This document shows positions 1-64,000 of a stretch of DNA of 64,000 nt, piece by piece. A model generated the notes under the pieces. That model was not told where the DNA came from and did no database searches. It worked only from the letters and a program-made list of their open reading frames with translations. Position 1 is the first letter of the stretch. The number at the start of each line of letters is the position of its first letter. Source of the DNA: Chitinophagales bacterium (GTDB lineage: Bacteria > Bacteroidota > Bacteroidia > Chitinophagales > Chitinophagaceae); the NCBI GenBank assembly GCA_021323755.1, contig JAJPKJ010000045.1, forward strand, positions 1 through 64,000. Reading direction: 5' to 3'. The position numbers were made by a program, and so were the translations under genes.

Positions 1-73
1 GAGATATCTCGTGAGTTAAAAAAATTTCGCTGTTTCAAAATGCCTTTTTCTTGAAATACTAAAACAAAAATCG

Positions 74-457
74 ATGATTTTGCCATTTCTGTTTGTTGCT
101 TCAGCTCATAAAAAAGGAAGAGGTGTTTTTACATCCGAAAATATTAATGAGCAAACCATTATAGAAATTTCTCCGGTAATAGTGATGAATAATATCGATC
201 GCATTTTACTTGATCAGACCTTATTACACGATTATATTTTTGAATGGGGTTACCATCACAAACAATGTTGCGTTGCACTGGGATATGTTTCCATTTATAA
301 TCATTCCTATCAATCCAACTGCGAATATGAAATGGATTATGACCAGGAACTCATCAGCATTAAAACCATTCGTTCTATTAAAGCAGGAGAGGAATTATTT
401 ATCAATTATAATGGCGATTGGAACAACGAAAAAAAAATCTGGTTTAACGCTCAATGA
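74..457 (+). CDS. SET domain-containing protein
   Basis: A 127-residue protein that is essentially one SET domain, the lysine-methyltransferase fold that uses SAM. The opening GRGVFT motif (about residues 15-20) is the usual SET start. The pseudoknot motifs are present: YNHSYQSNCEY (about 76-86), with the NHS and N that contact SAM, and GEELFINY (about 105-112), with the catalytic-site tyrosine. There is no pre-SET or post-SET zinc region, as in stand-alone bacterial SET proteins. It converges on the barrel gene at 472 with a 14 bp gap. The substrate cannot be told from sequence; methylation of a chromatin-like or ribosomal protein is only a guess. Confidence 0.85.
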   Translation: MILPFLFVASAHKKGRGVFTSENINEQTIIEISPVIVMNNIDRILLDQTLLHDYIFEWGYHHKQCCVALGYVSIYNHSYQSNCEYEMDYDQELISIKTIRSIKAGEELFINYNGDWNNEKKIWFNAQ

Positions 458-471
458 AAAATCACTCAAAA

Positions 472-2142
472 TCAATGCCTGCCGCGCTTTAGAACCGGAG
501 AATATTTTAGGGAGAAAATTATTCCATAGCTGCTCAAATCAACCTTCCCAAATCCTACTCCTTTTAACGGCAATTTCATATATGGCTCGAATTGAAATGA
601 AAAGCTATTGTTGATTGCAGTTTCAAAGCCCGTTGAAAGATTAATAATTGAGAATAAATTATTTTTTGAAGGGGGCGCTTCCGGCTGCGGTACCCACCTT
701 GCTGCCTGCACCTGAAAACCTCCATTATTGTTATAATAGTGACAATAATAATCGAAGTCTTCTTTTTTCATTAGGTAAGATGACAGCCCGCCATTCACAA
801 AAAAAGTTGAATTGCCATCAGTAAAATAATTAAATCTAATGTTCAAAGGAATATCAATAACGTTCGCCGATGCATTCACGAATTCTATATCATTATTAGT
901 CCCCGCCGCATTTTGCGGACCATGAAATTGCTTGTCATTCGCCTGGTAATACTTTTTTGAAATGATAATTCCGCTGTTCAGGGAAAGCTTGCCGGAGAGC
1001 TGATAGCCAAGGGTGATTCCAAAACTATTCCCCAACCTGTTATTATCATAAATATATTTCACTTTCGAAAATTCAGGCGCAAACAGAACGCCGATCTGCA
1101 AAGACCTGTCTACAAAAGCCGCATGATAATTCCGCTTTCCCGGTTTGATAACATTTGAAATCTGCGTTTTACTATTGAATGAGCGCAAGCTGGAATCATT
1201 AATCGGTGTGACTCCATTATCCCCCAATACAATTGATGGTATATCAGCAAACCTCAAATTTTCGTTTTCTGGTTGCGGAACCGATGCATCGTTTTTAACA
1301 AAAGGAACCGGATTTGTTATTGCATCATGATCCTCCCCTTTATCCTTTTTATTTGTATTTGCTTGTTGATATTTTTTATCATTTGGTGATGACCGGGATC
1401 TGTGAATAGAATTATTTGCCAATGAATTTCCGCTTTCACGATCTTCACTGGATGATTGCTTTTCGATTGTTTTGTCATTCCCATTTTTGTCTTTCCCTGC
1501 ATTTGGTTTCTGACTATTTACAGAAGGTGACCCTTCATCCCCGTTCACTACTCTTTGAAATTTGCCGGCCGCGGGTTTTATAGATGCTGATGATTTTTTT
1601 ATAGAGATATCCCCTGTGGCAATTTCACTGTTATTTGCTTTTTCTCCCTTATTACCATCTTTGTTTGCGGCGTTTAATTGCCGGGCAACACTTGATTTTG
1701 TGCGTTCCGTTTTATCTTCCTTGTCAATTTTATTGATCCCAAATTCGGATTTATTGCCTGTTGTTGCGTCCACATCATTTGTATTACCAGCATTTCCTTT
1801 TTGATCTTTTTTATCACTCAACACCAGGGTCGCAGAATCCGTCCGTAAAGTTTTATTTTCTGCTGGTTGACTTTTAAGAGTGAAATTTTTTAAAGTAGAA
1901 TTTTGATTATCTTTTTTCGTTTTAATTAAATAATAACTGAGACCAATTACCAATAATATAGCGCCTGAGTATATTAGTGGAATACCCGGTCTGATTAGTT
2001 TTGGTACCGGCGAGGGTTTACCAAGATTTTTATCCAGCAGTTGCTCCAGTCTGTTCCAAGACTGAGCATCTTCAGCAGGTTCAAATTTCTCAGCAGCTTC
2101 CCGGCTTAACTTGTCAAGTTCATTATCGGAAAGATTCGACAT
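472..2142 (-). CDS. Dual-membrane anti-sigma-like protein with C-terminal outer-membrane beta-barrel
   Basis: A 556-residue protein in three parts. Residues 1-50 are a soluble acidic segment likely to be cytoplasmic. Residues 54-73 form one hydrophobic helix. Residues 76 to about 330 are a low-complexity Lys/Asn/Ser/Asp-rich linker without fold signature, and residues 338-556 are alternating amphipathic strands typical of a porin-like PorT/OmpA-type barrel. The start overlaps the end of the upstream ECF sigma gene by 20 bp, so the two are co-translated. This matches the dual membrane-spanning anti-sigma (Dma) design reported for Bacteroides thetaiotaomicron (recalled, not looked up): N-terminus binds sigma, linker crosses the periplasm, barrel sits in the outer membrane. 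That role here is inference. Confidence 0.75.
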   Translation of the reverse strand: MSNLSDNELDKLSREAAEKFEPAEDAQSWNRLEQLLDKNLGKPSPVPKLIRPGIPLIYSGAILLVIGLSYYLIKTKKDNQNSTLKNFTLKSQPAENKTLRTDSATLVLSDKKDQKGNAGNTNDVDATTGNKSEFGINKIDKEDKTERTKSSVARQLNAANKDGNKGEKANNSEIATGDISIKKSSASIKPAAGKFQRVVNGDEGSPSVNSQKPNAGKDKNGNDKTIEKQSSSEDRESGNSLANNSIHRSRSSPNDKKYQQANTNKKDKGEDHDAITNPVPFVKNDASVPQPENENLRFADIPSIVLGDNGVTPINDSSLRSFNSKTQISNVIKPGKRNYHAAFVDRSLQIGVLFAPEFSKVKYIYDNNRLGNSFGITLGYQLSGKLSLNSGIIISKKYYQANDKQFHGPQNAAGTNNDIEFVNASANVIDIPLNIRFNYFTDGNSTFFVNGGLSSYLMKKEDFDYYCHYYNNNGGFQVQAARWVPQPEAPPSKNNLFSIINLSTGFETAINNSFSFQFEPYMKLPLKGVGFGKVDLSSYGIIFSLKYSPVLKRGRH

Positions 2143-2716
2143 AAGTTTTTACTTCATTTTTTTTTAACAGGATTTTTCTAAGGTTTTCCCTGGCTTTTGA
2201 TAAGTTGGATTTAGACGCACCCACTGAAATTCCCAACTGTTCGGCGATCTCTTCATGTTTCATTCCTTCAATCACAAACAAATTAAAAACCGTGCGATAC
2301 GCCGGTGATAATAATCTGATCGATTCAATGATCTCCTTATACGATAATATATCTGCACCCGTTTCTGTGACATCGGCAATTTTTTCCGTTTCCTCTGTAA
2401 CAGGTTTACCATTTAGATAAGATGAATTTTTTCGGTAATGATCGATGCAGGTATTAATCAGAATGCGTTTGAACCATCCTTTCAGCGCCAGTTCAATATC
2501 GGTATGCCTGGCTTCATCAAACTGATGAATGTTTTTAAACAATTTTAAAAATCCTTCGTTCATTATTTCTTCCGCCTCATGAGCATGATTTTGGTAACGA
2601 TAACAAATTTTCATGGCAAATCCCTTAAGCAGTTGATACAACTCTTTCTGGCTGCTACGCTCATTTTCACGACAGCCTGCTATTAATGCGCTTATTGTCC
2701 TGTTGCCTGCAATCAA
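2123..2716 (-). CDS. RNA polymerase ECF-type sigma factor
   Basis: A 197-residue sigma-70 family protein of the extracytoplasmic-function group. Region 2 covers about residues 25-95 (KICYRYQNHAHEAEEIMNEGF is the helix that contacts core polymerase and the -10 region). Region 4 covers about 130-188, with the helix-turn-helix EEIAEQLGISVGASKSNLSKAR. The only in-frame start near the expected N-terminus is TTG at 2716; upstream codons reach a stop without an ATG. Its 3' end overlaps the anti-sigma/barrel gene, which is probably its regulator. The pair likely controls an envelope-stress regulon, possibly including its own operon. Confidence 0.88.
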   Translation of the reverse strand: MIAGNRTISALIAGCRENERSSQKELYQLLKGFAMKICYRYQNHAHEAEEIMNEGFLKLFKNIHQFDEARHTDIELALKGWFKRILINTCIDHYRKNSSYLNGKPVTEETEKIADVTETGADILSYKEIIESIRLLSPAYRTVFNLFVIEGMKHEEIAEQLGISVGASKSNLSKARENLRKILLKKNEVKTYVESFR

Positions 2717-2853
2717 AATATTAGTCCAGTAGATTTAATTCTTGTGAAGATAACGAGCGCAAACAATCTTTCACGTTCTGCATTACGTGAATAAATTGTT
2801 AATGGTTGCCTTTGGAGCCAGTGCTTTTCCTGCTTGATTTTTAAAGAGTTGAT

Positions 2854-4260
2854 TTAGAAGCCGCCGTTACTCAAAACGGCTAAATTGGCATTTACATAGA
2901 TCTGCGCCTGCAGCATTTTATCTTGCGCTAACAAGCCCACAACCCTTAGTTGGTTAATTTTTCCGCTAAGCGAAAGATTATTATTTATGCTGCGATTGAC
3001 CATCGAATCTAACATCGCCTTATTGCTTTTTACCAATGCTCCAATGTCAAGATAGGATTTCCCCTTTATCGTTTTTTTGATCTTATTATTGAACAAACTT
3101 TTCCCGATCTTCAATGCCAGGTCCCCGCTTTCCAACGAATATGAAATATCCGGAATGGTGAGCGTTTGTTTTGCGGAGTCTAAAACCGGCGTCCCGCGCA
3201 AATACAAACGACCTTTATTGGTTCCTGCAAAATCAATGCGCACCTCAACCTGGTGATTTCCTAATCCTTTAATAGCCGCATCTTTGATCACAATGGTTCT
3301 TCCTTTGTAATCAAAAACCCGGTTGCGCAATGTGTCGCTTAATAATTTGCTCAAGAAATTATAATCGTAAGAGGTATTCAGATATGCAGAAACATTATTT
3401 CGATTTTCGCCAACATTGACCGGCACATGCACGTCACCAATTTCTTTATTGATACTGTCAGATGACATTTCCGGGTTGCACGATATACCTACTGAAATAT
3501 TGAAACTGTCTTTTATGTAATTTAATTGCCCCACACGAATTGCAGACGGATTGATAATTAAGAATCCATACTTGCTGATCGCAGTCTTGCGAAATCCTTT
3601 TTCAACTGATTGTTGTGCAAGACGAGAGAAATCCATTCCGGAAATGGTTGCATCCAAGGTTGAACAGAAATTTTTTACTGAAGCACGGATGCTGTCGAGC
3701 ACTTGTTGGGTAACATCACTGGAAAACAATGACACATAACATTTATCCATCGCGTCGATTTTGCCAGGCGCCGTTATTGTTGCTATTTTAAAATTGGGAA
3801 GAAAGCTGAGTCTGGAACTAACGTTGATGTTCACACGACGAAGTGGTTCTTTACCAAACCCGCAACTCCCCGATATCCAGGGCGATACCGGTTTATTCAA
3901 CGAACACAAACATTTGGCGCCGGCAACCTGGTAATTTCCCGTTAGCTGCACCCCGAGCACATTATTAACGCAGGTGATGATAAAGCCGGATCGCACAAAA
4001 CGATACTTATACCTGAAATCGCAGGAAGGTTGTAAATAATTTGGCCATCCGTCAGATGTAAATTCAGTAGGCACTAAGAAATTTGCTTTGAATAATATCG
4101 GTTTGGCATTGATTTTTACCGGCAGATCGATTTCACTTGTGGGAAGCGCCGGCAATGAATCGGGCAAATGTAATATTAATGATGAAGCTGCTTTTTTTGA
4201 TGAAGTACAGGAAACAAAGAAAACCAATGCGATAAGAGTATAAAGAAAAAGTGATTTCAT
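2854..4260 (-). CDS. DUF4403 family lipoprotein
   Basis: A 468-residue protein with a lipoprotein signal: about 18 hydrophobic residues ending in FFVSC, with Cys18 as the likely lipidation site. The body matches my memory of DUF4403 proteins of Bacteroidota, including WPNYLQPSCDFRYKYRF near residues 75-91 and the later SGSCGFGKEPLRRVNI segment. No enzyme motif is visible and the family has no established function. The repeated duplicated beta-rich layout suggests a lipid- or protein-binding envelope protein, but that is a guess. It is separated from the sigma gene by 137 bp. Confidence 0.8.
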   Translation of the reverse strand: MKSLFLYTLIALVFFVSCTSSKKAASSLILHLPDSLPALPTSEIDLPVKINAKPILFKANFLVPTEFTSDGWPNYLQPSCDFRYKYRFVRSGFIITCVNNVLGVQLTGNYQVAGAKCLCSLNKPVSPWISGSCGFGKEPLRRVNINVSSRLSFLPNFKIATITAPGKIDAMDKCYVSLFSSDVTQQVLDSIRASVKNFCSTLDATISGMDFSRLAQQSVEKGFRKTAISKYGFLIINPSAIRVGQLNYIKDSFNISVGISCNPEMSSDSINKEIGDVHVPVNVGENRNNVSAYLNTSYDYNFLSKLLSDTLRNRVFDYKGRTIVIKDAAIKGLGNHQVEVRIDFAGTNKGRLYLRGTPVLDSAKQTLTIPDISYSLESGDLALKIGKSLFNNKIKKTIKGKSYLDIGALVKSNKAMLDSMVNRSINNNLSLSGKINQLRVVGLLAQDKMLQAQIYVNANLAVLSNGGF

Positions 4261-4344
4261 GGTATTGCGATTGGACGAATTTTCAACAAATTACACGAAT
4301 TTCTTAATACTTTTCGATCAGAGTACCGGACCTCCGTCCTATTG

Positions 4345-5457
4345 TTATTTCCTCTTTAGATATTCGTCGTCGGTATTAATGATAACATCAAGCAAACTAT
4401 TGGTATAACTGTCATCTGCCAGTTGCCAAAACATGACACCGAATAATTTTTTGTCAATCGCATATTGCGTTTTCATGCGAATGGATAAAGTATCATCATA
4501 AGTGACAAATAATTTTTTCGCGGCATTATATTTAAAAGGGGCTTGTGCAACTGAATCCCAATGAAAAACATAACCGCTATCTGTTGAAAGGACTTTATCA
4601 TAATCATGATAAGAGACGCCACGGAAAAATCTTGCCGGACGATATAATCCATCATTAAGACTATCCTTAACCTGAAAAATGCGCGCATAAAACGCAACAC
4701 CGATCGCCATTTTATTCCGCGGTACGCCAGCTGAATCCAATAATTTTATTGCATGATCCGTGGATTCGGGTTGCAAAGTAGTGGAATATAAAGAGGTATG
4801 ATGACCCGTTATGGTATCATCACCGCCCACCAGATCATAAGTCATCAAATTCACAATATCTACATATCGCACTGTGTTCTTCCAGTCTATGGCATGATTG
4901 ATATAATCGGTGTATCCACCAGCTGCAAAACTTATCTGGAAATTCTTTCCCATTTTTTTTCTCAGTTTTTTTACGAGATAAGTGAAATTATCTTTGTCTG
5001 CCGGCATATAAGGAAAGCCCGGAACATTGGCCAGCGCCGGATATTCCCAGTCAAGATCAAGTCCATCGGTGTGAAAATATTCGGTAAGTTGCTTAACAGA
5101 ACGTGTAAATTTTCTTCTTCCTTTCCTTGTTGAAAAAACCTCTGAGCAGGTCTTGCATCCGCCCCATCCGCCAAGTGATAATATCACTTTCAGGTTTGGA
5201 TTCTTACTTTTCAAGGCAACCATTTTCCGGATGAGCACGGTGTCAGCCATCCTGCTCACATCTAATTCATTACCTTTTAGATGACAGAAACTGAAGATCA
5301 GCTGGGATAATTTGCTCGTTTCAAAACTATCTATCATGGTTGGCCGCCCACCGAAATAAGCGATGATCGCCGATTGTTGCTGGGCGCTGATCTTTGTTTG
5401 CGCAAAACAGGTATTGATAAAAAGAAAGGGAATTAATACTTTGATGAAATTATTCAT
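4345..5457 (-). CDS. Secreted glycoside hydrolase family 18 protein (chitinase-like)
   Basis: A 370-residue GH18 TIM-barrel enzyme. The catalytic signature DGLDLDWE is at residues 131-138; D131, D134, D136 and E138 give the full DxxDxDxE, with E138 the acid. The SLGGWGG strand-3 motif is at 94-100 and the YDLVGGDD region follows. A signal peptide (about residues 1-19, cleavage near CFA/QT) is intact when translation starts at the ATG at 5457; the reading frame extends to a TTG at 5487, but that would bury the signal. It probably hydrolyses chitin or related beta-1,4-GlcNAc polymers outside the cytoplasm. There is no carbohydrate-binding module or type IX secretion tail. Confidence 0.88.
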   Translation of the reverse strand: MNNFIKVLIPFLFINTCFAQTKISAQQQSAIIAYFGGRPTMIDSFETSKLSQLIFSFCHLKGNELDVSRMADTVLIRKMVALKSKNPNLKVILSLGGWGGCKTCSEVFSTRKGRRKFTRSVKQLTEYFHTDGLDLDWEYPALANVPGFPYMPADKDNFTYLVKKLRKKMGKNFQISFAAGGYTDYINHAIDWKNTVRYVDIVNLMTYDLVGGDDTITGHHTSLYSTTLQPESTDHAIKLLDSAGVPRNKMAIGVAFYARIFQVKDSLNDGLYRPARFFRGVSYHDYDKVLSTDSGYVFHWDSVAQAPFKYNAAKKLFVTYDDTLSIRMKTQYAIDKKLFGVMFWQLADDSYTNSLLDVIINTDDEYLKRK

Positions 5458-5567
5458 GATAAAGAGCTTCGGTTTTTTTGATAGCAACGAAAGTACAATC
5501 TGTTAGCTGTTCAAAACAAACAGATGCATAATAAGTTTTTGTTAAACCAGGTAAACAAACTTGTAAT

Positions 5568-6095
5568 TTATTTCCTTATTAATGCAGAATAAATCTTTGA
5601 TTGATCGTAAATTGAAGATCGCTCATGCAATTTATTAATGGAAGAATAACCCGCTTCCTGAAATAAATTTCTTAATAAAGAAAAATTTATCGGGTAAGGA
5701 ACCCATTGATTGGCGTTGTCCCGTTCGTATTCCACAATTAAAAAACAGCCCTCATCTCTCAATAATCTTTTTATTTTATTAATAAAAGGAATTTTCGCTG
5801 CAACATAATGTAATGAGTTTGCCATCAAAATTCCGTCAAGTTGAGAAACCGGCAATTCATTATTGATAAAATCCGCCTCAATGGTTTCAATAATGTTGGC
5901 ATCAGCACCTGAGGCATTCTTAAATGCGGATAAATTATGGTCAACTGCAAATATTTTACTTTCCTTTTTTAGCAAATTGGAAAGCGCATTGGTGAACAAG
6001 CCTGAACCACAACCCAGGTCGGTCCAGGTCATTGGCGAATTGATGGAACTAATAAAGTCATTTCTTATTAATGCTATTGCTTCATTTAGTTTCAT
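5568..6095 (-). CDS. Class I SAM-dependent methyltransferase
   Basis: A 175-residue Rossmann-type methyltransferase. Motif I is DLGCGSG at residues 27-33, motif II ends in the acidic VDHN at about 50-53, and LDGILMANSLHYV near residue 90 is motif IV. This resembles UbiE/COQ5-like small-molecule methyltransferases, but no substrate-specific feature is visible. It stands alone between the GH18 gene and the aconitase terminator, on the same strand. Short for the class but complete. Confidence 0.82.
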   Translation of the reverse strand: MKLNEAIALIRNDFISSINSPMTWTDLGCGSGLFTNALSNLLKKESKIFAVDHNLSAFKNASGADANIIETIEADFINNELPVSQLDGILMANSLHYVAAKIPFINKIKRLLRDEGCFLIVEYERDNANQWVPYPINFSLLRNLFQEAGYSSINKLHERSSIYDQSKIYSALIRK

Positions 6096-6110
6096 AATAT
6101 TTTTCTAATT

Positions 6111-6138
6111 AAAAAAAACCCACTGCGTAAACAATGGG
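6111..6138 (-). terminator. Rho-independent terminator of the aconitase gene
   Basis: On the minus strand a 7 bp stem (6132-6138 with 6119-6125, one G-U pair, 6-nt loop) is followed directly by eight T (6118-6111). It lies 35 bp after the aconitase stop and just before the methyltransferase start. Confidence 0.8.
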
Positions 6139-6172
6139 CCTTTATATAGTAGAAAAAACGAACTCGTGATTA

Positions 6173-8437
6173 TTATTTTGCAAATTGTTTTCTGATCACA
6201 TTTAATGCCCCACCTGCTTTGAACCATTCTATCTGCTGTTCATTGTAAGTATGATTCACCGCTATGTTATCAACTGATCCATCTTGGTGGTGCAAAACAA
6301 CCGTTAATGGCTTGCCTGCAGTGAAAGAAGTCAATCCGTTAATATCAATCGAATCATCTTCCAGCACCTTATCATAATCCTCCTTATTGGCGAAAGTGAG
6401 CGCAAGCATACCCTGCTTCTTCAAATTTGTTTCATGAATTCTTGCAAAACTTCTTACCAGAATGGCGCGAACACCAAGATGACGTGGTTCCATGGCTGCG
6501 TGCTCGCGTGATGAACCCTCACCATAATTTTCATCGCCAACAACAATGCTTCCTATCCCAGCAGCTTTGTAAGCCCTTGCTGTTGCAGGTACGGGTCCAT
6601 ATTGTCCGCTCAATTCATTTTTTACAGAATCCGTTTTGTCATTAAAAAAATTGATCGCGCCTATGAGCATGTTGTTGGAAATATTATCCAGATGCCCGCG
6701 AAATTTCAGCCACGGACCAGCCATAGAAATATGATCGGTCGTGCATTTGCCCTTTGCTTTTATCAACAATTTCAATCCCTTCAGATCAGTTCCTTCCCAT
6801 GCCTTGAATGGCTCTAATAATTGCAAGCGTTGAGAATCCGATTTCACTACAACCTGCAATCCGCTCCCGTCTTTTGCCGGAGCCTGGTAACCCGGATCAT
6901 CAACAGAAAATCCATGTGGAGGCAATTCAACCCCTGTTGGTTCATCAAGCATTACTTCATTCCCATCATCATTTCTTAATTTATCCTTTAAAGGATTGAA
7001 AGTTAAATCGCCCGCAATGGCAAGCGCAGTAACGATTTCCGGCGAAGCAACGAATGCATGCGTACTGGCTAACCCATCATTGCGCTTTGCAAAATTTCTG
7101 TTGAATGAAGTGATGATAGAATTTTTTCTATTCGGATCATCAATATGGCGCGCCCACTGACCAATGCAAGGACCACAGGCATTAGCCAAAACAACGCCGC
7201 CGATCTGATCAAATGTTTTTAAGAATCCATCTTTCTCGATTGTGAAACGAACCTGTTCGCTGCCGGGTGTTATGGTGAATTCTGATTTTGCTTTTAGTTT
7301 CTTATTGATGGCTTGTTTTGCCAATGATGCCGAGCGGCTAATATCCTCATAAGAAGAATTTGTGCATGAACCGATCAACGCAACTTCTAATTTTTCCGGC
7401 CAGTTATTTGCTTTCACTGCTTCCGCAAATTTTGAAATTGGCCATGCGAGATCCGGAGTGAACGGACCATTCACATAAGGCTCCAATTCATTAAGATTTA
7501 TTTCAATAACCTGGTCGTAATATTTCTTTGGATCATTGTACACTTCGGCATCAGGACGCAAATGCTCACGAACCCCATCAGCTAGTGCCGCAACTTCTTC
7601 GCGGCCGGTTGCTTTCAGATAAGCGCTCATTTTTTCATCATAGCCAAAAATCGAACAGGTCGCGCCAATTTCCGCGCCCATATTGCAGATCGTTCCTTTG
7701 CCCGTCGCACTCAAACTATCTGCGCCATCACCAAAATATTCAACGATCGCGCCGGTGCCACCTTTTACAGTGAGGATTCCCGCAACTTTTAATATCACAT
7801 CTTTTGCAGAAGACCAGCCGCTTAATTTACCGGTAAGCTTCACGCCGATTAATTTCGGCATTTTCAATTCCCATGCTAATCCCGCCATCACGTCAACGGC
7901 ATCTGCGCCACCTACCCCGATCGCCACCATTCCCAAACCTCCCGCATTCGGCGTATGCGAATCAGTGCCGATCATCATTCCGCCCGGGAATGCATAATTC
8001 TCTAAAACAACCTGGTGAATGATACCCGCACCCGGCTTCCAAAAACCGATTCCATATTTATTGGATATCGAAGCAAGGAAATCGTACACCTCTCTATTCA
8101 CATCCAATGCAATTTTCAGGTCTTCCGTTGCTCCAACCTTTGCTTGGATCAAATGATCACAATGCACTGTTGAAGGAACAGCAACCGTGCTTCTTCCGCA
8201 GGTCATGAACTGCAACAAGGCCATTTGCGCGGTCGCATCCTGCATGGCAACACGATCGGGAGCAAAATCAACATAGTCTTTTCCACGCTCATAAGCCTTC
8301 GTGGGCGGAGCGTATAAATGTGAGTACAATATTTTTTCGGAAAGTGTCAGGGGTTTGTTGGTCAATTTTCGTGCGGCAGCAACTTTGGAGGGTAATTCAG
8401 AATAGATTTTTTTAATGAGATCAAGATCAAAAACCAT
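6173..8437 (-). CDS. acn: Aconitate hydratase (mitochondrial-type)
   Basis: A 754-residue aconitase that converts citrate to isocitrate in the TCA cycle. The three cysteines that hold the [4Fe-4S] cluster are visible in [10 protein letters not shown] and [10 protein letters not shown]. The C-terminal swivel domain carries [18 protein letters not shown]. Length and sequence follow the mitochondrial-type group (about 750 residues) rather than bacterial AcnA (about 890) or AcnB. It is a single-gene unit with its own terminator. A TAATTTCG box on the minus strand at 8500-8493, 56 bp upstream of the ATG, could be the -7 element; no clear -33 box is seen. Confidence 0.95.
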
Positions 8438-8565
8438 AATAAAAGTATTTAGAGTTAAACGTATGCATATGAAGGCTTTCTGAAATGAGATGCGAAATTA
8501 CCAAAATTGCGTTATTATATTAACATGCATTATGAGGTTTTGTTGTTTTTTTTTAATTTCGCTAC

Positions 8566-8787
8566 ATGAATAAAATGAAGCAATTCATCGAGTGGAAGGC
8601 TTTTGGCGTATGCACAGCCATCGGCGAAAGAATGGGCATCGCTACTTCACGAATCCGCACATGGTTCATCTATATTTCATTTCTCACCATGGGTTCTCCA
8701 TTGATCATTTATTTCATCCTCGCGTTTTGGATGAATATCAAAAGATATATTCTTTCTGCAAGAAGAAATCCGGTGAAATATCTTTAG
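8566..8787 (+). CDS. PspC domain-containing small membrane protein
   Basis: A 73-residue protein that is one PspC domain. It has the FGVCTAIGERMGIATSRIRTWF motif split over residues 13-34 and one hydrophobic segment (about 34-56), followed by a basic tail. PspC proteins in other phyla work in the phage-shock envelope-stress response; the short Chitinophagaceae forms have no tested function. A TAATTTCG box lies at 8554-8561, only 4 bp before the first ATG. The mRNA could therefore be leaderless, or translation may start at the second Met (8575). Confidence 0.75.
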   Translation: MNKMKQFIEWKAFGVCTAIGERMGIATSRIRTWFIYISFLTMGSPLIIYFILAFWMNIKRYILSARRNPVKYL

Positions 8788-8926
8788 AAAGCATCCGGTT
8801 TCAGGTGTTGCCATTTATCGTAACTTTTCCAATCAACACAGCTGAGAAAAGGAACTTGCAACCCGCTTCATTTCAACATGAAGAGTAAAATTTTATAAAA
8901 TAATTATATCTCCTTTGCAGTTCAAC

Positions 8927-8954
8927 TTCGGACTTCCGACCCCGGACTTCAGAC
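8927..8954. repeat. Degenerate heptamer tract (4 units) upstream of kdnA
   Basis: Four tandem 7-bp units of the form TTCGGAC / TTCCGAC, with GAC at positions 5-7 of every unit. The tract ends 8 bp before the -7 box of the kdn operon, so it covers the place where a -33 element would be expected. Confidence 0.6.
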
Positions 8955-8962
8955 TTTATTCT

Positions 8963-8970
8963 TACCTTTG
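8963..8970 (+). promoter_or_regulatory. Bacteroidota -7 box (TACCTTTG) of the kdn/kds operon
   Basis: A perfect TAnnTTTG element 20 bp before the kdnA ATG. The matching TTTG at -33 is absent; that position is occupied by the heptamer tract. The operon may therefore be weakly or factor-dependently transcribed. Confidence 0.5.
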
Positions 8971-8989
8971 CATCCTTAAATTTTAAAAA

Positions 8990-10195
8990 ATGCCAGGATC
9001 AGAATTGTTCGGCGCAGAAGAGCGCAAAGAAGTCAATGATGTGTTGGAAACAGGCATGCTTTTCAGATACAATCATGACGCACAACGTAAAGGCATCTGG
9101 AAAGCCCGCGAATTTGAAGAAGAAGCAAAAAAGATTACCGGCGCAAAATATGCGCACGCGGTTTGTAACGGTTCGGCAGCAATTGCCACCGCGCTTGCTG
9201 CATCAGGCGTTGGCGCCGGCGATGAAGTGATCGTTCCCCCTTTTACCTTTATTGCCAGCGTGGAGGCAGTTTTATTTGTTGGTGCAATTCCGGTGTTTGC
9301 CGAAATTGATGAAACACTTTGTCTGAGCGCTGACGGAATTGAAAAAGCGATCACGAAAAATACAAAAGCAGTTTGTCTTGTGCACATGTGCGGCGGCATG
9401 GCGGACATGGATCCGATCATGCAGGTCATCAATGACTACAACTTGATTTTAGTAGAAGATGCAGGACAGGCATTTTCTTCATCATACAAAGGAACATCAA
9501 CCGGGCTTTTTGGAACCGCCGGAAGTTATTCATTCGACTTTTTTAAAATTGCCACCGCCGGCGAAGGTGGAATTGTGGTAACCAACGATGAAGAAGTGTA
9601 CAAATTGATCGATACCTATTCAGATCATGGCCATAATCATGTCGGCGCGAAACGCGGAATGGAACAACACCCGATACTCGGATTTAATTATCGCATCAGT
9701 GAATTGCATGCGGCAGTCGCACTCGCACAAACACGCAAAGTGCCCCAGATTCGAGAAATAAATCGTCGGCATAAAAAAGCATTAACGGAAATTCTTTCTC
9801 AAACTGAAGGAATTTCTTTTGCACGAATTGCCGATGCCGATGGTGATTCATCAACTTTCTTAAATATATTATTACCCGATACTGAATCCGCGAAACGCAC
9901 GGTTGATGAATTCAACAAGGCTGGCGTGGCAGGATTTGATTATTGGTTCATGAACATGTATCATTTCATCAATCAATGGGACCATTTAAAAAATTTACAG
10001 ACAGCTGCAAAATTGCCAGTTGAAATATTTGGTTCATCACAGGATTATAAAAATTTGTACTTGCCAAAAACACAGGAAGTGATTGGAAGATTGATTTCAT
10101 TCGGCATACGTTGCACATGGACAGATGAAGAGGTGAAGAACCTGGCGAATAATATTTCACAATGCGTTAAGAATGTTCTGAGCGTTGCGGTCTGA
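8990..10195 (+). CDS. kdnA: 8-amino-3,8-dideoxy-manno-octulosonate transaminase (KdnA), DegT/DnrJ/EryC1/StrS family
   Basis: A 401-residue PLP-dependent sugar aminotransferase of the DegT family. The PLP lysine is K186 in SFDFFKIATAGEGG, and VEDAGQAF at 155-162 holds the aspartate that pairs with the PLP ring nitrogen. In Shewanella, KdnA transfers the amino group of glutamate to the C8 aldehyde of oxidised Kdo. The specific call rests on its position directly before a KdnB-type iron alcohol dehydrogenase and kdsA, in an operon that also has kdsB. By family alone it would be only a sugar aminotransferase; the context makes other NDP-sugar roles less likely. Confidence 0.82.
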   Translation: MPGSELFGAEERKEVNDVLETGMLFRYNHDAQRKGIWKAREFEEEAKKITGAKYAHAVCNGSAAIATALAASGVGAGDEVIVPPFTFIASVEAVLFVGAIPVFAEIDETLCLSADGIEKAITKNTKAVCLVHMCGGMADMDPIMQVINDYNLILVEDAGQAFSSSYKGTSTGLFGTAGSYSFDFFKIATAGEGGIVVTNDEEVYKLIDTYSDHGHNHVGAKRGMEQHPILGFNYRISELHAAVALAQTRKVPQIREINRRHKKALTEILSQTEGISFARIADADGDSSTFLNILLPDTESAKRTVDEFNKAGVAGFDYWFMNMYHFINQWDHLKNLQTAAKLPVEIFGSSQDYKNLYLPKTQEVIGRLISFGIRCTWTDEEVKNLANNISQCVKNVLSVAV

Positions 10196-10286
10196 AAATC
10201 ATTTGTCTGATCCAACAGATTTGAAAAAACGAATTCACCCAATTCCCTAGGATCCCTGTAACAAAAAAATCATCACATTAACTCTC

Positions 10287-11366
10287 ATGCATAAGAATTT
10301 TAAAAACATCGAAAAAACAGTTTACGGACGTGGGAGTTTTGATATGATGGATGAAATTCTTTCCGCAAAAAGAAAGGAAAATGGCAAATTTTTTCTTTAC
10401 GTAGTCGATCATTATTTTAAAGATAAACCGCTCACAAATCGCATACCTGCAAAGCCTGAAGACGTAATAAAATTTATTGATGTTGATCCCTTCGAACCCA
10501 CCACCGGTCAAATTGATGATCTGCGCGATGAAATATTATCATCAAGGGGTTTGCCTGCCGGCGTTATCGGCATCGGCGGTGGAAGTATTATGGATATTGC
10601 AAAAGCAGTTTCCTTAATGTTCACCAATGAAGGTTCATCCACTTTATACCAGGGTTTGAATCTGATAAAGAAACCGGGAATTTATCATCTTGGCGTCCCA
10701 ACGATTTCCGGAACGGGCGCAGAAGTTTCGATGACAGCCGTATTGACCGGCCCGGTGAAAAAACTCGGGTTAAAATGTGAGTGGACGGTTTTCAACCAGG
10801 TCATTCTTGACCCCGAATTAATTGCCTCCGTTCCGACTGATAAATGGTTCTATACCGGAATGGATACTTATATTCATTGCATCGAATCAGAAAACGGGAT
10901 ATTAAATAACGCCTACAGTCATGCTTATGCGGAGCAGGCATTAAAACTTTGCCAGGAAATTTATCTGGGAGAGAAATCAGGGCAGACCGCGGAAAATGAT
11001 GATAAATTAATGGTCGCATCATTAATGGGCGGCTTGAGTTTAACCTATTCAGAAGTTGGTGTTTGCCATGCATTATCCTATGGTCTTTCAAAGATTCTGG
11101 GAGAAAAACATTGTTATGCAAATTGCCTTGCCTTTCAGCATTTGGAAGATTATTATAAAAATGGCGTGAAAGAATTTGAACAAATGCTTATCAAACACCG
11201 CATTCAGCTGCCAAAAAATATAAGTCAGGGCTGGACCAATGAACAAATAACTGCAATGGCAGAAGTGGCCTATAACCTTCCGCACATGTGGAATCATGCA
11301 GTAGGAACAGATTGGAAAGAAAAAATTTCTATTGAAACTATTAAAGAACTGTACAAACGATTTTAA
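10287..11366 (+). CDS. kdnB: 3-deoxy-manno-octulosonate 8-oxidase (KdnB), iron-containing alcohol dehydrogenase family
   Basis: A 359-residue group III alcohol dehydrogenase. The nucleotide-binding GGGSIMD is at 97-103. Metal ligands are D193 and H197 (GMDTYIHCIE), H261 (VCHALSYGL) and H275 (GEKHCYANC), so the iron site is complete. KdnB oxidises the C8 hydroxyl of Kdo, giving the aldehyde that KdnA aminates. It follows kdnA after 91 bp and precedes kdsA by 2 bp, which supports co-expression. A role on a different polyol sugar cannot be excluded from family membership alone. Confidence 0.82.
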   Translation: MHKNFKNIEKTVYGRGSFDMMDEILSAKRKENGKFFLYVVDHYFKDKPLTNRIPAKPEDVIKFIDVDPFEPTTGQIDDLRDEILSSRGLPAGVIGIGGGSIMDIAKAVSLMFTNEGSSTLYQGLNLIKKPGIYHLGVPTISGTGAEVSMTAVLTGPVKKLGLKCEWTVFNQVILDPELIASVPTDKWFYTGMDTYIHCIESENGILNNAYSHAYAEQALKLCQEIYLGEKSGQTAENDDKLMVASLMGGLSLTYSEVGVCHALSYGLSKILGEKHCYANCLAFQHLEDYYKNGVKEFEQMLIKHRIQLPKNISQGWTNEQITAMAEVAYNLPHMWNHAVGTDWKEKISIETIKELYKRF

Positions 11367-11368
11367 TT

Positions 11369-12202
11369 ATGAGCAAGAAAAAAATAATGGTTGGAAATAT
11401 TGAATGTGGAGCCGATGAACTCTTTATTATTTCCGGGCCTTGCGTCATTGAAGAAGAAACGATCATGATGAAGACCGCAGAGAAATTAAAAGAAGTCAGC
11501 GAGCGGTTACACATCCCCGTTATATACAAATCATCTTTTTCAAAAGACAATAGAAGCAGCTTAAAATATTATAACGGGCCGGGATTGGAAAAAGGAATAA
11601 AAATGCTCGCAAAAGTGAAAGAGCAATTTGGTTTTCCGGTCTTAACGGATATTCATTATCCCGACCAGGCTGCCCCCGCCGGAGAAGTTTGTGATGTGCT
11701 GCAAATTCCTGCCTATTTGTGCATGCAAACAGGATTGATGGTCGCCGCTGCAAAAACTGGAAGAGTGATCAATATTAAACACGGGCAATTTCTCGCGCCC
11801 GATAATATGAAACATCCTGTTGGCAAATGCGTGGAAGCTGGTAATGATAAAATCATTTTGACCGAACGCGGATATACGATGGGTTATAATGACCTGGTTG
11901 TTGACCCGCGCAGTTTTTATCACCTGAATCAATTGGGCTATCCGGTTGTCTTTGACATCACCCATTCGATCCGTAAATATGGAATTCCAAGTGCAGATTC
12001 CAAAGGCGGTGCAAGAGAGTTTTTGCCCGTATTAAGTCGGGCAGGTGTTGCTTCCGGTGTTGATGGTGTATTTATAGAAACGCACCCCGATCCGGAAAAA
12101 GCATTATGCGATGCAGCAAGTCAATTATGTGTTTATGACCTGGAAGAATTCCTGAAACCGATTTTAGAACTACATTCGATAGAAGTAAAATACACGAAGT
12201 AA
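11369..12202 (+). CDS. kdsA: 3-deoxy-8-phosphooctulonate synthase (KdsA), metal-dependent type, diverged
   Basis: A 277-residue member of the KdsA/DAHP synthase family, which condenses phosphoenolpyruvate with arabinose 5-phosphate. Cys25 in SGPCVIEE marks the metal-dependent class (Asn in E. coli). The other ligands are seen in DITHSI, IETHPDPE and the aspartate of LCDAASQ. The phosphate-binding KDNRSS motif is kept. Two positions differ from the E. coli and Aquifex sequences as I remember them: ARQTD/CRQTD is CMQTG here (about residues 116-120), and VKK before the QF motif is IKH. The changed Arg is one I recall as an acceptor-phosphate contact. See findings. Confidence 0.88.
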   Translation: MSKKKIMVGNIECGADELFIISGPCVIEEETIMMKTAEKLKEVSERLHIPVIYKSSFSKDNRSSLKYYNGPGLEKGIKMLAKVKEQFGFPVLTDIHYPDQAAPAGEVCDVLQIPAYLCMQTGLMVAAAKTGRVINIKHGQFLAPDNMKHPVGKCVEAGNDKIILTERGYTMGYNDLVVDPRSFYHLNQLGYPVVFDITHSIRKYGIPSADSKGGAREFLPVLSRAGVASGVDGVFIETHPDPEKALCDAASQLCVYDLEEFLKPILELHSIEVKYTK

Positions 12203-12250
12203 AAGAGTAAAAACATAGTTTTGCTTTCCAAATTCTTAATTTAATTAAAC

Positions 12251-13261
12251 ATGGAACTATATCTCGACTCAGCCAACCTCAAAGAAATCGAAGAAGGATT
12301 TAAACTTGGCTTTCTTGATGGCTTAACTACCACGCCAACTTTTATGCAACGTGAAGGCATAACCGATATTGATGGAACAATTGTAAAACTTTCGAAAATA
12401 GTGCCTGTGCTCCAGATCGAAGCATTGGGAAATACTGCCGAGGAAGTTTTAAAGGAAGCGCACCGCCAGCTGGATTTAGGATTGGACCCCAAGAAAACGG
12501 TTTTCAAATTGCCTGTTTCCCTGGAAGCGGTTCGGGCCTGCCATTTGTTACGCAAAGAAGGATTACTCGTAAATATTCATCTTGTTTATACCTTACAACA
12601 GGCATATATGGCAATGCATGCAGGCGCCAATTATGTTTGCCCGCTTGTTGGTCGTTTGCAGGATCAGGGGCACGACGCACTTGCACTAATTGAGCAGTGC
12701 GTTAAGGCGGTTGATCATTACCGTTATGATACCAAAGTGATGTTCAGTTCGGTTCGCCACAATGAGCATGTTCGCAATGCCATCAATATCGGTGTTCACA
12801 CCATTACCATTCCCCTTAAAGTATTGAAATCGCTTACGGATAATAATTTCACCACCATTGGCACTGAACAATTTTTGCGCGATACAAGATTAATGACCGT
12901 TCGGGTAAAAGAAGCCATGAACTCCGTGAATCCTATTGTTGATGCAGCCACAGATCTGAAACATGCTATTGTGAAAATGACCGAATTTGGCTTTGGCGCC
13001 GTTACTGTTGTCAATAATGGAACGATCAAAGGTGTTTTTACGGACGGTGACCTAAGGAGATTATTACAGCAGGATGGCGAACACATTTTAAATAAAAAAC
13101 TGGGTGATCTTTCTTATAAATCACCGATCAGCATTGATGCCAATGCATTATTGAATGATGCAGCCGGTCTATTCAAAAAAACAAATGTTGACACGATATT
13201 GGTAACAGAAGATGACAAGCCGGTAGGCATGCTCGACATTCAGGATTTGAAAAATGACTAA
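12251..13261 (+). CDS. Transaldolase-family aldolase fused to a KdsD-type CBS pair
   Basis: A 336-residue two-part protein. Residues 1-215 match the fructose-6-phosphate aldolase / TalC branch of transaldolases, with the catalytic set D6, E57 and Schiff-base K86 (VFKLP). The nearly invariant TTNPS motif is TTTPT here (Asn28 to Thr), and the FSA Tyr131 position is Leu. Residues 218-336 are two CBS motifs, the first ending in GVFTDGDLRR, which closely resembles the CBS pair of arabinose-5-phosphate isomerase KdsD. It sits between kdsA and a KdsC-like gene, and no SIS-domain KdsD is present in the window. I infer that it supplies the KdsA acceptor under CBS-mediated feedback; the reaction is unproven. 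Confidence 0.75.
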   Translation: MELYLDSANLKEIEEGFKLGFLDGLTTTPTFMQREGITDIDGTIVKLSKIVPVLQIEALGNTAEEVLKEAHRQLDLGLDPKKTVFKLPVSLEAVRACHLLRKEGLLVNIHLVYTLQQAYMAMHAGANYVCPLVGRLQDQGHDALALIEQCVKAVDHYRYDTKVMFSSVRHNEHVRNAINIGVHTITIPLKVLKSLTDNNFTTIGTEQFLRDTRLMTVRVKEAMNSVNPIVDAATDLKHAIVKMTEFGFGAVTVVNNGTIKGVFTDGDLRRLLQQDGEHILNKKLGDLSYKSPISIDANALLNDAAGLFKKTNVDTILVTEDDKPVGMLDIQDLKND

Positions 13262-13303
13262 TTCCTGTAATTCGTTTCAATTCGCGCAAAAAATGCATTA
13301 TAC

Positions 13304-14014
13304 ATGACCGTTAGTTTTAACGAAATCAAATCTTTGTTTACCGGAAGGTTTTTAACTGACCCGGAAATTCTTCAGAAAAAACTCTCCTATATCCGCGCTT
13401 TTGTATTTGACTGGGATGGCGTTTTCAACAATGGCACTAAAAATGAAAATGGATCAAGCGCCTTCAGTGAAGTGGATGCCATGGGCACCAACCTGTTGCG
13501 TTTCAATCATTACATTCTTTCCAGGAACAATTTGTTCACCGCCATCATCTCCGGAGAAAAAAATCAACTTGCTTTTATTTTTGCAAAACGAGAACATTTC
13601 AACGAGGTGTATTATAAGATCAGGAATAAAGCAGAAGCGCTGAATCATCTGTGCAAACTCAATAATCTGCATTCGCACGAAGTAGCATTTGTTTTCGATG
13701 ATGTACTTGATTTTTCTGCGGCAAAGATTGCAGGTGCAAGGATCATGGTAGGAAGAAGATCCAATCCGTTATTGACCGATTTTGCCATTAATAATAATCT
13801 CGTTGATTATATCAGTTCGACTGATGGCGGAAATCATGCGGTAAGAGAAGCTGTTGAGTTGGTGATGGCCTTGAGTGGAAAATATGATGAAACCCTTAGG
13901 CAAAGGATGGATTTCAGCGACGATTATAAACAGTACTGGGAATTACGCAATTCAGTGGAAACCCAATTTTATACAACTGACCAAAAGGCAATCATTCAAC
14001 AAACCCCACAATGA
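13304..14014 (+). CDS. KdsC-like HAD phosphatase
   Basis: A 236-residue HAD-superfamily protein without cap domain. Motif I is FDWDGVF (both Asp, about residues 31-37), motif II the serine of IISGEK, motif III the lysine of RNKAEAL, and motif IV VFDDVLD. The GGNHAVREAVEL segment matches the C-terminal GGxGAVRE region of KdsC. KdsC removes the phosphate from Kdo 8-phosphate before oxidation or activation. About 45 extra residues at the C-terminus and a 25-residue N-terminal extension are not in E. coli KdsC. The gene overlaps kdsB by 4 bp. The precise substrate is inferred from context. Confidence 0.78.
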   Translation: MTVSFNEIKSLFTGRFLTDPEILQKKLSYIRAFVFDWDGVFNNGTKNENGSSAFSEVDAMGTNLLRFNHYILSRNNLFTAIISGEKNQLAFIFAKREHFNEVYYKIRNKAEALNHLCKLNNLHSHEVAFVFDDVLDFSAAKIAGARIMVGRRSNPLLTDFAINNNLVDYISSTDGGNHAVREAVELVMALSGKYDETLRQRMDFSDDYKQYWELRNSVETQFYTTDQKAIIQQTPQ

Positions 14015-14760
14015 TTATTGGAATCATTCCTGCTCGATTTGCCTCAACCCGTTTTCCCGGGAAACCGTTGATTGACATCAACGGAAAGTCAATGATACAG
14101 CGGGTATACGAGCAATCTGCAAAATCAAGATCATTAAATAGGATAATCGTTGCAACGGAGGATAAGCAAATTGCTGATCACGTAATTGGTTTTGGTGGTG
14201 AGGCGGTAATGACCGGCGAACATCATGCAAGTGGCACCGACAGGTGTTTTGAAGCTTTGGGAAAACTAAAGGAATCCTATCAATATATCATCAACATCCA
14301 GGGCGACGAGCCCTTTATTGAACCTGAGCAAATTGATGAACTGGCAGAAGCATTGAAAAATGGGGATATTGAAATTGCAACACAAATGATCGCCGTAAAA
14401 AATGAATCAGAATTATTTGATGCCGGCGAAGCAAAAATTATATTGAATAAAAACAATGAAGCAATATATTTCAGCCGGGCAGCAATTCCTTATTTGCGAA
14501 ATGTCGATCAAAAGGAATGGCATACCCATCACCTCTATTACCGGCAGGTCGGCATGTACGCATACCGAAACGATATTCTGAAGAAAATCACACAGCTTCC
14601 TGTATCGTCGCTGGAAAAAGCGGAATCATTAGAGCAATTGCGCTGGTTGCAAAACGGATTTAAAATAAAATGCGTTCTTACAGAATACGAGAGTCATTGT
14701 GTCGATGTGCCGGAAGATGTTGAGCGGATATTGAAATTGAAAAAAGATATTCAGCCTTGA
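14011..14760 (+). CDS. kdsB: 3-deoxy-manno-octulosonate cytidylyltransferase (KdsB)
   Basis: A 249-residue CMP-Kdo synthetase. The CTP-binding PARFASTRFPGKPL is at residues 7-20, HHASGTDRCFEA binds the metal and sugar, and NIQGDEPFIEPEQI follows. It activates Kdo, or here probably Kdo8N, as the CMP sugar for transfer to lipid A. In Shewanella the KdsB next to kdnAB prefers the 8-amino sugar; whether this one does cannot be read from sequence. Its ATG lies inside the end of the phosphatase gene, so the two are translationally coupled. Confidence 0.93.
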   Translation: MIIGIIPARFASTRFPGKPLIDINGKSMIQRVYEQSAKSRSLNRIIVATEDKQIADHVIGFGGEAVMTGEHHASGTDRCFEALGKLKESYQYIINIQGDEPFIEPEQIDELAEALKNGDIEIATQMIAVKNESELFDAGEAKIILNKNNEAIYFSRAAIPYLRNVDQKEWHTHHLYYRQVGMYAYRNDILKKITQLPVSSLEKAESLEQLRWLQNGFKIKCVLTEYESHCVDVPEDVERILKLKKDIQP

Positions 14761-14812
14761 GTATGTCCTTTTCGTGAAAGGTATTGTCCAAAAAAAAATC
14801 GTTCGTCTCCAT

Positions 14813-15757
14813 ATGGCAAAAGAAAAAATTTTAGTGATCGGCGCTTCCGGCCAAATAGGCGTCGAGCTTACACTTGCGTTAAGGAAAATTTATGGCAATG
14901 CAAATGTTGTAGCCTCCGACCTGCGAGAAGAAAATGAATTGCTGAAAGGAACCGGTCCTTATGTTTCACTCGATGTAATGAATAAAGAGATGCTGCACGT
15001 GCAGGTGATCCGTCAGAACATTACACAGATCTATTTATTGGCTGCGATCCTTTCGGCGACAGGAGAAAAAAATCCGGGACTTGCCTGGCATTTGAATATG
15101 CAGGGATTATTGAATGTGCTTGATATCGCACGAGAAGAAAAATTGCAAAAAGTTTATTGGCCAAGCAGCATTGCCGTTTTCGGTCCCACTTCTCCAAAAC
15201 AAAATTGTCCGCAACAAACGATCATTGAACCGATCACGGTCTATGGCATCAGTAAATATGCCGGTGAATTCTGGTGCAATTATTTTCACCAGCGTTTTGG
15301 AGTTGATGTCCGCAGCATCCGATATCCGGGATTGATCAGTTATAAATCAGCGCCGGGCGGGGGAACAACAGATTATGCAATTGAAATTTTTCATGAAGCG
15401 CTTGAACACGAAAAATATAAATGCTTTTTGAAAGAAGATACCTACTTGCCGATGATGTATATGCCCGACGCCATACGCGCGACCATCGAATTGATGGAAG
15501 CGCCGGCAGAGAAAATTTCCATTCACACCTCATATAATGTTGCCGCCATAACCTTTTCGCCGAAAGAAATTGCAAGTGAAATCAAAAAACACATTCCCGG
15601 TTTTGAAATAAATTTTGCTCCAGATTATCGCCAGGCAATCGCCAACAGTTGGCCACAAAGCATTGACGATACGGTAGCCAGAAATGATTGGGGATGGAAA
15701 CATGAATATGACCTCAGCAGGATGACAGCCGATATGCTACAGAACCTTCAGCCTTGA
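14813..15757 (+). CDS. tdh: L-threonine 3-dehydrogenase, short-chain (SDR) type
   Basis: A 314-residue extended short-chain dehydrogenase. The NAD-binding GASGQIG lies close to the N-terminus, and the catalytic pair is YGISK. The APGGGTTDYAIEIFHEAL and LPMMYMPDAIRATIELMEAP segments are what I recall from the threonine dehydrogenase of Flavobacterium frigidimaris and its animal homologues, not from UDP-galactose epimerases. It oxidises threonine to 2-amino-3-ketobutyrate with NAD. The ATG at 14813 is preferred over a GTG at 14774 because it starts just before the first strand of the fold. It follows kdsB but is probably unrelated in function. Confidence 0.85.
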   Translation: MAKEKILVIGASGQIGVELTLALRKIYGNANVVASDLREENELLKGTGPYVSLDVMNKEMLHVQVIRQNITQIYLLAAILSATGEKNPGLAWHLNMQGLLNVLDIAREEKLQKVYWPSSIAVFGPTSPKQNCPQQTIIEPITVYGISKYAGEFWCNYFHQRFGVDVRSIRYPGLISYKSAPGGGTTDYAIEIFHEALEHEKYKCFLKEDTYLPMMYMPDAIRATIELMEAPAEKISIHTSYNVAAITFSPKEIASEIKKHIPGFEINFAPDYRQAIANSWPQSIDDTVARNDWGWKHEYDLSRMTADMLQNLQP

Positions 15758-15802
15758 TCTTTGTTACGGATAATGTCCAGGAATAATTTTTTACGCAAAT
15801 AA

Positions 15803-16438
15803 ATGATCGTGAAACTATTTTTCATCACCCCGATATTATTTTCAGCATTGTTTGTTTCCGCCCAAAAGAAAAATCTACCAAATGGAGAATGGCGTGCGGT
15901 TTTAGAAAGAAGCGACGGAAATAATATCGTTTTCAACTTCCAGACCAAGGATAGCGCCGGCAAAAAAATATTATACATTAAAAACGCAGATGAAAGATTA
16001 TTGGTAGATGAAATAAAAAACACTGGCGACTCTATCATTATTAAACTGCCTTTTTTTGAGGCACAGCTACATGTTGTTTTGCAAAGCAATAATGACCTTA
16101 GCGGTTTTTATTATAAACGGCTGGTCGATAATTATCAGGTGATGCCCATGCATGCTTATTACCAGCAAAACTTCCGATTCCCGGTTTCGCAAAAAAAAAC
16201 AAACACAAATGTTACCGGAAGATGGGCTGTGGTCTTTTGGAACGACGATGCAAAAGATTCAACATTTGATGTCGGAGAATTTGTGCAGGAGGGAAATCTG
16301 GTTACCGGAACTTTTTTAGATCCAACCGGCGATTTTCGTTATCTGCAGGGAGTAGTCGATGGCGATCTATTAAAGCTTTCTGCCTTTGATGGCACCATGC
16401 ATATTTGTTCACGGCAAAAGTCGATCACGATAAAATGA
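15803..16438 (+). pseudogene. TlpA-family disulfide reductase, N-terminal part, frameshifted
   Basis: The first 211 codons of a gene that continues in another frame at 16405. A signal peptide (residues 1-20, ending VSAQ) is followed by a beta-rich domain seen before the thioredoxin domain in Bacteroidota TlpA-like proteins. The last sensible residues are LKLSAFDGT; the following 14 residues read out of frame to a stop. Reading one extra base at about 16395 (ACCAT as ACCCAT) restores HAYLFTAKVD and joins the two halves into a protein of about 411 residues. This is either a real one-base deletion or an assembly/sequencing error. Confidence 0.75.
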
Positions 16439-17037
16439 TCGGGTTGCATTTTTCGGGTCCGACCTTTAAGAATAATTGGATCGCAAAGAAAGATGATCAG
16501 GCAAAACTCTCCGATGAGTTCGCCCTTACAAAAATGAAAGCCGGTGAGACCAGGTTGAATTTTTCTTTTAAAGATATTAATGGAAAGAAAATCTCGCTTA
16601 GTGATGACCGTTATAAAAATAAAGTGGTCATCATACAGATCATGGGTTCATGGTGCCCTAATTGCATGGATGAAACTGCGCTGATGACAAAACTCTACAG
16701 CGAATTCAAAAACAAAGGCGTAGAAATAATTGGACTTGCCTATGAACGAAGCACCAATTTTGCGCGTTCACAAAACAGCCTGCGCAGTTTTCAAAAAAGA
16801 TTTGATGTGAGATACGAAATATTGATAAGCGGAGTTTCGGTCAATGATTCTTTGCGCTCCGATAAAACATTACCGCAGCTTGAAAGGATTGAAGGGTTTC
16901 CCACAACTATTTTTATTGGCAAAGATGGAAAGGTGGCAAAAATTCATACCGGTTTTAATGGACCCGGAACCGGTGAACATTATGCAGAACAACAAAAAGA
17001 ATTTTACGACATTGTAAATGAATTGCTCACAAAATAA
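16405..17037 (+). CDS. TlpA-family disulfide reductase, C-terminal thioredoxin part
   Basis: Continues the gene broken at about 16395. This frame contains the thioredoxin domain of the AhpC/TSA-Redoxin type: the redox pair is in GSWCPNCMDE, and the cis-proline is in IEGFPTTIFIGKDGKV near the C-terminus. It would act as a periplasmic thiol:disulfide oxidoreductase if exported, but the signal peptide is in the other half. The first codon in the open frame is TTG at 16405, which is not a natural start. A free-standing product would lack export, so I regard it as part of the interrupted gene. Confidence 0.72.
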   Translation: MFTAKVDHDKMIGLHFSGPTFKNNWIAKKDDQAKLSDEFALTKMKAGETRLNFSFKDINGKKISLSDDRYKNKVVIIQIMGSWCPNCMDETALMTKLYSEFKNKGVEIIGLAYERSTNFARSQNSLRSFQKRFDVRYEILISGVSVNDSLRSDKTLPQLERIEGFPTTIFIGKDGKVAKIHTGFNGPGTGEHYAEQQKEFYDIVNELLTK

Positions 17038-17048
17038 CCTTTCCATAT

Positions 17049-17086
17049 TGGCTCGTGTGGCGGTGTTGTTGTCACCGCACCGGCCA
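17049..17086. other. Two-step hairpin after the TlpA-like gene
   Basis: An outer 5 bp stem (TTGGC/GCCAA) and an inner 6 bp stem (GCGGTG/CACCGC, 7-nt loop), 11 bp after the stop codon. There is no T-run on the plus strand, so it is a weak terminator candidate or an mRNA 3' structure. Confidence 0.4.
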
Positions 17087-17199
17087 ACATAGCATCGATC
17101 TTCAATAATTGTACAAATGACGATTACAAAAAAATAATTTTCGCACAACCCGTTTTTGTGATTTGTTATTTCGTAATTTCAGCAGCAAAACGATTTGCC

Positions 17200-18129
17200 A
17201 TGACTACACGTCGCTCCTTCATTCAACAATCATCACTTGCCGCCGGCGCATTTTTAATGCCAAAAACAAATTGGTTTGCTGCAAGACGACAACAACTTAT
17301 CGGACTTCAACTTTACACTTTACGCAACGAAATTTTTAAAGTGAAAGGTGGCGGAGCAGATCAGGCCGCTAATTTAAAAATGATCCTGGAAAAAGTTGCT
17401 GCGATCGGATACACTTCTGTGGAAGCCTTTGGTTTTAATGCAGGTAAATATTTCGGGCTATCGGTTGAAGATTTTGCAAAGATCGTTAAAAATGCAAATC
17501 TCAAATCCCCGAGCGGACATTACAGTCTGGATGCGTATTTATTGAAAGGAGATGAGGACAGCTTGAAAATGATAATTGAAGCCGGGAAAACAATGGGCCA
17601 TGATTTTGTGGTGGTTCCTTTTTTGGGCGATGCATTAAGAAAGAGCGCCGACGATTATAAACAACTTTCGCAAAAATTAAATAAAGCGGGAGAAACGGTA
17701 AAAGCTGCCGGTTTGAAACTCGCTTATCACAACCATAATTTTGAATTTAAAGATTGGGGAAATGGACAGATCGGATTTCACATTATGTTACAGGAAACAG
17801 ATCCGAAGCTGGTGAGCTTTGAAATGGATATGTACTGGGTTACGCGGGCTGGTCTTAATCCGGAAGATCTGATCAAGGCCCATCCCGGAAGATTTAAAAT
17901 GTGGCATATTAAAGACATGTCTGAGAAAAGAGAAGGTACCACCGAATTAAGCGGCGATCAGGTTTTCACTGAAGTGGGCACAGGAATTATTAATTACAAA
18001 GAAATTTTTAAGCTGAAAAAACTATCCGGAATGGAATATTTCTTTGTTGAGCAGGACCAGGTGAAGCTTCCTGTTTATGAAAGCATCAGCAAAAGTTTTG
18101 AAAACCTGAAAAATAATATACTCTCTTAA
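17200..18129 (+). CDS. Exported sugar phosphate isomerase/epimerase family protein (TIM barrel)
   Basis: A 309-residue xylose-isomerase-like TIM barrel (AP endonuclease 2 family fold). A twin-arginine signal begins the protein: TRRSFIQQSSLAAGAF, so a folded, probably metal-bound enzyme is exported. Conserved barrel pieces include GLQLYTLR, AYHNHNFEF, FEMDMYWV with the metal-binding E/D, and MWHIKDM. Start ATG 17200 is preferred over an upstream GTG because it opens the Tat motif. The next gene, 30 bp downstream, is a Tat-exported Gfo/Idh/MocA oxidoreductase. The two likely act in sequence on a sugar derivative in the periplasm; the substrate is unknown. Confidence 0.85.
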   Translation: MTTRRSFIQQSSLAAGAFLMPKTNWFAARRQQLIGLQLYTLRNEIFKVKGGGADQAANLKMILEKVAAIGYTSVEAFGFNAGKYFGLSVEDFAKIVKNANLKSPSGHYSLDAYLLKGDEDSLKMIIEAGKTMGHDFVVVPFLGDALRKSADDYKQLSQKLNKAGETVKAAGLKLAYHNHNFEFKDWGNGQIGFHIMLQETDPKLVSFEMDMYWVTRAGLNPEDLIKAHPGRFKMWHIKDMSEKREGTTELSGDQVFTEVGTGIINYKEIFKLKKLSGMEYFFVEQDQVKLPVYESISKSFENLKNNILS

Positions 18130-18159
18130 TCTTATCTTTTAATTTACGCACTAACAACT

Positions 18160-19491
18160 ATGGGTAACCGACGATCGTTTTTGCAGCGATCCTCTGCATT
18201 GATCGGAGGAAGCATTGCGCTATCTGCATTTGATAACAGATCGCTTGCTGCTATAAGGAAATTCATCGCGCCATCTGATCAAATAAATGTTGCCGCAATT
18301 GGAATTAATGGAATGGGTTGGGCTGATCTGCAAGCGGCATTAAAAGTTCCGGGCGTTAATGTCATTGCCCTATGTGATATTGATAAAAACGTACTGGATG
18401 CGCGAATGAATGATTTGAAAAAAATGAACATTGACACTTCCAAAATAAAAACCTACGGTGATTATCGAAAAGTGCTCGACAGGAAAGATGTTGATGTGGT
18501 GATCATCGGAACACCCGATCACTGGCATGCTTTGATAATGACAGAAGCCTGTGCCGCCGGAAAAGATGTTTATGTAGAGAAACCGGTTGGCAATTCCATA
18601 ATTGAATGTCGCGCCATGGTTGCCGCAAAAAATAAATATAATCGTGTTGTGCAATGCGGACAATGGCAACGCAGTGAACAACATTTTAAAGATGCTGTTG
18701 AATTCGTGTATACGGGTCAGTTAGGAAATATTCGCACCGTGAAAGTCTGGTGTTACCAGGGGTGGATGAAACCAATGCCGATTCAGGCGGATTCAGTGCC
18801 GCCACCGGGTGTTGATTATGCGACGTGGCTGGGCCCCGCTCCCATCAAGCCTTTCAACGCAAGCCGTTTTCACTTTAATTTCCGTTGGTTTTGGGATTAT
18901 GCCGGGGGACTAATGACCGACTGGGGCGTCCATTTGCTGGATTACGGATTGTTGGGAATGAAAGCCGATGTTCCGAAATCAATATCCGCGCTGGGCGGAG
19001 AATTTGCTTATCCTGATATGGCGGAAGAAACGCCCGACACATTGACCGCATTGTATGAGTTTGACACATTTAATTTAGTATGGGATCACGCAATGGGGAT
19101 CGATAATGGCTCTTATGGTCGCGATCATGGCATTGCGTATATTGGCAATAATGCAACGCTGGTTCTCGACAGAAATGGTTGGGAGGTGATTGAAGAAAGA
19201 CAAAGCAAAAACAAAGTGCATAAATCATTAGCCAAGGTTTCTGACAATGGTGTTGAAAAACATTGGGTGAATTTTATCGAGGCCGTACGCTCGCGCAAAA
19301 CAGAGCATTTAAATTGCCCGATCGAAGCCGGCGCACATGTTGCAACGGTTGCGCAAATGGGAAACATCACCTTTCGCAGTGGACAAAAATTAATGTGGGA
19401 TAAAGAGAAAAATAAATTCAGCGATGATTCCGTTAATGATAAATACCTGATGAAGGAATATCACAACGGGTATGAGTTGGCGGGTAGCTAA
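18160..19491 (+). CDS. Exported Gfo/Idh/MocA family oxidoreductase
   Basis: A 443-residue NAD(P)-dependent sugar oxidoreductase. The Tat signal NRRSFLQRSSALIGG covers residues 3-17. The Rossmann domain starts at VAAIGINGMGWADL (G-x-G-x-x-G-like), then CDIDKNVL, and the conserved EKPVGNS lysine. The C-terminal half is the substrate domain of the family (WFWDYAGGLMTDWGVHLLD). Such exported forms are common in Bacteroidota and act on sugars or glycan pieces; some use tightly bound NAD. It is probably co-transcribed with the preceding isomerase. Confidence 0.88.
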   Translation: MGNRRSFLQRSSALIGGSIALSAFDNRSLAAIRKFIAPSDQINVAAIGINGMGWADLQAALKVPGVNVIALCDIDKNVLDARMNDLKKMNIDTSKIKTYGDYRKVLDRKDVDVVIIGTPDHWHALIMTEACAAGKDVYVEKPVGNSIIECRAMVAAKNKYNRVVQCGQWQRSEQHFKDAVEFVYTGQLGNIRTVKVWCYQGWMKPMPIQADSVPPPGVDYATWLGPAPIKPFNASRFHFNFRWFWDYAGGLMTDWGVHLLDYGLLGMKADVPKSISALGGEFAYPDMAEETPDTLTALYEFDTFNLVWDHAMGIDNGSYGRDHGIAYIGNNATLVLDRNGWEVIEERQSKNKVHKSLAKVSDNGVEKHWVNFIEAVRSRKTEHLNCPIEAGAHVATVAQMGNITFRSGQKLMWDKEKNKFSDDSVNDKYLMKEYHNGYELAGS

Positions 19492-19690
19492 GGGTAAATG
19501 GCAGGTAGGGAAGGCAATTTTTATATTTCAGGCTGCGGAATTTCTATTAAGCATTGTTGCGCCACCCTCAGGTAGTAAGGAAAACCCTTTGAGTCTACCT
19601 ATTTTGGCAACACCTAACGCGGATGGATAACCGAAATACATACCATCGTGTAAAATTCAACCAAGACCAAAACCCCTAAAACATTTTCTT

Positions 19691-21160
19691 ATGGCGTTTG
19701 GATTTACTCCCAATTATGTTGAGCATATTCACCTGGATAATTTAACACCGCAGCAATTTCTCGTTCTAGCCATTGACATTTCAAAGGAATTAAGTTGGGA
19801 AATTCATTATATAAGTGAGAAAGGATTAATTGCCACTAATAATAATGGGGGAATGTTTAAATGGAAAGCGAAGATCACGATTAGAATTGAGGATGAGATC
19901 ATAAACCTTAAAAGCGAATCTCTTGGCAGTGAAATGATAGACTTGGGTAAAAATCGGAAAACCATTGCACAATTCACCAATAAATTATATGATTTAAAAT
20001 ATAGTTTCAACGCGGAAGAGGTCGAAAAAAAATATGAGGAATTAAAACCAAATTTTCCATCCGAGGAAAATGATATTTTGAATCAACCTTCGAATGCAAA
20101 GGGAAGTATAAACAATTTCTTTTCCATCTTAATTCCCAAAGAAAATTTCTTTATCACGCCGATCTTAGTTGATGTGAATATTGCCATTTTTATATTGATG
20201 ATTATTTCCGGAGTTGGTTTTCTTCTTCCCCAAACCGATGACCTGATTAAATGGGGAGCAAATTTCCGGCCGATTACATTGGAAGGACAATGGTGGCGTT
20301 TAATTACAAACTGTTTCATCCACATAGGTTTCATCCATCTTGCATTTAATATGTATGCTCTGCTGTACATTGGTTTGTTGCTGGAACCCTATCTGGGTAA
20401 ATTGAGATTTGCCGTTGCTTATCTTCTTACCGGAATTATTGCAAGCCTGACCAGCTTGTATTGGCATGACTTAACAATCAGTGCCGGGGCCTCAGGAGCA
20501 ATTTTCGGAATGTATGGAATATTTCTGGCCATGCTCACGACCAGCCTTATTGATAAATCATCAAGAAAAGCCTTGCTGACAAGTATTGGCATCTTTGTAT
20601 GCTACAATTTGTTTAACGGCATGAATGCGGGAATTGATAATGCCGCACATCTTGGCGGATTAATTAGCGGTATTATCATCGGGTATTGTTTTTACCCAAG
20701 TTTAAAAAAGCCTGATGCTTCCAACCTGAAATATTCAACGGTGGCATTACTTAGCATTTTTATAATTACCGCTTCCTGTATTGTCTGTAGTAAAATGCCG
20801 AATGATATCGGGAAGTATGATCAGGAAATGAAAAAATTCGCTTCGATGGAATCAAAGGCGCTTGAATGTTATAAAATGCCGCAATATACATCTACCCAGC
20901 AAATCCTTTCTGAAATAAAAGACAGCGGATTATATTATTGGAATGAAAATATCAAATTATTAAATGAACTTGATAAATTAAATCTCCCACAAAAAATTCA
21001 CACCCAAAATGACAAATTGATCGAGTACTGTAATCTGCGCATCAACAGCTATCGATTACTCTACATTTCGATCAAGGACAACACAGATCTGTTCAAAGAT
21101 TCGATTAAGTATTACAATAATCAAATCGGGACCGTATTAAGAAGTCTAAAAGAAAAATAG
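19691..21160 (+). CDS. Rhomboid family intramembrane serine protease
   Basis: A 489-residue membrane protein. Residues 1 to about 130 form a soluble alpha/beta domain. Six or seven helices follow (about 155-355), carrying the rhomboid catalytic pair S268 in GASGAIFGMYG and H320 in NAAHLGGLISG, plus the WWRLITNCFIHIGFIHLAFNMY loop region split around residues 197-218. The C-terminal 130 residues are soluble and helical. It should cleave transmembrane substrates within the inner membrane; the substrate is unknown. It is a single gene behind a 199-bp spacer in which I see no clear site. Confidence 0.9.
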   Translation: MAFGFTPNYVEHIHLDNLTPQQFLVLAIDISKELSWEIHYISEKGLIATNNNGGMFKWKAKITIRIEDEIINLKSESLGSEMIDLGKNRKTIAQFTNKLYDLKYSFNAEEVEKKYEELKPNFPSEENDILNQPSNAKGSINNFFSILIPKENFFITPILVDVNIAIFILMIISGVGFLLPQTDDLIKWGANFRPITLEGQWWRLITNCFIHIGFIHLAFNMYALLYIGLLLEPYLGKLRFAVAYLLTGIIASLTSLYWHDLTISAGASGAIFGMYGIFLAMLTTSLIDKSSRKALLTSIGIFVCYNLFNGMNAGIDNAAHLGGLISGIIIGYCFYPSLKKPDASNLKYSTVALLSIFIITASCIVCSKMPNDIGKYDQEMKKFASMESKALECYKMPQYTSTQQILSEIKDSGLYYWNENIKLLNELDKLNLPQKIHTQNDKLIEYCNLRINSYRLLYISIKDNTDLFKDSIKYYNNQIGTVLRSLKEK

Positions 21161-21227
21161 AACGCAGAGCGTAGCCTCAATGATGCTCAATTCATCATTA
21201 TCAGATTTACGGATCATCCATTAACAA

Positions 21228-22553
21228 TTATTCGCCCCATATTTCATCTTTGCCTTGAAGCCATCCTTTCACTGATTCCGTAGTGACAGACTTTGGCCTT
21301 TCCAGCGGGAAGCCCAGGGCTCTGTCCCAGCAAAGGCTCGCCATAACGCCAAGCGCGCGGCTCACCCCGAATAATACGGTGTAAAATTCATATTCCACCA
21401 ATCCATAATGAACCAATAATGCGCCGCTGTGTGCGTCCACATTTGGCCAGGGGTTTTTTATTTTTCCGAGGGATTGTAAAATCGGCGGAACGGTTTCATA
21501 AATATTCCAGACTGTCTGCACCAATGGATCATCAGGCATATGTTTCTTTCCAAATTCCATTTGTGCAGAAAAACGCGGATCGGTTTTTCTCAGCACAGCA
21601 TGACCATAACCCGGAACAACTTTACCGTCATGCAGGGTTTTTTGGACATACTCGGCAATCTGTTCTTTGGTTGGTAATTCCGTTTTTAACTCTTCCCGCA
21701 TTTCCATTATCCATTTTATCACTTCCTGATTTGCCAATCCGTGAAGCGGCCCTGCCAATCCATTCATTCCTGCTGCAAAACTTAAATATGGATCGCTCAG
21801 CGCTGAGCCAACTAAATGGGTAGCATGAGCGCTCACATTTCCACCTTCATGATCGGCATGAATGGTCATATACAATCGCATCAGCTCTTTGAAAGTTTCA
21901 TCTTCAAAACCGAGCATATGTGCAAAATTTCCCGCCCAGTCCAATAATCCATTTGGATGAATATGATCGCCGAATTTATATTTTCTACGATAGATGTAGG
22001 CAGCAACGCGTGGCAATCTTGCGATAAGATCCATGGCATCGTCGAACACAGCTTCCCAATAATCCTTTTTGTTCATCCCTTCTGCATATTTTTTTGCAAA
22101 CTGACTTTCTGTTTGCAAAGCCATAATGGCCACAACAAACTGCGTCATCGGATGCGCAGAAAGTGGTAACGCTTCAATAGCAGCAAACACGTGATTGGGT
22201 ACATGACTGCGGCGCTGCAATACTGAAGTGACATGATGAACATCATCTTCTGATGGCAAATCTCCGATCAACATCAAATAAAATAGACCTTCCGGTAAAG
22301 GTTCGGTGCCTTTAGGTGCTTTTGCTAATTTTTGCTGTAATTCAGGAATGGAATAACCACGGAACCTGATGCCTTCTTTTGAATCCAGTAAAGAAGTTTC
22401 AGTTACCAATCCTGTCATCCCACGCATACCCTGGTAAATTTGAGAAAGCGTTACTTCACCAATTTTTTTATTTCCATTTTCTTTGAGTAAGTCTTTGATT
22501 TCCGCGGCCATTGCATCGGACTTCAATTTGAACCGTTCTTTTAAAATACCCAT
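21228..22553 (-). CDS. gltA: Citrate synthase (eukaryotic-type)
   Basis: A 441-residue citrate synthase that condenses oxaloacetate and acetyl-CoA. Catalytic motifs are HEGGNVSAHATHLVGS, PGYGHAVLRKTDPRF (oxaloacetate-binding His and Asp) and WPNVDAHSGALL. The sequence follows the mitochondrial enzyme along its length, including ALGFPLERPKS near the end, rather than E. coli GltA. The open frame runs up to 22742, but the ATG at 22553 (MGILKERF) begins the conserved protein; the extra upstream residues are non-homologous. Together with the mitochondrial-type aconitase at 6.2-8.4 kb it gives this genome a eukaryote-like entry to the TCA cycle. Confidence 0.94.
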   Translation of the reverse strand: MGILKERFKLKSDAMAAEIKDLLKENGNKKIGEVTLSQIYQGMRGMTGLVTETSLLDSKEGIRFRGYSIPELQQKLAKAPKGTEPLPEGLFYLMLIGDLPSEDDVHHVTSVLQRRSHVPNHVFAAIEALPLSAHPMTQFVVAIMALQTESQFAKKYAEGMNKKDYWEAVFDDAMDLIARLPRVAAYIYRRKYKFGDHIHPNGLLDWAGNFAHMLGFEDETFKELMRLYMTIHADHEGGNVSAHATHLVGSALSDPYLSFAAGMNGLAGPLHGLANQEVIKWIMEMREELKTELPTKEQIAEYVQKTLHDGKVVPGYGHAVLRKTDPRFSAQMEFGKKHMPDDPLVQTVWNIYETVPPILQSLGKIKNPWPNVDAHSGALLVHYGLVEYEFYTVLFGVSRALGVMASLCWDRALGFPLERPKSVTTESVKGWLQGKDEIWGE

Positions 22554-22678
22554 GACGCAATAATTTAAAATGAGATTATCTGCTAAAAGATAGTAAAATA
22601 AATTGACGGATAAAGTTAGTGCACGGAAGGCAATGTGCAAATAAATAGTAAACAATGGAGGGTGAAAAACAGAACCTT

Positions 22679-23770
22679 TTATTTTGGGGCCCGCACATAC
22701 AGCCAACCCGTAATGCCCGCGAAAATGATATTGGGGATCCATGCGGCGAGAATCGGCGGAAAATTTCCTTTTGTCGCAAATGTGATGGCAAACTTATCCA
22801 TCACCACAAAAACGGCTGCCGCAACAAGACCGAAAGCAAGATACAATCCACTGCCACCACGGATCTTGCGCGATGACACAACCGCACCCATTATCGTCAT
22901 AATGATAATGGAGAATGGTGTTGAATCGCGATGATATCTTTCTACTTTATAAAAGTTCAATCCCTCCGTGCCGCGCAATTCCTCGCGCTTAATAAATTCT
23001 TTGAGATCATCTGAGGTAAGCTTATCCTTTAAATATTCATCGTGACCCAATTCGCTGGGTTTTACATTCAGGTTAAGCGAAGTATCGCTTTTCTTTTTTG
23101 CCGATTCTTTCAATCCATCAATATTTCGCTCGATGACGTTATATAAATGCCAGTTTTTTTTTGCAGTATCCCATTGAATCCTTTCTGCCCGCATGTTATA
23201 ATAAACTTTATTATTTTTCAATTTTTGCAAAGCAAAACTGCTAGCAGATTTAGAAAATGTATCGTAATAATGAAGGACCACATAGGTGTTGGAGTCTACA
23301 CGCAGATAATAATTGCTTCCCTGGGTCACATTTGGCTGATAGGAACTATTTCTATCAACATAATAGGCCTGAAAATCTGTCCGTATCTTATTTGCTTTGG
23401 GAATCCAGGTTTGACTGGCGATCCAGAAAATACCACTTAATAAAATGGCCCCGATCAGGTAGGGTCGCAACACCCGATTGAAACGTACGCCGCCAGCGAG
23501 TATGGCGACGATCTCCGATCGTCCTGCCATCCGGGAAGTAAAATAAATTACCGCGATAAAGACCATTAATGGAAAGATCATTGAAACAATAAAGGGTACA
23601 AACCCGATATAATATTTCATGATGATCTGCGAAGTGTTTAACCCGGAGTTGACAAAATCATCCGCCTTTTCACTGGTATCAATCACCACGGCAATCGTTG
23701 TAATGGCAAGAATGGTAAATATAAACGTGAACAAAAACTTTTTCAATATATACCAGTCGAGAATCTTCAA
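22679..23770 (-). CDS. LptF/LptG family permease (YjgP/YjgQ)
   Basis: A permease of the LptB2FG lipopolysaccharide exporter. Helices lie near both ends (the first at about residues 10-30, the second at about 50-75, then three in the last 90 residues), around a large periplasmic beta-jellyroll. The RSEIVAILAGGVRFNRVLRPYL coupling-helix region is typical. No ATG is available. I prefer the TTG at 23770 (LKILDWYILKKF, the usual family N-terminus) over TTG at 23827, because a perfect TACTTTTG -7 box occupies 23832-23825 and overlaps the latter codon. LptF and LptG cannot be separated by eye; one homologue is in view. Confidence 0.88.
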   Translation of the reverse strand: MKILDWYILKKFLFTFIFTILAITTIAVVIDTSEKADDFVNSGLNTSQIIMKYYIGFVPFIVSMIFPLMVFIAVIYFTSRMAGRSEIVAILAGGVRFNRVLRPYLIGAILLSGIFWIASQTWIPKANKIRTDFQAYYVDRNSSYQPNVTQGSNYYLRVDSNTYVVLHYYDTFSKSASSFALQKLKNNKVYYNMRAERIQWDTAKKNWHLYNVIERNIDGLKESAKKKSDTSLNLNVKPSELGHDEYLKDKLTSDDLKEFIKREELRGTEGLNFYKVERYHRDSTPFSIIIMTIMGAVVSSRKIRGGSGLYLAFGLVAAAVFVVMDKFAITFATKGNFPPILAAWIPNIIFAGITGWLYVRAPK

Positions 23771-23824
23771 ATTTTTAGGTTTTGAGTTATGTGGCAACTT
23801 AATCTTTATCGCCGCTTGCGCGCG

Positions 23825-23832
23825 CAAAAGTA
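23825..23832 (-). promoter_or_regulatory. -7 box (TACTTTTG) of the Lpt permease gene
   Basis: A perfect TAnnTTTG followed by C on the minus strand, 55 bp upstream of the preferred TTG start. Transcription should begin near 23818, inside the longer reading frame, which argues against the upstream start codon. The -33 box is not clear. Confidence 0.45.
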
Positions 23833-24018
23833 ATCAGAAAATAAGTAGCGAAAAACCAGCTTCCGCTAAGGATTTGTGAAAACGACCTTTTGATGACCAG
23901 TTCCGCTCATCAAAATGTTTTGCTTTAGTTATCTTGCGAAGATATATTTACGCCATACAAAGACAAATAATCTGTTCAATATTAATCTTGCTATCATTAA
24001 AAAATCAAATTCACTCAC

Positions 24019-25962
24019 ATGAAAAAATTCTTGTTTGTTTTTATCACCTTAATATCCTCATCCATCATTTCTTTTTCGCAGACATCGTCTTACGATCAAC
24101 ACGATGCATTTGCGCCGATGTTCTATCCGTCCTATGGCGATGAAGTTCGTACGGCAAGTGGAAATGCCGGACCAAAATATTGGCAAAACAGCGCTGATTA
24201 TAAGATCAATGCAACACTCGATGATGCAAATAACACCATCACCGGCTCAGTAATGATCAGCTATAAAAATAATAGCCCCGAAAAACTTCCTTTTGTTTGG
24301 TTGCAATTAGACCAAAATATCTATAAAGAAGATTCAAGATCAGTTGCTGCTACGGCGATCACTGGCGGACGTTGGGCAAACAGGGATTTTGACGGAGGAT
24401 ATAACATCAAATCTGTAAAAGTAATTAGTGGCGGCAAAGAAGAGAATGCCGATTATCTTATCAGTGATACCCGCATGCAGATAAAATTAGCCAAAGCGAT
24501 TAGGGCAAATGGAGATTCCGTTCAATTTAAGATTGATTATTCTTTTCCCATACCGCAATATGGTACGGACCGCATGGGCAGACTACAAACCAAAAATGGA
24601 TGGATATACGAAATCGCACAATGGTATCCGCGCATGTGTGTATTTGATAACGTACTCGGGTGGAACACACTGCCATACCTTGGTCAGGGAGAATTTTACT
24701 TGGAATATGGGAACATTGAATACAGCATTACTACATCAGCAAAATTGATTGTTGTTGGATCTGGAGAATTGCAAAACCCGTCTGAGGTATTAACTGCAGA
24801 GCAAATAAAAAGATTAAAGCAAGCCAAAGAAAGTGATAAAACCGTAATCATCCGTTCTGAAAGCGAGGTCACTGATCCTGCTTCCCGACCGGCAAAGGAT
24901 AAACTCACCTGGAAATTTAAGATCACCAATGCGCGCGACGTTGCATTTGCAGCATCAACGGCATTTGTATGGGATGCAGCAAGAATAAATTTACCAAGCG
25001 GAAAAAAATCTCTTGCCATGTCAGTTTATCCTGTTGAAAGTGCAAAAGATAAAGGCTGGAAACGCGGAACTGAATTTGTAAAAGGCGCTATTGAACATTA
25101 TTCAAAACAATGGTTTGAATTTCCTTATCCTGTTGCAACAAATGTTGCAGGAAATGTGAATGGCATGGAATATCCGGGAATTGTTTTTTGTTCTTCAGGA
25201 GCAGAAGGTGGCAACCTATGGGGAGTTACCAGCCACGAATTTGGGCACACCTGGTTCCCGATGATCGTGGGAAGCAATGAAAGAAAATATCCCTGGATGG
25301 ATGAAGGCTTCAACACATTTATCAATTCCGTTGCAGACAAGGCCTTTAATAATGGCGAATTTGAAAATAAAAATGTGGACCGTCACCGGTTTGGAAGATT
25401 TCTTTTCGGCGCCAATGCAGAAAGCATTATGACCGTTCCTGACGTTACCAGTGGAAATAATCTGGGCATAAATGCATACTTCAAACCAGGATTAGGCCTT
25501 GAATTATTAAGAGAGGAGATCTTGGGCAAAGACAGATTTGATGCCGCCTTTAGGTATTACATCAATAATTGGGCTTACAAACATCCAACACCCTGGGATT
25601 TCTTTCATGCTATGGATAATGCTGCCGGGGAAAGTTTGGATTGGTTTTGGAGAGGATGGTTTTTCTACAACTGGAAACTTGACCAAGCTGTGAAAGGCGT
25701 TGATTATGTTGAGAACGATTCAACCAAAGGTTCGATCATCACCATTCTAAACCTCGAAAAATTGCCGATGCCGGTAACTGTGGAAATCAAACAGGCAAAT
25801 GGCAAAACAGGAAGAGTGAACCTGCCGGTAGAGATCTGGCAACACGGAAGCATCTGGAAATTCCATTACGCTTCAACAGATAAAATTACAGAAGTAACCA
25901 TCGATCCGGATAAACGCTTGCCGGATGTTGACGAATCAAATAATACCTGGAAGAGCAATTAA
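24019..25962 (+). CDS. Secreted M1 family metallopeptidase
   Basis: A 647-residue gluzincin aminopeptidase with a signal peptide (residues 1 to about 19, ending SFSQ). The zinc site is H406-E407-x2-H410 and E429 (HEFGHTW, WMDEGF), spaced HExxH-x18-E. The exopeptidase motif appears as NGMEYPG. An N-terminal beta-saddle domain precedes the catalytic domain, and a C-terminal beta domain ends in the conserved [15 protein letters not shown]. It probably trims peptides in the periplasm or outside the cell. A second, diverged M1 protein lies at 30071-32029. Confidence 0.92.
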
Positions 25963-25970
25963 CCAAGAGT

Positions 25971-26004
25971 GCCGGTCGCCGATTGCAGAAAATCGGTGAC
26001 CGGC
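25971..26004. terminator. Bidirectional terminator between the M1 peptidase and tgt
   Basis: A 14 bp stem (25971-25984 with 25991-26004, one G-U pair) with a 6-nt loop. It is followed by AACTTTT on the plus side, between convergent genes. Confidence 0.75.
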
Positions 26005-26009
26005 AACTT

Positions 26010-27149
26010 TTACAATCTTTGTTTCAATATTTCCACCTGATCTTTTTTCCAGCTCAAAAAATTACTTTGAAGAATTTGCCTGCGTGCTTCTTGTACGAGG
26101 TGCAGATAGAATGCAAGATTATGCACGCTGGCAATCGTTAATCCCAATATTTCTTTCGATTTCATCAAATGCCTGAGATAGGCTTTGGAATAATGATTGC
26201 TCACCTCACAATCAATTCCATCGTCGATTGGTGAAAAATCATTTTCCCATTTTTTATTATCTATATTAATGACCCCTTTGGTTGTAAATAGCATGGCGTT
26301 GCGTCCATTGCGCGTCGGCATAACACAATCAAACATGTCAATGCCAAGAGCAATACATTCTAAAATGTTCCAGGGAGTTCCGACACCCATTAAGTAACGG
26401 GGTTTCTCTATAGGCAAAATATCGCAACACGATTCACAAATTTCATACATCATCTCTTCGGGTTCGCCAACGCTTAACCCGCCGATGGCATTTCCTGTTG
26501 CATTCATTGAGCTGATGAATGATGAAGATTCCCCGCGCAGATCTTTATATACACTTCCCTGAACGATGGGGAATAGATTTTGCGTGTATCCATAGGCGTT
26601 AGTTGTATTATTGAATTGATCAAAACATCTCTTTAACCAGCGATGGGTTAATTGCATGGATGTTTTTGCATGGGCATATTCACAAGGATAAGAGGTGCAT
26701 TCATCAAAAGCCATAATAATGTCTGCGCCGATCCTTCTTTGAATATCCATTACTCTTTCGGGCGTAAATAAATGTTTGGACCCATCGATATGCGATTGAA
26801 ACATCACCCCGTCTTCAGTAATCTTTCTGGTGCCGGATAAGGAAAAAACCTGGTATCCGCCGCTGTCGGTCAGTATGGGTTTATTCCAGTTCATGAATTT
26901 ATGCAAACCGCCTGCTTGCTCTAACACTTCCAACCCCGGCCGCAGATACAAATGATAAGTATTCCCCAGGATAATCTGTGCTTTGATATCATTATGCAAT
27001 TGTTGTTGCGTAACCGCTTTCACACTTCCAACAGTTCCCACCGGCATGAATATCGGTGTTTCAATTTCTCCGTGATCTGTGATGATCTTTCCTGCTCTCG
27101 CTTTGGAGTGTTCATCTTTTCTTTGCAATTCAAATTGTAATGCAGCCAT
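26010..27149 (-). CDS. tgt: tRNA guanosine(34) transglycosylase Tgt
   Basis: A 379-residue TIM-barrel enzyme that exchanges G34 for preQ1 in tRNAs decoding NAY/CAY codons. Visible motifs are TDSGGYQVFSLSGTR (substrate Asp), GGLSVGEP, MFDCVMPTRNGRNA (nucleophilic Asp) and the C-terminal ASVHNLAFYL. The zinc-binding CxCxxC of E. coli Tgt aligns with IDCEVS here, so two of three cysteines are missing, while the later His remains. I believe other Bacteroidota Tgt proteins share this loss, so the enzyme is probably active without the classical zinc site. Confidence 0.93.
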   Translation of the reverse strand: MAALQFELQRKDEHSKARAGKIITDHGEIETPIFMPVGTVGSVKAVTQQQLHNDIKAQIILGNTYHLYLRPGLEVLEQAGGLHKFMNWNKPILTDSGGYQVFSLSGTRKITEDGVMFQSHIDGSKHLFTPERVMDIQRRIGADIIMAFDECTSYPCEYAHAKTSMQLTHRWLKRCFDQFNNTTNAYGYTQNLFPIVQGSVYKDLRGESSSFISSMNATGNAIGGLSVGEPEEMMYEICESCCDILPIEKPRYLMGVGTPWNILECIALGIDMFDCVMPTRNGRNAMLFTTKGVINIDNKKWENDFSPIDDGIDCEVSNHYSKAYLRHLMKSKEILGLTIASVHNLAFYLHLVQEARRQILQSNFLSWKKDQVEILKQRL

Positions 27150-27328
27150 AGTTGATAATAACGTTGCAAGATAATCGTGAATAATGAATATTGGAGAGGG
27201 AAGATTGAAGATTCAAGCGCTGTTTGTGAACAGATATGCCTGGCAAATGTTACCTCTTCGATTTCAAATACTGTTTTACCACCCACTGCTCGTTTTATTT
27301 CGCTAATTTCGCACTACCAAAATTGTTT

Positions 27329-28462
27329 ATGGAGAAATTGTTCGCTGACATTCCCTGGCGCGAAATCATTTTCGCAGCTTTTTGTTTTGTGATTTTTGTT
27401 CAGCTTTTTTATTATGCATTTTTTTTTAGCAGACTGGCTTTTTTTAAAAGTCAGTCAAAAGAAAAATCGCAGCAACATCCCGTCAGCGTTATTATCTGTG
27501 CCAAAGATGAAGCAGGAAAATTGGCCGCCAATTTACCGGGCTCATTGGTTCAGACATATCCCACTACCCATGAAGTGATTGTTGTTAATCACACAAGCCA
27601 GGATGACACGCGTTTTTTATTGGATGAATTGAAAAAAACTTTCAAGGGTTTGCATATCGTGAATCTGCAGCACGATGCAATTGGAATTCCCGGAAAAAAA
27701 TATCCTTTGTCCGTGGGCATTAAAGAGGCGAAATATGAAATTGTTTTACTCACCGATGCAGATTGTGTCCCGGCAAGTGAATTCTGGATAGAAAAAATGC
27801 AGGAAGCCTACCACGATGGAATTGAGGTTGTGCTTGGCTATGGTGCTTATCACAAAAAACCAGGGCTGCTGAATAAGCTTATTCGTTTCGAAACTTTTCA
27901 TGCAGCACTTCAATATTTATCCTACGCAATAGCCGGAATGCCATATATGGGAGTCGGCAGGAATCTGTCTTACAAAAAGGAATTATTTTTTAAGAACAAA
28001 GGATTTTCATCCATTAACCATCTGCCCGGTGGCGATGACGACCTGTTCATTAATATGGTGGCCAATAAAAAAAATACAGCCATAGTTGTCGACCCGGAAA
28101 CATTCACATTGTCTGAAGCAAAAAAAACGTTCAGCGGATGGATAACCCAAAAGCTGCGTCATTACAGCGCCTCAAAATATTATAAATTCAAACATAAATT
28201 TTTATTGGGTTTATACTCCTTCACCCATTTTCTCTTGTACCCGCTCCTTGCACTGAGTATTATTTTTTTTAATTGGAAATTATCACTCATTGCTTTCGGC
28301 ATCCGATTTATTGTACAGGCTTTCATTTATTTTAAGACCATGAAAAAATTAAATGAAAAAGATCTTCTTGCCTGGTGGTGGTTATTCGACATCTGGATGT
28401 TTTTTTATTATCTGATATTTGTACCCGCGTTATGGAAAAAGCCACGTCCAACCTGGAACTGA
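27329..28462 (+). CDS. Membrane-bound family 2 glycosyltransferase
   Basis: A 377-residue GT-A glycosyltransferase. An N-terminal helix (about residues 10-30) is followed by the catalytic domain starting VSVIICAKDEAGKL, the LLTDADCVP DxD motif for metal and nucleotide-sugar, and GGDDDLFINM. Two or three C-terminal helices anchor it. ATG 27329 is chosen because it directly precedes the first membrane segment; the frame stays open to 27236 without homology. A TAATTTCG box at 27304-27311 could be its -7 element. The end overlaps rsmG by 31 bp. The acceptor is unknown; envelope polysaccharide or glycolipid is likely. Confidence 0.85.
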   Translation: MEKLFADIPWREIIFAAFCFVIFVQLFYYAFFFSRLAFFKSQSKEKSQQHPVSVIICAKDEAGKLAANLPGSLVQTYPTTHEVIVVNHTSQDDTRFLLDELKKTFKGLHIVNLQHDAIGIPGKKYPLSVGIKEAKYEIVLLTDADCVPASEFWIEKMQEAYHDGIEVVLGYGAYHKKPGLLNKLIRFETFHAALQYLSYAIAGMPYMGVGRNLSYKKELFFKNKGFSSINHLPGGDDDLFINMVANKKNTAIVVDPETFTLSEAKKTFSGWITQKLRHYSASKYYKFKHKFLLGLYSFTHFLLYPLLALSIIFFNWKLSLIAFGIRFIVQAFIYFKTMKKLNEKDLLAWWWLFDIWMFFYYLIFVPALWKKPRPTWN

Positions 28463-29109
28463 TCTTAAAATATTTCCCCAATCTTTCTGAAAAACAAGGG
28501 CAGCAATTTGCTGCCTTAAATGAATTGTATAAAGAATGGAATGAGAAGATCAATGTCATCTCCCGAAAAGATATCGATGGTTTATACGAAAAACATGTGT
28601 TACATTCTCTTAGCATCGCCGCTGCTTTTAGTTTTGTAAAAAACCAGGAAGTAATTGATATCGGTACTGGTGGCGGATTCCCGGGAATTCCGCTGGCTAT
28701 CTTTTTTCCCGACACAAAATTTCACCTGACAGACAGTATTGGTAAAAAAATAAAAGTTGTTGATGAAGTGGTTAAAGCAGTTGATCTTTCAAACATCACA
28801 ACTCAACATATCCGTTCAGAAGAAATAAAAAATAAACAGTTCGATGTTGCTGTTTCGAGAGCCGTTGCCTCACTAAAAGATTTGTGGAGATGGACTAAAC
28901 CTTTATTAAGAAAACAAAATACCAGGTCAAAGGCTGAAAGCGATAACAGCAAACCGATCGCCGGCGGGTTAATATGCCTGAAAGGCGGAGATCTTAACCG
29001 GGAAATTAGCGAAAGCGGATGCAGGCCCTCAATACAGGAGATCAGCACATTTTTCGAAGAACCATATTTTCAATCGAAATACATCATTCAGGTCCTATTA
29101 TCTAAGTAA
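28432..29109 (+). CDS. rsmG: 16S rRNA (guanine(527)-N7)-methyltransferase RsmG
   Basis: A 225-residue SAM methyltransferase (also called GidB). Its signature pieces are WNEKINVISRKD (about residues 35-46), VIDIGTGGGFPGIPLAI (motif I), the SIGKKIKVVDEVV helix and AVSRAVASLKDLW. It methylates G527 of 16S rRNA, next to the streptomycin site. The ATG at 28432 is inside the end of the glycosyltransferase gene, implying coupled translation. A terminator follows 18 bp after the stop. Confidence 0.94.
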   Translation: MEKATSNLELILKYFPNLSEKQGQQFAALNELYKEWNEKINVISRKDIDGLYEKHVLHSLSIAAAFSFVKNQEVIDIGTGGGFPGIPLAIFFPDTKFHLTDSIGKKIKVVDEVVKAVDLSNITTQHIRSEEIKNKQFDVAVSRAVASLKDLWRWTKPLLRKQNTRSKAESDNSKPIAGGLICLKGGDLNREISESGCRPSIQEISTFFEEPYFQSKYIIQVLLSK

Positions 29110-29126
29110 TAACACATAATAATACT

Positions 29127-29150
29127 TACCACAAAGTGGTATTTTTTTAA
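29127..29150 (+). terminator. Terminator after rsmG, or operator before the response regulator
   Basis: TACCAC-AAA-GTGGTA followed by seven T, between the rsmG stop and the regulator ATG (29176). It is a standard terminator shape; it also matches the palindrome downstream of the regulator (29863-29880), so it may have a second role. Confidence 0.65.
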
Positions 29151-29175
29151 AGCAAAAGATTCCGAACTTTATAGT

Positions 29176-29820
29176 ATGTCAATTCGCGTATGCATCGTAG
29201 ATGATAATAAAGACATTCGTTCTGCCCTGGAGCAAATTGTTTCCATGTCGGATGGATACTCTTTATGCGGCGGATTCTCTACTGCTGAGGATGCCATACA
29301 AAAAATCCCATTGTTGAACCCTGATGTGGTATTGATGGATATCAACCTGGGCGAAGGTTTTAGCGGAATAGAATGCGTCAGGGAATTGAAACAGCAAAGC
29401 CCGGAGATTTTATTTATGATGTGTACGGTTTATGAAGAGGACGATAAGATATTTGAAGCATTGACTGCGGGCGCTAATGGCTACATACTGAAGAAAACAG
29501 CCGCAGCAAAATTACTTGATTCAATCAAAGAGCTGCATGAAGGTGGAGCACCGATGAGCAGCCAGATAGCTCGTAAAGTAGTTGCCGCATTTCAAAACAA
29601 AACTCCGATTGAAAGTAATGTAATAAGAAAACCACTCAGCATATTGTCAAAACGAGAGAACGAGATTTTGGAACTGCTTTCTAAAGGGCTTGTTTACAAA
29701 GAGATTGCAGCTCATCTTTTTATTGATCCGGAAACCGTAAGAAAACACGTTTACCATATTTACGAGAAACTCCACGTTAATAATCGCGTTGCAGCGATTA
29801 ATAAGTTTTACGGACTATAA
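29176..29820 (+). CDS. NarL/LuxR-type response regulator
   Basis: A 214-residue two-domain regulator. The receiver domain (about 1-122) has the acidic pair D9-D10, phospho-acceptor D55 (VVLMDINLG) and the switch lysine in LKKTAAAK. The output domain (about 148-212) is a GerE/LuxR helix-turn-helix: LSKRENEILELLSKGL, then KEIAAHLFIDPETVRKHVYHIY. No histidine kinase is encoded in the window. The gene is flanked on both sides by near-identical TACCAC/GTGGTA palindromes, which may be its own binding sites. Confidence 0.92.
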   Translation: MSIRVCIVDDNKDIRSALEQIVSMSDGYSLCGGFSTAEDAIQKIPLLNPDVVLMDINLGEGFSGIECVRELKQQSPEILFMMCTVYEEDDKIFEALTAGANGYILKKTAAAKLLDSIKELHEGGAPMSSQIARKVVAAFQNKTPIESNVIRKPLSILSKRENEILELLSKGLVYKEIAAHLFIDPETVRKHVYHIYEKLHVNNRVAAINKFYGL

Positions 29821-29856
29821 GGAGTACTCGTTCCCATTTTTGCACCTATTATCAAC

Positions 29857-29880
29857 AAAAAAATACCACGAAAGTGGTAT
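29857..29880. terminator. Palindrome and terminator downstream of the response regulator
   Basis: ATACCAC-GAAA-GTGGTAT (29863-29880), a 7 bp perfect stem. Seven A precede it on the plus strand, so on the minus strand it is a strong intrinsic terminator for transcription arriving from the M1 peptidase at 30071. On the plus strand the T-run is weak. Confidence 0.65.
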
Positions 29881-30031
29881 TGTCTGTTCTTATAACTCCA
29901 TTTAATTTAGCGGTGTAATTGTTTACCTAACTGACCAAACGATTTTTATACCATCAACCAACCTTAATTTTAATCTGTGCTCTTAAAGCAATTAATTAAA
30001 GTTGCAGTTAGTCCTTATCTTTAGCAATGTA

Positions 30032-30061
30032 ATAAAGTCATCCTGAGAAGGGTGACTTTAT
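30032..30061. terminator. Long hairpin after the second M1 peptidase gene
   Basis: A 12 bp stem (30032-30043 with 30050-30061, one G-U pair) and a 6-nt loop, 10 bp beyond the peptidase stop. No T-run follows on the minus strand; it may stabilise the 3' end, with the downstream palindrome at 29857-29880 terminating. Confidence 0.5.
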
Positions 30062-30070
30062 AATTTTATG

Positions 30071-32029
30071 CTATTGTTTGGCCGGCGGAGTGACTGCATC
30101 CCAATTCAATTCAATTTTATTGTTTTTTCTTTCGACGTCTGCCATTCTTTGCGATGGATCTATCTCGATCACTTTCACGTCCGTTAGTTTGTGGTTCACT
30201 TCAAATGTATAGGTTGGATGCGTCCATTTCCATGGTTCAAATTCTACTCTTGGAATTGTTTTATCTTCAATCGGTTTGCCGCCAAACATAAAATATTGCG
30301 GAATATAACCGAGTTCTTTGCTTCCATCCTTAAATTGCAATTCCACGTCAATGGGCATGGGTAATTTTCCAACCATTTTCAAGCGAATTTTTGTTTTGCC
30401 ATTTTCTTCCCACAAACTATCGATGCCATAATCAATTGTTTTGGTAGTATAGATCCAGTATTCCTTGTACCAATCCAATTGCATGCCGCTCACTTTTTCA
30501 GCGACACGAATAAAATCACTTGCATTGGGATGTTTGAAACGCCACAAACGATAATATTCCAATAAGATCTTATCTCTCACCTGGGCACCAACAATATATC
30601 CAAGTTGTTCAAGAAACATCTCCCCTTTTGAATACGATTCAATCCCATATGCAAAGTTGGTATTGAAATGATCTGCATGAGTTGATAAAGGTTCTTCCAA
30701 ACCGCTTTTCACCAGATAAAAATAACCACCATATGCCCCGGCATGATTAGCAGGTAATTCATTTTTTTCACGCTCCACGACTTTTGCAAGTCCCGTATTA
30801 TCAGGATGTTTCTTTAGCTGGTAAGTGTAATAATAATTTTCTACCAGTGCTGTGGCATAACTTGTAAAACCCTCGTCCATCCATGCATACAGCGATTCAT
30901 TGGTTCCCAGCATTCCCTGATACCAACTGTGCATCCATTCATGAAATGCGGCGCCCAGGCTGGGTCCGCTCAATAATGTGCTCATCGGATATTCCATCCC
31001 GCCATCCCCTCCATGAACAAATGAATATTGTTTGTAAGGATATTTCCCAAAACTCTTTTCCATAAATGGCAATACGATTACAGCCGCATCAGCAAGCGTT
31101 TTCCAGGCAGTGTCCTGCTTGGGATCATTGTCTTTATTTTTATACAACACATTGATCACTCTTCCATCCGGTAGATTTCTTATCAAATGCTTATAATCCG
31201 GATCCGCCGCCCACATAAAATCATGCACATTAGGAGCGATAAAATGCCAGCTCAGCTTGTCCCCTGCAGGACGCACAACTTTTACACCAGCAGTTTCATA
31301 ACCGTAACCTATCTCATTGGCATTTTGCAAATAACCGGTCCCGCCCAAAATATAGCTTTTGTCGATGGATATCTTTACATCATAATCTCCCCAAACTCCA
31401 TAGAACTCGCGCGCAACATAAGGCGTAGGATGCCATCCTTCGTAGTCGTACTCGCACATCTTTGGATACCACTGACTCATAGAATATCGAACCCCAGTTT
31501 GCGGATTATCTCTTCCGCTACGACGAATCTGCAAAGGAACCTGTGCTTCAAACTCCATATCAAAGACGACAGTTGTTTTAGGAAGAATTGGTTTATTTAA
31601 TTTAACCTGCAAAATTGTTTCTTCCTCTTTATAAGATTGGGCAATACCATTCATTTTTAAGGATAATACTTTTTGATAGCCGATCTCATCCGGCTTCAAA
31701 TTAAAAATTCTGTCTTTAACTCGCTGATCCCAATCTGGCTGACCTTCCCCTCGTCTTCCGCCTACCAAGACTTTTCCCAATTCACGACTGCGCGAATCCA
31801 TCATGCTGTTCGGCTGAAACGCATTCCAATATAGATGATAAAAGACCTGGTATAAGGTGTCGGGAGAATTATTGGTATATTCCAATCTTTGCTTACCGGT
31901 GAATCGATTATTAATCACATTCATGTCAACATCCATAGCATATTTTACGCGCTGCTGCCAACGAGTCGGTTGAGAAAAAATATTTTCGGCGCTGATAATA
32001 AATAAAAACAGAAAGAAAAATTTATTCAT
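30071..32029 (-). CDS. Secreted M1 family metallopeptidase (second copy, diverged)
   Basis: A 652-residue exported gluzincin with signal peptide (residues 1-19, ending IFSQ). The zinc site is H363-E-W-M-H followed 18 residues later by the Glu of WMDEGF, and GGMEYPMST is the substrate-amino-group loop. The overall plan equals that of the protein at 24019-25962, including an end of the form IDPSQRMADVERKNN, but loops differ widely. It is likely an ancient paralogue with a different peptide preference. It is followed by two hairpins. Confidence 0.92.
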   Translation of the reverse strand: MNKFFFLFLFIISAENIFSQPTRWQQRVKYAMDVDMNVINNRFTGKQRLEYTNNSPDTLYQVFYHLYWNAFQPNSMMDSRSRELGKVLVGGRRGEGQPDWDQRVKDRIFNLKPDEIGYQKVLSLKMNGIAQSYKEEETILQVKLNKPILPKTTVVFDMEFEAQVPLQIRRSGRDNPQTGVRYSMSQWYPKMCEYDYEGWHPTPYVAREFYGVWGDYDVKISIDKSYILGGTGYLQNANEIGYGYETAGVKVVRPAGDKLSWHFIAPNVHDFMWAADPDYKHLIRNLPDGRVINVLYKNKDNDPKQDTAWKTLADAAVIVLPFMEKSFGKYPYKQYSFVHGGDGGMEYPMSTLLSGPSLGAAFHEWMHSWYQGMLGTNESLYAWMDEGFTSYATALVENYYYTYQLKKHPDNTGLAKVVEREKNELPANHAGAYGGYFYLVKSGLEEPLSTHADHFNTNFAYGIESYSKGEMFLEQLGYIVGAQVRDKILLEYYRLWRFKHPNASDFIRVAEKVSGMQLDWYKEYWIYTTKTIDYGIDSLWEENGKTKIRLKMVGKLPMPIDVELQFKDGSKELGYIPQYFMFGGKPIEDKTIPRVEFEPWKWTHPTYTFEVNHKLTDVKVIEIDPSQRMADVERKNNKIELNWDAVTPPAKQ

Positions 32030-32125
32030 GATTTTGGCGAAGTTTAGTGGGCGAATGTATATAAATACGAATAATATCGAAAAAGAAAATTACCTGCGGC
32101 ACAGTAAAAAGCGGTGATGATCCTT

Positions 32126-32578
32126 TTATAAAGTGATATTATCTCTCAGCAATTTTCCATCGCTGTTAAAAAGAAGGTTTTTTTTCTGAATATCGCTTTT
32201 CCCAACCTGCAAACGATATTGCATAACATTATCAGGCAGTTCAATGCTGTAAATATTGTTCAAGTCCCAGTCTGCATATTTACTTTTTTCCCACCCGTCT
32301 TTCACTTCTTCAGGCAATTCATTTTTATCAATTTGTTTTTCGGTGCTTTTCCATTCGCCTTTATCATTAAACCGGGCTTCGTATTTTTCATTATTCATTT
32401 CAAAACTCGCCACAAAAACAGAGATTTTATCTTTCCATGATACATTGCTTGCATCAGGGTATTTTGATTTCAATGCTTCCGTGACTTCTGCCGGAACTTT
32501 ACGAAACTGCGCAAATGAAGAAGCCGAAGTCATTATCAAAAATGAAACAAACAAACTCAAGAACATTATTTTTTTCAT
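32126..32578 (-). CDS. Secreted PepSY-like domain protein
   Basis: A 150-residue exported protein: signal peptide residues 1-22 (ending SSFAQ), then about 125 residues with the pattern VPAEVTEALKSKYPDASNVSW, split around residues 27-47. This is the opening of the beta-lactamase-inhibitor-like PepSY-like family (DUF2874) common in Bacteroidota. No function is established; such domains are thought to bind or inhibit partner proteins. ATG 32578 is chosen because it starts the signal peptide. A CATCTTTG box at 32604-32597 on the minus strand is a possible -7 element. Confidence 0.78.
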   Translation of the reverse strand: MKKIMFLSLFVSFLIMTSASSFAQFRKVPAEVTEALKSKYPDASNVSWKDKISVFVASFEMNNEKYEARFNDKGEWKSTEKQIDKNELPEEVKDGWEKSKYADWDLNNIYSIELPDNVMQYRLQVGKSDIQKKNLLFNSDGKLLRDNITL

Positions 32579-32727
32579 ACACTTATTTTTCAAATGCAAA
32601 GATGACTTCTTCGGCACTATAATTAGCAATAAAAAACCTTAGAAAAACTTAAAATTAACGGTTAATCTCAACCAGCAAGACCCATGCGTCAAATATGGGC
32701 AGAGTTTAAAAAATTGAAAGCAATCCA

Positions 32728-33393
32728 TTAATCTTTTCCTGCCAGTACAATTACTATTTCACCTTTTACTGTTTTTGACTTAAAATGTTCTTTCACTTCT
32801 TCGAGCGTGCCGCGCTTGTTTTCTTCAAAAACCTTGGTCAGTTCGCGACTTACGCAACATTGCCGTTCTTTCCCAAAATACAAGATAAATTCCTCCAATG
32901 TTTTTACCAGGCGCATCGGAGATTCGTAAAAGATCAATGTGCGTTCTTCCTGAGCTAATTTTTTTAATAATGTCTGACGACCTTTTTTCAACGGTAAGAA
33001 TCCTTCAAATGCAAAGCGGTTTGTTGTTAATCCGCTGTTGACCAATGCCGGAACAAATGCCGTAGCGCCAGGTAAACATTCCACCTGAATGCCAACTTTG
33101 ATGCATTCTCTTACCAATAAAAATGCTGGATCAGAAATGCCCGGCGTGCCTGCATCGGTGAGCAATGCCATTTTTTTTCCTGACAATAATTGTTCAGTCA
33201 GATGATGCAATACTTTATGCTCATTATGCTGATGATAGGGAGATAAAGGTTTTATGATTTGATAATGATTGAGCAATTTTATTGAAGTGCGCGTATCTTC
33301 GGCCAATATCAGATCAACCTTTTTTAAAACTTCAAGCGCGCGGAAAGTGATGTCCTGTAAGTTACCTATGGGAGAAGGAACAATGTAAAGCAT
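32728..33393 (-). CDS. rsmI: 16S rRNA (cytidine(1402)-2'-O)-methyltransferase RsmI
   Basis: A 221-residue SAM-dependent tetrapyrrole-methylase-fold enzyme. It starts with VPSPIGNLQDIT, then AEDTRTS, the SAM-binding LTDAGTPGISDP, LPGATAF and the C-terminal YESPMRLVKTLEE. It 2'-O-methylates C1402 in the decoding centre. E. coli RsmI is longer (286 residues) with an extra C-terminal domain; the short form here appears complete, as it ends after the last core strand (GEIVIVLAG). Confidence 0.93.
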   Translation of the reverse strand: MLYIVPSPIGNLQDITFRALEVLKKVDLILAEDTRTSIKLLNHYQIIKPLSPYHQHNEHKVLHHLTEQLLSGKKMALLTDAGTPGISDPAFLLVRECIKVGIQVECLPGATAFVPALVNSGLTTNRFAFEGFLPLKKGRQTLLKKLAQEERTLIFYESPMRLVKTLEEFILYFGKERQCCVSRELTKVFEENKRGTLEEVKEHFKSKTVKGEIVIVLAGKD

Positions 33394-33450
33394 AGTAATA
33401 AGAAATGTGCTAATAAAGAAACACTTTAGTTTGAATCAACAGGGAGACTT

Positions 33451-33478
33451 GCTTTCATTTCATATTTCTCACATTTCC
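33451..33478. repeat. Degenerate heptamer tract between purS and rsmI
   Basis: Four 7-bp units of the type TTTCATA / TTTCTCA, in the 101-bp spacer between purS (ends at 33495) and rsmI. Confidence 0.45.
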
Positions 33479-33494
33479 CGGATTGCCAAGGTCG

Positions 33495-33740
33495 CTAATT
33501 AACGGAGATCTCAAAATATTCCATTACCGGATTGGCTAATAATTTTTTGCTTGCCTCTTCTGCAATTTGTTTTGCTTCATCAGAAGAAGCGGCTTCAATT
33601 TGCAAGGAAATATTCTTTCCAATTCTAACATCATTAATATTTTTCAAACCGAGATTTTGCAATCCACCAATCACTGCCTTTCCTTGCGGGTCGAGCAATT
33701 CCTTTAAAGGCATCACTTTTATCTGTACAGAAAAAATCAT
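33495..33740 (-). CDS. purS: Phosphoribosylformylglycinamidine synthase subunit PurS
   Basis: An 81-residue protein matching PurS, the small subunit that brings PurL and PurQ together in the fourth step of purine synthesis. Key pieces are MPLKELLDPQGKAV near the N-terminus, VRIGKNISLQIEA in the middle and NPVMEYFEI at the end. Its ATG overlaps the stop of pssA by 4 bp, so translation is coupled. No other pur gene is in the window. Confidence 0.9.
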   Translation of the reverse strand: MIFSVQIKVMPLKELLDPQGKAVIGGLQNLGLKNINDVRIGKNISLQIEAASSDEAKQIAEEASKKLLANPVMEYFEISVN

Positions 33741-34501
33741 GTTGTTTTATTTTTGAATGCCAAAGATAATACAATGTAAAAAATGAAGACAATGGGAACG
33801 GCAAGCCATTTAAACAATAGCGCAGCAACAATTGCCACCAGTAACAAGAGAAATTTTGGCAAGTTCTTCTGCAATGAAAAATCCTTGAACTTCAGAGCCA
33901 TTAACGGCAAATTACTGATCATTAAGTAGCTGAGTAAAAGGATGATGGCATACAACAGCCATTTGTTTAGAAACAATGTAATGATAGATTCATTGTTACT
34001 ATACCAAAATATAAAGGGGAATGATGCAATTAATAATGCTGCCGCCGGAGTGGGAACACCTTTAAACCCGTATCGCTGTGAATCATCAATATTGAATTTT
34101 GCCAGTCTGTATGCCGCCGCACATGGAATAAACAATGCAGGCAGCAACCATAGAATGGAAACGTCCAATCCATCTTGTTGTTTGGCAAAACTCATGCGTA
34201 AAAATTGAAAAAGGATCATTCCGGGTGCAACACCAAAACTGACCATATCTGCTAGAGAGTCTAATTCTTTTCCAAGAGAAGAAGTGGCTTTGCATAACCG
34301 GGCAACGAGTCCGTCAGCAAAATCCACTAATGCTGCAATGCCAATGCACAATGAACCAAGCCATATTCTTTCAGGCAGATTTATAGTAAGTGTCTCTTCA
34401 TTGATCGTTACCAATGTTTGCCCTGTCTGTAAAATAAAAATTATCGCCAGCGAACCAAAAAAAAGATTGATCAACGTGAATAGGTTAGGAAGATGCTTCA
34501 T
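33737..34501 (-). CDS. pssA: CDP-diacylglycerol--serine O-phosphatidyltransferase
   Basis: A 254-residue CDP-alcohol phosphatidyltransferase with about seven membrane helices. The catalytic motif is complete: DGLVARLCKATSSLGKELDS then LADMVSFGVAP, giving the Asp residues that bind two metals and CDP-diacylglycerol. It makes phosphatidylserine, the precursor of phosphatidylethanolamine. Assignment to serine rather than glycerol phosphate follows the SFGVAP ending. A partly palindromic, AT-rich spacer separates it from the peptidase gene upstream. Confidence 0.9.
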   Translation of the reverse strand: MKHLPNLFTLINLFFGSLAIIFILQTGQTLVTINEETLTINLPERIWLGSLCIGIAALVDFADGLVARLCKATSSLGKELDSLADMVSFGVAPGMILFQFLRMSFAKQQDGLDVSILWLLPALFIPCAAAYRLAKFNIDDSQRYGFKGVPTPAAALLIASFPFIFWYSNNESIITLFLNKWLLYAIILLLSYLMISNLPLMALKFKDFSLQKNLPKFLLLLVAIVAALLFKWLAVPIVFIFYIVLSLAFKNKTT

Positions 34502-34523
34502 TTAATTTGAAAATTTGAAAAAT

Positions 34524-34558
34524 GTGCAAATTTGAAAATGAAAATACACAATTTGCAC
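34524..34558. repeat. Inverted repeat in the spacer upstream of pssA
   Basis: A 9-bp perfect inverted repeat (GTGCAAATT / AATTTGCAC, 17-nt loop) inside an AT-rich stretch with about 8-bp TTTGA-containing near-repeats (34503-34542). It lies between the peptidase stop and the pssA start. Confidence 0.45.
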
Positions 34559-34567
34559 AGTAAAGAA

Positions 34568-35857
34568 TTATTTCTTCATCGCCGCTTCGATTTCTTCGGT
34601 GGTAATGGGAATCTTCGCCATCAGATCTTTATTGCCATTACGTGTTATCCAGACATTATTTTCAATGCGTACACCCATTTGTTCTTCTTCAATATAGATC
34701 CCGGGTTCAACAGTAAACACCATCCCGGGTTTTATCGGTTCCGTTCTTGTGCCCAGATCGTGCACGTCAATTCCCAAATGATGGGAAATTCCATGATACA
34801 TGTATTTGAAATAAGCAGGATTCTCAGGAGTTGCATTTTTAATGTCCGATTTTTTCAACAACCCGATCTTTAAGAAAATATCATCCGCTTCCTGCCCAAC
34901 TTTTTTATGATAATCAGCAATCGTTATTCCGGGCTTTAATAGACTCTTGGCAAAGTTGTGCAAATGCAAACAGGCATCGTACACTCTTTTTTGCCTCCTG
35001 GTAAATTTGCCGTTTACGGGGATGGTTCTTGTCAGGTCTGCGCAATATCCCCCGTACTCCGCACCAAAATCCATCAATATCAACTCGCCGCTCTTACATT
35101 CCTGGTTATTGGAAATATAGTGGAGCGTCCTGGCCCGGTCACCACTTGCGATAATACTGTTGTAAGCTGCGCCGGTTGCACGTTGTGATAAAAAAGAATG
35201 AAAAATCTCCGCTTCGATTTCATATTCCATTACGCCAGGCCGAATGAATTTAAGCAAACGTTCGAAGGTGTTATGGGTAATATCAATTGCCTGTTGTAAT
35301 ACTTCTACTTCGAGCGCAGTCTTAACAGCGCGCAACTGTTTCATAATCTTTGCCGCACGAAGGTAATGATGTAAAGGATAACGTTGATGCATATCCGAAA
35401 TGAAACGATATTCGCGGGTCTGAACAAGACTTGCCTTGCGGTCATTTTCATTTGAATCCAGATAAATATTATTGGCAAGATGAATCCAGGGTTGCAGCAA
35501 TCCATCAACGCTGTCGAGCCAGACGATGGTTTCAATTCCAGACAATTTCTTTGCTTCATCGGCGCGCAATCTTTTTCCATCCCATTTTTCTTTCAATTCG
35601 TTTGGACGAACCAGCACCAGCACTTCACGGTATTTCGGATCGGGATGATCAGGAAAAATGACCACCATGCTATCCTCCTGAACAATGCCACTCAGCCAAA
35701 ACAAATCACTGTTTTGTTTAAAGGTATAAAGTGCATCGCCGTTTGAGGGGACTTCATCATTACTAACAAAGATGGCGATGGAATTCGGTAATAACTCCTT
35801 TGCAAAGCGCTGACGGTTCTGTACAAAAATTTGTGGATTGAGCGGGAGATATTTCAT
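34568..35857 (-). CDS. pepP: Aminopeptidase P family protein (Xaa-Pro aminopeptidase)
   Basis: A 429-residue M24B metallopeptidase. The N-terminal creatinase-like domain (about 1-165) is followed by the pita-bread domain with the five metal ligands in LMDFGAEYGGYCADLTR (two Asp), GISHHLGIDVHD (His), FTVEPGIYI (Glu) and GVRIEN (Glu). It removes an N-terminal residue before proline in cytoplasmic peptides. No signal peptide is present. It is probably the first gene of the pepP-pssA-purS minus-strand unit. Confidence 0.93.
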   Translation of the reverse strand: MKYLPLNPQIFVQNRQRFAKELLPNSIAIFVSNDEVPSNGDALYTFKQNSDLFWLSGIVQEDSMVVIFPDHPDPKYREVLVLVRPNELKEKWDGKRLRADEAKKLSGIETIVWLDSVDGLLQPWIHLANNIYLDSNENDRKASLVQTREYRFISDMHQRYPLHHYLRAAKIMKQLRAVKTALEVEVLQQAIDITHNTFERLLKFIRPGVMEYEIEAEIFHSFLSQRATGAAYNSIIASGDRARTLHYISNNQECKSGELILMDFGAEYGGYCADLTRTIPVNGKFTRRQKRVYDACLHLHNFAKSLLKPGITIADYHKKVGQEADDIFLKIGLLKKSDIKNATPENPAYFKYMYHGISHHLGIDVHDLGTRTEPIKPGMVFTVEPGIYIEEEQMGVRIENNVWITRNGNKDLMAKIPITTEEIEAAMKK

Positions 35858-36038
35858 ACTTGCAGTTGCTTATTATTTATAAGCGTGTAAATGTAAGGAA
35901 TGATTCGTTTGTTGAACAATGCCATTGGTAACATTCAGCCCGATTAACAATGCAATAATAAAAGGCGGAGAAAATAATATAAAAGTTCTAAGGTTTAGTG
36001 GCGATTCAGCAAAGCAAAGAGATCGATGAATTTCATAT

Positions 36039-36058
36039 AAACTAACAGTTGTTAGTTT
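36039..36058. promoter_or_regulatory. Perfect dyad, candidate operator upstream of pckA
   Basis: Two 9-bp arms (AAACTAACA and TGTTAGTTT) separated by GT. They are centred about 105 bp before the predicted transcription start of pckA. The size and symmetry fit a TetR-like or other dimeric regulator; the binding protein is unknown. Confidence 0.5.
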
Positions 36059-36120
36059 TATAAAATCTAATTATACCCCTATTTTATTGACAAACATCAA
36101 ATTAATACCCGTTTTAGAGC

Positions 36121-36152
36121 TTTGTTTTAGATAAAATTAAATTTTAGCTTTG
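36121..36152 (+). promoter_or_regulatory. Promoter of pckA (TTTG-N20-TAGCTTTG)
   Basis: A -33 TTTG at 36121-36124 and a perfect -7 TAnnTTTG at 36145-36152, 20 bp apart, as in Bacteroidota primary-sigma promoters. The start would be near 36158, leaving a leader of about 15 nt before the ATG at 36174. Confidence 0.72.
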
Positions 36153-36173
36153 CAATTCAATAATTGCGGTCAT

Positions 36174-37778
36174 ATGTCTATTCCAACCATTGCCTTTCCT
36201 ACACACAAATTAATTAAACTCGGGCTTCGTCTTGTTGACACAATTCATTACCAGGCATCCCCGGATGAATTGGTAAAAGATACTCTACGTTTACATCAGG
36301 GCGCTTTAAGCGATAATGAAGCACTTGTTATCAATACCGGAAAATTTGCTGGGCGCACACCAAAGGATAAATTCATTGTAAAAGATGAGATCACCGCAGA
36401 TACCATTAATTGGAATGATATCAATCAACCAATCGAGGAAAAATATTTTGAGATCATTCTGAGAAGAGCAACTGATCACCTCAATAAACTTCCTGAGATC
36501 TGGATCCGCGATTGTTATGCCTGCGCAGATCCAGCCTATCGCCTGAACATCCGGGTGGTCACAGAAAATCCTTCGATGAACTTGTTTGCGTACAATATGT
36601 TTTTACGGCCGACTGAGGAAGAGCTGGATTCATTTGAAGCGAATTGGCATATTATATCTGTCCCGGGTCTGCAATTAAATACGGATGAATGCGGTGTTGC
36701 TCATCAAAACGCATCAGTCGTTTCATTCAAACATAAAATGATCCTAATTGCCGGCACTGGTTATACCGGTGAAATGAAGAAAGGAATTTTTACCATCCTC
36801 AATTACATTCTTCCCAAAGAAAAAAATGTGTTGAGCATGCACTGCTCAGCCAATATGGGAGAAAATGGCGATACCGCGATATTCTTTGGACTGAGCGGAA
36901 CGGGCAAAACCACCTTGAGTGCTGATCCCCAACGAAAATTAATTGGTGATGATGAACATGGCTGGTCCCGGGCAGGCATATTTAACTTTGAGGGCGGATG
37001 TTATGCTAAATGCATCAATCTTTCTGAAGACAAAGAACCTGAGATCTATAATGCCATTCGCTTCGGAGCCCTGGTAGAGAACGTTCGATTCTTTCCTCAA
37101 ACCAATCACATCAATTTTGATGATGGATCCATTACCGAAAATACCAGGGTTTCTTACCCACTGGACTACATCAGCAATGCCATTGAGCCTTCTCTGGGAA
37201 ATATGCCGTCCAATATTTTCTTTCTCACTTGTGATGCATACGGCATCCTGCCCCCGATCTCAAAATTAACAGCAGAGCAAGCCATGTATCAGTTCATTTC
37301 TGGCTATACTGCAAAAGTTGCCGGAACAGAAACGGGCATTACCGAACCAAAACCTACATTTAGTGCGTGTTTTGGAGCGCCGTTTATGCCGCTGCATCCG
37401 GGGAAATATGCAGAAATGCTGGGGAAAAAAATAAAAGATCATGATGTGAAAGTGTGGTTGATAAATACGGGTTGGACTGGCGGTCGCTTTGGTGAAGGAA
37501 AAAGAATAAATCTTCATTATACACGAGCTATGATCTCCGCTGCGCTCACTGGCAAATTAGACAGGGTTGATTATGAAACGCATGGTTTTTTCGGTTTGGC
37601 AATGCCCATAACATGCAATGGCGTTCCTCCAGAAATATTAAATCCGCAAAATACCTGGCAGGATAAAACCGCCTACCTTAGTCAGGCTAAGCAACTTGCA
37701 TCCTTGTTTATTAATAATTTTAAACAATATGAAGCAGGCGTGAATAAAGAAATTTTAGCCGCAGCGCCTGTTTTTTAA
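36174..37778 (+). CDS. pckA: Phosphoenolpyruvate carboxykinase (ATP)
   Basis: A 534-residue PEPCK that converts oxaloacetate and ATP to phosphoenolpyruvate, the first step of gluconeogenesis. The kinase P-loop GLSGTGKT, the metal-binding LIGDDEHGW, NTGKFAGRTPKDKF near the N-terminus and NTGWTGGRFGEGKRI near the C-terminus are intact. The frame extends to a TTG at 36150, but that codon lies inside the -7 promoter box, so ATG 36174 is the start. It is a single-gene unit with its own promoter, upstream dyad and terminator, suggesting regulation by carbon source. Confidence 0.96.
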   Translation: MSIPTIAFPTHKLIKLGLRLVDTIHYQASPDELVKDTLRLHQGALSDNEALVINTGKFAGRTPKDKFIVKDEITADTINWNDINQPIEEKYFEIILRRATDHLNKLPEIWIRDCYACADPAYRLNIRVVTENPSMNLFAYNMFLRPTEEELDSFEANWHIISVPGLQLNTDECGVAHQNASVVSFKHKMILIAGTGYTGEMKKGIFTILNYILPKEKNVLSMHCSANMGENGDTAIFFGLSGTGKTTLSADPQRKLIGDDEHGWSRAGIFNFEGGCYAKCINLSEDKEPEIYNAIRFGALVENVRFFPQTNHINFDDGSITENTRVSYPLDYISNAIEPSLGNMPSNIFFLTCDAYGILPPISKLTAEQAMYQFISGYTAKVAGTETGITEPKPTFSACFGAPFMPLHPGKYAEMLGKKIKDHDVKVWLINTGWTGGRFGEGKRINLHYTRAMISAALTGKLDRVDYETHGFFGLAMPITCNGVPPEILNPQNTWQDKTAYLSQAKQLASLFINNFKQYEAGVNKEILAAAPVF

Positions 37779-37876
37779 AATATTTTTAACAAAAATTTTA
37801 ATTTCTAAATAAATTAACTGAAATTGGCAAGCAAAATTTAACTGTTTTATTGAGTCTCTAAGATTGTTTGCCAAAC

Positions 37877-37915
37877 AAAGCTCCATCAATGAATGATTTG
37901 ATGGAGCTTTTTGTT
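37877..37915 (+). terminator. Terminator of pckA
   Basis: A perfect 13 bp stem (37877-37889 with 37898-37910), 8-nt loop, then TTGTTTT, about 100 bp after the pckA stop. Confidence 0.8.
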
Positions 37916-37971
37916 TTAATAAATCTCCATCTTCTTTACAATTTATTTTCAGAATCATAGTTTGTAAATGC

Positions 37972-38508
37972 ATGAAAATACTTTTCCTTTTACTCGCTTT
38001 ATCATTGAGCAAAAAAAATGCTCCCGAACAAAATAACTCGCTGATAGATTGGAGCGCTGATAGAAAACTCAGCTGGGCTGACTTCAAAGCCGATCCAGAT
38101 CCAAGTTCTCCCAATGCCGCACTTACCAGTTCAATCATTAAATATGATTTCGCTTATAATGATGCCGAAGGATTTAAGTTTCATATTCATTGCCAGTTCA
38201 ACAAATCAAATTCCTGGGGAAGAACAAAAACAGAATATATCTTATCACATGAACAAGGTCATTTTGATATTACAGAAATCTTTGCAAGAAAATTGAACAA
38301 AGCATTTAAAGAGTATAAGCCTGGTTCAGATATCAAAAAAGAGGTGACCAAGATTTATAAGGACACCATGCATCAACTCGGCGAGATGCAAGCGCAATAC
38401 GATAAAGAAACAAATTTTTCACGCAATAAGCCCCAACAGGAAGAGTGGTTGAAAAAAATCACTGATGGATTGAAGGAATTGCAGTCCTATGCCAATTATA
38501 ACGAATAA
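37972..38508 (+). CDS. DUF922 domain-containing putative metalloprotease
   Basis: A 178-residue protein of the DUF922 family. It contains H93-E94-x2-H97 in LSHEQGHFDITEIFARKL, a gluzincin/metzincin-like zinc motif, and the preceding LSWADFKADPD segment typical of the family. A short hydrophobic N-terminus (residues 2-13) may be a weak signal peptide. DUF922 proteins are predicted secreted zinc proteases, but to my knowledge activity is not established for most. The gene stands alone after the pckA terminator. Confidence 0.8.
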   Translation: MKILFLLLALSLSKKNAPEQNNSLIDWSADRKLSWADFKADPDPSSPNAALTSSIIKYDFAYNDAEGFKFHIHCQFNKSNSWGRTKTEYILSHEQGHFDITEIFARKLNKAFKEYKPGSDIKKEVTKIYKDTMHQLGEMQAQYDKETNFSRNKPQQEEWLKKITDGLKELQSYANYNE

Positions 38509-38552
38509 CACCATTTCGCGTTGACACCACGCATGTGCAAAGAAGATTGAAA

Positions 38553-39188
38553 TTAAAATAGTCCGTAAAGTTGAGAATCAATTCTGCTTATTATTTCTCC
38601 AAGATGCTCTTCGTTTTCAGGGAATTTATTTTTGTCAATATCAACAATCAATAAAGGACCTTCTTTATAACTTTCGATCCATTTGTTATAATAATCGTTC
38701 AAGCGTTTTAGATAATCAAGCCGGATGTTCTCTTCATATTCCCGGCCTCTCTTCTGAATCTGTGCAACAAGAGTAGGCACTGAACCTTGCAGATAAATCA
38801 ACAGGTCGGGTGGCTGCACCATCCTTTTTAATGTTTGAAAAAATTGGAAATAGTTATTGTAATCTCTTTTGCTCATTAACCCCATTTCATGCAGGTTGGG
38901 TGCAAAAATGTGAGCATCCTCATAAATCGTTCTATCCTGCACTACCGTTTCCATTCCGCTTTGGATTTCCAATAATTGATTCAGACGGCTGTTCAAAAAA
39001 TAAATCTGCAGGTTAAAACTCCACCGAGGCATATCTTCATAAAAATCGTTGAGATAAGGATTGTGATCTGCATCTTCAAACTGCGGGATCCAGCGATAAT
39101 GTTTACTGAGCAGTTTGGTTAGCGTTGTTTTTCCTGCTCCAATGTTGCCCGCAACCGCAATATGTTTTGGTTTCTTAGTTTTTGCCAT
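38553..39188 (-). CDS. Deoxynucleoside kinase
   Basis: A 211-residue kinase of the deoxyadenosine/deoxyguanosine kinase group. The P-loop GNIGAGKTT is at about residues 14-22. Then come the substrate-binding RWSFNLQIYFLNSRL, the DRTIYEDAHIFA motif (ERS-like) and a lid region RGREYEENIRLDYL. It salvages deoxynucleosides to their 5'-monophosphates. ATG 39188 (MAKTKK) is preferred to an adjacent in-frame GTG at 39191. Confidence 0.9.
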   Translation of the reverse strand: MAKTKKPKHIAVAGNIGAGKTTLTKLLSKHYRWIPQFEDADHNPYLNDFYEDMPRWSFNLQIYFLNSRLNQLLEIQSGMETVVQDRTIYEDAHIFAPNLHEMGLMSKRDYNNYFQFFQTLKRMVQPPDLLIYLQGSVPTLVAQIQKRGREYEENIRLDYLKRLNDYYNKWIESYKEGPLLIVDIDKNKFPENEEHLGEIISRIDSQLYGLF

Positions 39189-39198
39189 CACCTAAATG

Positions 39199-39219
39199 TA
39201 AAATCTAAATTCTAAAATC
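39199..39219. repeat. Short heptamer tract between trpS and the deoxynucleoside kinase
   Basis: Three 7-bp units (TAAAATC, TAAATTC, then TAAAATC again), preceded by a shorter TAAATG. It occupies most of the 55-bp spacer. Confidence 0.5.
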
Positions 39220-39243
39220 AAAAAGATTTTTTGAAATAAGTTT

Positions 39244-40245
39244 CTAATAATACTTTAACCCGATTGCGTCTCTCACCAATTGCATGGTTATCTTTGCGCT
39301 CTGTGTTGCTTTTTCGGCGCCTTTTTCCATCACCTCCCGCATATATTTTTCATCATTCAAAATTGATTCTGTTCTTTCACGAATAGGTTTTACAAATGCA
39401 ACAACATCTTCGGCCAATTGTTTTTTCATATCGCCATAACGAATGGAACAATTATTATAATCATTTTCAAATTTCTCAAGAACATCTTTTTTACTGAACA
39501 ATTGCAACAGTAAAAAAATGTTCTGAATATAGTCTGGTTTGGCAGAATTTTTTTCTGTTGGCCCACTGTCCGTTTTTGTTTTCATTATTTTTTTTCTGAT
39601 CAGCTCATCATCATCCGATAAATAAACAGTAGCCATCTGGTTTTCACTTTTACTCATTTTTCCAGAACCATCAAGACTTGGAACACGAGCCAGATCCTCT
39701 CCATAGTTGAATGCATAAGGCTCGGGAAAGACTTCTCCATAGCGATGATTGAACCGCTTCACAAAATTTCTTGCCATTTCCAAATGTTGTTCCTGGTCTT
39801 TGCCAACCGGCACAAGTTGTGCTCGGTGAATGATAATATCTGCTGTTTGCAAGACGGGATAAGTGAGCAATCCGGCATTGACATTATCAGGTTGCAGTTT
39901 TGCTTTGTCTTTAAAGGTCACAGTCTTTTCGAGTTCCCCTTTATAGGCAAGCATATTTAAGAAAAGATAAAGCTCGCCGGTTTCATAAACATGACTTTGG
40001 CAATACAACGCAACTTTATCGGGGTTTAATCCGCAGGCAATATTTTCAGCAATGACCCTTCGCACATTGGCTCTTAATTCCTTTGTATCAGGATGAGTGG
40101 TTAACGAATGCAGATCAGCAACCATAAAAAAACAGTTGTATTCATCCTGCATGCGCACATAATTGCGCACGGCGCCAAAATAATTTCCCAGGTGTAAGAA
40201 CCCTGTTGGCCTAATGCCACTCATTACGATTTCCTGCTTTACCAT
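39244..40245 (-). CDS. trpS: Tryptophan--tRNA ligase
   Basis: A 333-residue class I aminoacyl-tRNA synthetase. The HIGH-type motif is PTGFLHLGNYFGA (residues 13-25), the KMSKS motif is intact in GSGKMSKSENQ, and VGKDQEQHLEMARNF is the TrpRS dimer/ATP region. It charges tRNA-Trp. A TATCTTCG box on the minus strand (40260-40253), close to the ATG, is a possible -7 element. Its upstream spacer is a heptamer tract. Confidence 0.96.
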   Translation of the reverse strand: MVKQEIVMSGIRPTGFLHLGNYFGAVRNYVRMQDEYNCFFMVADLHSLTTHPDTKELRANVRRVIAENIACGLNPDKVALYCQSHVYETGELYLFLNMLAYKGELEKTVTFKDKAKLQPDNVNAGLLTYPVLQTADIIIHRAQLVPVGKDQEQHLEMARNFVKRFNHRYGEVFPEPYAFNYGEDLARVPSLDGSGKMSKSENQMATVYLSDDDELIRKKIMKTKTDSGPTEKNSAKPDYIQNIFLLLQLFSKKDVLEKFENDYNNCSIRYGDMKKQLAEDVVAFVKPIRERTESILNDEKYMREVMEKGAEKATQSAKITMQLVRDAIGLKYY

Positions 40246-40268
40246 AGAACGGCGAAGATAAGAAGCTG

Positions 40269-40303
40269 TTTGGATTTAGAGTTTTGAGTTTGAAGTTTTG
40301 GGT
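40269..40303. repeat. Degenerate heptamer tract (5 units) upstream of trpS
   Basis: Five consecutive 7-bp units around the consensus TTTGAGT (for example TTTGGGT, TTGAAGT). It is the clearest of the period-7 tracts and lies in the trpS/gatC divergent spacer, just upstream of the likely trpS -7 box. Confidence 0.65.
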
Positions 40304-40438
40304 TATGATGAGATTCTATCATGCTTTAAGAAAATAATAACGCAGAATTTGTTTTGCATATCATTAATCTTTCCATTTTTACATGAACGCAACTGAAAGT
40401 ATAAACGAATCCATTATTTTTGTTTATAATCGTTTTGT

Positions 40439-40744
40439 ATGCAGGTAACTGATGAGTTAATTGATAATTTAGCCGATCTGGCTTGTCTTGAATTTAGCGG
40501 CTCTGAAAAAGAAGGATTAAGAAAAGATCTGGAAAGAATGATCACTTTTATTGATAAATTGAATGAATTAAATACAACAGGGATTGAACCTCAATTGCAC
40601 ATGAGCAATGAAATAAATACATTGAGAGATGATATTTTGCAAGGTTCAGTAAGCCGAGATGAGGCACTGCAAAATGCACCATTAACTGATGGCGTTTATT
40701 TTAAAGTTCCAAAAGTGATAAAAAATCCGGCATCGCAACCATGA
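40439..40744 (+). CDS. gatC: Asp-tRNA(Asn)/Glu-tRNA(Gln) amidotransferase subunit GatC
   Basis: A 101-residue protein that wraps around GatA in the GatCAB complex, which amidates mischarged Glu-tRNA-Gln and Asp-tRNA-Asn. Family features are the N-terminal VTDELIDNLADLACLEF, the LNELNTTGIEPQLH turn and the LRDD segment before APLTDGVYFKVPKVI. gatA and gatB are not nearby. A perfect TATTTTTG box lies at 40415-40422, giving a leader of about 10 nt; no -33 match. Confidence 0.92.
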   Translation: MQVTDELIDNLADLACLEFSGSEKEGLRKDLERMITFIDKLNELNTTGIEPQLHMSNEINTLRDDILQGSVSRDEALQNAPLTDGVYFKVPKVIKNPASQP

Positions 40745-40773
40745 CAATATCCTATTAATCAAAAGCAAAACAC

Positions 40774-41481
40774 ATGAGCACACCGATAATACATCTCGAC
40801 GATATTCAAAAAAGCTATTTTATGGGCAAACAGGAATTGCCCGTTCTTAAAGGCGTTTCCCTCGATATTTTTAAGAACGAATATGTTGCATTAATGGGTC
40901 CATCAGGTTCTGGTAAAAGTACATTAATGAATATCCTGGGTTGCCTTGATTCACCAACGAGCGGCATTTATATCCTGAATGGGAAAGACGTTAGCAAAAT
41001 GCCTGATAATGATTTGGCTGATGTGCGTAATCAGGAAATTGGTTTTGTGTTTCAGCAATTCAATTTAATGCCCCGTTTGACCGCGGTCGAAAATGTGGCA
41101 TTACCGTTGGTGTATGCAGGTATTTCAAAAAAGCGCCGCACAGAAATTGCGATGTCCGTGCTGGAAAAGGTTAGTTTGACAGACAGAAGTCATCACAAAC
41201 CAAATGAATTATCCGGTGGTCAGTGTCAACGTGTTGCGATTGCGCGTGCATTGGTGAATAATCCATCCATTATATTGGCTGATGAACCGACAGGAAATCT
41301 TGACTCAAAAACCTCTGTGGAAATCATGGATATATTCGGCGCCATACAGTCTGCCGGCAATACCGTTGTGCTGGTCACGCATGAAGAAGATATTTCGAAC
41401 TATGCACATCGCGTTATTCGTTTGCGCGACGGTCTTATAGAAAGCGATAAACGCAAAGTAGAAGCATATCAACCTGCATAA
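40774..41481 (+). CDS. ABC transporter ATP-binding protein (LolD/MacB-like)
   Basis: A 235-residue ATPase subunit. Walker A is GPSGSGKST (about 44-52), the Q-loop lies in VFQQFNLM, the signature is [15 protein letters not shown], and Walker B is [13 protein letters not shown] followed by the H-loop VTHEED. This is the LolD/MacB/FtsE group that powers mechanotransmission-type permeases. No permease is adjacent. It ends directly at the ATG of the adenosyltransferase gene (no gap), so the two are coupled. Confidence 0.9.
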
Positions 41482-42042
41482 ATGGCTCTCAAAATCTATA
41501 CAAAGACAGGCGACAAAGGAAAAACCAGTTTGATCGGCGGAACAAAAGTGGCTAAAAGCCATATCAGGATTGAATCCTACGGCACTGTTGATGAGTTGAA
41601 CTCTTTTATTGGATTATTAAGCGATCATTTGACGGATGAACATACCAAGAAAGTTTTAAAAGAAATACAGGATAGATTATTCACCATCGGCTCATCATTG
41701 GCTAGTGATCCTGAAAAAGAACCTTCATTAAAAATTCCCGATTTAAAAGAAAATGATATTTCTTTTCTCGAAAAAGAAATTGACAAAATGAATGAAGTGT
41801 TACCGGAAATGAAAAATTTTATTTTGCCCGGCGGACATGTGGCAGTTTCAACTGCGCATATCTGTCGTTGCGTTTGCCGCCGTGCAGAAAGAATTTGTGT
41901 GAATATGAATGAAAATAATCAATTTGTTGACCCGCTTGTTATCAAATATCTCAACCGCCTGAGCGATTATCTTTTTGTGCTGGCAAGATTCATTGCCCAT
42001 CTTTTACACGTCGAAGAGATTGTGTGGAAACCAAGAGTGTGA
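41482..42042 (+). CDS. pduO: Cob(I)yrinic acid a,c-diamide adenosyltransferase (PduO type)
   Basis: A 186-residue PduO-type ATP:cob(I)alamin adenosyltransferase. It has the ATP-binding N-terminus YTKTGDKGKTSLIGG, VDELNSFIGLL, then the RCVCRRAER helix with arginines that contact ATP and the salt bridge across the trimer, and LNRLSDYLFVLAR at the end. It makes coenzyme B12, needed for example by methylmalonyl-CoA mutase. It directly follows an orphan LolD-type ATPase gene; a functional link is unclear. Confidence 0.92.
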   Translation: MALKIYTKTGDKGKTSLIGGTKVAKSHIRIESYGTVDELNSFIGLLSDHLTDEHTKKVLKEIQDRLFTIGSSLASDPEKEPSLKIPDLKENDISFLEKEIDKMNEVLPEMKNFILPGGHVAVSTAHICRCVCRRAERICVNMNENNQFVDPLVIKYLNRLSDYLFVLARFIAHLLHVEEIVWKPRV

Positions 42043-42068
42043 ATTTAGAAAATTGAATAATGGATAAT
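42041..42068. repeat. Degenerate heptamer tract after the adenosyltransferase gene
   Basis: Four 7-bp units, each beginning with G (such as GAATTTA and GAATAAT). The first unit includes the last two bases of the adenosyltransferase stop codon. Confidence 0.5.
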
Positions 42069-42098
42069 TTAAGATCGGCAATAATGATCCATGCTGAA

Positions 42099-42758
42099 TT
42101 ACCCCTTATCCGTTATCTTCCCGTCTTTCATGTGTAAAATCCTGTCGCTCATTTGAGCCAGTTCTTCGTTGTGCGTTACAATCAAGAATGTCTGTTGAAA
42201 TTTTTCCCGCAAATGAAAAAAAAGCTGATGTAAATCCCGGGCATTGGCTGAGTCGAGATTTCCCGTTGGCTCGTCGGCAAAAACAATATCAGGGTTATTA
42301 ATAAGCGCCCGCGCAACGGCAACGCGCTGCTGTTCCCCGCCCGATAATGCATTTGGCTTATTTTCCAAACGCTCACCAACACCCAAGGTATTCAATAACT
42401 CTTTGGCGCGATCCTGCACCTCTTTTTTTCTTCTTCCCGCAAGCCAACCGGGAATACAAACATTTTCCAAAGCGCTAAACTCGGGCAGCAGGTGATGGAA
42501 CTGAAATACAAAACCGATATGTTTATTGCGGAAGGAAGCAAGAGGTTTGCCACGCAATTCACTCACTTTTTTATCCTGCAAAAAAATATTTCCTTCATCA
42601 GGATCATCCAATGTTCCTAAAATATGCAATAATGTGCTCTTACCTGAGCCTGAAGGACCTGCAATACTCACAATTTCTCCCTTTTTAATTTCTACATCCA
42701 CTCCTTTCAAAACCCACAAATTGCCATAATATTTCTGAATGCCTTTCGCTATTAACAT
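42099..42758 (-). CDS. ABC transporter ATP-binding protein (LolD-like)
   Basis: A 219-residue ATPase with Walker [10 protein letters not shown], signature [15 protein letters not shown], Walker [14 protein letters not shown] and H-loop THNEEL. It resembles LolD, the ATPase of the LolCDE lipoprotein-release complex, more than MacB, but subfamilies cannot be separated reliably by eye. No permease gene is adjacent. It is transcribed alone on the minus strand and converges with the adenosyltransferase gene. Confidence 0.9.
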
Positions 42759-42875
42759 GCGGTAAAATTAGAATTTCATAAGCCTGCCACAAACCTACAG
42801 GTTCGGCCCGATATATGTGTTGATTATTATTTAAAAAAATTTAAGAAATACTTTATAACCACATAAAACATTTGA

Positions 42876-42906
42876 TTTGGTATTTTCGTTTTAACAACTA
42901 CTTTTG
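42876..42906 (+). promoter_or_regulatory. Promoter of the DUF2795 gene (TTTG-N19-TACTTTTG)
   Basis: A -33 TTTG at 42876-42879, 19 bp spacing and a perfect -7 TAnnTTTG at 42899-42906. Transcription would start near 42913, leaving about 90 nt of untranslated leader. It is the best promoter match in the window. Confidence 0.75.
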
Positions 42907-43001
42907 CGAAAAATTGGTTTAAGGAAATTAAAGTACGGTTTTGATAAAAGCACATTTTCCGGACTTATTAAAAACTGATTCGAAAATTAAAATTACAACA
43001 G

Positions 43002-43223
43002 ATGTTTTGGACACTTGAATTAGCCAGCTACCTTGAGGATGCTCCCTGGCCGGCTACAAAAGATGAGTTGATTGATTATGCCATTCGCTCCGGCGCACCT
43101 ATAGAAGTTGTTGAAAATTTACAGGAACTGGAAGATGAAGGGGAAATTTATGAAGGCATCGATGATATTTGGCCGGATTATCCTTCACAGGCAGATTTCT
43201 TTTTCAACGAAGATGAATACTAA
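43002..43223 (+). CDS. DUF2795 domain-containing protein
   Basis: A 73-residue acidic protein: the DUF2795 fold (about residues 1-50) with LEDAPWPATKDELIDYA and PIEVVENLQELEDEGE, then an acidic tail rich in Asp, Tyr and Phe. Function is unknown. Despite its small size it has the strongest promoter in the window, an untranslated leader of about 90 nt and a strong terminator, so it is probably highly expressed. Confidence 0.85.
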   Translation: MFWTLELASYLEDAPWPATKDELIDYAIRSGAPIEVVENLQELEDEGEIYEGIDDIWPDYPSQADFFFNEDEY

Positions 43224-43250
43224 GTTCTGATCGATTGACCTGATTGGTAT

Positions 43251-43283
43251 AAATAAAGTCCCGCTAATGGCGGGACTTTATTT
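43251..43283. terminator. Bidirectional terminator between DUF2795 and fabI
   Basis: A perfect 14-bp stem (43251-43264 with 43270-43283) with a 5-nt loop, rich in A on one side and T on the other. It serves both convergent genes. Confidence 0.85.
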
Positions 43284-43304
43284 ATTTGAGAGAATTAAGG
43301 ATAA

Positions 43305-44117
43305 TCATTTCTCCATCTGGTTTATCACCGCTTCCGTTACCCCTGTAAACGAAAATCCACCATCGTGGAAAAGGTTCTGCATGGTAACCATTCTTGTTAA
43401 ATCACTGAATAAGGTGACGCAGTAATCAGCACACTGATCCCCGGTTGCATTTCCCAACGGACTCATTTTTTCGGCGTAACTGATAAATCCGTCAAATCCT
43501 TTTACCCCGCTTCCCGCTGTTGTCCTTGTCGGTGATTGCGAAACTGTATTGATTCTTACTTTTTTCTTTATCGCATAATGATAACCAAAACTTCTTGTGA
43601 TCCCTTCCAGTAAAGTTTTGGCATCGGCCATTTCATTGTAATCCGGAAAAACCCGTTGAGCAGCAATATAGGTAAGCGCTACAACACTCCCATATTCATT
43701 CAGTGCATCCATATCCCAGGCGGTACGCAACACGCGATGCAATGACACTGCAGAAATATCAAGTGTTTTCTGATTGAAGCCATAATCCAATTCGGTATAA
43801 TGTTTTCCCTTTCTCACATTGAGGCTCATTCCGATAGAATGAAGTATAAAATCAATCCCGCCACCGAAATGTTTCATGGATTCTTCAAATAATTTTTTCA
43901 GATCCTCCATGTTGGTTACATCTGCGCCAATTACCGGTGCATGAACAGCTTCTGCGAGTTTATTGATCTCTCCCATTCGCAATGCCACCGGAGCATTAGA
44001 CAATACAAGCTGCGCGCCTTCTTCGTGGCAACGCAATGCCGTGCGCCATGCAATTGATTTTTCATCAAGTGCGCCGAAAATAATCCCTTTTTTCCCTTTC
44101 AATAAATTGTATGACAT
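43305..44117 (-). CDS. fabI: Enoyl-[acyl-carrier-protein] reductase FabI
   Basis: A 270-residue SDR enzyme that reduces enoyl-ACP in the last step of each fatty-acid elongation round. The NADH-binding GKKGIIFGALDEKSIAW and the active-site pair Y-x6-K in DYNEMADAK are present, and SIGMS corresponds to the nicotinamide loop. C-terminal substrate loop: SPTRTTAGSGVKGF. It is diverged from E. coli FabI in the usual Bacteroidota way. The target of triclosan-type inhibitors. Confidence 0.92.
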   Translation of the reverse strand: MSYNLLKGKKGIIFGALDEKSIAWRTALRCHEEGAQLVLSNAPVALRMGEINKLAEAVHAPVIGADVTNMEDLKKLFEESMKHFGGGIDFILHSIGMSLNVRKGKHYTELDYGFNQKTLDISAVSLHRVLRTAWDMDALNEYGSVVALTYIAAQRVFPDYNEMADAKTLLEGITRSFGYHYAIKKKVRINTVSQSPTRTTAGSGVKGFDGFISYAEKMSPLGNATGDQCADYCVTLFSDLTRMVTMQNLFHDGGFSFTGVTEAVINQMEK

Positions 44118-44159
44118 AATAACCGTTTTAAATTTTCAGGGCGTAAAAATAAGAAGTTA

Positions 44160-44369
44160 TTATTTGGTAACAGGGAATAAATGTGCAATTATCCAAACCA
44201 GTGAAAATGTATACAGGAAAATAATGGCGAATGCAGAAATAATGTAAGTGAAAAATCTTCCAAAGGATGAACGCGGCTTAATTTTTTTTTCCAGGAACCT
44301 GTTAATGTAAAAAATGATCACCACCGAAAGAACAATAAGGAGGAGTATGACAACAGAACGGAATTTCAT
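44160..44369 (-). CDS. Small two-helix membrane protein, unknown function
   Basis: A 69-residue protein with two clear hydrophobic helices (about 5-23 and 41-63) joined by a basic loop containing RFLEKKIKPRSSFGRF. I do not recognise a family. It is likely real: it fills the gap between recN and fabI on the same strand with good hydrophobic periodicity and an ATG start. By the positive-inside rule the loop is cytoplasmic. No function can be given. Confidence 0.6.
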   Translation of the reverse strand: MKFRSVVILLLIVLSVVIIFYINRFLEKKIKPRSSFGRFFTYIISAFAIIFLYTFSLVWIIAHLFPVTK

Positions 44370-44398
44370 TTATGCCTTTTTTGCTGGTTCGTTTTTCC

Positions 44399-46051
44399 TT
44401 AATTCACCATTTCTTTTGCATTTTGTAATGCAGCGGCCGTAGGCTTTTCACCGCTTAACATTTTTGCGATGGAAATGATGCGCTCGTCATGCGTAAGTAA
44501 TTTTATACTGGTTTTTATTGCTTCCCCTTTTATTTCTTTATAAACAAAATAATGTGCATCCGCCTTGCCTGCAATCTGAGGTTGATGGGTTATACAAATG
44601 ACCTGGCGCCTTTTTGATAATCCTTTTAAAATAATGCCAACCTGTTTTGCAGCCTCACCGGAAATACCGGTATCAATTTCATCAAATATCATTGTCGCCA
44701 GGTCTATGGACTCCGCAACAAGCGATTTAATACACAACATTAATCGGCTCAATTCACCGCCAGACGCAACTTTACGAACAGGCTCGAATTTGTTGCTTTT
44801 GTTAGCATCAAATAAGAATTCAATGTTGTCAATTCCGTAATGACCAAGTTCAGTTTTTTGAAGCTGCACCCTTAACCTGGCATTCGGCATGCCGACCTGC
44901 GTGAGTAAACGATCCACTTTTTCTTCCAACGGTTTTATTTGCTTATGCCTGTTGGAAGAAATATGCTCGGCTAATTTATTGGTATTGAATAATAATCCGG
45001 CAACTTCCTTTTCTTTGTTGCTGATATCATCATCAATATCCAACACGGATTTCAATTTACCTGCCAATGCATATTGAATGTGCAACAGATCATTTGTTTT
45101 TTTTACTCCGTGTTTTTTCATCAATTTATACCCGCCAGAAATCCTTTCGTTGATCTCTTCAATTCGTTTGGGATCATAATTTACCCGATCGTTGACCTGA
45201 TCGATTTCTTCCGCGATATCCTGCAACTCAATTTGAGCAGATTGCAAACGCTGAACGATCGAACTTAATCCAGGATGCAATTCCGAAAAATGTTGCAATT
45301 GATTCGATAATGATTTTAATTGCTGGACAATTGGTTGTTCGCTTTCTTTTAGATCAAGATAGGCTTTTGATAATACACTCTTAATTCCTTCTGAATTATT
45401 CAACAATTTCAATTCTGTATCCAATTCTTCTAGTTCATTTTCTTTATAATTTTCTTTTTCCAATTCATCAAACAAGAATTTGTTATAATCAAATTCTTTA
45501 ATGAATTGGGATTTTGTTTCCTGTAATAAGTGCAATTCCTTTTTTGCAGAAATCAATTGCTGGTATTGTTGCTGAAATTCATTCAGCAGATTATTATGAT
45601 TGGCCAATGCATCAATCACCTCACGCTGAAAATTGGATTCTCCCAGTGAAAGTGTATCAAACTGGCGATGCAGGTCGACCATAAAGGAGCTTAAAACCCT
45701 TAACTGCTCTAAGTTTACAGGCGTATCATTTACAAAAGCACGCGACTTTCCATTCGCCCCAATTTCCCTTCTTATCACCAATTCGTCCTCTGCGTCCAGG
45801 TCATTTTCCCTTAAGAAAGAATTTATATTTTGATTATTATCAGCAGAAAAAATTCCTTCGATCACACATTTCTTATCTCTGTCAAGCAAAACAGAAGTGT
45901 CTGCTCTGTCTCCAAGAATCAGTGATAGTGCACCCATTAGTATTGATTTTCCCGCACCTGTTTCCCCCGTTATCACATTCAGGCTTTTTGAAAAATCAAT
46001 ACCCACTTCATCAATGATGGCATAATTAAATATTTGCAGTTTCTTCAGCAT
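44399..46051 (-). CDS. recN: DNA repair protein RecN
   Basis: A 550-residue SMC-like ATPase of recombinational double-strand-break repair. Walker A is GETGAGKSI (about residues 30-38). A long coiled coil fills about 160-370, and the C-terminal head has the signature VASGGELSRLMLCIK, Walker B TMIFDEIDTGISGEAAKQVG and the D/H-loop region VICITHQPQIAG. It is of normal family length and complete. Confidence 0.95.
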   Translation of the reverse strand: MLKKLQIFNYAIIDEVGIDFSKSLNVITGETGAGKSILMGALSLILGDRADTSVLLDRDKKCVIEGIFSADNNQNINSFLRENDLDAEDELVIRREIGANGKSRAFVNDTPVNLEQLRVLSSFMVDLHRQFDTLSLGESNFQREVIDALANHNNLLNEFQQQYQQLISAKKELHLLQETKSQFIKEFDYNKFLFDELEKENYKENELEELDTELKLLNNSEGIKSVLSKAYLDLKESEQPIVQQLKSLSNQLQHFSELHPGLSSIVQRLQSAQIELQDIAEEIDQVNDRVNYDPKRIEEINERISGGYKLMKKHGVKKTNDLLHIQYALAGKLKSVLDIDDDISNKEKEVAGLLFNTNKLAEHISSNRHKQIKPLEEKVDRLLTQVGMPNARLRVQLQKTELGHYGIDNIEFLFDANKSNKFEPVRKVASGGELSRLMLCIKSLVAESIDLATMIFDEIDTGISGEAAKQVGIILKGLSKRRQVICITHQPQIAGKADAHYFVYKEIKGEAIKTSIKLLTHDERIISIAKMLSGEKPTAAALQNAKEMVN

Positions 46052-46079
46052 ATTTATGATAAGGCAATTTACAAATTAA

Positions 46080-47564
46080 TCATTCGTTTGAGCATCGCGC
46101 AATTCCCGCTTTTGCTTTTTGATCCAGTGAATTTTTGTAATCATGATTTTTCATGTTGAGACATTTTTGAAAATAGGCAAGCGCTCTGTTCTTATCTTGT
46201 CTCTTTTCATAAATATACCCTATTTGCAAGGCTGCGCGAGCAGCAAAATATTCACGTCGCGATTCGCCTAATTTCATTGCCGTCAAATATGCTGATATCG
46301 CTTCCTCTTTTCTTCCCAAGTCATCATAAATCCTTGCGAGTCTGTAAGCAAATTCAAGTTGTTCTTCTGGCAATAAAAAATCGGAAGAGCCTTTCCCTTG
46401 TAAGATCTGCAAAGCTTCTTGGTGATATCCGCCATCATTCAATAATCTTGCTTTCAATAATAATTTGTTTGGCCACTTACCTGATATTGCCTCTTTCTGC
46501 GCTTGTTTATCGGATTCTGTTTCCAATCCCCCTTTTTCCGTAATCAATTTTCGTTGCTCATTTGCTTTTTGCTGATCGCCTTGTAAATAATAATACCAGC
46601 TAAGCCTTTGTAAAACTTCCTTCACATAAAATTTTCCTTTGAAATCGGAAAGAAATTTTTTTAACTGATCTGCAGCATCCGGCTCAAGATGATAGAGACG
46701 CGCATATCCGATTTCCATATCCCACAAAGGCATGTTCAAATAAGCAGCATCATTATTCATTTGCGATAAAATATGAAGAGCATAATCCGATTGCTGATTA
46801 TTCACTCCCAAATTTGCAGCGAGATAAGTGAAAAGATGATTATTTCTTACATCCAGATTTTTTTGAGTGATGAATGCAAAGACTTCATCCTTTTTATTTT
46901 CGATATAAAACTTAAGATAGAGATAATAAAAAATAGCTTCTTCCCGGTAAAGTGCGGCCCAGGAATCATTTTCTGACAAGAAATTTTCCAATTGCTTCAT
47001 CCCCGTTTTAATACTTCCTTTTATGCCGAGCAGGCTGCTCAGCCATTTGTATCCTTCGGGAATTGTTCCTGCAGCAACCTGCATGGCGCCGAACAACATT
47101 TCATTTGGCGCAAATGACGGGAATTTTTTTTGGTTCTCTTTACTCAATAAAAATGAACGACGAAAGCCCCAGCCTGCGTCCCAGTTATTCCCGAATTTTA
47201 TTTTTACTGCTGCCCATTGAAAATGTATTATGGACTTGGTGAAAAGAAAGAGCGGGGAGGATTCGGGGCCCTTATCCATCAATTGAATTCTCTTTTCAAG
47301 ATTGTCTTTTCGTATTTTATACTCAGCCGGATCCTCATTAAAAAAAAGAATAAAAAAATCAATGTAATTATCTAAGAAATCGGGAATGAGATTATTGGGA
47401 TGATTTTTCTTCTCTTCCTCAAGAATTCTTTTCCCATTATTTAATTTGAGTTGAATGATTTCTCTATATGCTTGTTGACATTGCGCATTGAAATCGAAGA
47501 CTTTTTGAGCAATAATGGGGCTGGAAAAGACCGATAACAAAAACAAGAGGAATAATGAGCGCAT
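46080..47564 (-). CDS. Exported tetratricopeptide repeat protein
   Basis: A 494-residue protein with a signal peptide (1-19, ending IIAQ). Helical repeats run through the protein, most clearly in the last 120 residues: GGYHQEALQILQG, YDDLGRKEEAISAYLTAM and RQDKNRALAYFQKCLNM have TPR spacing. TPR proteins scaffold protein contacts; no catalytic motif is visible. It is co-directional with recN 28 bp downstream and may be co-transcribed with it. Confidence 0.82.
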   Translation of the reverse strand: MRSLFLLFLLSVFSSPIIAQKVFDFNAQCQQAYREIIQLKLNNGKRILEEEKKNHPNNLIPDFLDNYIDFFILFFNEDPAEYKIRKDNLEKRIQLMDKGPESSPLFLFTKSIIHFQWAAVKIKFGNNWDAGWGFRRSFLLSKENQKKFPSFAPNEMLFGAMQVAAGTIPEGYKWLSSLLGIKGSIKTGMKQLENFLSENDSWAALYREEAIFYYLYLKFYIENKKDEVFAFITQKNLDVRNNHLFTYLAANLGVNNQQSDYALHILSQMNNDAAYLNMPLWDMEIGYARLYHLEPDAADQLKKFLSDFKGKFYVKEVLQRLSWYYYLQGDQQKANEQRKLITEKGGLETESDKQAQKEAISGKWPNKLLLKARLLNDGGYHQEALQILQGKGSSDFLLPEEQLEFAYRLARIYDDLGRKEEAISAYLTAMKLGESRREYFAARAALQIGYIYEKRQDKNRALAYFQKCLNMKNHDYKNSLDQKAKAGIARCSNE

Positions 47565-47591
47565 TGTGCAAGATAGTTTACTGTAATAAAA

Positions 47592-47617
47592 TAAAAAAGG
47601 CGCTCAACAGAACGCCT
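47592..47617 (-). terminator. Terminator after the zinc-ribbon gene
   Basis: On the minus strand a 5-bp AGGCG/CGCCT stem with a 10-nt loop is followed by six T. It ends the Nif3/zinc-ribbon transcript before the TPR gene. Confidence 0.65.
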
Positions 47618-47643
47618 CAAACTCTTATACTATTTAACGCTTT

Positions 47644-48399
47644 TTATTTTACTTCTACAGCATCATTCAATTCATTATCCACCAAAATTCTTCCGCAATT
47701 TTCGCAAACAATGATTTTTTTGCGCTGACGGATCTCACTTTGTCTTTGTGGCGGAATAGCATTAAAACAACCTCCACACGCATCACGAACAACAGGAACT
47801 ACAGCCAACCCATTACGATAATTCTTACGAATACGATCATAAGAATTCAGTAATCTTGGTTCAACTTTTTCTCTTGCGTCAGAAGATAATTTATTAAAAT
47901 GTTTTTCTTCTTTTTCTGTTGTAGCGATAATCTTGTCCAACTCGTCTTTCTTATTTTTTAACACGCCCTCTTTAGCAGCAATATTCTTTTTCGCTTTTTC
48001 CAACACGATCACTTTCTCTGCCACTTCCTCATTAGCGTCCTTTATATGTTTTTCTGCAAGCTTGACTTCCAACTGCTGCATTTCAATTTCCTTATTGATC
48101 GCTTCAAACTCACGACTATTCTTCACATTATCACTCTGCTTCTCATATTTTTTTATCAAGGCTTCAGATTCTTTAATCACTTCTTTTTTCTGAGCAATGA
48201 ATTCCTGGATGCCGTTGATCTCTTCTTCAATACGAGTTTGGCGAGAATGCAGACCCGTGATCTCGTCTTCAAGGTCACTCACTTCCATCGGCAATTCACC
48301 TTTAAGAATTTTATATTCGTCTAACTTCGACTCGATCTTCTGTAAAGAAAGCAAAGAAGAGAGTTTTTCTTCTACTGAAAATTCTTTTACGTTGGACAT
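47644..48399 (-). CDS. C4-type zinc ribbon coiled-coil protein
   Basis: A 251-residue protein. About residues 10-180 form a long antiparallel coiled coil rich in Glu and Lys. The C-terminus carries two CxxC pairs (CGGCFNAIPP and CENCGRI) forming a zinc ribbon of the PF02591 type. This is the CT398/FlgI-like family, whose members have been linked to secretion or RNA-related roles without firm function. The gene follows the Nif3-like gene by 23 bp, a pairing common in bacteria. Confidence 0.88.
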   Translation of the reverse strand: MSNVKEFSVEEKLSSLLSLQKIESKLDEYKILKGELPMEVSDLEDEITGLHSRQTRIEEEINGIQEFIAQKKEVIKESEALIKKYEKQSDNVKNSREFEAINKEIEMQQLEVKLAEKHIKDANEEVAEKVIVLEKAKKNIAAKEGVLKNKKDELDKIIATTEKEEKHFNKLSSDAREKVEPRLLNSYDRIRKNYRNGLAVVPVVRDACGGCFNAIPPQRQSEIRQRKKIIVCENCGRILVDNELNDAVEVK

Positions 48400-48422
48400 A
48401 TTATTATTTAAGATTTAATTTT

Positions 48423-49529
48423 TCATTTATCATCAAAAAAATAACGCACCGGATTGGTCGCTATTTCTGATTTAAGGACGGCAAAGGTAGGAAATTTTTC
48501 CAGCAAAATTTCATATAATAAATCTATTGTAAACCGTTCACTTTCAAAGTGTCCGATATCAGCGATCACCATCCGGCCGTTAGCGTCAAAAAACTCATGG
48601 TACTTGAAATCGGAGCTCATGTAAAAATCTGCTCCTGCCATCAATGCTTTGGAGATCAGAAAACTTCCGGCACCTCCGCATAACGCTACTCTCTTTACCG
48701 GCTTATTTAGCAACTTTGTATGTTTTATAACAACAAGCCCGAAAGATTGTTTTATTTTTTGCAAAAAACCATTTTCATCCATTGCTTCGGGTAAATCTCC
48801 AATCAATCCTGAACCGACCAGTTGATTTGAATTGGCCAGTGAAACAACATCATAAGCCACTTCCTCGTAAGGATGAGATTTTATTAAGGCATGAATGATT
48901 TGCTTTTGCAAATGAGCCGGAAAAATAATCTCAATGCGTATTTCTCGTTCCTGGTGTTGCTTTCCAATCTCGCCAACAAATGGTGCTGCGCCTTCTTCTC
49001 CTTTAAAAGTACCCATGCCCTCCGCGTTAAAACTCGCTTCGCTGTAATTGCCGATATGGCCGCCTCCGGCACCGAATATCGCCGTTCTTACTTTCTCGGC
49101 ATAAACTGGCGGCACAAATGTGAACAGTTTCTTTAATGTTGCCTCTTTAGGTAATAATATACTGCGGTTGATCAATCCCAGCGCATCGGCTATTTTTCCA
49201 TTAACGCCATGCATCACATTATCAAGATTGGTGTGGATGGCATAAATGGCGATGTCATTTTTGATGGCGGCGATTATTGTTTTTTCAACATAATTACTGC
49301 CGTTTATTTTTTTCAGTCCGCCAAAGATTATCGGGTGATGGGCGACGATAAGATTGCATTTTCTGGCAATCGCTTCCTCTACAATGGATTCTGTGGCATC
49401 AAGCGTGGTTAGAACACCTGTACACTCGCGGTTAGCCGTCCCCGTTAGTAGCCCGCAATTATCATAGTTCTCCTGGTAAACCGGGGGAGCGATGGATTCA
49501 AGATGGAAGATGATCTCGGAAATATTCAT
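48423..49529 (-). CDS. Nif3-like dinuclear metal centre protein
   Basis: A 368-residue NIF3/YbgI/YqfO family protein. Metal-binding pieces are IVAHHPIIFGGLK (His-His), YAIHTNLDNV, and the C-terminal ADIGHFESERF. The middle (about residues 125-235) is the PII-like insertion of the long YqfO-type form, including SHPYEEVAYDV. It was annotated historically as GTP cyclohydrolase-like, but the cell role is unsettled; it probably forms a hexameric toroid. Likely operon with the zinc-ribbon gene. Confidence 0.9.
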   Translation of the reverse strand: MNISEIIFHLESIAPPVYQENYDNCGLLTGTANRECTGVLTTLDATESIVEEAIARKCNLIVAHHPIIFGGLKKINGSNYVEKTIIAAIKNDIAIYAIHTNLDNVMHGVNGKIADALGLINRSILLPKEATLKKLFTFVPPVYAEKVRTAIFGAGGGHIGNYSEASFNAEGMGTFKGEEGAAPFVGEIGKQHQEREIRIEIIFPAHLQKQIIHALIKSHPYEEVAYDVVSLANSNQLVGSGLIGDLPEAMDENGFLQKIKQSFGLVVIKHTKLLNKPVKRVALCGGAGSFLISKALMAGADFYMSSDFKYHEFFDANGRMVIADIGHFESERFTIDLLYEILLEKFPTFAVLKSEIATNPVRYFFDDK

Positions 49530-49568
49530 TGGTTAAAGATAAGAAAAGCCTCAATAATGTTCTTGCCG

Positions 49569-49600
49569 CATTCGTCTTCGCCAGCGAAGGCAGGAATGCG
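49569..49600. repeat. Interspersed-type palindrome near the ftsZ 3' end
   Basis: An imperfect inverted repeat: outer GCATTC/GAATGC and inner CTTCG/CGAAG arms. It resembles REP-like intergenic palindromes; only one copy is in the window. Confidence 0.45.
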
Positions 49601-49625
49601 AAATGGTCGCCTTTGTCCAAGTTGC

Positions 49626-49656
49626 AAAAAAAATCCCCCGGAGGGAAACCAGGGGA
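49626..49656 (-). terminator. Terminator of the dcw operon after ftsZ
   Basis: On the minus strand a 5-bp TCCCC/GGGGA stem (49656-49652 with 49638-49634) is followed by eight T (49633-49626), about 50 bp after the ftsZ stop. Confidence 0.65.
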
Positions 49657-49695
49657 CACTAAAAACAACCAAAAACAAACAGTAAACTATCGTGT

Positions 49696-49718
49696 AAGCC
49701 TGACCGTTAGTCAGGCTT
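49696..49718. other. Hairpin containing the ftsZ stop codon in its loop
   Basis: An inverted repeat AAGCCTGAC/GTCAGGCTT with loop CGTTA; the ftsZ stop codon (minus-strand TAA, 49709-49707) is in the loop. A T-run follows on the plus strand only, so it also blocks antisense transcription. Confidence 0.55.
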
Positions 49719-51590
49719 TTTGCCGTCTAAGAATGTATTAATGGTGCTGATGGCCGCATTATTGTTTTCATCGGCCTTCACTTCGTAATTGCTATAGAAA
49801 TTCTCTACATTGGAGATGGTGTTGTACAATTCCAAATTACGGCGGACGTATGCCGGCACAGTTTCAAACTCGTTATTCGGATCGGCAGCGTTGATGTTGA
49901 ACGACAAGTTGCGCAACTTGTTTATTCTCTCGGCTGCACGGCGTTTTTGTTCTTCTACTTCGTCCTGCAATGCAGGTTCCTCAGCAGGTAATTGCGCCAT
50001 CGAAATATTTTCGGTCTGATAGGCCCGAGGCTCGCCCGCCGCTGGAATTTCATCTTTAAATACCAGTTGCATGTCGGGGGAAGTTTCATCTTCCAGATTC
50101 GGATTAATAGCATCGGTACTCAAGATCTGTCCCTTCACAGGTATGTGTTCGGGGATGGATTGATGTTCTGCAAATGGTTCTTCTGCATAAATATTGGCTG
50201 GCCTTGCAAGGTATCCTCCGGACGCTGCAGACGCCGGAGAATTCGTTTCAACTTTGTTGATTGATTTTTTTTCTTTCTGAATGGAAGGAGGAGTAGCGTC
50301 TTGCGAAAATATCCATTCTATTTTTTCTTCAGTCTCTTTTCTTTCCACTTTTTTGTTCACAGTAGTTTTACTAGTTTCTTCATTCGTAGAAATCACCATT
50401 GCCGGCTGATTGACTTCTTCGTCAACCAGCGTCGGCAATAATGTTTCTGATAAATCAACTGCAGATGGAGCAATGATTGCTTCTTCTTTGTTGTTTTCGT
50501 TTTCTGAGGTAAGCACAGGCCGACTTTGCATCTTGTGGTCTTCGGCAGGTATGCTCAAGGTCATCACAATTTTATCGTCTTTCTTAGGTTCGGATTTTTT
50601 ATTTTCATTTTTTACAAACGGATCTTTGTATTCAAAGCCGGTTGCTATCAATGTTATTCCAATTTTTTCGTGGAGATGATTATCATAACCAAGACCGAGA
50701 ATGATGTCGGTATCTTCTCCCGTTTTTGAAAGCAGATGATTCTGAATCACTTCCACCTCATCCATGGTAAATTCATGTTCACCCTCAGAAGAGTTGATGT
50801 TGATAAGTATCCATTTTGCCCCACTGATATCATTATCATTAAGTAAGGGAGAATTTAATGCTTCTTCAATTGCCTGCTGTGCGCGGGTTTCGCCTTTTGC
50901 CATCGCGCTACCTAAAATGGCAACACCACCGTTTCTCATAACCGTACACACATCTGCAAAGTCAACATTAATTTGTCCGGTGCTATTGATGACATCGGTT
51001 ATGCACTTTGCGGCCGTTGCCAAGACATTATCCGCTTTTGAAAATGCTTCTTTCATTTTCAGATTGCCAAATTGATGTCGCAACTTATCGTTACTGATCA
51101 CCAACAAAGTATCGACATATTGCTTCATTACTTTTATCCCTTCTTCTGCCTGCAACTGTCTTTTTTTCCCTTCATAAGAAAAAGGGGTGGTCACGATACC
51201 CACGGTCAGTATGCCGAGATCTCTGCAGATTTTTGCAATGATCGGCGCACCACCGGTTCCCGTTCCGCCGCCCATGCCGACCGTGATGAAAACCATTTTG
51301 GTATTCACTTCAAGAATTCTTTTTATTTCTTCCAGGCTTTCTTCCGTAGCCTGACGGCCAATATCTGGATTGGCGCCTGCCCCAAGCCCTTGCGTTAAAT
51401 GCGGCCCCAGTTGAATTTTATTGGGAACATGGCTTTGGGCAATCGCCTGCGCATCTGTATTGCAAATAATGAAATTGACACCTTCAATACTTTGGCTGTA
51501 CATGTAGTTAACAGCATTACTTCCGCCCCCACCAATTCCAATCACTTTGATGATTGATGATTGTTCTTTGGGTAGATCAAAATGAATCAT
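49707..51590 (-). CDS. ftsZ: Cell division protein FtsZ with long C-terminal tail
   Basis: A 627-residue tubulin homologue that polymerises with GTP into the division ring. The GTP-binding GGGTGTG is at residues 107-113, the N-terminal KVIGIGGGGSNAVNYM is intact, and the T7-loop NVDFADV activates GTP hydrolysis in the neighbouring subunit. The core ends at about residue 325. About 300 more residues form a disordered acidic tail, with a partly conserved end segment (RRNLELYNTISNVE) that may bind FtsA. E. coli FtsZ has 383 residues. Last gene of the dcw cluster, followed by a terminator. Confidence 0.96.
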   Translation of the reverse strand: MIHFDLPKEQSSIIKVIGIGGGGSNAVNYMYSQSIEGVNFIICNTDAQAIAQSHVPNKIQLGPHLTQGLGAGANPDIGRQATEESLEEIKRILEVNTKMVFITVGMGGGTGTGGAPIIAKICRDLGILTVGIVTTPFSYEGKKRQLQAEEGIKVMKQYVDTLLVISNDKLRHQFGNLKMKEAFSKADNVLATAAKCITDVINSTGQINVDFADVCTVMRNGGVAILGSAMAKGETRAQQAIEEALNSPLLNDNDISGAKWILININSSEGEHEFTMDEVEVIQNHLLSKTGEDTDIILGLGYDNHLHEKIGITLIATGFEYKDPFVKNENKKSEPKKDDKIVMTLSIPAEDHKMQSRPVLTSENENNKEEAIIAPSAVDLSETLLPTLVDEEVNQPAMVISTNEETSKTTVNKKVERKETEEKIEWIFSQDATPPSIQKEKKSINKVETNSPASAASGGYLARPANIYAEEPFAEHQSIPEHIPVKGQILSTDAINPNLEDETSPDMQLVFKDEIPAAGEPRAYQTENISMAQLPAEEPALQDEVEEQKRRAAERINKLRNLSFNINAADPNNEFETVPAYVRRNLELYNTISNVENFYSNYEVKADENNNAAISTINTFLDGKKPD

Positions 51591-51625
51591 TTTGGAATTT
51601 TTTAGATTAGTAATTTTTTTCGGAT

Positions 51626-51653
51626 AGTGGCCAGTAGCTGGTGGTTAACGGGA
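51626..51653. repeat. Heptamer tract between ftsA and ftsZ
   Basis: Four 7-bp units (first two AGTGGCC and AGTAGCT), next to a small GGAGA/TCTCC hairpin (51650-51662). Arms near GTAGC and GCTAC (51634-51689) could pair over the spacer, with the ftsA stop at the base. Confidence 0.45.
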
Positions 51654-51688
51654 GATGTTCTCCATCGCCATTCGCTTCTCACCACTTG

Positions 51689-53062
51689 CTACAACGCGTG
51701 ATCTTCTTCTTCTTTGAACAGATCGATGATCCCGTCCTTGAATTTTCCCCAGAAATCTTTTATCCCTTTTCTGTTTCTCACTTTTTCTTCCTGAAGCATT
51801 TCTTCGGTTGCAATTGTTTCTTCCACTACTTCTTGTTTTTTCAGATTATCCGGAACTGCTATCTTCTTATATTCTGTTTCAAATTGTTTGCGGTTATGTT
51901 CGTAATCGCTGTAACCTTTCAATATTAATCCGATACAAGTTGAATAGGTTGGTTTTGCCAATTCTTCAATATGACCTGCGGCAAGATGTTCAGTTGGATA
52001 GCCGATGCGTGCATTCAAGCCGGTCACATATTCAGTGAGCTGGATCAAATGCTTCAATTGCGATCCCCCACCTGTCAGTACGATTCCGCCATTCAGCATT
52101 TTATTATCCAATCCAACCTGCTTGAGATGATACACCACAAAATCCATAATCTCGCTCATGCGCGCCTGGATTATATTGGCAAGATTCTTTACGCTGATCT
52201 CTTTTGCAGGCATTCCGCGCAATCCCGGAATCGTGATGAATGCATTTGTCCTTGCTTCGTTGGATAAGGCAGAGCCAAATTGCACTTTCATTTGCTCAGC
52301 CTGTGTTTTCAAAACACCCAGTCCCGTCTTAATATCGTTGCTTATATTTTCTCCGCCGAAAGGAATAACTGCAGTATGTTTCAATATACCCTCATAGAAA
52401 ACGGCAAGATCGGTTGTACCCCCGCCGATGTCAACGATTGCAACTCCGGCTTCCAGATCTTCCTGTCCCATGACCGCTGCTGCGGATGCCAATGGCTGCA
52501 AAACAAGATCTTTCGTGCCGAGTCCGCTTTTTTCTACTGCGCGATTTATATTCCGTATGGCATTTTTATCCCCGGTAATGATGTGAAAATTTGCACCCAC
52601 TTTCACTCCGCCATATCCGATTGGATTGGGTATATTTTGGAAATTATCAACAGTGAATTCCTGTGGAATAACATCAATGATCTGGTCCCCGGCAGGAATA
52701 TATGTTTTATACTGATCGTCGATGAGTTGATCGATTTCCCGTTGTGTAATTTCATCGTCAGTACTTTGGCGCACAATATCTCCGCGTGTTTGTAAGCTTT
52801 TTATATGATGTCCGGCAATGCCAACATACACTTCACTGATTTCAAGATTTGGATTCGATGCATAACAATTATCAAGTGCCATTTTTATGGCTTTGATGGT
52901 CTCATCAATATTCAATACCTGCCCGTGTTTTACGCCGTTTGAGTTTGCGCGTCCAAATCCTAAGATTTCTAATTTGCCGTATTCATTCTTACGTCCGGCG
53001 ATGGCAGCAATTTTTGTAGTACCGATGTCAAGACCAACAATAATGGGTTGTTCGTGATTCAT
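51689..53062 (-). CDS. ftsA: Cell division protein FtsA
   Basis: A 457-residue actin-like ATPase that anchors FtsZ to the membrane. The phosphate-1 motif GLDIGTTKIAAI is at residues 10-21, phosphate-2 is VAIVDIGGGTTDLAVF, and the adenosine motif is IVLTGGGSQLKHL. The 1C domain (about 85-165) and the C-terminal basic amphipathic helix (KDFWGKFKDGIIDLFKEEE) for membrane contact are visible. It is transcribed between ftsQ and ftsZ. Confidence 0.95.
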   Translation of the reverse strand: MNHEQPIIVGLDIGTTKIAAIAGRKNEYGKLEILGFGRANSNGVKHGQVLNIDETIKAIKMALDNCYASNPNLEISEVYVGIAGHHIKSLQTRGDIVRQSTDDEITQREIDQLIDDQYKTYIPAGDQIIDVIPQEFTVDNFQNIPNPIGYGGVKVGANFHIITGDKNAIRNINRAVEKSGLGTKDLVLQPLASAAAVMGQEDLEAGVAIVDIGGGTTDLAVFYEGILKHTAVIPFGGENISNDIKTGLGVLKTQAEQMKVQFGSALSNEARTNAFITIPGLRGMPAKEISVKNLANIIQARMSEIMDFVVYHLKQVGLDNKMLNGGIVLTGGGSQLKHLIQLTEYVTGLNARIGYPTEHLAAGHIEELAKPTYSTCIGLILKGYSDYEHNRKQFETEYKKIAVPDNLKKQEVVEETIATEEMLQEEKVRNRKGIKDFWGKFKDGIIDLFKEEEDHAL

Positions 53063-53135
53063 AGTTTATTTGTTTTGTTGTTATAGTGTGATTAGATATT
53101 CATGATTTTAGCTTTACTTATAATTCCACATAACA

Positions 53136-54146
53136 TCATTTCCCTTTCTTTTTCGAGATCATTGTTTTTGGTGAAAGTCCTTTTTTACTGCTACTGTCAC
53201 CATTGGTTCTTGCTGTTTCTTCATCACCCGACATTTCAAGGGGAGCATTCCCCTCAAGGGGTTTGATGGCCTGCTGTCTCACCGTATCCGATTGCAACTG
53301 CTGCGCAGACCTTATCAACTGTTGCACTTCTTTAATGAATTTGAGCGAATCCCCTTTCGAAACCTCACCTCCTTTCTTGGTGCCAACAACCTGCCCTTTA
53401 TATTCAACATCAATTTTTGAATATTTATTAAACCCGGTTTTGCTTAGCACATCCTTATAAAAAATGAACAGGCGTGCAAACTTGGCTTTGTAATCACTGC
53501 CATCACCGAATTCAATAACATGGTTCCCAATAACAGGTATCATCTCAAAAGTTCTATCAGCCGTAATATCAACCTGGTTGATCTGCGCCATCCAAAACGA
53601 ATCTTTCAAAATGAACCAACTCAGTCTTTTTATATCCTCCAGCAAAGCACTGTCAGCTCCATGTGTTTTTATTTGATCATTTGGATAGCTTGTAAACACG
53701 GGCAACTTCACGGGTAATCTAGCAGGAATCGGCAATCGTATCCCGCTGCTATCTATATAAAAAGAGTTGCCGGCAACAGTAAATATCCTGGCAACCGGCT
53801 CTCTTTCGGTAATGGATACACGTAATATTTCATTATTATCAAAAAATAACTCCGCGTTTTCTATCCACACATTCCGTTTCAGTTTGCTTTCAGTGCTTTT
53901 TAAATTGAATGTTGAAATTGTTTTTCCTTCCGGTTTTTGCCTGCCGCTATCTGTAATAATATTTTCTATCACTTTATTATTGATGAATGACCGTTTGTTG
54001 GTTCCATTAATATTGATCTTGTATCCTTTACAAGTCTTATTGTTTCTATTATTGATGGCTGCAATGAGCAATACAAGCATACCTGTGCCGGCAATGCACC
54101 ACATCGTAATAAAAATTATTTTCCTGATATCATCTTTTATGCTCAT
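53136..54146 (-). CDS. ftsQ: Cell division protein FtsQ
   Basis: A 336-residue bitopic protein: short cytoplasmic N-terminus, one membrane helix (about 10-31), a POTRA-like domain (about 42-115; the region around RNVWIENAELFFDNN, then RVSITEREPVARIF) and the FtsQ beta domain ending in DVEYKGQVVGTK. It links early and late divisome proteins. The last 60 residues are low-complexity and basic. ATG 54146 is preferred over GTG 54209, which lies in a structured spacer and gives extra non-homologous residues. The identity is supported by its place between murC and ftsA. Confidence 0.88.
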   Translation of the reverse strand: MSIKDDIRKIIFITMWCIAGTGMLVLLIAAINNRNNKTCKGYKININGTNKRSFINNKVIENIITDSGRQKPEGKTISTFNLKSTESKLKRNVWIENAELFFDNNEILRVSITEREPVARIFTVAGNSFYIDSSGIRLPIPARLPVKLPVFTSYPNDQIKTHGADSALLEDIKRLSWFILKDSFWMAQINQVDITADRTFEMIPVIGNHVIEFGDGSDYKAKFARLFIFYKDVLSKTGFNKYSKIDVEYKGQVVGTKKGGEVSKGDSLKFIKEVQQLIRSAQQLQSDTVRQQAIKPLEGNAPLEMSGDEETARTNGDSSSKKGLSPKTMISKKKGK

Positions 54147-54169
54147 TTTCTTTTTTTGTCTTCCATATT

Positions 54170-54256
54170 CCGGCAGCCTTGCTGCCTGCCGGTAATTTTT
54201 GAGACTCACCCGACGGCCCCGTTTTGACCGTCAGATGGGTACAATATGCTCGGGTG
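54170..54256. other. Structured spacer between murC and ftsQ
   Basis: Two inverted-repeat elements in the intercistronic gap: a 7-bp CCGGCAG/CTGCCGG hairpin (54170-54192) and a larger structure with outer CACCCGA/TCGGGTG (54207-54213 with 54250-54256) and inner GACGG/CCGTC arms. There is no T-run, so they are more likely mRNA processing or attenuation structures. Confidence 0.5.
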
Positions 54257-54278
54257 AAAATCCCAAACACAATATGGG

Positions 54279-55643
54279 TTAGTATTTTTTTTCCAACGCT
54301 TCTTTAATCGGCATTATCAGCATGTCAATATCTCCCGCCCCAGCCGTGATCACCAGTTCCGGTCTTTGATCTTTTATCCAATTCAGCAATGCTTGCCTAT
54401 CCAATATTTTTTTTTCAGTAATTTTCATTTTGTTCAATATCATTTCGCTCGTAATCCCTTCAACCGGTAATTCTCTTGCAGGATAAATCGGCAACAGAAT
54501 TACCTGATCAGCCAAATCAAGACTTTTTGCAAATCCATCAGCCAGGTCCCTTGTTCTTGAATACAAATGCGGCTGAAAAATCACCGTACACTTCATTGAT
54601 GGGAATAATCCCTTCGTTCCCTGAATCAATGCTTTCAACTCTTCCGGATGATGCGCATAATCATCTATAAAAATTTCCCCTTCTTTCTTAATGATGTATT
54701 CAAACCTTCTTTTTACTCCTTTGAATGTTGCGATGCCCCTTTTAATTTTCTCATCCTCAATCCCCAGACCATGCGCTACCGTTATTGCGGCTACAGCATT
54801 TTCCACGTTATGCATTCCGCCCATATTTAAAAGAACATCATTTAGTCCCCCCTCTTTCATTATCAAATCAAATCTATAGCTTCCACGATCTGTACGAATA
54901 TTTTGCGCATATACATCAGCATTAGTATCACTCAGGCTATATGTTTCATGATGTGAAACAACAAAGTCATGCTCTCTTTTTAAACCGATCTTACTTACCA
55001 ATAATCCACCCTTTTTTACTTTTCCCGCAAAATCCACAAATGCCTGCTGTACCGCCTCTTCGGTTCCATAAATATCCAGGTGATCTGCATCCATCGCCGT
55101 TATCACTGCGATATCGGGATTCAGTTTCAAAAAACTTCTGTCGTATTCATCGGCTTCAACCACGCAAACATTTTTTTCGCTGCTCCAGAAATTGCTGTTG
55201 TAATTCACCGCAATTCCACCGAGAAATGCATTGCAGCCATAACCGCTATCGCGCAAAATGTGTGCGATCATGGTGGTGATGGTCGTTTTCCCATGAGTCC
55301 CTGCGACACAGATATTAAAAGAACTTTTTGTTATTTCACCCAGTACATCACTGCGCTTGAGCACGGTGTAACCTTGTTGCCGGTAAAAATTCAATTCTTT
55401 ATGTTCCTTTGGCACTGCCGGCGTGTATACCACCAATTCAGCATCCCCGGGAATCAGGTCAACATCATCGGTATAATGAACTTCAATTCCTTCTTTCACC
55501 AATTCCTTTGTCAACGCGGTCTCTGTTTTATCATATCCACTTACACTGCTTCCGTGAAACTTAAAATATCTGGCTAACGCACTCATGCCAATTCCACCAA
55601 TTCCGATAAAATATATTTTCCGTATGTTCTTAATGTCAATCAT
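54279..55643 (-). CDS. murC: UDP-N-acetylmuramate--L-alanine ligase MurC
   Basis: A 454-residue Mur ligase that adds L-alanine to UDP-MurNAc. The UDP-binding Rossmann motif IGIGGIGMSALA is near residue 15, the ATP-binding AGTHGKTTITTMIAHIL is at about 110, EADEYDRSFL holds the carbamoyl/metal region, and the C-terminal domain includes DDYAHHPEELKA and FQPHLYSRT. ATG 55643 is chosen; the TTG at 55670 lies in a heptamer tract. murB and ddl, often found near here in other phyla, are absent. Confidence 0.95.
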   Translation of the reverse strand: MIDIKNIRKIYFIGIGGIGMSALARYFKFHGSSVSGYDKTETALTKELVKEGIEVHYTDDVDLIPGDAELVVYTPAVPKEHKELNFYRQQGYTVLKRSDVLGEITKSSFNICVAGTHGKTTITTMIAHILRDSGYGCNAFLGGIAVNYNSNFWSSEKNVCVVEADEYDRSFLKLNPDIAVITAMDADHLDIYGTEEAVQQAFVDFAGKVKKGGLLVSKIGLKREHDFVVSHHETYSLSDTNADVYAQNIRTDRGSYRFDLIMKEGGLNDVLLNMGGMHNVENAVAAITVAHGLGIEDEKIKRGIATFKGVKRRFEYIIKKEGEIFIDDYAHHPEELKALIQGTKGLFPSMKCTVIFQPHLYSRTRDLADGFAKSLDLADQVILLPIYPARELPVEGITSEMILNKMKITEKKILDRQALLNWIKDQRPELVITAGAGDIDMLIMPIKEALEKKY

Positions 55644-55651
55644 TCTTTTTC

Positions 55652-55679
55652 GTGAATGGTGAATGGTCAACGGTGAATA
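55652..55679. repeat. Heptamer tract between murG and murC
   Basis: Four 7-bp units, the first two identical (GTGAATG), then GTCAACG and GTGAATA. It fills the spacer just upstream of the murC ATG. Confidence 0.6.
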
Positions 55680-55701
55680 AAATGTTCACCCGATCAACCC
55701 T

Positions 55702-56793
55702 TCAACTTATCAACTTTAAAATCTCCTGCGCAATAATCCTGTCTGCATCTGTCACCGCAAGCCTTCCAATATTTTCACTGAGCTCATTTTGTTTTTTTTC
55801 ATTACTTGATAATGCGATAACCGTTGCCATCAATTTTTCCTTCGCCTCACTATCTTTTATCATTAATGCGGCGTTTTTGTTTACCAGGTTGTTCGCGTTT
55901 GCTGTTTGATGATCTTCGGCGGCAAACGGAAATGGTACAAACACAACCGCTTTTTTTGCAACACATAATTCCGCAATTGACATTGCGCCCGACCTTGAAA
56001 TCACCACATCTCCTGCAGAAAATCCGTATTCCATCTGCGTAATAAAATCATTCGTCCACACATTTTTCTTTCCTGCACAAATCTGTTTCGCTCTTGCTGC
56101 ATAAGGCTTCCCGGTTTGCCATATCAGTTGCAGATCATTTCCTTCCAGCTCATCAATGCCTGCATCAATTGCTTCATTGATCCCTTTTGCACCAAGACTC
56201 CCGCCAGTGGAGAATATCGTTTTCTTCAATGGATCCAGTCCAAAAAATTTTATCGCTTCTTCACGACTGACCTTATTATTCAGGATGCTGCTGCGCACCG
56301 GATTTCCGGTTATCTTTATCTTATCTGCCGGAAAAAATTTTTCCATCCCATCACTCGCTACAAAAATCCGCGTCGCTTTTTTACCCAATAAGATATTTGA
56401 CTTACCTGCAAACGAATTCGATTCATGAATGAAATTGGGAATGCGCTTTGATTGCGCATATCTCAATACAGGAAAAGAAGAGTATCCGCCAACACCGACA
56501 ACTGCATCCGGTTTAAAATCATGGATAATCTTCTTTACCTGGAAAAAGCTTTTCACCAGCTTAAATGGCAACCCGATATTTTTTATCAAAGAACTTCTGT
56601 TAAAACTGCTGATATCAATTCCTACAATTTGATATCCTGCCTGAGGCACTTTTTCCATTTCCATTTTTCCATTCGCGCCAACAAATAATATTTCAATTCC
56701 TCCATCAATTTTTTTCAGTGCATTGGCAATCGCAATTGCCGGAAAAATATGTCCGCCTGTTCCTCCACCTGCGATGATTATTTTCTTACTCAC
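55702..56793 (-). CDS. murG: UDP-GlcNAc:lipid I N-acetylglucosaminyltransferase MurG
   Basis: A 363-residue GT-B glycosyltransferase that converts lipid I to lipid II at the inner face of the membrane. The N-terminal G-loop IIAGGGTGGHIFPAIA, the second loop VVGVGGYSSFP, HESNSFAGKSN, STGGSLGAKGIN and the C-terminal SRSGAMSIAEL are present. Translation most likely starts at GTG 56793, 4 bp after the ftsW stop, which opens directly into the first strand; the upstream GTG at 56856 would overlap ftsW heavily. Confidence 0.95.
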   Translation of the reverse strand: MSKKIIIAGGGTGGHIFPAIAIANALKKIDGGIEILFVGANGKMEMEKVPQAGYQIVGIDISSFNRSSLIKNIGLPFKLVKSFFQVKKIIHDFKPDAVVGVGGYSSFPVLRYAQSKRIPNFIHESNSFAGKSNILLGKKATRIFVASDGMEKFFPADKIKITGNPVRSSILNNKVSREEAIKFFGLDPLKKTIFSTGGSLGAKGINEAIDAGIDELEGNDLQLIWQTGKPYAARAKQICAGKKNVWTNDFITQMEYGFSAGDVVISRSGAMSIAELCVAKKAVVFVPFPFAAEDHQTANANNLVNKNAALMIKDSEAKEKLMATVIALSSNEKKQNELSENIGRLAVTDADRIIAQEILKLIS

Positions 56794-56797
56794 TTTA

Positions 56798-58048
56798 TTA
56801 ACTTTCTGCTTGTACTTGTTTTTCTCCTTCCAATTGCTCAACGTTCCTGGCAACACTTAAAATGATTCCGATAGCAAGACAGGTAAACAAAAACGAACTT
56901 CCCCCCATACTGACTAACGGCAACGTGACCCCGGTAACCGGAAACAGGTTCACGTTAACAGCCATGTTTGCCAACGCTTGTATCGCCAGGGTAAAACTCA
57001 GCCCCAGGGCGAGAAACGCGCCGAATGCAAATGGGCATTTTTTAAAGATCCGAATGCTTCTGAACAAAAAGACCAGGTAGATGAAAACCACAAATGCGCC
57101 GCCAACCAATCCATATTCTTCAATAATGATTGCATAGATGAAATCGGAATAAGGATGGGGAAGAAAATTTCTCTGCTGACTGTTTCCCGGACCTAATCCG
57201 ACCCATCCGCCTTTCGCAATGGCGATCTTTGCCTGGTTAACCTGGTAGCTGTCTTCATCATTACTTTCTTTACCGCCATATATGAACGTTTCCACACGAT
57301 TTATCCATGTATCCACGCGAATAAACAAGTGCGATCTGCCTTCCGTTTTTACTGTCTCTATTGCACCATCATTTGATTTGTGCCGGATAACAGCCGCGCA
57401 TATCAGGATAATGACAGGAACCAATGCGACACTAACAGTAAGCAATAAGTGTTTTGCCCGCGCCCTGCCAATGAACATTAACATCATGCTTGTCGCACCA
57501 ATTAATAATGCGGTTGATAAATTGGCGGGCGCTATCAATACGCAAACGATGGCAACCGGGATGATGACCGGCAAAAAACCTTTCCGGAAATCTTTTATTA
57601 CGTCCTGTTTTTTACTGAGTAATCGACTAAGAAACATGAACAGTGCGAGTTTCGCAAGATCGGAAGTTTGGAAAGTAAGATTGATTATTGGCAATCTGAT
57701 CCAGCGGCTTCCTTCATTTAGTTTCACACCAAAAAATAATGTGTATATCAATAAGGGAATGGAAACAAGAAACAGGATCTTCGCCACCTTTGAATAAATG
57801 ATATAATTAACTTGGTGCGCAAAATAAATGATGAGCACGCCGATTATGATAAATGCAAATTGTTTGAACAAATAAATTTCCGTGTTGCCTTTATACATTT
57901 TGTAGGCGAGCAAACCGGTCGAGCTGTAGACCGCAAGCAAAGAAACCAACGCAAGCAATACCACGGTTGTCCAGATCACTTTATCGCCCTTGGTGCGCGA
58001 ACGGAATCGATGTACGATGTGCGATTTATGATTTACGATTTCTTCCAT
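56798..58048 (-). CDS. ftsW: Lipid II polymerase FtsW
   Basis: A 416-residue SEDS-family protein with about ten membrane helices. Conserved pieces are NEGSRWIRLP with the family arginine, the DLAKLALFMFLSRLL helix, LGPGNSQQRNFLPHPYSDFIYAI in the large loop, and VNLFPVTGVTLPLVSMGGSS at the end. It polymerises septal peptidoglycan with FtsI. Codons 3-14 are written across a heptamer repeat tract (58008-58042), so this N-terminal segment is probably lineage-specific. The first possible start is the ATG at 58048. Confidence 0.94.
   Translation of the reverse strand: MEEIVNHKSHIVHRFRSRTKGDKVIWTTVVLLALVSLLAVYSSTGLLAYKMYKGNTEIYLFKQFAFIIIGVLIIYFAHQVNYIIYSKVAKILFLVSIPLLIYTLFFGVKLNEGSRWIRLPIINLTFQTSDLAKLALFMFLSRLLSKKQDVIKDFRKGFLPVIIPVAIVCVLIAPANLSTALLIGATSMMLMFIGRARAKHLLLTVSVALVPVIILICAAVIRHKSNDGAIETVKTEGRSHLFIRVDTWINRVETFIYGGKESNDEDSYQVNQAKIAIAKGGWVGLGPGNSQQRNFLPHPYSDFIYAIIIEEYGLVGGAFVVFIYLVFLFRSIRIFKKCPFAFGAFLALGLSFTLAIQALANMAVNVNLFPVTGVTLPLVSMGGSSFLFTCLAIGIILSVARNVEQLEGEKQVQAES
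58008..58042. repeat. Heptamer tract inside the ftsW 5' end
   Basis: Five 7-bp units (from CGATGTA to CGATTTC), with GAT at positions 2-4 of every unit. The tract overlaps the first codons of ftsW. Confidence 0.6.
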
Positions 58049-58100
58049 ATCACATGCTCATTATTGAATTTTCATTTTTAATTTCCTTGATTGCAAACCA

Positions 58101-58142
58101 ACCGCTGTTGGCTGTCAGTGGTTGTCATTCACTTTTCAGTCG
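58101..58142. repeat. Weaker heptamer tract between murD and ftsW
   Basis: Six 7-bp units with partial identity (TTGGCTG, TCAGTGG, TCAGTCG recur in phase), next to the 11-bp hairpin downstream of murD. Confidence 0.35.
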
Positions 58143-58151
58143 GGTACAGAA

Positions 58152-58184
58152 ACAGTCGGTGGCTGACAGATGACCACCGACTGT
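58152..58184. other. Hairpin directly after the murD stop
   Basis: A perfect 11-bp inverted repeat (ACAGTCGGTGG with CCACCGACTGT, 11-nt loop) 2 bp beyond the murD stop. It lacks a T-run, so it may protect or process the polycistronic mRNA rather than terminate it. Confidence 0.55.
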
Positions 58185-58186
58185 GA

Positions 58187-59527
58187 TCACAAATCTTTTA
58201 CCACTTCTTTAAACTGGTTTCCTCTGTCTTCGTAATTTTTAAAGAGGTCGAAACTTGCACAGGCCGGGCTTAATAAAACAACATCGCCCTTGGTTGCAAA
58301 ATGGAATGCAGCATTGACAGCCTCCTGTGCGCTGGCCGTGTTCACCATCAGCGGAACATCGTGCTGAAATGCTTCATGAATCTTGCGATTATCTAACCCC
58401 ATACATACAATTGCTTTTACTTTTTCTTTCACCAGGTCGCGGATCAGCGAATAGTCATTCCCTTTATCAATTCCACCCAAGATCAAAATGGTAGGCTTTG
58501 TCATGCTTTCAAGCGCATACCAAACGGAGTTGACGTTTGTTGCCTTGCTGTCATTAATAAATTCGACACCACGCACGGTTGCCACATATTCCATGCGATG
58601 TTCCAGTGATTCAAAACTTTGAATGGCTTCGCGAATTTTTTCTTTCCGAATTCCAATTGTTAAACCTGCAAGACTTGCTGCCATTGTGTTGTACTGGTTA
58701 TGAATTCCTTTCAATGCAAAATCGTAGATACTCATCTGCATTTTTTCGCTTCCCGTAACGAGCGTCATCTGCCCGTTTCGGATAAAGCCTCCTTTGTTTG
58801 TTTCATGTAGCATGGTAATTGGTAATGGGTTAGTATGATGGGAATATTGGTAAACATATTTTTTTGTAACCGGGTCATCATCGCAGTAAATGAAATAATC
58901 CTGATTCGTTTGATTACTGACGATTTTGAATTTGCTGTGTATATAATTCTCAAACTGATAATCGTACCTGTCGAGATGATCTTCGGTGATATTGGTGAGA
59001 ATGGCAACATCAGCTTTGAATTCTTTAACATCGTCCAGCTGAAAACTACTGATCTCTGCAACGTACCATGGTTGCGGGTTTTCAGCAACCTGTCTTGCAA
59101 ATGAATATCCAATATTTCCGACCAGCGCACAATCCAATCCTCCATGTTTGCAAATGTGATATGCCATTGCAGTTGTCGTTGTTTTGCCATTGCTCCCGGT
59201 AATACCAATTATTTTGCTATTGCCTTTATACCGGTAAGCCAATTCTATTTCGCTGATTATGGGAATATTTTTATCTCTGATCTTTTTCACCATCTCATTG
59301 TTTTCCGGAATGCCTGGACTTTTCATTACTTCATCTGCATTAAGAATATTTTTTTCCGTGTGTTTTCCTTCTTCAAAGTCAATTTGTAAATGCTGTAATT
59401 CTCTTTTATAATTTTCCTTGAGTAAACCTGCATCCGACAGGAACACGTCAAATCCCTGCTGCTTTGCCAGCAAAGCCGCACCTACTCCACTTTCACCACC
59501 GCCAAGAATTACCATACGTTTACTCAT
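58187..59527 (-). CDS. murD: UDP-N-acetylmuramoylalanine--D-glutamate ligase MurD
   Basis: A 446-residue Mur ligase that adds D-glutamate. The N-terminal Rossmann motif ILGGGESGVGAALLA is typical of MurD. ATP site: ITGSNGKTTTTAMAYHI (about 110-126), then EISSFQLDDVKEF, the ITEDHLDRY region, FINDSKATNVNSV and ILGGIDKGNDYS. It is the fourth gene of the cluster in transcription order. A 143-bp spacer precedes it. Confidence 0.95.
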   Translation of the reverse strand: MSKRMVILGGGESGVGAALLAKQQGFDVFLSDAGLLKENYKRELQHLQIDFEEGKHTEKNILNADEVMKSPGIPENNEMVKKIRDKNIPIISEIELAYRYKGNSKIIGITGSNGKTTTTAMAYHICKHGGLDCALVGNIGYSFARQVAENPQPWYVAEISSFQLDDVKEFKADVAILTNITEDHLDRYDYQFENYIHSKFKIVSNQTNQDYFIYCDDDPVTKKYVYQYSHHTNPLPITMLHETNKGGFIRNGQMTLVTGSEKMQMSIYDFALKGIHNQYNTMAASLAGLTIGIRKEKIREAIQSFESLEHRMEYVATVRGVEFINDSKATNVNSVWYALESMTKPTILILGGIDKGNDYSLIRDLVKEKVKAIVCMGLDNRKIHEAFQHDVPLMVNTASAQEAVNAAFHFATKGDVVLLSPACASFDLFKNYEDRGNQFKEVVKDL

Positions 59528-59670
59528 TACTTAATGAATACTAACTGTTATTACTGTTTTCAAAAACGGATTTGGGGGGTTCTTCAAAAGCATGGACAAT
59601 ACTGCACCACAATTTTTTTATATCGTTTTCAACGGAAGGATTTTATCTCGCCTTATAACCAATGTGCGGC

Positions 59671-60951
59671 CTATCTGATTTTCAGTGTTACAATCGAAAA
59701 CATTACGCACAAAATCGTGACAATCCAAAATCTGGTAACTATCTTACTTTCATTATATCCCAATTTTTGATAATGATGATGCAAAGGGCTCATTAAAAAA
59801 ATGCGTTTGCCCTCTCCCATTTTTTTTTTGGTGTATTTGAAATAAGAAACCTGGATCACCACACTCGCGCTTTCTACCAAGAACACTCCACAAAAAATCG
59901 GGATCAGCAATTCCTTTCTCACAATGATTGCGAGCGCAGCAATTATTCCTCCCAATGTCAAACTTCCTGTGTCACCCATGAAAACCTGCGCCGGGTAAGC
60001 ATTATACCAAAGGAAGCCAACACATGCGCCGATCATTGCCCCGATAAAAATCGACAACTCACCTAAATTGGGGATATACATGATGTTCAAATACTCAGCG
60101 AAACGCAGGTTGCCACTGGCATACGCAAACACCCCAAGGCATGCGCCGATGACTGCACTCACCCCTGTTGCCAGCCCATCCAATCCATCGGTGATGTTCG
60201 CCCCATTTGAAACTGCCGTAACTATAAAAATCACAATGATGATGTATAGTATCCACGTTCCTCCGCGAATGGCCGAGGGCAATAATTTGGAGTAATTGAA
60301 TTCATGATTTTTCACAAAAGGAATTGTTGCAATCGGCTCTTTTGCTTCGGCAAAATATTTTTCTTTACCATCAAGCATTACTGTCTTCAGCCCAACCGTG
60401 TCAACCGGTTTTATATCGCCCACATATTCGCGCCATACCTTGGTGTTACCATTAAAATATAAAGTGGCGGCGACAACAAAACCCAACACGACCTGTCCAA
60501 GGACTTTAAACCAACCGGCCAATCCATCTTTATCCCCTTTTTTGTAGGGAACGCCCATTTGTTGCGCAATGCGCTTAGCGCGCAGCTTCAGGTAGTCATC
60601 GATAAATCCGATCAATCCAAGCCAAAGGGTGCTGAAGATCATCAGCCGTATATATGCTTTATTAAGATTAGCAAGCAATAATGTTGGTATCAATATCGCC
60701 AGGATTATGATAATGCCCCCCATTGTCGGAGTTCCTTTTTTCTGCTGTTCGCCTGCAAGCCCAAGATCACGCACACTTTCACCAACCTGCTTCTTTCTTA
60801 GGAAATTAATCAATCGTTTTCCGTAGACTGTGGTTATCACCAATGAAAGAATAACGGCCAGCAATACACGAAAAGTAATAAACTGGAACAAGCTACCTCC
60901 CGGTATTTTTATGTTCGCCTGTTTAAGCCAATCAAATAGGTGGTACAACAT
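59671..60951 (-). CDS. mraY: Phospho-N-acetylmuramoyl-pentapeptide-transferase MraY
   Basis: A 426-residue polytopic enzyme that makes lipid I. Catalytic aspartates appear in FIDDYLKL and [12 protein letters not shown], and the C-terminal [23 protein letters not shown] has the HHH motif. PTMGGIIII near residue 75 is the first cytoplasmic signature. An insertion of about 60 residues between helices 4 and 5 (around [20 protein letters not shown]) makes it longer than E. coli MraY (360), as I recall for other Bacteroidota. Confidence 0.95.
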
Positions 60952-60988
60952 GCTGGTTGCAGTTTCAGTTTTATTGTTTTCAAATCAA

Positions 60989-61016
60989 CGGTCATCCTCT
61001 ATTCGTCATCCTTAAT
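60989..61016. repeat. Heptamer tract between mraY and murE
   Basis: Four 7-bp units (such as CGGTCAT and TCGTCAT) with AT at positions 6-7 in every unit, in the 95-bp intercistronic spacer. Confidence 0.5.
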
Positions 61017-61046
61017 ATTACTGCCGGTATAAATACCCGCGCAAAA

Positions 61047-62513
61047 TCACTTTCCTAAAACCTCAAATACTTCTTTCAACACTTCTTTATCATCAAAAGG
61101 ATATTTCACTCCTTTTATTTCCTGATATTTTTCATGTCCTTTTCCCGCAATCAGCACAATATCATCTGGCATTGCCAGGCTCACCGCCGTTTTGATCGCC
61201 TCTCTCCTGTCTGGCATCGAAATATATTTTCGTTTTGCAGTAACACTTAATCCGGTTTCCATATCCCTTAATATTTGTTCCGGTTCCTCGCTTCGCGGAT
61301 TGTCCGAAGTGAAGATGGCTTTGTTGCTGTATTTGCAGGCAACTTCACCCATTATTGGGCGCTTGGTCTTATCTCTGTCACCGCCGCATCCAACAACCGT
61401 GATGATTTGTTCATATCCTTTTCTGAGCTTTTGAATCGTCGTAAGCACATTAATTAATGCATCAGGAGTGTGCGCGTAATCAACAATGCCAATTATCTTT
61501 TCTTTTCCAGAAACGGTGTAATCAAATCTGCCTTCAGCGCCAGTTAACACACTCAGGCAACGCAACACCTCCTGTTTTTCTTCTCCCAAACAAATTGCGG
61601 CACCATAAACTGCGAGCAGGTTATATGCATTGAATTCTCCGATCAATCTGAAATGCACTTCCTGTTCATTAATGGTCATGACCAAACCAGTCAGATTATT
61701 TTCCAAAATCTTTCCCTTGAATTCGGCCATGGTCTTGAGACTATAGAAATATTTTTTTGCCTGGGTGTTTTGCAGCATTACTGCGCCACGTTTATCATCT
61801 GCATTTGATATGGCAAATGCCGATGATGACAGCGAATCAAAAAAAGATTTCTTCACCCGTAAATATTCATCGAACGTTTTATGATAATCCAGATGATCGT
61901 GGGTGATGTTGCTGAATATCGCACCAGCATATCTTAACCCAGCAATCCGGTGCTGATGAATAGCATGTGAACTTGTTTCCATGAATACATGGCTACAGCC
62001 CGCATCGACCATTTGTTTCAATAGCGCGTTCATGCTGATCGGATCAGGTGTCGTGTGTGTTGCCGGTATAACGGTGCTGCCCACCTGATTTTGAACCGTA
62101 CTCAATAATCCGCTTTTATATCCCAATGCTTCAAAGAGCTTGTATAACAATGTTGCGATCGTTGTTTTTCCGTTTGTTCCGGTAACGCCAATCAATTTTA
62201 TTTTTTCCGAAGGCTGGCCATAAAAATTATGCGCCATCAAACCCACTGCCATCGCGCTGTTTTCAACCATTACATAAACAATGGCGCCGCTCAATTGTGC
62301 AGGCAATTGTTCACATACAATTGCCATCGCCCCTTTTTCAATTACAGAATCAATGAACTGATGTCCATCAGCACTCACCCCTTTCACCGCGATAAACACC
62401 GAGCCCTTGTTCACTTTTCGCGAATCAGTTTGCAGATCATTTACAACCACATCAAGATTTCCTTGCACAGAGCGAATGTTGACCTTGTATAATATATCCT
62501 GCAATGTTGCCAT
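61047..62513 (-). CDS. murE: UDP-MurNAc-tripeptide synthetase MurE
   Basis: A 488-residue Mur ligase that adds the third stem-peptide residue. ATP site GVTGTNGKTTIATLLY (about 108-123), then TTPDPISMN, MEVSS-equivalent METSSHA, and the C-terminal DNPRSEEPEQI. The Asp-Asn-Pro-Arg motif indicates meso-diaminopimelate as substrate. The ATG at 62513 overlaps the ftsI stop as TGATG, so the two are translationally coupled. murF, often next in other bacteria, is absent before mraY. Confidence 0.95.
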   Translation of the reverse strand: MATLQDILYKVNIRSVQGNLDVVVNDLQTDSRKVNKGSVFIAVKGVSADGHQFIDSVIEKGAMAIVCEQLPAQLSGAIVYVMVENSAMAVGLMAHNFYGQPSEKIKLIGVTGTNGKTTIATLLYKLFEALGYKSGLLSTVQNQVGSTVIPATHTTPDPISMNALLKQMVDAGCSHVFMETSSHAIHQHRIAGLRYAGAIFSNITHDHLDYHKTFDEYLRVKKSFFDSLSSSAFAISNADDKRGAVMLQNTQAKKYFYSLKTMAEFKGKILENNLTGLVMTINEQEVHFRLIGEFNAYNLLAVYGAAICLGEEKQEVLRCLSVLTGAEGRFDYTVSGKEKIIGIVDYAHTPDALINVLTTIQKLRKGYEQIITVVGCGGDRDKTKRPIMGEVACKYSNKAIFTSDNPRSEEPEQILRDMETGLSVTAKRKYISMPDRREAIKTAVSLAMPDDIVLIAGKGHEKYQEIKGVKYPFDDKEVLKEVFEVLGK

Positions 62514-64000
62514 CAATTCAGTTCCAGCGTGATTGTTTGATTTTTATTTAATAATGTTCCGGGCTGAATGGATTGCATCTTCACTTTTCCTTTTCCTTTT
62601 GCAATCACTTTCATATCCATCGTTTCGAGCAAATACAAAGCATCTTTCAATCCCATTCCTTTTACATCGGGAACTTGCTGTTTGCTGATCGTTTCTTTAT
62701 TCAACACTGCCTGGTAATTATCGGCGTACAATCTTCCCCAACTATTACTCGCTGAGGAGTCATGATAATTCATATCAACTGCCTGCATAACCAATTTCAT
62801 GTCGCTGGTTGCGCCCGCATAATAAAATTGTGAACTGTCTTTTTTCAAACCCGCGCTAAGCATGGTGATATTATGATCATTATTAAGCGCGTACAACTGA
62901 TCGGTTATTTCACGGAACACCGGCGCAGCAACCTCGCCACCCATATGTTTTGCCGGATGTGGTTTTGTTCTGATGACCACGATACAACTATATTGCGGCT
63001 TATCGAAAGGAAAATATCCTACAAAAGATGCCTGGTAAATTCCATCATCATAACCGATATTTTTCCCGGCAACATGTGCCGTTCCTGTTTTGCCGCCAAC
63101 GCGATACAATGCATCGCTGAAAACTTTTTTTCCGGTACCCATTGTAGTTACCGCGAGCATACATTCCTGCGCATCTTTCACCACATTACTGTCCGCAATT
63201 TTTTCTTCAACAACCTGGGGCTGAAATTCTCTTGTGAGAGATCCGTTATTCTGAATGCGATTCACCAAATAGGGCCTCATCATTTTACCATTATTGGCAA
63301 TCGCGTTGTAAAGCATTAATGTTTGCAGTGGTGTCACATTGATGGCGTATCCAAAACTCATGGTAACCATATTATGCAATCCCTCGTTGTTGTGTTTGAT
63401 CTGAATTGCCGCAGGTTGTCTTTCACCCATGAGGTCAATTCCGGTTTTTTGATCAAAATGAAATTTGTGCAGATAATTGGTGAAGCGTTCGGGCTGTGAT
63501 GCAAATGATTGATAGGCGAGTTTGCTCATGCCCACATTAGAGCTGTGAGCAAAACATTCTTTTACGGTGAGAACCGGTTTGGGAGCGCGTTCTGCATCAT
63601 TAACCATTCTCACGCCAACCCACTCTTTACCTTCGGAACCAACAGTCACTTCATTATTTAATGTGGTTTTCCCTTCGCTTAATACTGATAATAGAGTAGC
63701 TAGTTTTATGGTAGAACCGGGTTCAGTGGCGCTTAAAGCGTAATTATAATCTTCCCAATAAGTTCCGTCATGTTGTCTTCCCAGATTTGCGATGGCTTTT
63801 ATTTTTCCTGTTGCCACTTCCATCACCACACAGGTACCGTGATCGGCCTCGTTTTCGGTCATGCCTTTTAATAAAGCGTTCTCTGCAATATCTTCTATGT
63901 TGACATCAATATTGGTGACAATATCTTTCCCGTTTTCAGGATCAATCTCATACCCATCAACCGGAACGTAATTGCCCGCAGCGATATATCTTACCAATTG
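62513..64000 (-). CDS. ftsI: Septal peptidoglycan transpeptidase (FtsI/PBP3-type), C-terminal part
   Basis: The gene continues beyond the right edge; about 495 C-terminal residues are in view. The class B penicillin-binding transpeptidase motifs are SxxK in PGSTIKLATL, SxN in AHSSNVGMSK and KTG in VGGKTGTAHVAG. A single PASTA domain ends the protein (VPDVKGMGLKDALYLL onward), as in the Spo-VD-like FtsI forms. It cross-links septal peptidoglycan together with FtsW. The dimerisation domain and membrane anchor lie outside the window. Confidence 0.92.
   Translation of the reverse strand, partial: QLVRYIAAGNYVPVDGYEIDPENGKDIVTNIDVNIEDIAENALLKGMTENEADHGTCVVMEVATGKIKAIANLGRQHDGTYWEDYNYALSATEPGSTIKLATLLSVLSEGKTTLNNEVTVGSEGKEWVGVRMVNDAERAPKPVLTVKECFAHSSNVGMSKLAYQSFASQPERFTNYLHKFHFDQKTGIDLMGERQPAAIQIKHNNEGLHNMVTMSFGYAINVTPLQTLMLYNAIANNGKMMRPYLVNRIQNNGSLTREFQPQVVEEKIADSNVVKDAQECMLAVTTMGTGKKVFSDALYRVGGKTGTAHVAGKNIGYDDGIYQASFVGYFPFDKPQYSCIVVIRTKPHPAKHMGGEVAAPVFREITDQLYALNNDHNITMLSAGLKKDSSQFYYAGATSDMKLVMQAVDMNYHDSSASNSWGRLYADNYQAVLNKETISKQQVPDVKGMGLKDALYLLETMDMKVIAKGKGKVKMQSIQPGTLLNKNQTITLELN

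Follow-up and report, generated by a model that had tools for sequence, protein, structure and literature searches.

A transaldolase-CBS fusion in the Kdo operon of Chitinophagaceae-like bacteria as a predicted replacement for the arabinose-5-phosphate isomerase KdsD

The synthesis of Kdo, a sugar found in the core of lipopolysaccharide, begins with the supply of arabinose 5-phosphate (A5P). To our knowledge, the A5P-making enzymes described are SIS isomerases, with or without a CBS pair, and the single-domain SIS arabinose-5-phosphate isomerase of Bacteroides represents another variant of this step in Bacteroidota. An aldol route to A5P is described in excerpts of two papers, which state that Escherichia coli FsaA forms A5P from glycolaldehyde and glyceraldehyde 3-phosphate (PMC6298115, PMC9947464). 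In the excerpts of the second, engineered E. coli employ FsaA as an A5P aldolase with A5P as its only product, and the TalB F178Y variant yields both A5P and ribose 5-phosphate (PMC9947464). The open-licence PMC literature searched yielded no report of Kdo synthesis involving a transaldolase-CBS protein. The present analysis of such a protein, encoded between kdsA and a KdsC-like phosphatase gene, indicates that in many Chitinophagaceae-like bacteria KdsD has apparently given way to an unrelated transaldolase-type enzyme with a similar regulatory domain.

The fusion gene lies in the window, i.e. the whole stretch of 64,000 nucleotides that was analysed, within a run of genes on one strand in the order kdnA-kdnB-kdsA-fusion-KdsC-like HAD-kdsB. 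The genes of this run and the two parts of the fusion are as follows:

8990..10195, + strand, kdnA-like DegT/DnrJ aminotransferase, predicted 8-amino-Kdo step (Pfam DegT_DnrJ_EryC1, E 1.6e-77)
10287..11366, + strand, kdnB-like Fe-dependent alcohol dehydrogenase, predicted Kdo 8-oxidase (Pfam Fe-ADH, E 7.5e-20)
11369..12202, + strand, kdsA, 3-deoxy-8-phosphooctulonate synthase, the A5P consumer (TIGR01362, 334.6 bits, cut-off 314)
12251..13261, + strand, transaldolase-CBS fusion of 336 aa, predicted A5P-forming KdsD replacement
12251..12886, + strand, TAL/FSA (beta-alpha)8 barrel of the fusion, residues 1-212 (TIGR00875 match, AlphaFold model)
12893..13252, + strand, CBS pair of the fusion, residues 215-334, KdsD-like, with TDGDLRR motif
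13304..14014, + strand, KdsC-like HAD phosphatase with DWDG motif (KdsC profile matches under cut-off, AlphaFold model)
14011..14760, + strand, kdsB, CMP-Kdo synthetase type cytidylyltransferase (TIGR00466, 224.1 bits, cut-off 155.2)

The gene names kdnA and kdnB are those which we take to belong to the DegT aminotransferase and the Fe-dependent alcohol dehydrogenase. Intergenic gaps in the run are 91, 2, 48 and 42 bases, followed by an overlap of 4 bases between the HAD gene and kdsB. The window kdsA was also recognised by the NCBIfam profile NF003543 (350.6 bits, cut-off 242). The HAD protein gave no Pfam match in the scan of the window and stayed under the KdsC cut-offs (52.5 vs 208 for NF007019 and 39.1 vs 106.95 for TIGR01670); its AlphaFold model had a pLDDT of 95.5, and the 15 best PDB matches found with Foldseek were all YrbI/KdsC phosphatases. 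In an alignment of 30 sequences the catalytic DxD was present in all 29 that reached that region, and all 30 carried K109 as well as the two late Asp residues D132 and D133. With kdsA and kdsB over their cut-offs and the HAD fold of the KdsC type, the sequence-only reading, which had placed the fusion inside a kdsA/kdsC-like/kdsB operon, was borne out. Among 84 fusion loci of varying length, the HAD gene was found near the fusion in 64, kdsB in 61, kdsA in 59, and kdnA and kdnB in 49 each; kdsA was not seen beside the fusion in 25 of the 84, some loci ending at contig ends.

The open reading frame of the fusion proved to be exactly as previously described, a TalC/FSA-type barrel joined to a CBS pair, with Pfam and NCBIfam in agreement. 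Specifically, TAL_FSA (PF00923) matched residues 3-205 with 113.7 bits (E 1.4e-32, cut-off 27) alongside two Pfam CBS stretches, and TIGR00875 (fsa/talC) matched residues 1-212 with 162.3 bits, under its cut-off of 245.95. The structure prediction proposed with the same reading gave a transaldolase fold (AlphaFold, 40 sequences, mean pLDDT 87.2), with the TalC transaldolases 1vpx, 3s0c and 3r8r as structural matches; the placement of the domains relative to each other is uncertain, the pTM being 0.58.

The active site of the fusions was compared with E. coli TalB, E. coli FsaA and 25 Bacteroidota TalC sequences (25 of 26 loci, L031 being left out because it gave no ORF by the pattern used). 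The 84 aligned fusions comprise 81 distinct sequences (L043/L102, L049/L050 and L079/L080 are identical pairs) and are mostly the best 80 of 491 loci, so that close relatives dominate the set. The positions of main concern are located in the window as follows:

12332..12334, + strand, Thr28, Asn in TalC, FsaA and TalB; donor-site change (84/84 fusions)
12506-12508, + strand, Lys86, predicted Schiff-base position (alignment to FsaA/TalB)
12578..12580, + strand, His110, Thr in TalC, FsaA and TalB; active-site change (84/84 fusions)
12638..12646, + strand, Cys130 and Leu132; donor-site changes (84/84 fusions)

D6, E57, K86, N108, R135, S167 and R169 were kept in all 84 fusions, and all 84 had T28, H110, C130 and L132 where all 25 TalC sequences have N, T, S and F. 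At positions 130 and 132, TalC and TalB have Ser and Phe, FsaA has Ala and Tyr, and the fusions have Cys and Leu; the TTNPS donor motif was absent from every fusion. The alignment to FsaA and TalB thus agrees with the earlier assignment of D6, E57 and K86, of the Asn28-to-Thr change and of a Leu (Leu132) at the FSA Tyr131 position. In TalB, contacts to dihydroxyacetone reportedly come from Asn35 and Ser176 at its C1 hydroxyl and from Asp17 and Asn154 at its C3 hydroxyl, and Thr156 is said to touch the catalytic water. His110 of the fusion presumably replaces the Thr that positions this water in transaldolases, so that the aldol chemistry may itself have changed. Taken together with these residue roles, the site changes suggest that the enamine and phosphate sites were left intact and that the part of the pocket which takes up the additional hydroxymethyl group of dihydroxyacetone was rebuilt. 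Such a site would suit a donor of two carbons and a triose phosphate as acceptor, and hence an aldopentose 5-phosphate. As stated in excerpts of PMC3962226, the phosphate site of TalB F178Y consists of two Arg and one Ser, and donor preference and reaction type are controlled at the S176/A129 position and at F178.

The likeness to KdsD was confined to the C-terminal part of the fusion. TIGR00393 (KpsF/GutQ) matched residues 215-328 with model positions 153-267, i.e. the CBS part only, at 61.1-61.6 bits against a cut-off of 203.7, and no SIS catalytic domain was matched. Among the CBS proteins of the host genome the fusion scored best against this profile (61.6), followed by a GuaB-like protein (44.9) and a 171-residue protein (42.5). 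The best PDB sequence matches of its CBS pair were the KdsD CBS structures 4o9k (8.3e-11), 3fna and 3k2v, the next CBS protein appearing at 6.9e-5. The sequence-only reading had named GVFTDGDLRR as a KdsD motif, and TDGDLRR was indeed present in 13 of the 14 KdsDs compared (the exception being the KdsD of genome G249) and in none of nine other CBS-protein loci of the host genome. The exact GVFTDGDLRR occurred in 48 and TDGDLRR in 54 of the 84 fusions, and among the remaining fusions listed most read TDGDIRR. In a tree, the fusion CBS pairs grouped with KdsD CBS pairs on long branches and with weak support (86/71); a derivation of the CBS pair from KdsD is favoured by profile score and motif, weak as the tree support is.

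The host genome (4.08 Mb, 99.81% complete) contains kdsA, and a SIS-CBS KdsD was not found anywhere in it when all TIGR00393 candidates were scored. None of the matches exceeded the cut-off, and they consisted of CBS stretches and of weak SIS stretches in MurQ-like and GlmS-like proteins. Three SIS proteins are present, which look like GlmS, MurQ and GmhA; the GlmS call rests on a length of 614 aa and two SIS stretches, and the MurQ and GmhA calls on motifs and neighbours that we take to be typical of these proteins. The GmhA-like protein sits within a heptose-modification cluster. A hidden KdsD or a single-domain SIS isomerase was looked for and not found, only the GlmS-, MurQ- and GmhA-like proteins being seen. 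The lack of a SIS-domain KdsD, previously noted for the surroundings of the operon, therefore extends to a nearly complete genome that has kept kdsA.

The distribution of the fusion and KdsD was examined in a phylum sample of 296 genomes (thresholds E <= 1e-40 for kdsA and E <= 1e-20 for KdsD) and a family sample of 344 genomes, scoring the best 6-8 first-look candidates per genome, and in 50 further fusion genomes, for which, as for the host genome, all candidates were scored. In the phylum sample 219 genomes had kdsA, 211 KdsD (208 over the cut-off) and five a full-length fusion. Within the same class, 72 of 73 genomes had kdsA and were divided into 67 with KdsD only and five with the fusion only, none having both or neither (Fisher 7e-8, in a test that ignores phylogeny); four kdsA-positive genomes of the phylum sample (G023, G200, G268 and G284) had neither gene. 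The family sample gave 39 genomes with the fusion (15 of 92 genera) and 300 with KdsD, that is 36 with the fusion only, three with both, 297 with KdsD only and eight with neither. KdsD was absent in 36/39 fusion genomes vs 8/305 others (Fisher 1.8e-37, again ignoring phylogeny), and the three dual genomes (G451, G414 and G541) all have kdsA, kdnB and the HAD gene beside the fusion. In eight genera some species have the fusion only and others KdsD only, in a tally that spans ten genera and to which five unplaced genomes of the eight with neither gene might also belong. For the window's own genus, the sample includes eight KdsD-only genomes, one dual genome and, as the single fusion-only genome, that of the window, which is what a displacement by way of a dual state would produce.

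The 50 further fusion genomes were a hand-chosen, non-random set from 80 loci kept of 491 found. KdsD was missing from 46 and present beside the fusion in four, and kdsA was matched in 49, in 48 of them over the cut-off. This set overlaps with the family sample, G451 and L048 carrying an identical fusion gene on contigs of equal length, and one genome is counted in both sets among the dual genomes (3/39 in the family and 4/50 here). The KdsDs of the four dual genomes look intact, keeping residues that we assume to be catalytic. Contamination is a possible cause of the dual state, but three of these KdsDs share 71-76% identity, a sign of a genuine lineage with both genes. Constant co-occurrence of KdsD with the fusion, which would have spoken against a replacement, was not seen, a minority of genomes carrying both. 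Three genomes of the set (G310, G312 and G320) have a second, higher-scoring kdsA yet no KdsD; these, together with the dual genomes and those with neither gene, were counted against the reading of the fusion as an A5P aldolase.

One KdsD-bearing genome that lacks the fusion, G249, has kdnA (69%), kdnB (72%), kdsA (75.6% identical), the HAD gene and kdsB without a fusion between kdsA and the HAD gene, its KdsD lying elsewhere in the genome. The sole kdsA match of G249 is of the same divergent type as the window KdsA, with the KDNRS motif, and since it is paired there with KdsD this type of KdsA appears to use A5P. A different KdsA substrate is made unlikely by this one genome. A role of kdnAB as the driver of the fusion was rejected: of 22 kdnB-positive genomes in the phylum sample, four had the fusion and 18 had KdsD and no fusion, and the fusion genome G292 gave no kdnB match at E <= 1e-50. 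As the fusion does not track kdnAB, it is linked to the loss of KdsD. The expectation that the fusion would co-occur with kdnAB and kdsA and anti-correlate with KdsD thus held for KdsD and kdsA and failed for kdnAB.

With KdsD absent where the fusion is present, kdsA kept, the fusion placed in the operon, and G249 pairing the same KdsA with KdsD, the A5P for KdsA would be supplied by the fusion. On these genome comparisons it is very probable that the fusion replaces KdsD as A5P source, by whatever chemistry; the absence of KdsD and the anti-correlation, with kdsA kept, likewise uphold the earlier proposal that the SIS isomerase has given way to an aldolase-type enzyme. That the replacement also proceeds by aldolase chemistry on a glycolaldehyde unit is judged probable. 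In this non-homologous displacement, a TalC-type barrel in front of a KdsD-like CBS pair would feed A5P to KdsA. The Schiff base at Lys86 would involve C1 of an aldehyde rather than C2 of dihydroxyacetone. The enamine of glycolaldehyde, with its two carbons, would sit in the donor pocket as remodelled by T28, H110, C130 and L132, and glyceraldehyde 3-phosphate in the conserved phosphate site of R135, S167 and R169. Carbon-carbon bond formation with transaldolase-family stereochemistry would then yield A5P, with the CBS pair regulating the activity. By analogy with FsaA, such a route from glycolaldehyde and glyceraldehyde 3-phosphate would be chemically well founded.

The glycolaldehyde unit could come from free glycolaldehyde, or from ribose 5-phosphate cleaved and rejoined in one site. 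One site can in principle connect ribose 5-phosphate and A5P, since TalB F178Y makes both. Because a bulk source of free glycolaldehyde is unclear, epimerisation of ribose 5-phosphate to A5P by retro-aldol and aldol steps is considered no less likely than an open aldol reaction. In its full form, put forward tentatively, this idea makes the fusion a ribose-5-phosphate 2-epimerase that would work by Schiff-base retro-aldol chemistry and be controlled through its CBS pair by a signal from downstream, either Kdo or a nucleotide. Lys86 would bind C1 of ribose 5-phosphate, the C2-C3 bond would be broken to give bound glycolaldehyde enamine and glyceraldehyde 3-phosphate, and the same bond would be remade with the opposite configuration at C2. 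His110, the 25 of 84 loci without a nearby kdsA and the glycolaldehyde source were also counted against an A5P aldolase.

A replacement of KdsD does not in itself require aldol chemistry, and the fusion could instead be a true isomerase that converts ribulose 5-phosphate to A5P by enediol/enaminol proton transfer, with aldolase chemistry lost and His110 as the new acid/base. Such an isomerase, which is thought unlikely, would rest on the same comparative case for KdsD replacement, would give a function to H110 (84/84 fusions, Thr in 25/25 TalC) and would use the substrate of KdsD itself, with no new metabolite needed. However, Lys86, Asp6, Glu57 and Asn108, kept in 84/84 fusions, would be superfluous for a pure isomerase, and a ketose C2 imine would give no direct path to a free aldose. 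Quite improbable is a transaldolase acting on octulose phosphates, with A5P reached by an octulose route: the stereochemistry fits by our own derivation, and excerpts of PMC5854111 describe octulose phosphates made in vitro by transketolase and transaldolase and a proposed L-type pentose pathway with A5P, but the S176 and F178 positions, associated with dihydroxyacetone preference and reaction type in excerpts of PMC3962226, are changed in 84/84 fusions.

Other readings dispense with A5P formation altogether. The fusion might serve the Kdo8N (kdnAB) branch or regulate the operon, the loss of KdsD being compensated otherwise, as could be suggested by kdnA and kdnB near the fusion in 49/84 loci and by the 3/39 family genomes that keep KdsD, all with kdsA, kdnB and the HAD gene beside the fusion. 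This is regarded as improbable given the 18/22 kdnB-positive genomes with KdsD and no fusion, the fusion in G292 without a kdnB match at E <= 1e-50, the kdsA matched in 49/50 fusion genomes, the lack of another SIS candidate in the host genome, and the eight genera in which fusion species without KdsD stand beside KdsD-bearing sister species. It is scarcely credible that the fusion is an ordinary housekeeping transaldolase happening to carry a CBS pair: the barrel and the catalytic lysine are kept, but the host genome has a separate canonical TalC (C64, 192.1 bits vs 112.9 for the fusion), the TTNPS motif is lost and four active-site positions are changed in 84/84 fusions, the fusion stays under the TIGR00875 cut-off, and its operon is shared with kdsA and kdsB.

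If the glycolaldehyde-unit aldolase is correct, the fusion would be a non-homologous, aldolase-type replacement of KdsD, apparently exchanged with it in several genera, and would be nature's equivalent of the synthetic A5P-aldolase pathway constructed in the laboratory. It would account for the absence of kdsD from many Bacteroidota, extend an envelope pathway by a new type of chemistry and provide a possibly regulated biocatalyst for A5P. If the epimerase version were true, nature would possess an epimerase that works by Schiff-base retro-aldol chemistry, and Kdo synthesis would have a second point of entry that evolved independently.

Compared with known systems, the fusion resembles KdsD/GutQ (KpsF, TIGR00393) in its C-terminal CBS pair with a TDGDLRR-type motif, and in its genome role beside kdsA with A5P as predicted product, KdsD usually being present where the fusion is absent. 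It differs in having a transaldolase-type barrel where KdsD has a SIS domain, and in its predicted Schiff-base carbon-carbon chemistry as opposed to enediol isomerisation. The Bacteroides isomerase is still a SIS protein that has lost its CBS pair, whereas the fusion swaps the catalytic domain and may thus be a case of catalytic-domain exchange before a kept CBS module. For epimerisation by retro-aldol and aldol steps, L-ribulose-5-phosphate 4-epimerase (AraD) would be the precedent, but it has a metal-dependent class II fold and acts on a different carbon. The closest solved structures are TalC proteins (Bacillus subtilis 3r8r, Thermotoga maritima 1vpx and Thermoplasma acidophilum 3s0c), with which the fusion shares the phosphate site and K86, and from which it departs by the added CBS pair and by Thr28, His110, Cys130 and Leu132 in place of the donor-site Asn, Thr, Ser and Phe. 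With E. coli FsaA it has in common the barrel fold, Asp6 and the Schiff-base lysine, and FsaA forms A5P from glycolaldehyde and glyceraldehyde 3-phosphate, according to excerpts of PMC6298115 and PMC9947464; FsaA has no CBS pair, lies outside a Kdo operon and has N28, Q59, L107, T109, A129 and Y131 where the fusion has T28, E57, N108, H110, C130 and L132. By fold the fusion belongs to the transaldolase family and by score and site residues it lies outside the described TalC/FSA equivalog; by role it would be an analogue of KdsD.

Besides the transaldolase-CBS fusion, the following features of the window and of its own genome were noted.

11369–12202, + strand: kdsA, encoding a divergent KdsA type with a KDNRS motif
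13304–14014, + strand: 236-residue KdsC-like HAD carrying a DWDG motif
14774–15757: NAD-dependent epimerase/dehydratase, directly downstream of kdsB
124–3102 of locus L004 (C8, own genome): GmhA-like SIS protein, GHMP-type kinase, sugar nucleotidyltransferase and HAD

The KdsC-like HAD was found near the fusion in 64 of the 84 fusion neighbourhoods compared. The window HAD had no Pfam match and scored against KdsC profiles below the cut-off only, but a KdsC fold was predicted confidently despite these scores, and the protein possibly belongs to a specialized Kdo8P phosphatase family without a curated model. The NAD-dependent epimerase/dehydratase lay near the fusion in 9/84 loci; the best match of the window product, also below cut-off, was D-erythronate dehydrogenase. 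The gene set on C8 resembles a GDP-heptose pathway.

Both the fusion and an intact-looking KdsD (the SIS-CBS arabinose-5-phosphate isomerase) occurred in three MAGs, with KdsDs (L155–L157) sharing 71–76% pairwise identity. At their fusion loci (L083, L088 and L101) the fusion is followed by HAD and kdsB, with no kdsA seen near it, and these genomes may represent a dual-state lineage. Three further genomes, G310, G312 and G320, each carry the fusion and a second kdsA with a score resembling that of the canonical type; a profile search of each genome gave no KdsD match, and no HAD was seen between fusion and kdsB at their loci (L061, L063 and L071). This pattern could reflect either bin contamination or a second pathway. 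Separately, a complete Bacteroidota-type operon was present at L062 in a MAG labelled Azovibrio restrictus, by name a betaproteobacterium, which is probably a mislabelled or contaminated bin.

Genome G249 has, at L153 (4144–9103), a kdn/kds operon like that of the window with the fusion missing; its KdsD is encoded away from this operon and lacks the TDGDLRR motif. The G249 kdsA encodes KDNRS, as do 56 of the 59 kdsA genes near fusions (the remaining three were unmatched by the search pattern). The KDNRS of the window KdsA takes the place of KANR[TS], and the eight other reference kdsA genes have KANR.
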